Position numbers and translations under genes: made by a program. DNA of 33,628 bases. Source: Bacteroidales bacterium. Its GTDB lineage: Bacteria > Bacteroidota > Bacteroidia > Bacteroidales > UBA932. The notes beneath the pieces were generated by a model that made no database searches, had not been told where the DNA came from, and saw only the letters and a program-made list of their open reading frames with translations. This document shows positions 1-33,628 of this stretch, piece after piece (within the stretch, counting starts at the first letter, position 1; the number at the start of each line of letters is the position of its first letter). The stretch lies in contig JAFWPA010000041.1 in NCBI GenBank assembly GCA_017509685.1, forward strand, positions 1 through 33,628. Reading direction: 5' to 3'.

Positions 1-101
1 AGAGAGAGCTCAGAAAGTATATCCATTACTACAACTACGATAGAATCAAACTACGGTTAAACGGACTGAGTCCGGTGCAGTACCGAACTCAGAATATGTA
101 A
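1..101 (+). CDS. IS3-family transposase (OrfB), C-terminal fragment
   Basis: The frame beginning at base 3 runs open from the window edge to a TAA at 99-101. It encodes about 32 residues containing YIHYYNYDRIKLRLNGLSP followed by VQYR. This is the conserved last segment of the DDE integrase core of IS3/IS150-group transposases (Y..YN..R....L.G.SP..YR). The gene begins outside the window, so whether it is intact cannot be judged. The piece is much more AT-rich than the neighbouring host genes, as expected of an acquired element. The family call rests on this motif alone, with no sequence search. Confidence 0.8.
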   Translation, partial: RELRKYIHYYNYDRIKLRLNGLSPVQYRTQNM

Positions 102-141
102 ATAACTATTATTAACCGTCCAACTTTTGGGGTTCATATCA
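1..141 (+). mobile_element. 3' end of an IS3-family insertion sequence
   Basis: The transposase stop at 99-101 is followed by a short AT-rich tail and then a sequence typical of an IS3/IS150-group right terminal repeat (GTCCAACTTTTGGGG at 119-133). The element probably ends in CA at about 140-141. The exact boundary and any target duplication cannot be set because the left end is outside the window. The GC-rich repeat starting at about 152 directly follows the IS end. Confidence 0.65.
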
Positions 142-151
142 CGAGTATAGG

Positions 152-230
152 GGGAGGGGCCCGCTGGATACAAGCCCCGCAGGGGCGCAGGAGACAGTGG
201 GAGGGGCCGGAGGGAGCGAAGCGACCGGAG
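152..230 (+). repeat. GGGAGGGGCC double-box hairpin repeat, copy 1
   Basis: Two copies of GGGAGGGGCC (152-161 and 199-208) flank a 5-bp hairpin, GCCCC-GCA-GGGGC (174-186). The second box is followed by GGAG and AGCGAAGCG. The same arrangement occurs at 15221-15280 with a different hairpin sequence. Only the boxes, the stem size and the GCGAAGCG tail are conserved. The IS end lies about 10 nt upstream and may have removed the left part of this copy. Confidence 0.55.
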
Positions 231-278
231 TTCCGCCGGAGGGAGTCTTTGCCGCAGGCGTGCTCATTACGTAAAGCG

Positions 279-361
279 TTGATTACCAGGTACATAAATA
301 ATTTTCTTTATCCCGCGGAGGATAAAGAAAAATATATAAGTTATTAGCAATCAGTCAGTTA
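279..361. repeat. 83-bp intergenic hairpin repeat, copy A
   Basis: This aligns without gaps to 13697-13779. Conserved parts are the left end TTGATTAyCA, a central stem beginning TTTTCTTTA and ending TAAAGAAA, and the right end ATCArTsAGTTA. In this copy the stem is a perfect 12-bp inverted repeat (302-313 with 320-331) around a 6-nt loop. It lies downstream of clpX, so it could act as a 3' end or terminator structure, although no long T-run follows it. Confidence 0.6.
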
Positions 362-383
362 CGAGATTTCGCCCCAAGCCCAA

Positions 384-1592
384 TTACAGCCGCTCGCGAG
401 CGTAATCAGCAGTGAGGCGGAAGGTCTTTTTGCCGGAGGAGGGGGCGTCGAAGAGGGCGTCGGCCATGATGCGTTCGCAGATGGAGCGGAGGCCGCGGGC
501 ACCCAGCTTGTTCTTGATAGATGTATCTACGATGAGATCCAGCACCTCAGGGTCTATCACCAGTTTGATGCCATCAAGTTCGAACATCTTTTCGTATTGG
601 CGCAGGAGGGCGTTCTTGGGTTCGGTGAGAATCCGTTTCAGGGAATCGCGGTCCAGCTGGTCCAGGTAAGTGATGACAGGCAATCGGCCCACAATCTCCG
701 GGATAAGGCCATAGGCGCGAAGGTCCATGGCATCCACGTATTCCAGGAGGTTGTCCTTGTCGATGCGCTGCTTTTCCTCGGCGCCAAAGCCGATAATCTG
801 GGTGTTTTTCCTTAAAGCGATATGCCGCTCGATGCCCTCGAAGGCGCCGCCGCAGATGAAGAGGATGTTCTGCGTATTCACGTGGATGAACTCCTGTTCC
901 GGGTGCTTGCGGCCTCCCTTGGGCGGGACGTTCACGATGGAGCCTTCCAGAAGCTTGAGCATGGCCTGCTGCACACCTTCGCCGGAGACGTCGCGGGTGA
1001 TGGAAGGGTTGTCGGACTTACGGGCAATCTTGTCAATCTCGTCGATGAACACGATGCCCCTTTCGGCCTTTACCAGGTCGAAATCGGCCTCTTGCAAAAG
1101 GCGGGTGAGAATGCTCTCCACGTCTTCTCCCACGTAGCCGGCTTCGGTGAGCACGGTGGCGTCCACTATAGTAAAAGGTACGTCCAGCATCTTGGCGATG
1201 GTGCGGGCCAGCAGCGTCTTGCCCGTACCGGTGGGTCCCACCAACAGGATGTTGCTCTTTTCCAGTTCCACACCGTCGTCGGCCTTGTCAATCAGGTTGT
1301 GCTGTACGCGCTTGTAGTGGTTGTACACGGCTACGGCCAGCACTTTCTTGGCGCGGTCCTGGCCAATCACGTACTGGTCCAGGTAGGCTTTAATCTCGGC
1401 CGGCTTGGGCGCCTTCCCCAATGCGGGAGCCACACCGGGCTTCTTATTCCCCTGCTCCAGCTCCTCCACGTACTGGGCGGCCAGTTTGGCGCAGTCGCTG
1501 CAGATATAACCCTCCAGGCCCTTCAGCAGGAACGGGACTTCGGCGTCGGTCCTGCCGCAGAACATGCAGTGGTTCTGTCCTTTCTTAGGCAT
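384..1592 (-). CDS. clpX: ATP-dependent Clp protease ATP-binding subunit ClpX
   Basis: AAA+ unfoldase that recognises tagged proteins and feeds them into the ClpP chamber. Starting at MPKKGQ (402 aa), the N-terminal zinc-binding domain has Cys9, Cys12, Cys31 and Cys34. Walker A is GPTGTGKT at about 119-126, pore loop GYVG at about 152-155 and Walker B IVFIDEID at about 180-187. The RKH loop is at about 228-230 and the IGF loop that docks to ClpP at about 267-269. The family is full length and nothing is missing. The start at 1592 is preferred over an upstream in-frame ATG at 1661. Its ATG overlaps the clpP stop as TAATG, indicating translational coupling, and the extra upstream residues would lie inside clpP. 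It is the last gene of tig-clpP-clpX. Confidence 0.97.
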
Positions 1593-2260
1593 TACTTCTC
1601 TCTCTTGCGAAGAATCTCGTCCACCATTCCGTAGGCCTTGGCTTCCTCGGCGGTCATCCAATAGTCACGCTCGCCGTCCTTGGCCACCTTCTCATACGGC
1701 TGGCCGCAGTGCTGGGAAATGATGTTGAACAGTTCGGTGCGGGTTTTCTCAATCTCCTTGGCGGCGATGAGAATCTCCGTGGCCTGGCCCTGGGCACCGC
1801 CCAGCGGCTGATGGATAAGCACGCGGGAGTGCGGGAGAGCAGAACGCTTGCCCTTCTGCCCGGCGCACAGCAGCACGGAACCCATGGAAGCGGCCATGCC
1901 GGTGCACACGGTGGCCACGTCGGGCTGCACCAGCTGCATGGTGTCGTAGATACCCAGGCCGCTGTGCACCTGACCACCGGGGGTGTTCAAGTAAAGGGTG
2001 ATATCGGCCGATGAATCCTGCGACGCCAGGAACAGGAGCTGCGCCTGGATGATGTTGGCCACGTCGTCGTCGATGGGAACGCCCAGGAAGATGATGCGGT
2101 CCATCATCAGGCGGGAGAACACGTCCATCTGGGCCACGTTCAGCTTGCGCTCTTCGGTAATGGTAGGATTGATGTAACCGTCATACACGCTGGTATAACG
2201 GGAAAGGGTCGTAGAACTAATCCCACGGCCCTTCACTGCAAACTTGTCGAATTCTGTCAT
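1592..2260 (-). CDS. clpP: ATP-dependent Clp protease proteolytic subunit ClpP
   Basis: Serine peptidase forming the barrel-shaped proteolytic chamber that works with ClpX. The 222-residue product contains the catalytic triad: Ser125 in GMAASMGS, His150 in [10 protein letters not shown] and Asp199 in GERD. The segment LYLNTPGG lies at about 89-96. The roughly 30-residue N-terminal extension before the folded core is probably a propeptide or processed tail, an inference from the family. It sits between tig (1 nt gap upstream) and clpX (TAATG overlap downstream), the classical tig-clpP-clpX order. No separate promoter is visible, so it is probably transcribed from the tig promoter. Confidence 0.97.
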
Positions 2261-2261
2261 A

Positions 2262-3578
2262 TTACTGCAATTCCCGGAATTTCTCCATAGAGATTTTCTT
2301 GTTCTGGAGCGTCACTTCTTCGCGCACCTTGGCAATGGCGATGTTGTCCTCGCACTGCTCTTCCAGGCGGCGGTACTGGTTCTGGTCCTGAAGCATGTTC
2401 TCGGCGCTGGAATCGATGAGATTCTGCGGCACACCGGCCATTCCGTACATGGCGTACTGATAGGCCACGAAGCTGCGGGCGGCGGCCAGGATGTCCTCAC
2501 GGCTCACCTTCAGGTTGAACTTCTGCATGATGTAACCGCGAACCAGCTGCCACTTGAAGTCCTCGATGAAGGCAGGGAATTCCTTCTCTACCTGCTCGGC
2601 GGTGAACTTGCCCTCGTTGGCATAGACCAGCCAGCGCTTCAGGAAGGCTTCCGGAAGCTCCAGGGCGGCCTTCTCTACGAAGTACTTGCGTACATCGGCG
2701 CCGAAGCGGTAGTTGGCTTCCTGCTCGTGGGAGGCCTTGATGCGCTCGGTGACCTTCTCCTCGAACTGCTCGGGGGTGGTGACCACGCCCTCGCCGAAGA
2801 TCTTGTCGTAGGTCTCCTGGTTTTCCTCGGCGGCCACGTAGGTCTTCACGTTCACCACAGTGAAGGAGAACATGGGATCCAGGCCGGCCAGCTGGGCCTT
2901 GTCTACCTTGAGCATGGCGGCACGGTCCGTCTCATTGGGGAAGGCGGCGTTCACGTCCAGCTGGAATTTGTCGCCGGCTTTCTTGCCGATGAAAGCGCCG
3001 CGGGCCTCTTCGGCCACGTGGGAGACGCTCACATACACGCCTTCGGCCTTGTGGCCTTCGTTCTCGATGTCGGCCACGATGTAGTCGTTCTCACCGGCCT
3101 TCTTGCCCTCCTGCAGGGAACCGTACTGCTGCAGCAGCTGCTCCTTCTGGGCTTTCTTTTCGGCGGCGGTGATGTTGATGTCATAGTACACCACCTTGTC
3201 TTCCTTGTTCACCTCGAAGTTGATCTCCGGGGTCTGGGCGATGTCGAACTTGAAGGTAAAGTCCTCACCGGCCTTCCAGGACAGCTGAGGCTGATCCTCG
3301 GACGGCATGGGTTCTCCCACGACGCGGATCTTCTCCTTCTTGATGAAATTGTCCAGGGACTCGCCCACCAGACCGTTGACGCTCTCGTACAGGCACTGGT
3401 CTCCGTATATGCGCTGGATGAGGCTCATGGGAGCCATTCCACGGCGGAAACCCTTGATGTCGGCCTTGCGGCGGTAATCGTTGAGGCGCTTGCGAAGCGG
3501 CTCGGCATAATCTTCTGCCGCGACTTGGATGGTAAGCTGATAATTCAGTGCATCAGCCTTTTTCTTGGTAACTTTCAT
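2262..3578 (-). CDS. tig: Trigger factor, ribosome-associated chaperone
   Basis: Chaperone that binds at the ribosome exit tunnel and shields nascent chains. It has 438 residues, the usual family length. The N-terminal ribosome-binding loop is recognisable as GFRRGMAP at about 43-50, corresponding to the GFRxGxxP signature. A divergent peptidyl-prolyl isomerase-like middle domain and a helical C-terminal substrate cradle rich in Glu and Lys follow. The FKBP-like domain is weakly conserved, as is common in Bacteroidota. It is the first gene of the tig-clpP-clpX operon and has a well-matched promoter at 3613-3643. The stop is 1 nt from the clpP start. Confidence 0.94.
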   Translation of the reverse strand: MKVTKKKADALNYQLTIQVAAEDYAEPLRKRLNDYRRKADIKGFRRGMAPMSLIQRIYGDQCLYESVNGLVGESLDNFIKKEKIRVVGEPMPSEDQPQLSWKAGEDFTFKFDIAQTPEINFEVNKEDKVVYYDINITAAEKKAQKEQLLQQYGSLQEGKKAGENDYIVADIENEGHKAEGVYVSVSHVAEEARGAFIGKKAGDKFQLDVNAAFPNETDRAAMLKVDKAQLAGLDPMFSFTVVNVKTYVAAEENQETYDKIFGEGVVTTPEQFEEKVTERIKASHEQEANYRFGADVRKYFVEKAALELPEAFLKRWLVYANEGKFTAEQVEKEFPAFIEDFKWQLVRGYIMQKFNLKVSREDILAAARSFVAYQYAMYGMAGVPQNLIDSSAENMLQDQNQYRRLEEQCEDNIAIAKVREEVTLQNKKISMEKFRELQ

Positions 3579-3612
3579 AGTATCTGTTTGTATTTATTGT
3601 CTCAAAGGGGCG

Positions 3613-3639
3613 CAAAGATACGAAAAATCTGCGGAAATG

Positions 3640-3643
<4 letters not shown>
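3613..3643 (-). promoter_or_regulatory. Promoter of tig-clpP-clpX
   Basis: Read on the minus strand, TTG (3641-3643), 20 nt, then TATCTTTG (3613-3620). This matches the Bacteroidota -33/-7 consensus (TTG, N19-21, TAnnTTTG). The -33 box lies inside the last codons of the upstream pgpH-like gene. The predicted leader is roughly 30 nt. Confidence 0.8.
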
Positions 3644-7690
<4,047 letters not shown>

Positions 7691-7724
7691 TTATCTATCC
7701 ATTCAGGGCATTCCCTAAAACATA

Positions 7725-7755
7725 CAAAGATAGTAAAAATTAACTGAAAATACAA
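7725..7755 (-). promoter_or_regulatory. Promoter of gyrB
   Basis: On the minus strand, TTG (7753-7755), 20 nt, TATCTTTG (7725-7732), followed by about 37 nt to the gyrB ATG. The -33 box is 10 nt beyond the stop of the converging transcription unit upstream (7765). Confidence 0.8.
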
Positions 7756-7764
7756 GCGATAATC

Positions 7765-9387
7765 TTACAGATTAAACGTGAATCCGGCGGTGAAATAAAC
7801 GCCTTTTTCGGCATAGAAAGGCACACGCTGGATGGGCTGGTTCAGGAGGTTTCCCACCTTGAGCCAGACGCCCACCGGACGGCTGAACTGATAGGAAGCC
7901 TGGAAGCCCAGGTCCAGGTAGCCGGGAACGGTTCCCAGGCGGGATTTGAGCTCGCTGCGGGCGTCCAGCGTAAAGCCGGCCCGGATGCGGGAGCCCCAGT
8001 TGTAGAACACCTTGGCGCTGCCGGCGAACGTCTGCGGTGCAAACGGCACCATCGCGTCCGTGAAATACGTTATCTTGCTGAAAGTGTTGACATACCGCAG
8101 CTTGCCCTGAATGTCCAGGAAACGGTTCTTCCAGCCTACGGTGGCCTGTGCGATAAAGGAATGCACGGGCCCGGCGTAGCTCACGGCGGGCTGGTAGGTA
8201 TCGGGATTGTAGGCCCACAGCCACTTGTTCTCTATCCAGGTATAGCCGGCAGACACATCATAGTAGAAACGGTGGCCGATATTACCTTTCACACCCAGCA
8301 TGGCCAGCACGCGCTGCACCATGACGTCGGTGTACCAGTCGGTCCCGGCAATGAAGGAATCTTTCTGCAGATAGGAGTCATAGCTCATGACCTCGCTGCC
8401 GCCGGTCACGTTCAGATACAGGGCCAGATGATCCTTAACCATCTTCCAGGAAAGCTGGATGTCCGGGAACACCGGGAAAAAGCCCACGTTGGTGCTGGGC
8501 GCAAAAGTGGGATCCGAGCGCAGCACGAAGGCCACTTTTACACCTCCGGCAAAAGAGAAACGCTCGCTGGAATACATATACCGGGGCGGCGTAATGGTAA
8601 AGCTGGCCAGGTTTCCACCGGGCTGCGTGACCGTCTCGGCCTTCACACCCATCTGGATGGCACGGATGCGCAGGCTGGCGTCGGTGAACGTATGGATTTC
8701 CTGCAGGCCGGCAGGCAGCCAGATGAAGGATGCAGCCGTCCCCACCTCATAGTCCGCTTTGGTGGTTCCGGGTACGTTCTTTACGCGGGTGGAAACCCGG
8801 GCCACATGGTGGGTGAAATCTCCTTGCGATACATCCGTGGCCTGGATGTGGTTATACTGGAAATCGGTCTTCCAGGTGCCGGTGCGCCAGTCCAGCAGGA
8901 AATCGGCCCCCGCAGCCGAGCGCATCTCCACCCCCTGGCGGAAAGTGCCGTCCGGAAGGAAAAATCCGCCATCCGTAGCAATGTTATGATACTGGCCGAT
9001 ATGGGAATAATGGTCCCCGTACAGGTTCAGGCGGAATTTCTGCGACCGGATGGGCGTCCACACCACGGCAAATTCCGGGTGAAGGGGGTAGCCGGCGCCC
9101 ACACGCAGGTACAGCTTGCGCTCGGTGGCGGCACGCCCGGAAGGCCGGGGTTCCACCAGGTAGGGCGTGAATTCATAGGCCCCCTGGTAAGGGGTTTCGT
9201 TCACGGCATAGTCGAAGTCCAGGTTGAAGTGCGTCAGGGAATCCGGAATCTCCAGCAGCTGGGACGGCTTCTCAATGCCGGAAGCCTCCCGGGCGTAGAC
9301 GTTGGTCACCTCCACGGTGGGGTTCAGGTTCTGGGCAAAGGCGGCGGCGCTCCACAGCAGGAGGGCGCATATGATGGTTTTTTTCAT
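7765..9387 (-). CDS. Outer-membrane beta-barrel protein, TonB-receptor-like barrel without a plug
   Basis: 540 residues with a clear signal peptide (MKKTIICALLLWSAAAFAQ, cleavage after about residue 19). The rest is rich in alternating hydrophobic and aromatic strands. It ends in a strand with terminal aromatic and aliphatic residues (YFTAGFTFNL), as in outer-membrane barrels. No TonB box or plug domain is apparent, and the length suits a 14-18 strand barrel (inference). It begins 6 nt after the TPR gene stop, so the two are almost certainly co-transcribed and may work together at the outer membrane. The substrate is unknown, and a named family cannot be assigned by reading. Confidence 0.75.
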   Translation of the reverse strand: MKKTIICALLLWSAAAFAQNLNPTVEVTNVYAREASGIEKPSQLLEIPDSLTHFNLDFDYAVNETPYQGAYEFTPYLVEPRPSGRAATERKLYLRVGAGYPLHPEFAVVWTPIRSQKFRLNLYGDHYSHIGQYHNIATDGGFFLPDGTFRQGVEMRSAAGADFLLDWRTGTWKTDFQYNHIQATDVSQGDFTHHVARVSTRVKNVPGTTKADYEVGTAASFIWLPAGLQEIHTFTDASLRIRAIQMGVKAETVTQPGGNLASFTITPPRYMYSSERFSFAGGVKVAFVLRSDPTFAPSTNVGFFPVFPDIQLSWKMVKDHLALYLNVTGGSEVMSYDSYLQKDSFIAGTDWYTDVMVQRVLAMLGVKGNIGHRFYYDVSAGYTWIENKWLWAYNPDTYQPAVSYAGPVHSFIAQATVGWKNRFLDIQGKLRYVNTFSKITYFTDAMVPFAPQTFAGSAKVFYNWGSRIRAGFTLDARSELKSRLGTVPGYLDLGFQASYQFSRPVGVWLKVGNLLNQPIQRVPFYAEKGVYFTAGFTFNL

Positions 9388-9393
9388 TCTCGT

Positions 9394-12300
9394 CTACAGT
9401 TTACTCAGTCTCATGTTCACCTGGTCCAGGACGTCGTCTTGCGGGCCGATGGGAGTATAGCCATCCTTGATGCTCTCGAAGGTGGCGCGGGCCTGGCTCA
9501 GATTCCCCTGCTCCGCGAAACTGTCACCCAGCACGATGAACGCCTTGGCCAGCCAGTAATTCTGGCCGCCGGCCTTGTCGGAGAAGGCGTACACCTGCTC
9601 CTGCACGGCGGCGAAATCGCCCCGGTCGAAGCTGTCCTGAATGAGGAGATAGCTGGCTTCGGCGCCTTCGTCAGTGGAAGGCTCCTGCGCCAGTTCTTTG
9701 AGCAGTTCCAGGGACGATGCGCGGCGGCTGGTACTCATCAAAGACTTGGCGCTCACGTAACGGGCCTCCCGCCGCAAGGCGACGTCGGTCTTCATGGAGG
9801 CGAGGACCACATCGGCGGCATCCAGCGCATCTTCCCATCGGCGGGCACGGAAAGCGGACCGCATGAGGCCGATATAGGCCGCCTTCCGGTTATCCGGCAG
9901 CTGGGCGCTGTCCTTCAGGCGGTCGTAGGCTTCGTAGGCCCCGGCGTAATTGCCCAGTTCCAGGCGCAGGTTGGCCAGCTGGAGCGTGGCACTTTCGGCC
10001 AGCGCCCCTTCCAGGCCTTCTGCCAGGGCCTGCTGATAGGCGTCGCACGCCGGCTCCTTGTTGCCGGTAAAGCGATAGCATTCGGCCAGATAGAAGCGCG
10101 CCTTGGTCCCGTACAGCGGCTCCGGATATTTCTCCATGTAGGCCTGCAGGGTGCTCAGTGCTTTGGCGTAATCCCCGGAGAGATACATCTGCTCTGCACT
10201 GGAGAAGTACACCTCTTCCTTCTGGGCTTCCGTGCGGCCGGCGGCCTCTCCCAGGCTGTTCACATAGGCCAGGTAGGCGTCCGGATCCTTCTGCGTACGG
10301 TAGATGGCCTCGATGGCCAGGAGCGCGTCTTCGGCGTATTCCCCGCCGCGGGCCACCACGGCCTTGTAATAGTCCAGGGCGTCCTGGCTGCGGCCGGCGT
10401 TGCGGGCAATCATGCCCAGTTCCAGCAGGGAACGGGCCTGCAGCGAGGGATCCTTGGTGGTAATGCGCAGCGTGTTGAAAGTCTTGACGGCGGCGTCCTC
10501 CTTTTTCAGGGCCACATAGGCACGGCCCAGCTCATAGAGGGACTCCCCGTAGTAAGGCGCATCGGGACTGGCCTTCAGGGCCTCTTCCAACAGGGCAGCC
10601 TTTCCGGCTTCGTTTCCGCGGAGGCCGCTGGCCACGCCCGCCATCAGGCGCGGGTAGAGGTTGTTGGCATCCGGGTAATCGGCCATCTGCCGCTCATAGG
10701 CCGTGACGGCCGATGCATAGTCTCCGCCGAAGAAATAGCAGTCCCCCACGCGGGTGCGGGCATCGGCCCCCTGTGCCCGGGCGTTACCGCCCAGGTAAGT
10801 ATTGAACCACTTGAGGGCGCGTTCGTAATCGGCCTCCTTGAAATAAGCGTATCCCAGCTGATATGGGATGAGATACCCCTCCGGCTTGCGGGACAGGGCC
10901 TGTTGGTTGTACAGTTCCGTCCACATCCCCCGGGCCTCCTCATAGCGGGCGTCGCGGTAATAGGCCTCGGCCAGGTAGTAGCGGCTTAGCTGGTTGAATC
11001 CGTCCTTGCGGTCGCTGTAATACACCGCGGCTTTCAGAGGCGACACAGCGGCGCGCCAGGAGCCGGCCTGCATCAGTTCCCGGGCACGCAGGAAATAGGC
11101 CTTGCGGTAGTTGGACAGCATGCGCGGCTGCAGTTCGTCAATGTGGTCATAGGCGTCTACGGCCGCTTCATAGTCGTGGTTCTGCAGGGCCGCCATGGCC
11201 ATGTAGTTATAGATTTGGTCTCCCTTTTCCCGGGTTCCGTAGCGGTTCAGGTATTCCTGGAAGGGCTTGGTGTCCCGGCCCAGGTCGAAGGCCAGTTTGG
11301 CGTAATTATAATAGGCGTCCTCCTTGATCCGGGCCGAATAATCCTGGTCGGCCGCTTCCTTGAAGGCGCCCATGGCGGCCACCTTGTTCTTCAGGCGGAT
11401 GTAGCTGTAACCCAACTGGTAAGAGGCAATCTGGCCCAGGGAGTCGGCACGGTCCCCCATCTGGGTAAACTGGTCCACGGCGCCCTGCCAGTTCTCCTGG
11501 AGATAGCTGATCTCACCGGCATAGAAGCGGTCGCTGCGGGTGGGCGCGGCGGTATGGTCCAGTTCATAATAGGTGCCGGCCTTCTCCACGTTACCCAGCA
11601 CCAGGTGGCTTTCGCCCAGGATGCGGGACAGGTGCGAGCGGCGGTCTTCCGGGACGCTGTCATAGAGTTCGTCCCCATTTTCTACCACATAGGCGTAGTC
11701 TTTCCGGTTGAACCGGCATTCCAGGATGTAGTAGCGGGCCAGCAGGCCGAAACGGTAATCGTCCGATGCTTTCCGGAACCACTCCTCGGCCTCCTGGAAA
11801 TGCTGCTGGGCATAGTTCATATAGCCCAGGTTGTACTGCGCCGGAGCGCGGTATGGGGCTTGGTCCACCTGCGCTAGGATTTCCTTGGCATATTCCCATT
11901 CGCCCACGGAATAGGCGCTGTAACCTTTCTTGTACAGGTATTCGGCCTCCTGCTGCGGATACAGCCCCTTGATTCTCTCGAATTCCTCCAGGGCCTGCTG
12001 GTACTCACCGGCGTCGAACAGGGTGAGCGCTATCTGATAACGGATCTGGGGTGCCTGGACATGATCCCCGTTGCGGGCCAGGAAGCCCTTTGCCAGGGGA
12101 AGGGCGTTTTCCGTGCGCATCTGCAGTGCGCATAGGGCGCGCCAGGCCTGTGCATCGGCGGAACCGTCGGTTCCCAGCAGACGCACCGCCTCCGAATACA
12201 TTCCCGCTTGATATAGATTGCTGACCTGCTGCCAGTTCTGGGCCTGTGCCACCCCTGAAAAAAGGAGCACGGCCGCCACGGCCGGAAGGAGTTTTTTCAT
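9394..12300 (-). CDS. Large secreted TPR-repeat protein
   Basis: 968 residues from the chosen start. A signal peptide (MKKLLPAVAAVLLFSGVAQAQ) is followed by tetratricopeptide-type repeats almost to the C-terminus. Examples are YNLGYMNYAQQHFQEAEEW, YQLGYAYFKEADYERALKW and CYFFGGDYASAVTAYERQM. It is predicted to be periplasmic or attached to the outer membrane as a protein-interaction scaffold. An alternative ATG lies at 12309. A longer open frame to 12786 exists but would run antisense through ftsE and lacks a signal peptide, so it is rejected. A -7 box at 12317-12324 supports the short start. It is co-transcribed with the beta-barrel gene downstream. The function is unknown beyond the scaffold fold. 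Confidence 0.8.
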   Translation of the reverse strand: MKKLLPAVAAVLLFSGVAQAQNWQQVSNLYQAGMYSEAVRLLGTDGSADAQAWRALCALQMRTENALPLAKGFLARNGDHVQAPQIRYQIALTLFDAGEYQQALEEFERIKGLYPQQEAEYLYKKGYSAYSVGEWEYAKEILAQVDQAPYRAPAQYNLGYMNYAQQHFQEAEEWFRKASDDYRFGLLARYYILECRFNRKDYAYVVENGDELYDSVPEDRRSHLSRILGESHLVLGNVEKAGTYYELDHTAAPTRSDRFYAGEISYLQENWQGAVDQFTQMGDRADSLGQIASYQLGYSYIRLKNKVAAMGAFKEAADQDYSARIKEDAYYNYAKLAFDLGRDTKPFQEYLNRYGTREKGDQIYNYMAMAALQNHDYEAAVDAYDHIDELQPRMLSNYRKAYFLRARELMQAGSWRAAVSPLKAAVYYSDRKDGFNQLSRYYLAEAYYRDARYEEARGMWTELYNQQALSRKPEGYLIPYQLGYAYFKEADYERALKWFNTYLGGNARAQGADARTRVGDCYFFGGDYASAVTAYERQMADYPDANNLYPRLMAGVASGLRGNEAGKAALLEEALKASPDAPYYGESLYELGRAYVALKKEDAAVKTFNTLRITTKDPSLQARSLLELGMIARNAGRSQDALDYYKAVVARGGEYAEDALLAIEAIYRTQKDPDAYLAYVNSLGEAAGRTEAQKEEVYFSSAEQMYLSGDYAKALSTLQAYMEKYPEPLYGTKARFYLAECYRFTGNKEPACDAYQQALAEGLEGALAESATLQLANLRLELGNYAGAYEAYDRLKDSAQLPDNRKAAYIGLMRSAFRARRWEDALDAADVVLASMKTDVALRREARYVSAKSLMSTSRRASSLELLKELAQEPSTDEGAEASYLLIQDSFDRGDFAAVQEQVYAFSDKAGGQNYWLAKAFIVLGDSFAEQGNLSQARATFESIKDGYTPIGPQDDVLDQVNMRLSKL

Positions 12301-12316
12301 CTTTTCCATATTTTGA

Positions 12317-12324
12317 CAAAGATA
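12317..12324 (-). promoter_or_regulatory. -7 box upstream of the TPR gene
   Basis: TATCTTTG on the minus strand, 7 nt from the ATG at 12309 and 16 nt from the preferred ATG at 12300. No good -33 TTG is seen at the usual distance. Confidence 0.5.
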
Positions 12325-12339
12325 CTGAATTTTTCTGAT

Positions 12340-12347
12340 TATATTTG
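12340..12347 (+). promoter_or_regulatory. -7 box upstream of ftsE-nth
   Basis: TATATTTG, 22 nt upstream of the ftsE ATG. A TTG at 12313-12315 is 24 nt upstream, longer than the usual 19-21 nt. It points away from the TPR-gene box, with 15 nt between the two. Confidence 0.5.
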
Positions 12348-12369
12348 TCAGAATATTGATTTTATCACT

Positions 12370-13062
12370 ATGGAGCCGCTCATTCATTTCAAGGACGCCG
12401 ACATCCTCAACGGGGAAAACGTGGTCATCTATTCCCTGGATATGGACATCATGCCCGGGGACTTCGTCTACATCGTGGGCAAGGTGGGATCCGGCAAGAC
12501 TTCCATCATCCGCACCATCACCGCCGAGAACCGGATGGACAAGGGAGAAGGCATCGCCTGCGGCTTCACCCTGCCGGGCATCAAGGCCCGCGAAATCCCC
12601 TTCCTGCGCCGCTCCATGGGCATCGTGTTTCAGGATTTCCAGTTGCTCACCGACCGCTCCGTTGAGGACAACCTGTCCTTCGTCCTGCGTGCCACCGGCT
12701 GGAAGGACCGCGCGGAAATCGACCGCCGCATCAAGGAAGTCCTCAAGGACGTGGGAATGGGCACCAAGGCCCACAAGATGCCTCACCAGCTCTCTGGCGG
12801 CGAGCAGCAGCGCATCGCCATCGCCCGGGCCCTCCTGAACAAGCCGGCCGTGATCCTGGCCGATGAACCCACTGGCAACCTGGACGGCGAAACCGCCGAC
12901 GAAATCCTCCAGCTCCTACGGGACCTCAACGCCGCCGGCACCGCCATTGTGATGGTCACCCACAACCGCGCCATCTTTGAAAAATACCCCGGCCGTATCT
13001 TCTCCTGCGAAGGAGAGCACTGCCAGGAGGTCTTCGACGAAGGCATCGACGTCACGCTATGA
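12370..13062 (+). CDS. ftsE: Cell-division ABC transporter ATP-binding protein FtsE
   Basis: ATPase partner of the membrane protein FtsX, which transmits division signals to peptidoglycan hydrolases. The 230-residue product has Walker A GKVGSGKT (37-44), Q-loop Gln88, signature LSGGEQQR (141-148), Walker B VILADEPT (161-168) and switch His198. ftsX is not adjacent. An FtsE-like identity is favoured over LolD by the short single-domain length and general resemblance, but the two are similar. ATG 12370 is chosen over the in-frame codon at 12313 because the latter lies upstream of the -7 box. The stop overlaps the nth start as ATGA, so translation of nth is probably coupled. Confidence 0.85.
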
Positions 13063-13700
13063 CCCGCAAAGAACGCTACAACGCCATCATCGGCTGGTTC
13101 CAGGAAAACCAGCCCGTGGCATCGTCGGAACTGCATTTCCAGAACCCGTACCAGCTGCTGGTGGCGGTGATCCTGTCGGCCCAGTGCACGGACCGTCGGG
13201 TGAACCTGGTCACCCCGCCGCTGTTCGAGCGCTTCCCCGCCCCGGAGGACCTGGCATCGGCCACCTTCGACGACGTCTATCCTTACGTGAAAAGCGTCTC
13301 CTACCCCAACGCCAAAGCCCGGCACCTCATCGCCATGGCCCAGATGCTGGTGAACGAATACGGGAGCGTGGTACCGTCGGACATCGACGCCCTCATGCGC
13401 ATGCCCGGCGTGGGCCGCAAGACCGCCAACGTGATTGCCTCCATCGTGTACGACCAACCCGTCATCGCCGTCGATACCCACGTGTTCCGCGTGGCCCGTC
13501 GGCTGGGCCTCTCCAGCGGCACCACCCCCCGCGCCGTAGAACTGGACCTGGAGCGCCACATCGCCCCCTCCCTTCGTCCCGTCGCCCACCACTGGCTCAT
13601 CCTCCACGGCCGCTACACCTGCACCGCGCGCTCCCCCAAGTGCGCCGACTGCCCCCTTACCGCCTGGTGCCGGGAGTATCCCTCTCTCGTAACCCATTGA
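13059..13700 (+). CDS. nth: Endonuclease III (DNA glycosylase/AP lyase)
   Basis: Removes oxidised pyrimidines and cleaves abasic sites in base-excision repair. The 213-residue product has the helix-hairpin-helix [11 protein letters not shown] with catalytic Lys121. The catalytic Asp139 is in VDTHVFR. The C-terminal [4Fe-4S] ligands are Cys188, Cys195, Cys198 and Cys204 (C-x6-C-x2-C-x5-C). All key residues are present and the length is typical. Its start overlaps the ftsE stop by 4 nt (ATGA). Its TGA stop lies within the first bases of the 83-bp repeat copy B. Confidence 0.96.
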
Positions 13701-13779
13701 TTATCAATATAGTTTAGGATTTTCTTTAGCCCGTTGGGAGTAAAGAAATTTCAGAACAGCGCTGATTATCAATGAGTTA
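13697..13779. repeat. 83-bp intergenic hairpin repeat, copy B
   Basis: Ungapped partner of 279-361, with about 48 of 83 bases identical by hand count. The matches are concentrated at both ends and in the central stem. The stem is TTTCTTTA (13721-13728) with TAAAGAAA (13741-13748), extended by CCC/GGG around a GTT loop. The left end contains the stop codon of nth, and the last three bases (TTA) are the stop codon of the converging methyltransferase gene. It fills the whole convergent intergenic gap and could act as a two-way terminator. Confidence 0.6.
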
Positions 13780-15123
13780 GATGGTTTGCTGCGAGCAGAC
13801 CAGCAGATAGTTGGCCGATAGAGCGTCGATACGCACGCCGAAAATGTGGACGGGGCCGCCATCGGCCATGCCCAGCTTTTTGCGGAGCTGGTCGGAGGTG
13901 AGCGGGATGTTGCGGGCGGTGACATCGGCCCTGGGATAGCGCGTGCCGATGTCCTTGAGCGACCGCTTGTCCAGCGGGGCCGATTCCAGCACCCGGAACA
14001 CCTTGCCGAACGGCCTCAACGCCTCCGGAACTTCCTCACCCACATACAGATGCGTGTGCCGCCCCAGCTTCTCCAGCCCATACTGGCATGGCAGGTCAAA
14101 CGCCCCAGCCTTCAGCAGGGCCTTGCCCGGTTCAAACAGAATGGGCGTGATGCCGGCATCCTCCGTCCCCTCCCCGCCCGACAAGGCTTGCATCACATCC
14201 CCTGGACCTGGTCCAGCACCCAGAATTGGACCTGGTCCAGAACCTGCCTGGACCTGGTCCACCTGTAATGAAGAACCGTTCTCGTAAACAGTGACCCCAT
14301 ACGGGCCGTCGCAGTTCCTTTCCAGCAGGAGCAACAGTTCCTTGCATTCACCTTCGGCGGCCACTACGTGCACATCTTTTACACAGGCCAACTGCTTGCA
14401 AACCAGCGTGATGTCAGCCATGGGCGAAAGCTTGAGCAGCAGCCGCGGACACGCAGCCAGCAGTTCCGGCAGCAGCTGCAGCACATCCGGCTGACAGTCT
14501 TCCAGGCGGAACACCTTACGGCCATCGACAGAACGCCGCGCCGGATCCAGGAAGAGGACGTCCGGGCGGAAATCACCCAAAACAGATGCCACATTTCCAG
14601 GAACCACTTCCTTGCAACAGACCTGTACATTCGTAAGCCCCAACGCAGCAAAATTCTGCCGGGCTGCATCGGCCAGTTCCGGTCGCATCTCATTGTACAA
14701 CACCTCGGACGCCACCTGCGCAAAGGCCCAGGCATCCACCCCTAACCCGCCGGTAAGGTCCGCCACACAGAAGGAATCTCGCGTAACGAACTTTTGGCCC
14801 TTTTCTCGTAACGCCACGACCCGAGGATTTTCGCGTAACGAGTTTTGAGCCAATTCTTCGTTACGGGACGTTCCAACCGCAACCGCCGCCTTATACCGCG
14901 CCGTTTCGGCCGATGAGCACTGCTCGCCGGAAACCCGCAGCGGGTACCGCAAGGACGGCACCGCATACCACTCCGGCACTTTGGAACGCAGTTTCCGCCG
15001 CGCTTCCAACGTGGTGAGTGCCAGGTCGAAGTCCTCCACCTCGGCGGCATATCGGCCCCTGGCCAGCGCCAGGCGCCCCAGGTCTTCTCCGTCGTGAGCC
15101 AATATGAAATCCTTGAACTCCAT
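13777..15123 (-). CDS. Class I SAM-dependent methyltransferase, PG1098/THUMP-like type
   Basis: 448 residues from MEFKDF. The conserved core EQCSSAETARYKA (about 67-79) is followed by SAM-binding motif I (DLTGGLGVD, 122-130) and the catalytic-type motif FLDPARRS (191-198). A C-terminal THUMP-like part ends with EPGKALLKAGAF (about 331-342). The substrate is unknown, with RNA likely from the fold. Two segments look inserted and are made of short DNA repeats: about residues 83-118 (CGTAACGA repeats) and about 284-325 (three copies of a 13-bp palindrome, read as GPGP-type sequence). The open frame extends upstream to 15324, but that part translates the inverted-repeat element, so ATG 15123 is chosen. 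A -7 box lies 4 nt upstream. Confidence 0.8.
   Translation of the reverse strand: MEFKDFILAHDGEDLGRLALARGRYAAEVEDFDLALTTLEARRKLRSKVPEWYAVPSLRYPLRVSGEQCSSAETARYKAAVAVGTSRNEELAQNSLRENPRVVALREKGQKFVTRDSFCVADLTGGLGVDAWAFAQVASEVLYNEMRPELADAARQNFAALGLTNVQVCCKEVVPGNVASVLGDFRPDVLFLDPARRSVDGRKVFRLEDCQPDVLQLLPELLAACPRLLLKLSPMADITLVCKQLACVKDVHVVAAEGECKELLLLLERNCDGPYGVTVYENGSSLQVDQVQAGSGPGPILGAGPGPGDVMQALSGGEGTEDAGITPILFEPGKALLKAGAFDLPCQYGLEKLGRHTHLYVGEEVPEALRPFGKVFRVLESAPLDKRSLKDIGTRYPRADVTARNIPLTSDQLRKKLGMADGGPVHIFGVRIDALSANYLLVCSQQTI
14203..14261. repeat. Three copies of the palindrome TGGACCTGGTCCA inside a coding gene
   Basis: Identical 13-mers at 14203-14215, 14227-14239 and 14249-14261. Spacings of 24 and 22 nt place the copies in different reading frames: one reads VDQVQ and two read GPGP. 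They lie in a segment of the methyltransferase gene that appears to be inserted relative to the expected core. Confidence 0.8.
14779..14866. repeat. Cluster of CGTAACG repeats inside the methyltransferase gene
   Basis: TCGCGTAACGA occurs at 14779-14789 and 14831-14841, each followed by a similar TTTTG/GCC stretch. A third relative (TTCTCGTAACG) begins at about 14803, and an inverted one (TTCGTTACG) at about 14857. They encode the charged segment SRNEELAQNSLRENPRVVAL and the following residues. Confidence 0.55.
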
Positions 15124-15124
15124 A

Positions 15125-15155
15125 TTGCAAAAATACGGAATATTCTCTAAATTTG
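15125..15155 (+). promoter_or_regulatory. Promoter of pgm and the downstream reductase genes
   Basis: TTG (15125-15127), 20 nt, TAAATTTG (15148-15155), a full match to the Bacteroidota consensus. It lies back to back with the methyltransferase -7 box. The predicted leader of about 175 nt contains the 15171-15308 inverted-repeat element. Confidence 0.7.
15128..15135 (-). promoter_or_regulatory. -7 box upstream of the methyltransferase gene
   Basis: TATTTTTG on the minus strand, only 4 nt from the ATG at 15123. No -33 TTG is seen at the expected spacing. If used, the transcript would be leaderless. Confidence 0.45.
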
Positions 15156-15170
15156 TATGCTTCCGATTGA

Positions 15171-15308
15171 TGGCGGGCGCTGTATACGCCCAATCCGTGG
15201 CCACCCTCGGCCGCGTAAGAGGGAGGGGCCCAAAGCTGGCGCATAGCGCCGGCGCATGGGAGGGGCCGGAGCGAAGCGGAGGCAATTGGGCGTATACAGC
15301 GCCCGCCA
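15171..15308. repeat. 138-bp element with perfect 24-bp terminal inverted repeats
   Basis: The ends 15171-15194 and 15285-15308 are perfect reverse complements (TGGCGGGCGCTGTATACGCC at the left tip). Inside are two GGGAGGGGCC boxes (15221-15230 and 15258-15267) flanking the hairpin GGCGC-ATA-GCGCC (15238-15250), then GGAGCGAAGCG. The double-box core is shared with 152-230. No obvious target duplication flanks it. It is MITE-like and non-coding, and its translation creates false N-terminal extensions (AVYAQ in one direction, AYTAP in the other) for both flanking genes. Confidence 0.7.
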
Positions 15309-15337
15309 ACAATAGAAAAAACACTAAAACACTAGAT

Positions 15338-17002
15338 ATGAAAACCTACAAAGAAGTAGCGCAGAGCTGGCTGGACGGCAACTTTGACGCAGAGACCAAG
15401 GCAGAAGTAAAACACCTGATGGATACGGACCAGACCGCACTGGAGGATGCATTCTACCGCAACCTGGAGTTCGGTACGGGCGGCCTTCGCGGCGTGATGG
15501 GCGTGGGCACCAACCGCATGAACAAGTATACGGTGGGCATGGCCACGCAGGGCCTGGCCAACTACATCAAGGCCCATGTGAGCGGTCCCAAGAGCGTGTG
15601 CATCTCCCACGACAGCCGTAACAATTCCCGTCTGTTCGCGGAAATATCGGCCGAAGTCCTCTCCAACAACGGCATCAAGGTGTTCCTCTTCGAGGACCTG
15701 CGCCCTACTCCGGAGCTCAGTTACAGCATCCGCCTCAAGAAGGCAACGGCCGGCATCATGGTGACGGCCAGCCACAACCCCAAGGAATACAACGGTTACA
15801 AGGTCTTCTGGGAGGACGGCGGCCAGATTACCGCCCCCGTGGACAAGGACATCGTGGCCGAGGTGGGCAAGATTGAAGACCCCGCCCAGGTGCGCTTCCA
15901 GCCCGTTGCCGGTGAGGCAAAGGCTCCCATCGAGATCATGGGCGCCGATGTGGACGAATGCTACCTGCGGGACCAGTTGTCCCTGATGCTTTCCCCGGAA
16001 GCCGTGAAGAAGCACGCCAACCTCAAGATTGTCTATACCCCTCTGCACGGCTGCGGCGTAAGGCTGATGCCGGAGGCCCTGAAGCGCATCGGCTTCACCA
16101 ACATCATCCACGTGCCGGAGCAGGAAGTCCCGGACGGCAACTTCCCCACCGTGGCATCGCCCAACCCGGAAGAGCCCGCCGCCATGGCCATGGCCCTTGC
16201 CAAGGCCGATGAAACCGGCGCCGACCTAGTCCTGGCCACCGACCCCGACGCAGACCGCCTGGGCATCGCTGTCCGTAACGACGAAGGCAAGATGGTCCAG
16301 CTCACCGGCAACCAGACCTGGAGCTTCCTCACCTATTATATCCTGTGCCGCTGGAAAGAGCTGGGCAAGCTGAACGGCAAGCAGTACTGCGTGAAGACCA
16401 TCGTCACCAGCGAACTCATCGCCGCCATCTGCAAGAGCTTCAACGTCAAGTGCTACAACGTCCTCACCGGCTTCAAGTACATCGCCGAAGTCCAGAAACT
16501 GCAGGAAGGCAAGACCGAATTCATCTGCGGCGGCGAGGAAAGCTACGGCTTCAACCTGGGTAATTTCGTACGCGACAAGTGCGCACAGGTAGCCGGCTGC
16601 GCCGTGGCCGAATGCGCCGCCTGGGCCGCCGAACAGGGCCTCACCCTGTGGCAGCTGCTCCAGAAAGTGTACAAGGAATACGGCCTGTACGTAGAGAAGA
16701 TGGTGTACATCGTGCGCAAGGGCAAGAGCGGCGCCGAGGAAATCCAGCAAATTATGGCCGATTACCGCGCCAACCCGCCCCAGACCATCGCCGGCAGCCC
16801 GCTTGCCAAGGTCATCGACTATAACAAGCCCGAAGAGACCGGTCTTCCCAAGAGCAACGTGCTGCAGTTCTACAATCAAGCCGGCGACGTTGTCACCGTC
16901 CGTCCTTCCGGCACGGAGCCCAAGATCAAGTTCTACTTTGGCGCCAAAGGCGACGACGCCCCGCAGAAGATTGAACTTCTCAAGGCCCAGTTCATCAGCT
17001 AA
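15338..17002 (+). CDS. Phosphoglucomutase/phosphomannomutase
   Basis: Alpha-D-phosphohexomutase that interconverts hexose 1- and 6-phosphates. The 554-residue product contains FGTGGLRG (45-52) and the phosphoserine loop TASHNPKEYNGYK with Ser145. The metal loop is DPDADR (about 306-311), the sugar-binding loop GGEESYG and the phosphate-binding RPSGTEPK near the C-terminus. The length suits the PGM2-like bacterial subgroup, and preference for glucose versus mannose or pentose phosphates cannot be decided. The start MKTYKEV is chosen because upstream in-frame sequence is the inverted-repeat element. The downstream SDR gene starts 6 nt after its stop, so it probably heads a four-gene operon. Confidence 0.93.
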   Translation: MKTYKEVAQSWLDGNFDAETKAEVKHLMDTDQTALEDAFYRNLEFGTGGLRGVMGVGTNRMNKYTVGMATQGLANYIKAHVSGPKSVCISHDSRNNSRLFAEISAEVLSNNGIKVFLFEDLRPTPELSYSIRLKKATAGIMVTASHNPKEYNGYKVFWEDGGQITAPVDKDIVAEVGKIEDPAQVRFQPVAGEAKAPIEIMGADVDECYLRDQLSLMLSPEAVKKHANLKIVYTPLHGCGVRLMPEALKRIGFTNIIHVPEQEVPDGNFPTVASPNPEEPAAMAMALAKADETGADLVLATDPDADRLGIAVRNDEGKMVQLTGNQTWSFLTYYILCRWKELGKLNGKQYCVKTIVTSELIAAICKSFNVKCYNVLTGFKYIAEVQKLQEGKTEFICGGEESYGFNLGNFVRDKCAQVAGCAVAECAAWAAEQGLTLWQLLQKVYKEYGLYVEKMVYIVRKGKSGAEEIQQIMADYRANPPQTIAGSPLAKVIDYNKPEETGLPKSNVLQFYNQAGDVVTVRPSGTEPKIKFYFGAKGDDAPQKIELLKAQFIS

Positions 17003-17008
17003 CCGCTT

Positions 17009-17779
17009 GTGACGGCACTGATTACCGGTGGCAGTTCCGGCATGGGCCTCACGTATGCCCGTGCGCTGGCAGCCCAAGGCTATGACCTCCTCCTGGTGAG
17101 CAACCGGGAGGAGGAATTGCTTGCTGCACAGCAGGAACTCCAAACCGCCTTCCCCGTGCAGGTCACCGTCCACTTCCAGGACCTGGCCGCCCCCAATGCG
17201 GCCGATAAACTCTTTTCCTGGTGCACGCAGGAACTGGACATCCTGCCGGAAATCCTCATCAACAACGCCGGGATGTTCTTTTTCCAGGAACTGAGCCCGG
17301 AGAATCTGGAACGCGCCCAGGCGATGGTCAACCTGCATATAACCACCGTCACCCGCAGCTGCGTCCTCTTCGGGGACGCCATGAAAAAGCGCGGGTCAGG
17401 TTACATCCTCATCATGTCCTCCATGGCGGCCCGGCTTCCGGAGCCCGGCATCACGGTCTATTCGGCCACCAAGGCCTACCTCAAGAGCTTCGGCCGGTCC
17501 CTGTCCTTCGAGCTCAAGCCCCACGGCGTGGGCGTCACCACCGTATGCCCGGCAGCCATTGCCACGCCGCTATATCGGCTGGACGAAAAACTGATGCGCA
17601 TGGGCGTACGCATCCGGCTCATTCACACGCCCGAATGGTTGGTGAAAAGGGCGCTCCGGGCCCTGTTCCGCGGCCGTCGCGTCATTTGCCCGTCCTCGAT
17701 GAACGTGTGGCTTCCGTGCCTGCTGGCCCTGATTCCAGGCCCCATTATCGCCGCCCTGTGGGAAAAATTCAAACGATGA
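17009..17779 (+). CDS. Short-chain dehydrogenase/reductase, candidate hydroxysteroid dehydrogenase
   Basis: 256-residue classical SDR. The Rossmann cofactor motif is TGGSSGMG (6-13), NNAG lies at 85-88, the catalytic Ser is in IMSSMA (137-138) and the catalytic YxxxK is Tyr151 and Lys155. The C-terminal hydrophobic stretch (LPCLLALIPGPIIAALW) suggests membrane association, as in some 17-beta-HSD-type and ketoacyl reductases. The start is a GTG, and the codon three positions upstream in frame is the pgm stop. The stop overlaps the next gene as ATGA. With a steroid 5-alpha-reductase and an OYE reductase following, a role as 3- or 17-hydroxysteroid dehydrogenase is plausible but inferred. General carbonyl reduction is the alternative. 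Confidence 0.85.
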   Translation: MTALITGGSSGMGLTYARALAAQGYDLLLVSNREEELLAAQQELQTAFPVQVTVHFQDLAAPNAADKLFSWCTQELDILPEILINNAGMFFFQELSPENLERAQAMVNLHITTVTRSCVLFGDAMKKRGSGYILIMSSMAARLPEPGITVYSATKAYLKSFGRSLSFELKPHGVGVTTVCPAAIATPLYRLDEKLMRMGVRIRLIHTPEWLVKRALRALFRGRRVICPSSMNVWLPCLLALIPGPIIAALWEKFKR

Positions 17780-18543
17780 CCGAAGCCGCCTTTCATATCT
17801 TCCTGTGGGTGATGGCCGCCGTGGCCGTGGTCGTATTCCTGTCCCTGTACTTCGTGGACGCCGGGTATGGCAAATTCTACCGTTCTTCCTGGGGCCCTTC
17901 CATTGACAACCACCTGGGCTGGTTCCTGATGGAAGTCCCGGTGTTTATCATGATGATGCTCCTGTGGTGGTTCTCGGACCGGCGCTCAGACTTAGTGCGC
18001 GTAGTCTTCCTGCTGCTTTTCCAGATTCACTATTTCCACCGCTCGTTCATATTCCCCCGGCAGCTGCGCGGGCACAGCCGTATGCCTTGGGCCATCGTGG
18101 CCATGGGCGCGCTTTTCAATACCCTCAATGCCATTATGCAGGGAGGGTGGATTTTCCACATCTCCCCTATCGGCTATTATCCCGCTAACTGGCTCACCAG
18201 CCTGCCCTTCCTGGGAGGAACGGTACTGTTCTTCACCGGCATGTTCGTGAACATCCAGTCCGACTCCATCATCCGCAACCTGCGCCAGCCCGGAGATACG
18301 GCCCATTATCTGCCGCAGGGCGGCCTGTTCCGCTATGTGACCAGCGCCAACTATTTTGGCGAGTGGCTGGAGTGGACCGGTTTCGCCATTCTCACCTGGT
18401 CCTGGGCCGGCGCCGTGTTCTCCCTGTGGACGTTCGCCAACCTGTGTCCACGCGCCGCTCGCATCCATAAGAAGTATACAGAGGAATTCCCGGACCAGAT
18501 GGCCCGGCTGAAACCCAAACGATTCATTCCCTTTATCTATTAA
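17776..18543 (+). CDS. Steroid 5-alpha-reductase family membrane enzyme
   Basis: 255-residue multi-pass membrane protein with about six hydrophobic segments. It carries the family landmarks WGPSIDNHLGWFLMEVP (39-55), IHYFHRSFIFP (84-94), QSDSIIRNLR and PQGGLFRYVTSANYFGEW (180-197). These match eukaryotic SRD5A enzymes closely. The Glu in LMEVP (Glu53) and Tyr86 in HYFHR appear to correspond to the catalytic Glu/Tyr pair of human SRD5A2. The expected reaction is NADPH-dependent reduction of a 3-oxo-delta-4 steroid to the 5-alpha product. It overlaps the SDR gene by 4 nt and ends 1 nt before the OYE gene, so the three form one unit. The family call is strong, the actual substrate is inferred. 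Confidence 0.9.
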   Translation: MTEAAFHIFLWVMAAVAVVVFLSLYFVDAGYGKFYRSSWGPSIDNHLGWFLMEVPVFIMMMLLWWFSDRRSDLVRVVFLLLFQIHYFHRSFIFPRQLRGHSRMPWAIVAMGALFNTLNAIMQGGWIFHISPIGYYPANWLTSLPFLGGTVLFFTGMFVNIQSDSIIRNLRQPGDTAHYLPQGGLFRYVTSANYFGEWLEWTGFAILTWSWAGAVFSLWTFANLCPRAARIHKKYTEEFPDQMARLKPKRFIPFIY

Positions 18544-18544
18544 T

Positions 18545-19777
18545 ATGGAATCTCCCGTATTCACGCCCGTCCAGATTGGGCCTGTCACGCTGCGCAACCG
18601 CATTATCCGGTCCGCCGCCTTCGAGAATATGGCCTACGGCAACGCGCCCTCGCGGGACCTCTACGGCTACCATGTGGCGGTGGCCCGCGGCGGCGTGGGG
18701 ATGACCACGCTGGCCTATGCGTCCGTGAACCGCAGCGGCCTCTCCTTCGACGGCCAGCTGTGGATGCGGGAAGAGATTGTGCCGGGGCTCAAACGCATCA
18801 CCGACGCCGTCCACGCCCAGGGGGCCAAATGCTCCATCCAGCTGGGCCACTGCGGCAATATGACTCATCGCGCCACCTGCGGCTGCATGCCGGTAGGCGC
18901 TTCCAGCGGCTTTAACCTCTATTCCCCCACCTTCGTACGGGGGCTCAAGATTGCAGAGATTGACGCCCTGGTCCAGGACTTCGGCCACGCCGTGGATCTG
19001 GCCCGCGAGGCCGGTTTCGACTGTGTGGAAATTCACGCCGGGCACGGCTACCTCATCAGCCAGTTCCTCTCGCCGTACACCAACCATCGGCACGACGAAT
19101 ACGGCGGTTCCCTGGAGAACCGTATGCGCTTGATGCAGCGCGTCATCCGCTGCGTGCTGGAGCACGCCGGGGCCGATATGGGCGTCATCGTCAAAATGAA
19201 CATGCACGACGGTTTCCGCCGCGGAATGCAGCGCCAGGAATGCCTGGAAGTGGCCCGTGAACTGGAGCGGCTGGGGGTGCACGCCCTGGTCCTATCGGCC
19301 GGCTTCGTAAGCAAGGCGCCCATGGAAGTGATGCGCGGGGCCATGCCGCTGAAAACCATGGCGCATTATATGGACATGCGCAAGTTCTGGTGGCTCAAGG
19401 CGCTGGTCCGTCTCTTTGGCCGATGGATGATTCCCACCGTCCCCTACCGCGAGGGCTACTTCCTGGAAGACGCCCTGCAGTTCCGTGAGGCGGTGAAACT
19501 GCCGCTCATCTATGTGGGAGGCCTCACCTCGCTGGCCAAGATGGAAGAGGTGCTGGGCGCCGGCTTCCAGGGCCTGCAAATGGCCCGGGCGCTGGTACGG
19601 GATACGGATTTCGTGAACAAACTTCGCACGGGGCAACAGACCGCCAGCCCCTGCGGCCATTCCAACTACTGTATTGGCCGTATGTACACGCTGGAGATGA
19701 AGTGCAACCGCTGCGTAGCGAACCTCCCCGCCTCCTTACAGCGGGAGGTGGAGAAGGCCGAAAACCGTTGGAAATAA
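18545..19777 (+). CDS. Old Yellow Enzyme-family NADH:flavin oxidoreductase, candidate 5-beta-reductase
   Basis: 410-residue FMN-dependent ene-reductase of the 2,4-dienoyl-CoA reductase/OYE group. The substrate-binding His pair is in EIHAGHGYL (His164, His167). The signature QFLSPYTNHRHDEYGGSLEN runs from about 173 to 192. A phosphate/FMN-binding YVGG lies late in the barrel. The C-terminus has four Cys (370, 376, 387, 390) where iron-sulfur relatives carry a cluster, but the spacing is unusual and there is no second FAD/NAD domain. It follows the 5-alpha-reductase gene by 1 nt. In gut Bacteroidota, OYE-type proteins in such clusters act as steroid 5-beta-reductases, so that role is inferred here. 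The stop is 1 nt from the converging lpxB stop. Confidence 0.87.
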   Translation: MESPVFTPVQIGPVTLRNRIIRSAAFENMAYGNAPSRDLYGYHVAVARGGVGMTTLAYASVNRSGLSFDGQLWMREEIVPGLKRITDAVHAQGAKCSIQLGHCGNMTHRATCGCMPVGASSGFNLYSPTFVRGLKIAEIDALVQDFGHAVDLAREAGFDCVEIHAGHGYLISQFLSPYTNHRHDEYGGSLENRMRLMQRVIRCVLEHAGADMGVIVKMNMHDGFRRGMQRQECLEVARELERLGVHALVLSAGFVSKAPMEVMRGAMPLKTMAHYMDMRKFWWLKALVRLFGRWMIPTVPYREGYFLEDALQFREAVKLPLIYVGGLTSLAKMEEVLGAGFQGLQMARALVRDTDFVNKLRTGQQTASPCGHSNYCIGRMYTLEMKCNRCVANLPASLQREVEKAENRWK

Positions 19778-19778
19778 G

Positions 19779-20936
19779 TTAGCCTTTCAAATCTTTGATC
19801 ATGGCCGATGCCACCGCGCGGGAAGCCCCTGCGCCGCCCAGCAGCGTGCGGATTTCGGCAAAATCGGCCTGCATGCGGAAGCGGTAGGCCTCGTCCTGCA
19901 CAAGACGCTCCAACTCTTCCAGGAGATTGGGGACGGTGAAGCGTTCCTGCAGCAGTTCCCGGAAGGAATAACGGTCCAGGATGAGGTTGCCCAGGGAGAC
20001 GTATTTTACCTTGATGATGCGCCGGGCGATGGCGGCGGTGATAGGATTCATCCGATAGCCAACGACCTGGGGCGTGCCGATGAGCGCCGCCTCCAGAGAG
20101 GCCGTCCCGGAATTGATGACGGCGGCCCGTGCGTGGCGCAAGGCGGCGTAGGTTTCCCCGAAGACCACCTTCACGTAGTCCCCGCGTCCGCCCAGGTACC
20201 GCTCATAATCCTTCATCGTCCGGGAAGGGGCGGCCGCCACCACAAAGACATCGTCGGGATGGGAAGCGTGCCAGGCATCGGCCATCTTCATGAAGACGGG
20301 CATCATGGTGCCGATTTCCATGCTGCGCGACCCTGCCAGCAGGGAGATGAGGGTTCTGTCCGGAAGTCCGGTACGCTTTAGGAAATCCTCCCGGGTCTCC
20401 CGAAGGGCGGGGCTCTCTTCAATGGCGTCGATGAGCGGATTGCCCGCATAGACATAGGGCACTCCCTGGCGTTGGAAGTACTCCTGCTCGAAGGGGAATA
20501 CAATGAAAAGCTTGTCCACCCAGGCCTTCAGCTTCTTCACACGGCCTTCACGAGTGCCCCAGACTTTGGGAGCAATATAATAGTACACCTTGAAACCGGC
20601 GTTGTGGGCGAATTCGGCCACCTTCAGGTTGAAGCCGGGATAGTCGATGAGAACGACCACGTCCGGTTTCCAGGCGGTAATGTCCTTCTTGCATTTATCC
20701 ATCCGCTTCAGCAGGGACGGGCCCTTGCGTATGACTTCCACCAGCCCCATGACGGCGCCGGCGCGGTAGTCTTCCACCAGGCCCTCCCCCTTCTCGTTGG
20801 CCTTATACACGGCGTCCATCAACGGTCCGCCCCAAAAGCGTATCTGCGCCTGGGGGTCTTCCAGATAGAGTCCTTTCATCAAATTGCTTCCGTGCAGGTC
20901 ACCGGAGGCTTCGCCGGCAATAATGTAGTATTTCAT
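19779..20936 (-). CDS. lpxB: Lipid-A-disaccharide synthase
   Basis: Glycosyltransferase (GT19) that joins UDP-2,3-diacylglucosamine and lipid X to form the lipid A disaccharide at the inner face of the cytoplasmic membrane. The 385-residue product has GEASGDLHGSNL (8-19). Other landmarks are YIAPKVWGTREGRVK, LAGSRSMEIG and the nucleotide-binding region with NSGTASLEAALIGTP. The length is typical. ATG 20936 is chosen over the longer frame to 20981 because the family begins directly with the Rossmann strand YYIIAGE. A -7 box (TAAATTTG, 20942-20949) lies 5 nt upstream. surE, often adjacent in Bacteroidota, is here separated from it by an oppositely oriented gene. Confidence 0.95.
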   Translation of the reverse strand: MKYYIIAGEASGDLHGSNLMKGLYLEDPQAQIRFWGGPLMDAVYKANEKGEGLVEDYRAGAVMGLVEVIRKGPSLLKRMDKCKKDITAWKPDVVVLIDYPGFNLKVAEFAHNAGFKVYYYIAPKVWGTREGRVKKLKAWVDKLFIVFPFEQEYFQRQGVPYVYAGNPLIDAIEESPALRETREDFLKRTGLPDRTLISLLAGSRSMEIGTMMPVFMKMADAWHASHPDDVFVVAAAPSRTMKDYERYLGGRGDYVKVVFGETYAALRHARAAVINSGTASLEAALIGTPQVVGYRMNPITAAIARRIIKVKYVSLGNLILDRYSFRELLQERFTVPNLLEELERLVQDEAYRFRMQADFAEIRTLLGGAGASRAVASAMIKDLKG

Positions 20937-20941
20937 GTTTA

Positions 20942-20949
20942 CAAATTTA
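20942..20949 (-). promoter_or_regulatory. -7 box upstream of lpxB
   Basis: TAAATTTG on the minus strand, 5 nt from the lpxB ATG. No -33 TTG is visible at 19-21 nt. It points away from the box at 20961-20968, with 11 nt between them. Confidence 0.45.
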
Positions 20950-20960
20950 CGAATTTTCCT

Positions 20961-20968
20961 TACATTTG
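20961..20968 (+). promoter_or_regulatory. -7 box upstream of the beta-barrel gene at 20973
   Basis: TACATTTG, 4 nt before the ATG. A partial -33 (TTT at 20938-20940) lies 20 nt upstream. A leaderless transcript is predicted. Confidence 0.5.
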
Positions 20969-20972
20969 CCTT

Positions 20973-22058
20973 ATGAAACATTTATTCCTTTCCATCACCG
21001 CCCTGGCCATGAGCCTTTCTCTGGGCGCACAGACTGTCATCCCGGAGTGGGACCTCCACTTCTGGGGCACCATCGTCAACGACGAATTCGACATCTCCAA
21101 CCAGGAACTGGCCACGTCCGGTACCATAGCCGCCGTTCGGTTGTCGCCCTATGTGGGCATCCGCATCGGCGGGAATCACCGGATTATGGGCGGCTTCGAC
21201 ATCATGAAGGACTTCGGCACCGGCTCCAACAAGCCCGTCACGGAACTGGGCGTCTGGTACCAGTACGACAACGACAAAGGCTTCACGGTGGCTGCCGGTA
21301 TCATCCCCTACTCCATTCTCAAGGGGTCCTATTCAACGCTCATCTATTCGGAGGCATCATCCTACTACGATGCCCATCTGGACGGTTTCTACCTGGGCTG
21401 GCAGAAAGAGCGTTCCAAGTACGAGGTAGGTCTTGACTGGAACGGCAAGTTCGCCCCGGACCGCCGGGAAGAATTCAATGTCTTCAGCGCCGGTACCGGC
21501 TGGATAACCCCCTGGCTGGCCCTGTGTTGGGAAGGAATGTTCCACCACTATGCCAGCAGCGGCGCCGTGCAGGGCGTGGTAGACGACCACATACTCCATC
21601 CTTACGTGCAACTCGAGTTCTCCTCCATCCTTCCCCTGGACCGCCTGGAGTTTTCCCTGGGCGGCATCGTGGGCTATCAGATGGACCGCCGCAAGGACGA
21701 ACGCAAGATCCCCAAGGGCGCCGACCTCGTAATCGACGTCAGCAAATGGGGCTTCGGCTTACGCAATCAGTTCTACTACGGCCAGAGCCAGGCTCCCTTC
21801 TACCACTCCACCGACGCTTCCGGTGCCGAATACGGCTCCGGCCTCTATATGCGTTCCAGCTACTGGCAAATCCGCAAAGACGGCCAGTGGGGTCTTTATG
21901 ACCGCCTGGAGGCCTACTGGAGCAAGTCCTTCCTCAACGACTACGTCAGTCTGGGCGTCCACGCCGTCTTCCACTTTGACTACCTGGGCATCCTGGGCTT
22001 CCAGCAGATCGTCTCCGCCAAGGTCAACCTGGAAAACAAGCGCTTCCGCAAGAACTAG
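20973..22058 (+). CDS. Outer-membrane beta-barrel protein of unknown function
   Basis: 361 residues with a signal peptide (MKHLFLSITALAMSLSLGAQ). Alternating polar and aromatic strands follow throughout, with many Tyr/Trp-rich turns (WYQYDNDKGF, YLGWQKERSKYEVGLDW). This is the pattern of a porin-like barrel of about 14-16 strands. The last residues (FRKN) do not end in the usual aromatic residue, so the barrel call is moderate. No named family is recognised. It lies on the opposite strand between surE and lpxB. Its TAG stop shares the tetranucleotide CTAG with the surE stop, so the two coding regions overlap tail to tail by 3 nt. Confidence 0.7.
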   Translation: MKHLFLSITALAMSLSLGAQTVIPEWDLHFWGTIVNDEFDISNQELATSGTIAAVRLSPYVGIRIGGNHRIMGGFDIMKDFGTGSNKPVTELGVWYQYDNDKGFTVAAGIIPYSILKGSYSTLIYSEASSYYDAHLDGFYLGWQKERSKYEVGLDWNGKFAPDRREEFNVFSAGTGWITPWLALCWEGMFHHYASSGAVQGVVDDHILHPYVQLEFSSILPLDRLEFSLGGIVGYQMDRRKDERKIPKGADLVIDVSKWGFGLRNQFYYGQSQAPFYHSTDASGAEYGSGLYMRSSYWQIRKDGQWGLYDRLEAYWSKSFLNDYVSLGVHAVFHFDYLGILGFQQIVSAKVNLENKRFRKN

Positions 22059-22885
22059 AAATCCAGAGCTTTCAGGCGTTTGACTTCTTCTTTGTCGGTC
22101 ATGAAGGAGCTGAGGGGGGTGATGGTGATCCAGCCCTGGTCCAGCAGAAGGTGGTCGGCTTTGTCAGGGTCTTGGTCGTCGTTCACGAAGGTGCCGCGCA
22201 TGAGGACGGCCTTTTCGCCCTCTTCCAGGTTCACGCGGTAGTGCTGCCAGAAGAAGTTGTGGCCTAAATCGTCGCTCACGCGGCTTTCGTCCCAGGGTTC
22301 AAACTCCTTGATCCAGTGGCCGGCGTCCTGGCGGGCGATGCGGATGCCTTTGATCTGGTCTTTGGGGATAGCCGGGAAGTTAATATTATAGTATAAGCCG
22401 GGACGGTTGGCCGGCCAGTTGTCCAACAGCTTTCTCATGATGCCGGGCAGGAGTTCCTCCACCACGGAGAAGTCGGGGTCCGGACTGATGTCGCACAGGG
22501 ATACGCCGATGGCCTTGCACCCGTTGATGACGGCTTCCTCAGCCGCGCCCAGGGTACCGCTGTAATTGGCCGCCGTGGAGGCGTTGGTGCCGTGGTTGAT
22601 GCCGGTGACCACCAGGTCCGGGTCCCGGTTTTCATACTTGTATTCCAGGCCGAATTTCACGCACGAGGCCGGCGTGGCGTCCAGGTAGGTCCATCGGCCC
22701 GGACCTTCTTCCGGAAGGTCCTTGTAGGCCAGTTGCTTCACGCCCAGGGACACCGCCATGGACGTGGCGCTCTGGTGAAACTTGGGGGCGACTACGGTCA
22801 CTTCCCCGAACTGCGCCATCACACGGGCCAATACGTGGATACCGGAAGCCTTGTATCCGTCATCGTTGGAAATCAGAATCTTCAT
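22055..22885 (-). CDS. surE: 5'/3'-nucleotidase SurE
   Basis: Metal-dependent phosphatase that dephosphorylates nucleoside monophosphates. The 276-residue product begins MKILISNDDGYKASGI with the metal-binding Asn7-Asp8-Asp9. It also carries SGTLGAAEEA and the GINHGTN segment with metal-binding Asn/His. The start is the ATG at 22885; a TTG at 22894 in the same frame lies inside the -7 box and is rejected. The C-terminus overlaps the stop of the converging beta-barrel gene (shared CTAG). lpxB lies further along the same strand beyond that gene. Confidence 0.95.
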   Translation of the reverse strand: MKILISNDDGYKASGIHVLARVMAQFGEVTVVAPKFHQSATSMAVSLGVKQLAYKDLPEEGPGRWTYLDATPASCVKFGLEYKYENRDPDLVVTGINHGTNASTAANYSGTLGAAEEAVINGCKAIGVSLCDISPDPDFSVVEELLPGIMRKLLDNWPANRPGLYYNINFPAIPKDQIKGIRIARQDAGHWIKEFEPWDESRVSDDLGHNFFWQHYRVNLEEGEKAVLMRGTFVNDDQDPDKADHLLLDQGWITITPLSSFMTDKEEVKRLKALDF

Positions 22886-22891
22886 AACGTA

Positions 22892-22899
22892 CAAAGATA
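22892..22899 (-). promoter_or_regulatory. -7 box upstream of surE
   Basis: TATCTTTG on the minus strand, 6 nt from the surE ATG. No clear -33 TTG is seen. A leaderless or nearly leaderless mRNA is predicted. Confidence 0.5.
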
Positions 22900-22920
22900 C
22901 GGATTTTTTGCGTGGAACGC

Positions 22921-22951
22921 TTGTTTCTTTGAAGGAAATCCCGTATTTTTG
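22921..22951 (+). promoter_or_regulatory. Promoter of tRNA-Ala
   Basis: TTG (22921-22923), 20 nt, TATTTTTG (22944-22951). The predicted transcript starts within a few bases of the tRNA 5' end at 22963. Confidence 0.7.
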
Positions 22952-22962
22952 CAGTCCTTTTC

Positions 22963-23036
22963 GGGGTATTAGCTCAGTTGGCTAGAGCGATAGGTTCGCA
23001 ATCTATAGGTCAGGGGTTCGACTCCCCTATACTCCA
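22963..23036 (+). tRNA. tRNA-Ala (anticodon CGC)
   Basis: A complete cloverleaf can be folded. The acceptor stem GGGGTAT/ATACTCC contains the G3-U70 wobble pair that is the alanine identity element. The D stem is GCTC/GAGC, the anticodon stem ATAGG/TCTAT has loop TTCGCAA (anticodon CGC at 22997-22999), and the T arm is AGGGG-TTCGACT-CCCCT. The discriminator is A, and CCA is not encoded. It reads GCG codons. Confidence 0.95.
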
Positions 23037-23037
23037 C

Positions 23038-23068
23038 AAAAAAGCTCGGCAAACAGCCGAGCTTTTTT
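23038..23068. terminator. Two-way intrinsic terminator shared by tRNA-Ala and the hydrolase gene
   Basis: Stem GCTCGGC (23044-23050) / GCCGAGC (23056-23062) with loop AAACA. It is flanked by an A-run on the left and a T-run (23063-23068) on the right, so it works on both strands. It lies 7 nt after the tRNA and just before the TAA (23070-23072) of the minus-strand hydrolase gene. Confidence 0.9.
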
Positions 23069-23069
23069 G

Positions 23070-24335
23070 TTATTGTTCCTTAAATATCTCCTTGAGAAAC
23101 TCTTCGAGCATCTGTGCGACGTTCTCTTCGTTCAGCAGCCAGAAATCGAAGCCATATTTATTGATGAGTGTGTCGAAAATGATCAGGGCAAAATCAATGG
23201 CGCCGTTTTCGTGCGCAGGCATATCTTCCATCCACGTGATGTCCCCGACGACGGTTTCCGTGATGTCTTCCTTGCTCAGGCCGAGCGTATTCACCAGATA
23301 ATCATACAGATTGACCTGGTTAACCGGCGGTACGGTGATGTCCTTCTTGTGGTGGATGAGGGCGATACGGGCACCCTTGGCGGGCCGCCAGGTTTTGGCC
23401 AGGTTCTCTTTTTCAAGGGCTTGCATCAGTTTCTGGGAAACCTCAGATTTCATATCCTGAATTTCCGTGCTGGCGAAGTTGGAAAAACTCAGGGAGCCAA
23501 TCATCTTATCAATTTCCTGCTGAGTGTAATTCTTGCTCAGGAGCCAGTCGTCTGCGTGTGCAAGGGCGTCACCCCTTAACAGCCTGTCGCGGGAATAACC
23601 CAGTTGGTAGTACTCGTTGAAGGCCAGCATAACACTGATAATGGTGGAAGGCATGCCGGAGATGTCCGTCTGGGTCATCTCTCTGTACGTAGCAGGCATA
23701 TCGTACGGGCCGCCGCCGGCAAAGGAATGGGTGATTTTGATGTCCGGATACTTTTCTGCCACCAACTTCTCTACAGCCACGGTTGTCTGGCCACCCTGGG
23801 AGTAGCCCAGATTGAATAGGTAGTTTTTGCTCTCATCCATCGAAATATTGATGCTGGGGAAGAGCTCTCGGGCGGCGAGGAGGCAGTCAATGCTGGCCTG
23901 TGCATTGACAGAGCCCACACAGTATGCCTGGTTTTTGTCTTCCGTGCACCCAAAGCCGTAATAGTCGGCCGAAACTCCGACCATATGGCTGCCCACCACG
24001 AACTTCTGAATCATAAGGTCTCCCTTGGAGGGGCACTGGTCCTTACGATATACGGTGAAATGATTGACAAGCACCACGCCCACGGCCGGCGCCTTTCCAT
24101 CCTTGATTTCGTCGCCCACGGTAATGGCACCGGAAAGGGTGACAGGATTGCCGAACGGGTCGGTGGAAGGGTATTCGATATTATAGGCGGTCATCTTGTC
24201 CTCGGGGTAATACTTGGTTCCCGTAATCTTTGCGGCAGGCAACTTCTGGCCGCTGTCGTCCTTGTTACAGGAGACAAGGCCCAGGGTCAAAACGGTACCG
24301 AGCAGCGCGGAGAGAAGGTAAAAAGCTTTTTTCAT
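23070..24335 (-). CDS. Lipoprotein alpha/beta hydrolase, secretory-lipase-like
   Basis: 421 residues with a lipoprotein signal: hydrophobic stretch, then lipobox LVSC with Cys23. It is therefore predicted to be anchored to a membrane outside the cytoplasm. The nucleophile elbow is GYSQGG with Ser179. A likely acid residue lies in HHKKDITVPP and a His in EDMPAHENG. The arrangement resembles secreted lipases and esterases of the alpha/beta-hydrolase superfamily; the substrate is unknown. Its base composition looks more AT-rich than the genes around it, and it sits directly 3' of a tRNA gene, so recent acquisition is possible. It ends at a terminator shared with the tRNA. Confidence 0.78.
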   Translation of the reverse strand: MKKAFYLLSALLGTVLTLGLVSCNKDDSGQKLPAAKITGTKYYPEDKMTAYNIEYPSTDPFGNPVTLSGAITVGDEIKDGKAPAVGVVLVNHFTVYRKDQCPSKGDLMIQKFVVGSHMVGVSADYYGFGCTEDKNQAYCVGSVNAQASIDCLLAARELFPSINISMDESKNYLFNLGYSQGGQTTVAVEKLVAEKYPDIKITHSFAGGGPYDMPATYREMTQTDISGMPSTIISVMLAFNEYYQLGYSRDRLLRGDALAHADDWLLSKNYTQQEIDKMIGSLSFSNFASTEIQDMKSEVSQKLMQALEKENLAKTWRPAKGARIALIHHKKDITVPPVNQVNLYDYLVNTLGLSKEDITETVVGDITWMEDMPAHENGAIDFALIIFDTLINKYGFDFWLLNEENVAQMLEEFLKEIFKEQ

Positions 24336-24371
24336 ACAAATATTTGGTTAGTTGTTTGATCTACAGATTTT

Positions 24372-24379
24372 CAAAGATA
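24372..24379 (-). promoter_or_regulatory. -7 box upstream of the lipoprotein hydrolase gene
   Basis: TATCTTTG on the minus strand, 36 nt upstream of the ATG at 24335. No convincing -33 TTG is seen. Confidence 0.45.
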
Positions 24380-24411
24380 ATCATTTCTCGGAAAATCATA
24401 CTGTTTTTTAC

Positions 24412-24443
24412 AAAAAAAAAAGACCGGCTCAAAAGAGTCGGTC
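24412..24443 (-). terminator. Intrinsic terminator of gapA
   Basis: On the minus strand, stem GACCGACTC / GAGCCGGTC (24422-24430 with 24435-24443, one G-U pair) with a TTTT loop. A run of ten T follows (24412-24421). It lies 24 nt beyond the gapA stop. Confidence 0.9.
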
Positions 24444-24467
24444 CTTTCATTTAGTTCAGAAGCAAAC

Positions 24468-25475
<1,008 letters not shown>

Positions 25476-25518
25476 TTAATTTATTGTTTGTTAAACATTA
25501 TTGCTTTCAAAAGCGGTG

Positions 25519-25526
25519 CAAATTTA
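25519..25526 (-). promoter_or_regulatory. -7 box of gapA
   Basis: TAAATTTG on the minus strand, 52 nt upstream of the ATG. A GTG instead of TTG stands at the -33 position (25547-25549, 20 nt away), inside the terminator of the upstream gmhA unit. Confidence 0.55.
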
Positions 25527-25527
25527 C

Positions 25528-25562
25528 AAAAAAAATCCGATAATATCACAGATATTACCGAA
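25528..25562 (-). terminator. Intrinsic terminator of the ompW-like/gmhA unit
   Basis: On the minus strand, a 12-bp stem with two G-U pairs (25551-25562 with 25536-25547) around loop TGT, then eight T (25528-25535). It lies 12 nt past the gmhA stop and directly abuts the gapA promoter. Confidence 0.85.
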
Positions 25563-25574
25563 TAAAAAAACATT

Positions 25575-26177
25575 TTAACATCCAGAAAAATTTTCACCGC
25601 CGAACAGGCTGCGCTCTACGATGTCGCACAGGATATGGCCCACCAGCGTCTGGCATTCCTGGATGCGCGGCGTATCCGTGGAAGGGATGCGGATCACGTG
25701 GTCGTAACCGTCCATGGGGCAGGGCGCGCCGCCCACAACGGCCACCGTCGTCACCCCCTTCTCCCGGCAGGCCTCCAGCGCCTTCATCAGGTTGGCCGAT
25801 TTTCCCGAGGTGGAAATGCCCACGAACACGTCTCCGGGGGCCGCGCAGGCAATGATCTGGCGGTAAAACACCTGATCGTAGCCATAGTCGTTGCCGATGG
25901 CGGTGAGGATGGACGTATCCACCGTGAGGGCCATGGCGGGAAGGCCGGAGCGGTTGAGCCGGAACTTGTTCACCAGCTCGGCCGCCATATGCTGGGCATC
26001 GGCCGCAGAACCGCCGTTGCCCGCCCACAGGGATTTCCCGCCGGCGCGATAGGTTTTCACCAGCAGGGCCGCCACCGCCGCCACCGCTTCCATGGCCTTT
26101 TCATCGGCCAGGAAGTCTTCCTTCACCCGGGCCGATGCGGCCACCTGCCCTTTAACGAAGTCTTTGAGATTGTTCAC
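25575..26177 (-). CDS. gmhA: Phosphoheptose isomerase (sedoheptulose 7-phosphate isomerase)
   Basis: SIS-domain enzyme making D-glycero-D-manno-heptose 7-phosphate for lipopolysaccharide or S-layer/capsule heptose. From GTG 26177 it has 200 residues. It contains AGNGGSAADAQHMAAELVN and then ISTSGKSANL for phosphate binding. A C-terminal helix QECQTLVGHILCD carries the Gln and His expected at the active site and zinc ligands. The in-frame TTG at 26186 is the alternative start. GTG 26177 is preferred because it overlaps the upstream stop as TAGTG, like the TAATG of clpP-clpX. The following terminator closes the unit. Confidence 0.9.
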   Translation of the reverse strand: MNNLKDFVKGQVAASARVKEDFLADEKAMEAVAAVAALLVKTYRAGGKSLWAGNGGSAADAQHMAAELVNKFRLNRSGLPAMALTVDTSILTAIGNDYGYDQVFYRQIIACAAPGDVFVGISTSGKSANLMKALEACREKGVTTVAVVGGAPCPMDGYDHVIRIPSTDTPRIQECQTLVGHILCDIVERSLFGGENFSGC

Positions 26178-26650
26178 TAGAAGCAATAGTAAACGCCCAG
26201 GGTGCTGCCCGTATTCAGAGTGAAACCGAAAGTGCCGCGATAGTAACCCAAAGAGGCCACGTGGGCCACGATGGACCAGTTGTCGGTGAGGTTCACGGCC
26301 AGGCCGGGACGGACACCGATACCCCAGGTGGTAACAGTGGGCTCACCGGTTTCCCAAACATTGCTGAGATTGAAATGGGCGTCGCCGAAGAAACGTACAG
26401 GGCCCACTTCGGCGAAATAGAAGCGGAAATAAGGGTCTACGGAAAGCACGGTTTCGCCGGATTCCAGGCCAAGGCCGATGGAACCGCCCACCGCCATATT
26501 GTCATTGATGTTATAACCTACTTCAGGGGCGATGCTGAAAGCGGCGCCTGCGCCGGTGCCGATGAAACTGAGGCCACCGCCAACATAGAGCTGAGCCTTA
26601 GCCGTAAAGGCCATCATGGCCAGCACAAGTACGAGAATTACTTTTTTCAT
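26177..26650 (-). CDS. Small outer-membrane beta-barrel protein
   Basis: 157 residues with a signal peptide (MKKVILVLVLAMMAFTAKAQ). Eight alternating strands rich in Gly and aromatic residues follow (LYVGGGLSFIG, FSIAPEVGYNI, VDPYFRFYFAEVG, LGVYYCF), ending in Phe. The size and C-terminal aromatic residue suit an 8-stranded OmpW/OmpX-like barrel of the type common in Bacteroidota. The function is unknown. It is expressed from the promoter at 26689-26718, and gmhA starts on its stop codon. Confidence 0.82.
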   Translation of the reverse strand: MKKVILVLVLAMMAFTAKAQLYVGGGLSFIGTGAGAAFSIAPEVGYNINDNMAVGGSIGLGLESGETVLSVDPYFRFYFAEVGPVRFFGDAHFNLSNVWETGEPTVTTWGIGVRPGLAVNLTDNWSIVAHVASLGYYRGTFGFTLNTGSTLGVYYCF

Positions 26651-26688
26651 ATCAAAAAGGTTTTAGTTGATTTCACGTTTACAAAAGA

Positions 26689-26718
26689 CAAATTTAGCCA
26701 TTATTTTCTATTCTGCAA
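26689..26718 (-). promoter_or_regulatory. Promoter of the small beta-barrel gene and gmhA
   Basis: On the minus strand, TTG (26716-26718), 19 nt, TAAATTTG (26689-26696), then 38 nt to the ATG at 26650. Confidence 0.7.
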
Positions 26719-26745
26719 AACCTTTCCCATTCGGCACTTTTTTAC

Positions 26746-26753
26746 TATCTTTG
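26746..26753 (+). promoter_or_regulatory. -7 box upstream of rnhA-pdxA-WYL-S9
   Basis: TATCTTTG, 20 nt before the GTG at 26774, with a partial -33 (TTT at 26723-26725) 20 nt upstream. Confidence 0.6.
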
Positions 26754-26773
26754 TAGGTCAAACCCATACGTGC

Positions 26774-27250
26774 GTGGAACAAAAACCGGCCATATATCTT
26801 TTCACCGACGGGGCGGCCAGCGGCAACCCCGGCCCGGGCGGATACGGCATCGTCCTCCGCTGCGGCACCTATGAAAAAGAGCTGTCCGGCGGCTTCGCCT
26901 GCACCACCAACAACCGGATGGAACTGCTGGCGGTGATCATCGGCCTGGAACAGATCAAATGGGACAACGCCGAAGTACACGTGGTGAGCGACTCCTCCTA
27001 CGTGGTGAAGGCTCTCAACGAAGGCTGGCTGGAGAACTGGAAGCGTACGGGGTTCAAGAAAAAGAAGAACGTGGACCTGTGGCTGCGCTTCGACGCCGTG
27101 TACAGCCGCCACCGCGTGGCCTTCCACTGGATCAAAGGACACGCCGGGCACCCCGAAAACGAGCGCTGCGACGCCCTGGCCGTGGCGGCCTACCACCAGA
27201 CCAACCTGCCGGAAGACACCGGCTACATAGCAGAAACACAACTTTTATAA
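26774..27250 (+). CDS. rnhA: Ribonuclease HI
   Basis: Cleaves RNA in RNA-DNA hybrids during replication and R-loop removal. From the GTG at 26774 it has 158 residues. It contains the four catalytic carboxylates: Asp12 in FTDGAASGNPGPGG, Glu50 in NNRMELLA, Asp73 in VVSDSSYV and Asp133 in NERCDALA. His123 lies in the flexible loop (KGHAGH). The basic-protrusion segment (WLENWKRTGFKKKKN) is present. The start is inferred, because no ATG lies between the -7 box and the conserved first strand. It is the first gene of the unit, with pdxA 2 nt downstream. Confidence 0.93.
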   Translation: MEQKPAIYLFTDGAASGNPGPGGYGIVLRCGTYEKELSGGFACTTNNRMELLAVIIGLEQIKWDNAEVHVVSDSSYVVKALNEGWLENWKRTGFKKKKNVDLWLRFDAVYSRHRVAFHWIKGHAGHPENERCDALAVAAYHQTNLPEDTGYIAETQLL

Positions 27251-27252
27251 AT

Positions 27253-28293
27253 ATGGCACTCCCTAAACTCGTCGTTGGCATCACGCAAGGTGACAGCAAC
27301 GGCATCGGATACGAAGTAATCATCAAATCCCTCTCGGACGAACGCATCCTGGACTCTTTTACGCCCGTGATTTACGGCTCGTCCAAACTGATGGGATTCT
27401 ACCGCAAGACGGTACATAACATCGGCCCCATGGACATCAACGTCATCCAGTCCGCGGCCGATGCCAAGCAGAAGAAAATCAACCTGGTGAACTGCCTGCC
27501 GGACAACATCTACGCAGAGCCCGGGCAAAGCACCCCCGACAGCGCCAAGGCAGCCATCAAGTCGCTGGAAATGGCCGTGAAGGACCTCAAGGACGGCCAG
27601 ATAGACGTGCTGGTCACGGCCCCCATCAACAAGCGCGCCATGAACGCCGAGGGCTTCTCCAACACCGGCCACACGGAATACCTGCAGCGGGAATTCGGTG
27701 TGGACGACGTCACCATGATCATGGTGAGTTCCCGCCTCAAGATAGGCGTGGTCACCGGCCACATTCCCCTGCGGGAAGTCTCCAAGTCCCTCACCAAGGA
27801 CAGCATCCTGGGCAAACTGCGCATCATGAAATCGTCCCTGGAGCGGGACTTCGGCGTGAACGATCCCAAGATTGCCGTCCTGGGCCTGAACCCCCACTGC
27901 GGAGACGGCGGCCTGCTGGGAGACGAAGAGCAGAACATCATCCTGCCGGCCGTGCAGGAGGCGCAGGCCGAAGGCATACAGGCTTTCGGTCCCTACTCCC
28001 CCGACGGTTTCTTCGGCCTGGGCAACTATACCCGTTTCGACGCCACGCTGGCCATGTATCACGACCAAGGCCTGGCGCCCTTCAAGGCCATCGCCTTCTC
28101 CGACGGCGTCAACTTCACCGCCGGCCTCCCCATCGTGCGCACCTCGCCGGACCACGGCACCGCCTACGAAATGGCCGGCCGGGACGAAGCCGACCCGCGT
28201 TCCATGATGAGCGCCATCTACACCGCCATCGACATCTTCCGCAAGCGGCTGCAGTACGACACCCTGCAGGAAGGCCGCCTGAACAAGCGGTAG
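27253..28293 (+). CDS. pdxA: 4-hydroxythreonine-4-phosphate dehydrogenase
   Basis: Oxidises 4-phosphohydroxy-L-threonine in the DXP-dependent pyridoxal 5'-phosphate pathway. The 346-residue product begins with GITQGDSNGIGYEVI and contains VTAPINKRAMNAEG. The metal-binding histidines are in NTGHTEYL and MYHDQGLAPFK. LGLNPHCGDGG also matches the family. The length is typical for Bacteroidota. It lies 2 nt after rnhA and 4 nt before the WYL regulator gene, so it is co-transcribed with both. Confidence 0.95.
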   Translation: MALPKLVVGITQGDSNGIGYEVIIKSLSDERILDSFTPVIYGSSKLMGFYRKTVHNIGPMDINVIQSAADAKQKKINLVNCLPDNIYAEPGQSTPDSAKAAIKSLEMAVKDLKDGQIDVLVTAPINKRAMNAEGFSNTGHTEYLQREFGVDDVTMIMVSSRLKIGVVTGHIPLREVSKSLTKDSILGKLRIMKSSLERDFGVNDPKIAVLGLNPHCGDGGLLGDEEQNIILPAVQEAQAEGIQAFGPYSPDGFFGLGNYTRFDATLAMYHDQGLAPFKAIAFSDGVNFTAGLPIVRTSPDHGTAYEMAGRDEADPRSMMSAIYTAIDIFRKRLQYDTLQEGRLNKR

Positions 28294-28297
28294 CGCC

Positions 28298-29191
28298 ATG
28301 GTCCCGGAACTGGTAGACAAATACGTTTTCCTGGTGCAGACCTTCGTGGAAGCGGGGGAAACGGGCCTCACCTGGCCCCAGCTGCAGGACCGCTGGGAGC
28401 AGCGTTACGGCAGCACCTATCCCCGCCGCAGCTTTGCCAACCACCGGGCCGCCGTAGAGGAGATCTTCGGCATTGCCATCACCTGCGACCGCAGCACCAA
28501 CCGCTACCGGATAGACGCCGGGGAAAGCGCCGTGGACAAGCGGGAAGCCGTGGAATACCTCATCAACACCTTCACGGTGAACAGCCTGCTCACGCTGGGC
28601 AAGGAACGCCTGAGCGGCCGCGTGGCGGTAGAGGACGTTCCTTCCGGCCAGCAATGGCTCACCGTGGCCATGCAGGCCATGCTGGACAATGCCGTCCTCA
28701 TAATCACTTACCACAAATACCTGAGTACGGAAACCGACGAACGCACCGTGCGGCCCTACGCCGTGAAGGAATTCGCCAAACGCTGGTACCTGGTGGCCTG
28801 GAGCGAGGAGGCCGATGCCCTTCGCACCTACGCCCTGGACCGCATCCTCTCCATGGAGCGCACGGGAGACCGTTTCAAGATGCCCAAAGACTTCGACGTG
28901 GACGCCCTGTTCCGGGACAGTTACGGTATCTATCTGCCAGAAGGGCAGCAGCCGGTCCTGGTAAAGCTCAAGGCCACCCAGCGGGAGGCCGCCTACCTGC
29001 AGGACCTCCCCCTGCACCCTAGCCAAATCAGCATCGGCCCCGGCCTGTTCGCCCTCACCGTCATCCCCAACCCCAACTTCCTGATGGAACTGTGCGCCCG
29101 CGCAGACCGGCTGGAAGTACTGGAACCGCTGGAACTGCGCCAGGCCGTACAGCAAATCCTGAAAAAAGCAATCCAATTATATGAACACTAA
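28298..29191 (+). CDS. WYL-domain transcriptional regulator
   Basis: 297 residues. The N-terminal part (about 1-75) looks like a winged-helix DNA-binding region (LTWPQLQDRWEQRYG, RRSFANHRAAVEEIFG). The WYL domain follows (about 120-205), with ITYHKYLSTETDERTVRPYAV preceding KRWYLVAW and TYALDRI. A C-terminal WCX-type extension ends the protein. WYL domains bind ligands, often nucleic acids or nucleotides, and regulators of this type commonly control DNA-damage or phage-defence genes. No defence genes are seen here, so its target is unknown. It overlaps the S9 peptidase gene by 11 nt. Confidence 0.88.
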   Translation: MVPELVDKYVFLVQTFVEAGETGLTWPQLQDRWEQRYGSTYPRRSFANHRAAVEEIFGIAITCDRSTNRYRIDAGESAVDKREAVEYLINTFTVNSLLTLGKERLSGRVAVEDVPSGQQWLTVAMQAMLDNAVLIITYHKYLSTETDERTVRPYAVKEFAKRWYLVAWSEEADALRTYALDRILSMERTGDRFKMPKDFDVDALFRDSYGIYLPEGQQPVLVKLKATQREAAYLQDLPLHPSQISIGPGLFALTVIPNPNFLMELCARADRLEVLEPLELRQAVQQILKKAIQLYEH

Positions 29192-31352
29192 ATTCTTTGC
29201 GGCGGCGGCCCTGTCGCTGGCCCTCGTCGCCTGCAGCAGCAACGAAATGAAACCGCAGAAAGGCTACATCGGCCCGTCCCAGCCGGAAATCGCAGACGGC
29301 CATATGACTCCGGAAGTGCTCCTGTCCCTGGGGCGCCTGTCGGACCCTCAACTCTCCCCCGACGCCAAAACCATCCTGTACGGCGTCAGCTACACGGACA
29401 TCGCAGAGAACCGCAGCGTCCGCAACCTCTTCACCCTGCCGGTGGAAGGCGGCGAGCCCACCCAGCTCACCATGGACGGGAAGAGCATTGCATCGGCCCG
29501 CTGGAGCGCCGATGGCAAGGCCATCTTCTTCCTCCAGGGCGGCCAGCTGTACAAGGCGGCCTACAAGGACGGCAAACTGGGTAAGCGCACCCAGCTCACG
29601 GACGTAGAGAAGGGCGTCGACGACTACCTGCTCTCCCCCGACGAATCCCAGCTGCTGTACGTTTCTACCGTACGCAGCCAGGTGGAACTTCCCACCGACA
29701 CGGATCCCCTGCTGGACAAGGCCGAAGCCTACGCCACCGAGGACCTGATGTACCGTCACTGGGACCACTGGCGCACGGAAATCAACCACAGCTTCATCGC
29801 CCCGCTGGGTAACGGCGTGGTGAAGGAAGGAGTGGACCTCCTGGGCGATGAGTTCTTCGAACTGCCCAACGGTCCCTTCGGAGACATCGCAGACCTTGCC
29901 TGGAGCCCCGACGGCCAGTACATCGCCTTCTCCTGCAAGATGCTCACCGGCAAGCAGTACGCCTTCTCCACCAACACCTGCATCTACCTCTACAATACCG
30001 CCTCCGGGGAGATATCGGCCGTCACCACCCGCGGCGGCTACGACACCCATCCCGTCTGGAGCCCCGACGGCAGCCGCCTCCTCTGGCTCTCGATGGAGCG
30101 CGACGGTTATGAGGCCGACAAAGTGCGCCTGATGCTGGGAGACGTCAACGGGGCCCAGGTAGAGAATATCCGGGACCTGAGCGCATCCTTTAAATATAAT
30201 GTAGACGGGCCCGTATGGGCGGCCGATGGCCAAAGCATCTACTTCGCCGCCCTGGCCGAAGGCATCCAGGCCATCTACAACGTGATTCCGGACCAGGAGC
30301 CCGAGCGCCTGACGGCCGACAACCTGTGGTTCGACTTCGGCAGCCCCTTCGGCGTGCTGCAGGACGGCACCCTCCTCACCACCTACGCTTCCATGGACTT
30401 CCCCACGGAGATTGTAGCCGTGGCCGGTAACAGCATCCGCCAGCTCAGCTTCGAGAACGAGCATATCCTGGGACAGCTGGACAAACACGAGACCGAGGCC
30501 CGCTGGCTCACCACCGTGGACGGGCAGAAGATGCTCACCTGGGTGCTGCTGCCTCCGCAGTTCGACGCATCCAAGACCTATCCCGCCATTGAAATCTGCC
30601 TGGGCGGCCCTCAGGGCACGCTTTCCCAGGGCTGGAGCTATCGCTGGAACTACCTCCTCATGTGCCATCAGGGTTATGTGGTGGTACTGCCCAACCGCCG
30701 CGGCACCACCGCCTTCGGCCAGCCTTGGTGCGAGGAAATCTCCGGTGACTACATCGGCCTGAACATGCAGGACTACCTCACTGCCGCCCGTAACATCAAG
30801 GCCGAACCTTATGTGAGCGGCGTGGCCGCCTGCGGCGCCTCCTACGGCGGTTACAGCGTGTATTACCTGGCTGGTATCCACCAGGATATGTACGACTGCT
30901 TCATCGCCCACGCCGGCATTTTCAACGAGTTGCACATGTACATGACCACCGAGGAAATGTGGTTCCCCAACTGGGACAACGGCGGCATCCCCATGGAGTA
31001 TGCCTATACCCCGGACCAGGTGGGTCCCGCCGGCGACGGCGTCACCTTCGGCGGCCTCCAGCAGGCCGGCTCTCCCTGGAGCAGCAAAGCCGAAGCCAAG
31101 CGCCACTACGCCAACTCTCCTCACAAGCTGGTCCAGAACTGGCATACGCCCATCCTGTGCATCCACGGCGGCTCCGACTTCCGCGTTCCTTATGACGAGG
31201 GTATGGCCGCCTTCAACGCCGCCCAGATGATGGGCGTGCCCTCCAAACTTATCATCTTCCCCAACGAAAACCACTGGATCCTGAAGCCGCAGAACGCCCT
31301 CTACTGGCACCGCAGCTACTTCGACTGGCTGGACCGCTGGATGAAGGACTAA
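29181..31352 (+). CDS. S9-family prolyl oligopeptidase-like peptidase, lipoprotein
   Basis: 723 residues. Lipobox LVAC at Cys18 indicates export and lipid anchoring. A beta-propeller with WSPDG-type blades (about 50-430) is followed by a C-terminal alpha/beta-hydrolase domain. The triad is Ser554 in CGASYGGYS, Asp666 in HGGSDFRVP and His698 in NENHW. The usual GGSYGG is GASYGG here. It resembles the dipeptidyl-peptidase 5/acylaminoacyl-peptidase group that trims extracellular peptides in Bacteroidales; the specificity is inferred. It is the last gene of the rnhA unit, and its stop is 4 nt from the converging lactonase-fold gene. Confidence 0.9.
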   Translation: MNTKFFAAAALSLALVACSSNEMKPQKGYIGPSQPEIADGHMTPEVLLSLGRLSDPQLSPDAKTILYGVSYTDIAENRSVRNLFTLPVEGGEPTQLTMDGKSIASARWSADGKAIFFLQGGQLYKAAYKDGKLGKRTQLTDVEKGVDDYLLSPDESQLLYVSTVRSQVELPTDTDPLLDKAEAYATEDLMYRHWDHWRTEINHSFIAPLGNGVVKEGVDLLGDEFFELPNGPFGDIADLAWSPDGQYIAFSCKMLTGKQYAFSTNTCIYLYNTASGEISAVTTRGGYDTHPVWSPDGSRLLWLSMERDGYEADKVRLMLGDVNGAQVENIRDLSASFKYNVDGPVWAADGQSIYFAALAEGIQAIYNVIPDQEPERLTADNLWFDFGSPFGVLQDGTLLTTYASMDFPTEIVAVAGNSIRQLSFENEHILGQLDKHETEARWLTTVDGQKMLTWVLLPPQFDASKTYPAIEICLGGPQGTLSQGWSYRWNYLLMCHQGYVVVLPNRRGTTAFGQPWCEEISGDYIGLNMQDYLTAARNIKAEPYVSGVAACGASYGGYSVYYLAGIHQDMYDCFIAHAGIFNELHMYMTTEEMWFPNWDNGGIPMEYAYTPDQVGPAGDGVTFGGLQQAGSPWSSKAEAKRHYANSPHKLVQNWHTPILCIHGGSDFRVPYDEGMAAFNAAQMMGVPSKLIIFPNENHWILKPQNALYWHRSYFDWLDRWMKD

Positions 31353-31356
31353 GCCG

Positions 31357-32403
31357 TTACCTTACGGCCACAAATACCGGCTTGGAAACTTCGAGCCTGC
31401 GACCGGTGTCCGAGAGGAGGCCGGTTTTTTTGTCGCGGCTGTAGAATTCGATGCTGTCGTTGTCCCGGCAGGCCACCAGGACTTCGTCATCGGTGACACA
31501 GAAGTTGCGCGGGTGCGGGCCGGTGAGTTGGTAGCCGGCGGGGGTGAGGGTGCCGTTATCGGCCACCTTGAAGATGGCAATGCCGTCGTTCTGGAGGCGC
31601 AGGCTGGCATAGAGGAACTCACCGTCCGGGGAGAAATGGATGTCGGCGGCGCCGCGGGCGTCTACCTGGTCGGCCTTTTGCACCTGCTTCAGGGTAAGAT
31701 GGGCGCCGTCCCAGTCGAAGACGGCAATGTCTCCGGAGAGTTCCCCAATCACGTAGAAGTGCTTGCCGGCCTTGTCAAACAGGAGATGACGCGGGCCGAA
31801 GTCCGGCGGCAGCTGGGCTGCCGTCCGAAGGTCCGAAACGCCCAGGCGGGAGACGTTGATCTGGCCGATTGCATCGGCGCTGAACTCGCTGAACAGCAGT
31901 TGTTTACCATCCGGTGTAAAGGCGGCGCAATGAACGTGGGGGAGGTCCTGCCGGCTCAGGTCCGGACCGCCGGTGCGGCTCACGATGAGGGAGTCCATCG
32001 GGGAGATGCTTCCATCGGCCTTCAGCTGATAGAGGGCCAGAGTGCCGCCGCTGTAGTTGGACACCGCCAGGATTTCCCCGTCCGTCACCACGTGGCAGGG
32101 GTCTTCTCCGCCTTCGGGAAGGCCGGTGGGCTGGCTGCCAAGGAGGTCGAAGGCTTCTCCGCTCCATTTCCAGGCGAATACGCGGGCCCTTTCGTCGGGC
32201 ATTTCGCTCACGGCGTAAACGTTGTTTCCGTTCATGGCCAGGAAGGACGGATTGGGCATGGGAGCCTTGGCCATCAGTTCCCCGGTCTTGTAGTCATAGG
32301 CGAAGAAACCATCGGAATAAGTGCCCACGAAAAGGATTTTTTCGGGTTTATCGCAGCATATTGCGGCCAAAAGAACCGCCAGATAAAAAGCAAGTCGTTT
32401 CAT
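31357..32403 (-). CDS. Lactonase-family seven-bladed beta-propeller protein
   Basis: 348 residues with the repeated propeller pattern of 6-phosphogluconolactonase (YbhE/Pgl type). Landmarks are VGTYSDGFFAYDYKTGE, SNYSGGTLALYQL, DLPHVHCAAFTPDG, FGPRHLLFDKAGKHFYVI, ADIHFSPDGEFLYASLR and PHPRNFCVTDDE. The N-terminus MKRLAFYLAVLLAAICCDK is a signal sequence with Cys at the position of a lipoprotein, but the lipobox is atypical. An exported protein would not act in the cytoplasmic pentose phosphate pathway, so the substrate is unknown. ATG 32403 is chosen over the frame to 32547, which runs antisense into recG. A -7 box lies 5 nt upstream. Confidence 0.85.
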   Translation of the reverse strand: MKRLAFYLAVLLAAICCDKPEKILFVGTYSDGFFAYDYKTGELMAKAPMPNPSFLAMNGNNVYAVSEMPDERARVFAWKWSGEAFDLLGSQPTGLPEGGEDPCHVVTDGEILAVSNYSGGTLALYQLKADGSISPMDSLIVSRTGGPDLSRQDLPHVHCAAFTPDGKQLLFSEFSADAIGQINVSRLGVSDLRTAAQLPPDFGPRHLLFDKAGKHFYVIGELSGDIAVFDWDGAHLTLKQVQKADQVDARGAADIHFSPDGEFLYASLRLQNDGIAIFKVADNGTLTPAGYQLTGPHPRNFCVTDDEVLVACRDNDSIEFYSRDKKTGLLSDTGRRLEVSKPVFVAVR

Positions 32404-32408
32404 ATTCG

Positions 32409-32416
32409 CAAAGATA
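32409..32416 (-). promoter_or_regulatory. -7 box upstream of the lactonase-family gene
   Basis: TATCTTTG on the minus strand, 5 nt from the ATG at 32403. It is paired back to back with the recG box, with 11 nt between them. Confidence 0.5.
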
Positions 32417-32427
32417 CTATTTTTTAG

Positions 32428-32435
32428 TATATTTG
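32428..32435 (+). promoter_or_regulatory. -7 box upstream of recG
   Basis: TATATTTG, 7 nt before the recG ATG. A TTC at 32405-32407 lies 20 nt upstream as a partial -33. A leaderless transcript is likely. Confidence 0.5.
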
Positions 32436-32442
32436 TAGGGTT

Positions 32443-33628
32443 ATGACGCTGGAAACCAGCATACAGTATCTGCCGGGTGTGGGACCCAAGCGGGCCGAGC
32501 TTCTGGAAAAGGAGCTGGGCATCGCTACGGTGGGAGACCTCATCCATCTGTATCCGTTCCGCTACATTGACCGCAGCACCGTGGTGCGCATCGCCGACGT
32601 CCAGCCGGACCTGGCACAGGTGCAGGTGCGGGCCACCGTGCTCAAGGTGCGTCTGTTCGCCAAGAACGGGGCCGAGCTCCCGCCCGAAAAACTCAAGTAC
32701 AACGCCGTCTCCCGACTAAGTGCTATCGTTTCCGATGATTCCGGAGAGATGGAGATGGTGTTCTTCAAGGGGGTGAAATGGATGCACGCGCGGCTGCAGC
32801 CCGGTTCCACTTTCATTTTCTTTGGCAAGCCGGCCGTGTTCAACAACCGGCTGAACATGGTGCACCCGGAGGTCGATGCCCCCGACAGCGGTACCAGCGG
32901 CGTACTCACGGGCGTTTATCCCTCTACGGAAAAGCTGAAAAACGCCGGCATTACGGGAAAGATGATGCTCAAGTATATGAGCACCGCCCTGGCCGAAGTG
33001 TTGCCCGTGGTGCAGGAGACCTTGCCGGATTATGTACTCAAGGAAAAGGGGCTGGTACCCCTTACCTATGCCTTGCGCCAGATTCATTTCCCGGTGGACC
33101 AGCAGGCGCTTTCCAAGGCTTCCTACCGGCTTAAATTCGAGGAACTGTTCTTGCTGCAGTTAAGCCTTCTCAAGCAGAAATACATCCGCAGCCGCAACGC
33201 GGTGGGCCTCAAAATGCCCGCCGTGGGAGACGCGTTCAACGCCTGTTACAATGCGCTTCCCTATGAACTTACCGGCGCCCAGAAACGGGTGATCCGGGAG
33301 ATTCGGGAAGATATGCGCAGCGGTCACCAGATGAACCGCCTGCTGCAGGGAGATGTGGGTTCCGGCAAAACTATGGTGGCGGTCCTGAGCGCCCTCATCG
33401 CGGTGGGCAACGGCTACCAGGCCTGTATAATGGCCCCCACCGAAGTTCTGGCCCAGCAGCATTATGCCAACGTATCCAAGTACCTGAAACCCACCGGCGT
33501 ACGCTGTGCGCTGCTCACGGGTACCACCACGGCCGCCCAGCGGCGGGACATCCACGCGGGGCTCATGGACGGAAGCATCGGCATCCTCATCGGCACGCAC
33601 GCGCTCATCGAAGACACGGTGAACTTCC
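32443..33628 (+). CDS. recG: ATP-dependent DNA helicase RecG, 5' part
   Basis: Branch-migration helicase that remodels stalled forks and Holliday junctions. The frame is open to the window edge (395 codons) with no stop. It contains the N-terminal helix-hairpin-helix-like IQYLPGVGPKRAELL, then the wedge (OB-fold) domain (about 60-150). The helicase start follows, with YELTGAQKRVI (Q-type motif), Walker A LLQGDVGSGKT, MAPTEVLAQQH (motif Ia) and IGTHALIED. The DExH box and second helicase lobe lie beyond the window. It is divergent from the lactonase-family gene. Confidence 0.95.
   Translation, partial: MTLETSIQYLPGVGPKRAELLEKELGIATVGDLIHLYPFRYIDRSTVVRIADVQPDLAQVQVRATVLKVRLFAKNGAELPPEKLKYNAVSRLSAIVSDDSGEMEMVFFKGVKWMHARLQPGSTFIFFGKPAVFNNRLNMVHPEVDAPDSGTSGVLTGVYPSTEKLKNAGITGKMMLKYMSTALAEVLPVVQETLPDYVLKEKGLVPLTYALRQIHFPVDQQALSKASYRLKFEELFLLQLSLLKQKYIRSRNAVGLKMPAVGDAFNACYNALPYELTGAQKRVIREIREDMRSGHQMNRLLQGDVGSGKTMVAVLSALIAVGNGYQACIMAPTEVLAQQHYANVSKYLKPTGVRCALLTGTTTAAQRRDIHAGLMDGSIGILIGTHALIEDTVNF

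Follow-up and report, generated by a model that had tools for sequence, protein, structure and literature searches.

Organization and conservation of the gene cluster

The window, i.e. the whole stretch of 33,628 nucleotides that was analysed, contains three adjacent genes on the plus strand. SDR1 (17009..17779, 256 aa, GTG start) encodes a classical short-chain dehydrogenase/reductase, 5AR (17776..18543, 255 aa) an integral-membrane homologue of the SRD5A-family 3-oxo-delta4-steroid 5-alpha-reductases, and OYE (18545..19777, 410 aa) a single-domain FMN ene-reductase. The Pfam matches to adh_short (3e-38), Steroid_dh (PF02544, 8e-40, 136.7 bits versus a curated cut-off of 22.6) and Oxidored_FMN (PF00724, 3e-55) bore out the gene identities that the original prediction had assigned. 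SDR1 and 5AR share a four nucleotide ATGA overlap, and one nucleotide separates 5AR from OYE, in agreement with the tight three-gene unit that had been claimed. The GTG start of SDR1 lies 6 nt past the stop codon of an upstream phosphoglucomutase (PGM) gene, and a promoter and terminator scan of positions 14900-20100 yielded a signal at chance level.

Gene order was compared for 161 of 169 loci, after exclusion of 8 named loci that repeated other genomes; within the genus, it was read in 141 of the 142 genomes with a 5AR, leaving out G564, which contains a 54-aa fragment. In 149 of the 161 distinct loci, across clades, OYE was the gene immediately following 5AR, and the pair is therefore a real unit and not a chance arrangement. 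Within the flanks examined, PGM occurred beside the cassette, apart from the window, only in L002 and L003/L109, and LpxB only in L002, the L003 contig being too short to show LpxB. Thus, the cassette genes stay together while their neighbours change. Of 300 congeners, 158 (including many incomplete MAGs) had no detected 5AR, and its function is therefore dispensable.

5AR is an SRD5A homologue with a probable lineage variant of the QEY motif

The PDB sequence matches of 5AR included PbSRD5A (7c83, 1e-50, 38.9% identity over 239 aligned residues), human SRD5A2 (7bw1, 5e-39, 35.9% over 234) and TECR (22of, 3e-7). The AlphaFold model (pLDDT 88.8) superimposed on 7c83 with a TM score of 0.88 and on 7bw1 with 0.81. 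These two structures were the only PDB fold matches at E<=0.001, and the fold comparisons with ICMT and 4quv were not significant. The human relative of 5AR makes dihydrotestosterone. The proposed homology to SRD5A was thus confirmed and, by similarity and fold, 5AR sided with the SRD5As and not with fatty-acyl or isoprenoid reductases. The latter identity was rejected on sequence, fold and catalytic residues.

The alignment and tree of 5AR comprised 160 of 169 proteins and two PDB references; the 8 repeated named loci and one protein of less than 220 aa were left out. PbSRD5A and human SRD5A2 fell outside the 155-row Bacteroidales set, on long branches, such that their finer position is not trusted. 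Residues E53 and Y86 of the window protein align with E57 and Y91 of human SRD5A2, which are essential in the human enzyme according to excerpts of PMC7815742 and PMC7591894. The equivalents of E57, Y91, D164, R171 and N193 were present in 160 of 160 Bacteroidota proteins, and those of E197, R227 and Y235 in 159 of 160. In a 41-row alignment, the NADPH residues N160, D164, R171, N193, E197, R227 and Y235 were kept in all rows, and the human pocket residues W53, E57, Y91 and F118 in 40-41 rows.

While 5AR thus shares domain, fold, catalytic Glu/Tyr and most NADPH residues with the SRD5A family, it differs at individual positions. The Gln of the QEY motif (human Gln56), which is present in both solved structures, was replaced by Met in 160 of 160 aligned Bacteroidota 5ARs. 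The window has Ile at the position of His231, where only 4 of 160 Bacteroidota rows have His, and Met at the position of human Arg114, which is Leu in PbSRD5A. The available part of PMC7815742 describes the QEY motif as highly conserved in the enzymes studied there and the human variants Q56A/L as inactive, whereas H231A was the sole variant without a significant loss of activity. The exchange of Gln for Met is likely a lineage variant, and 5AR is a likely, not a proven, 5-alpha-reductase by homology. Its occurrence in all 160 proteins means either that the published motif holds for fewer enzymes than assumed or that the Bacteroidota proteins are different.

OYE and the two SDR families

The predicted model of OYE gave fold matches to OYEs, as expected for the ene-reductase that had been proposed. 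BaiCD and the clostridial steroid 5-beta-reductases belong to the OYE family. In comparison with these enzymes (treated in excerpts of PMC12238238), the window OYE shares the ene-reductase domain and scored 192 bits with the BaiCD model (NF041087, 191.8 bits versus a cut-off of 825), but it has only 410 aa versus the 642 positions of the model. The NCBIfam model of mycofactocin OYE scored 206 bits, also below cut-off. Identities as BaiCD or as bilirubin reductase were rejected because the scores were under the cut-offs, and a scan of six neighbouring proteins revealed no bai products. Further differences are three conserved Cys at the C-terminus and an insertion of about 38 aa (residues 256-303) relative to solved OYEs. 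The insertion helix was considered as a strong amphipathic element, but its moment ranked 25 among 393 protein segments and it is therefore not exceptional.

For SDR1, the predicted intact Ser-Tyr-Lys triad was recovered: S138, Y151 and K155 were invariant in an alignment of 22 rows including the window (22 of 23 kept, one dropped as weak or short). The fullest gene sets hold two SDRs, SDR1 and SDR2, which are 24-27% identical, and SDR1 and/or SDR2 are chained with 5AR-OYE in many loci. SDR1 was linked to 5AR in 63 of the 161 distinct loci, downstream in 55 and upstream in 8. The window has SDR1 but not SDR2, and SDR1 is shifted to the rarer upstream position. The SDR and OYE families are both so broad that neither substrate nor stereochemistry follows from sequence.

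Comparison with clusters of gut Bacteroidota

Clusters of 5BR, 5AR and 3-beta-HSDH genes in gut Bacteroidota were reportedly described by Li et al. and by Sato et al. in 2021; the published 5BR is reportedly an OYE-family enzyme. The accessible portion of PMC12697870 describes a gut Bacteroidetes cluster with the same three functions, and excerpts of two reviews (PMC12789469, PMC12692668) list 5AR, 5BR and 3-beta-HSDH enzymes by taxon. A literature search for 5BR/5AR clusters gave no match. The window resembles these clusters in that an SRD5A-type 5AR adjoins an OYE and is accompanied by one or more SDRs. Kinship was verified with the named Bacteroides gene sets L013 and L014, to which 5AR is 53-54% and OYE 63% identical, a comparison that covers the sets of these named genomes. 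In contrast, Bacteroides L013-L015 contain SDR2 beside OYE, which is only about 24% identical to the SDR of the window, and the claim that both clusters have the same composition was therefore not supported. The dehydrogenase slot is common to two different SDR families. Additional differences are the upstream placement of SDR1 and the lack of a strong match to the bile-salt hydrolase (BSH) family in the window lineage.

Proposed function

We interpret the locus as a three-gene operon for steroid A-ring reduction in rumen-type Bacteroidales, with a probability of roughly two in three; A-ring reduction of a steroid is its likely role. We infer the steroid substrate, the stereochemistry of OYE, and the position and face of SDR action as follows. 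The membrane protein 5AR would reduce a 3-oxo-delta4 steroid by hydride transfer from NADPH to C5 at the alpha face, with E53 and Y86 polarising the C3 carbonyl. OYE, with its FMN, would use the same double bond (delta4) but prefer its other face, yielding the 5-beta product, or in reverse convert 5-beta-3-oxo steroids to delta4 steroids; it is presumed to be a delta4-3-ketosteroid 5-beta-reductase/dehydrogenase partner. Together, the pair could fix the configuration of the A/B ring junction or invert it. SDR1, a presumed 3-oxo/3-hydroxysteroid dehydrogenase, would interconvert the C3 ketone and alcohol. The natural substrates are likely plant- or host-derived neutral steroids, e.g. phytosterol stenones or progestin-like compounds, rather than bile acids.

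The Met in place of the QEY Gln, the Ile at His231 and the dispensability of the function were counted against this explanation.

Bile acids and other substrates

In one alternative, the locus is a bile-acid operon whose products are allo and isoallo forms of bile acids, made from 3-oxo-delta4 or 5-beta precursors, with SDR1 as the 3-beta-HSDH. It draws on the published gut clusters, and BSH-family matches were examined among 300 congeners. Strong BSH-family matches were present in 52 of 69 genomes with a divergent 5AR (<54% identity), compared with 9 of 158 genomes without 5AR, and a bile-linked use of the family is therefore plausible. However, none of the 52 congeners with a window-like 5AR (at least 65% identity; window genome included) had a strong match. 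This bin includes two partial 5AR matches, G564 (54 aa) and G677 (167 aa), and the 71 BSH-family genomes include two whose matches are only partial, G679 (also with an internal stop) and G689. The window genome itself, which is 79% complete, lacked a strong match. 5AR-less congeners also seldom have one, and the difference between them and the group with a window-like 5AR was not significant (p 0.12); free bile acids, moreover, could serve as substrates even without an own BSH.

On the 5AR gene tree, the BSH label required 9 changes, versus a shuffled mean of 49.6. A link between SDR content and BSH was analysed on independent pairs, with exclusion of 12 of 140 labelled genus rows in which the available stretch was too short to reveal an SDR. 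Only 6 and 4 pairs (starred branches) were obtained (p 1) and the test had no power; therefore, the BSH pattern is stated as clade-level only.

The named relatives also spoke against bile acids. None of the nine closest named MAGs had a strong BSH-family match, four having weak partial ones, versus six of seven other named genomes; L002, in whose genome the match is merely weak and partial, carries no BSH label in the tree. Eight of the nine are forestomach MAGs, judged by title or naming scheme: the titles of two read Goat_Omasum and Yak_Rumen, and five others are RUG MAGs. The forestomach lies upstream of bile entry. As the close named relatives are mostly from the rumen, bile acids may not be the usual substrate. 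The bile-acid assignment of the original prediction is thus unsupported for the window lineage, with BSH and habitat pointing indirectly against it, and we regard it as unlikely.

Use of the SRD5A fold for a non-steroid enone, such as an isoprenoid, a plant terpenoid or saponin aglycone, or a quinone, appears quite improbable. The lineage-wide exchange of Gln for Met in an active-site motif would fit, as would the fold relative TECR, which reduces very-long-chain enoyl-CoA, and the plant diet of the rumen. However, the human pocket residues are conserved, both best sequence and fold matches are steroid enzymes, and a review table enters Bacteroidota 5ARs as steroid enzymes. That the genes are merely near each other and the three proteins act separately is hardly credible in view of the tight junctions and the adjacency of 5AR and OYE across clades with differing neighbours, even though SDR1 was outside the chain in 98 of the 161 distinct loci, in some of which the contig or stretch ends first.

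Returning to A-ring reduction of neutral steroids, this probable operon is of a kind known from gut bacteria, but it occurs in a lineage with mostly rumen named relatives. Among the papers listed by searches for a rumen link, none deals with such a cluster, and the passages from PMC6069880 and PMC13008668 contain none. A more specific version, which we put forward tentatively, is a bile-independent forestomach operon, in which an 'MEY' SRD5A and an OYE whose inserted helix may touch the membrane form a junction-inverting alpha/beta pair acting on plant sterol-derived or neutral rumen steroids. If true, rumen Bacteroidales would be a source of 5-alpha and 5-beta steroids before bile is met. The lineages without BSH raise the question of rumen steroid chemistry ahead of bile, and they caution against labelling every such cluster a bile-acid operon: within one genus, the conserved 5AR-OYE unit splits into one lineage with BSH-family genes and others without.

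Organization of the probable reductase operon

The three genes are located on the + strand at positions 17009-17779 (SDR, with a GTG start codon), 17776-18543 (5AR) and 18545-19777 (OYE). The SDR and 5AR genes share an ATGA and the 5AR and OYE genes are separated by one nucleotide, confirming the proposed tight three-gene unit. Upstream, the phosphoglucomutase (PGM) gene ends at 17002, 6 nt ahead of the GTG codon, and a consensus scan revealed no promoter-like site between PGM and SDR; therefore, co-transcription of PGM and the operon is possible. Downstream, LpxB is encoded on the opposite strand and transcribed towards the operon. The divergent region between PGM and a THUMP-like gene (PF18096) contains an inverted repeat (15152-15194 and 15285-15327; 43-nt arms, 84% complementary, 90 nt apart), possibly a MITE-like or regulatory element. 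A secretory lipase-like protein (PF03583, 2.4e-10), encoded at 23070-24335 on the - strand, is unlinked to the operon.

Properties of the three enzymes

The 5AR scored 136.7 bits against PF02544 (cut-off 22.6), and its best solved relatives were PbSRD5A (PDB 7c83, 1e-50) and human SRD5A2 (PDB 7bw1, 5e-39), with TECR far behind (3e-7). At E<=0.001, its AlphaFold model (pLDDT 88.8) matched only PbSRD5A (TM 0.88) and human SRD5A2 (TM 0.81). The SRD5A homology of the original prediction was thus borne out, and, checked against non-steroid reductases, the protein was nearest to the SRD5As in both sequence and fold. Equivalents of human E57, Y91, D164, R171 and N193 were present in 160 of 160 Bacteroidota 5ARs, including those of five loci outside the order (L079-L083) with just 35-41% identity to the window 5AR, and the N160 equivalent in 41 of 41 proteins checked. 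Published work shows E57 and Y91 to be essential in human SRD5A2. In all 160 proteins, the QEY motif described in the literature had Met in place of Gln, and the His231 position is Ile in the window 5AR. These exchanges, with catalytic E57 and Y91 kept, suggest that the window 5AR represents a lineage-specific SRD5A variant.

The SDR belongs to the classical type (adh_short, 3e-38), and its Ser-Tyr-Lys triad is intact as predicted, S138, Y151 and K155 being invariant in the 22 alignment rows kept. The third gene encodes, as expected, an OYE-type ene-reductase with a single domain (PF00724, 3e-55), and its model (pLDDT 83.8) matched OYE folds. It is related to the BaiCD and mycofactocin OYE models, but scored far under both cut-offs. 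Unlike the solved OYEs 7o0t and YqjM, it contains an insertion of about 38 amino acids (residues 256-303) with a conserved W-L(-K) helix. This insertion might contact either the membrane or the 5AR embedded in it, although the amphipathic moment of the helix is not exceptional. The C-terminus carries three near-invariant cysteines (C370-x5-C376-x10-C387). Larger OYEs have a four-Cys Fe-S motif at this position, and the three cysteines might bind a cluster.

In the reading that the data favour most, the 5AR would, by homology and residues, reduce the delta4 bond from the alpha face. The OYE, considering its pairing and the published route, would catalyze the opposite-face reduction of this bond, or its reversal, and SDR1 may perform C3 redox, as its family suggests. 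A route from 3-oxoLCA to isoalloLCA via 5BR, 5AR and 3-beta-HSDH is described in PMC12697870.

Relatives and gene order

A 5AR was found at E<=1e-10 in 8 of 395 sampled Bacteroidota genomes, including the window's own; a search of 300 genomes of its genus gave 142 with 5AR. A scan of genome contigs yielded 16 named loci. Seven were farther (53-63% identity to the window 5AR): five belonged to Bacteroides, one to Barnesiella and one to a Muribaculaceae whose title includes "Lapin". Of the nine close loci (66-85%), four were Goat_Omasum, Yak_Rumen, Red_deer_4 (rumen) and one with source not given. The others were RUG253, RUG12515, RUG14078, RUG13253 and RUG13005, from rumen by their naming (RUG, "rumen uncultured genome", a term that occurs in PMC5830445).

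Gene order was assigned by homology at 161 distinct loci. OYE was the next gene downstream of 5AR in 149; the remaining 12 include all five loci outside the order, with 1.5 kb of flank covered. SDR1 was located downstream of 5AR in 55 loci, upstream in 8, and outside the chain in 98, for some of which the contig or stretch stops first. The most complete sets were 5AR-OYE-SDR1-(PCMD)-SDR2, PCMD (PF13201) being an additional protein with a signal-like start and SDR1 and SDR2 sharing about 24-27% identity across most of their length. Among Bacteroides, the order was 5AR-OYE-SDR2 in L013 and L015 and 5AR-OYE-SDR1 in L012 (labelled Bacteroides sp.); in L014, about 1.4 kb separates 5AR from an OYE-SDR2 pair, and L016 has no OYE within 5 kb downstream. 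The predicted identity of composition with gut Bacteroidota clusters therefore did not hold in full: 5AR, OYE and an SDR recur, but L013-L015 carry SDR2 and the window SDR1 only. Elsewhere in the window's genome (79% complete), the best SDR2-like protein was 32% identical (E 2.8e-13). The OYE of L015 (Bacteroides faecichinchillae, 5899-7105) matched in two pieces, which may reflect a disrupted frame or a sequence error. One genome (G037) has two 5AR genes (L059, L063), neither with an adjacent OYE.

Between SDR1 and 5AR, sister locus L002 retains PCMD, L003 has a short remnant (1480-1640), and nothing is left in the window. The sequences suggest that the remnant is an intermediate between whole gene and none. 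Within the flanks covered, the PGM neighbour is common to the window, L002 and L003/L109, LpxB to the window and L002 only.

Li and Sato, both in 2021, reportedly described gut Bacteroidetes clusters of 5BR, 5AR and 3-beta-HSDH functions. PMC12697870 describes such clusters, PMC12789469 and PMC12692668 list the enzymes, and PMC6069880 (2018) notes that most Bacteroidetes isolates from chicken caecum have proteins annotated as 3-oxo-5-alpha-steroid 4-dehydrogenase. The second SDR family, the rearranged gene order and the Met-for-Gln motif across the aligned Bacteroidota 5ARs are apparently new; no match was found in a search of largely open-access literature, which for the SDR family and order and for the motif was aimed elsewhere.

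Bile-salt hydrolases and the likely substrate

A strong bile-salt hydrolase (BSH) match, defined as PF02275 (BSH/CBAH family) at E<=1e-20, occurred in 71 of the 300 congeners and was nearly whole in 69 of these. By 5AR identity to the window, it was present in 0/52 genomes at >=65%, 4/7 at 60-64%, 6/14 at 54-59% and 52/69 below 54%, and in 9/158 congeners lacking 5AR. The >=65% group differed from the other 5AR genomes (naive Fisher p 2e-18), but not significantly from congeners without 5AR (p 0.12). The distinctive feature is thus BSH enrichment in 5AR type II, rather than a special depletion in type I.

These types are two of the three clades that mainly hold the genus in a 162-row 5AR tree. 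Type I, to which the window belongs, comprises 58 rows, 4 of them BSH-bearing, and has a BSH-free inner set of 38; type II (66 rows, 58 with BSH) has 5AR-OYE with no SDR in the chain; type III (15 rows) is BSH-free and mostly 5AR-OYE-SDR1. The BSH label needs 9 changes on the tree, and the association is therefore a clade-level pattern. A paired test of SDR content versus BSH had no power.

Among named genomes, strong matches occurred in 0/9 close relatives (weak partial ones in 4) and 6/7 others. Since most of these close relatives come from sites that precede bile entry, and none has a strong BSH-family match, the substrates of the window lineage look more likely to be neutral steroids than bile acids. 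Given the same sites and the missing matches in the named relatives and the >=65% group, action on bile acids, as originally predicted, is unsupported for this lineage and less likely; free bile acids would, however, be usable without an own BSH.

That a single genus divides into 5AR lineages linked to BSH and lineages free of it is apparently new, no match being found in a search of largely open-access literature. A second, SDR-less 5AR-OYE lineage (L061, L181, L182 and others) has a strong BSH-family match in 58 of 66 tree rows and would be the better bile-acid candidate in the genus.
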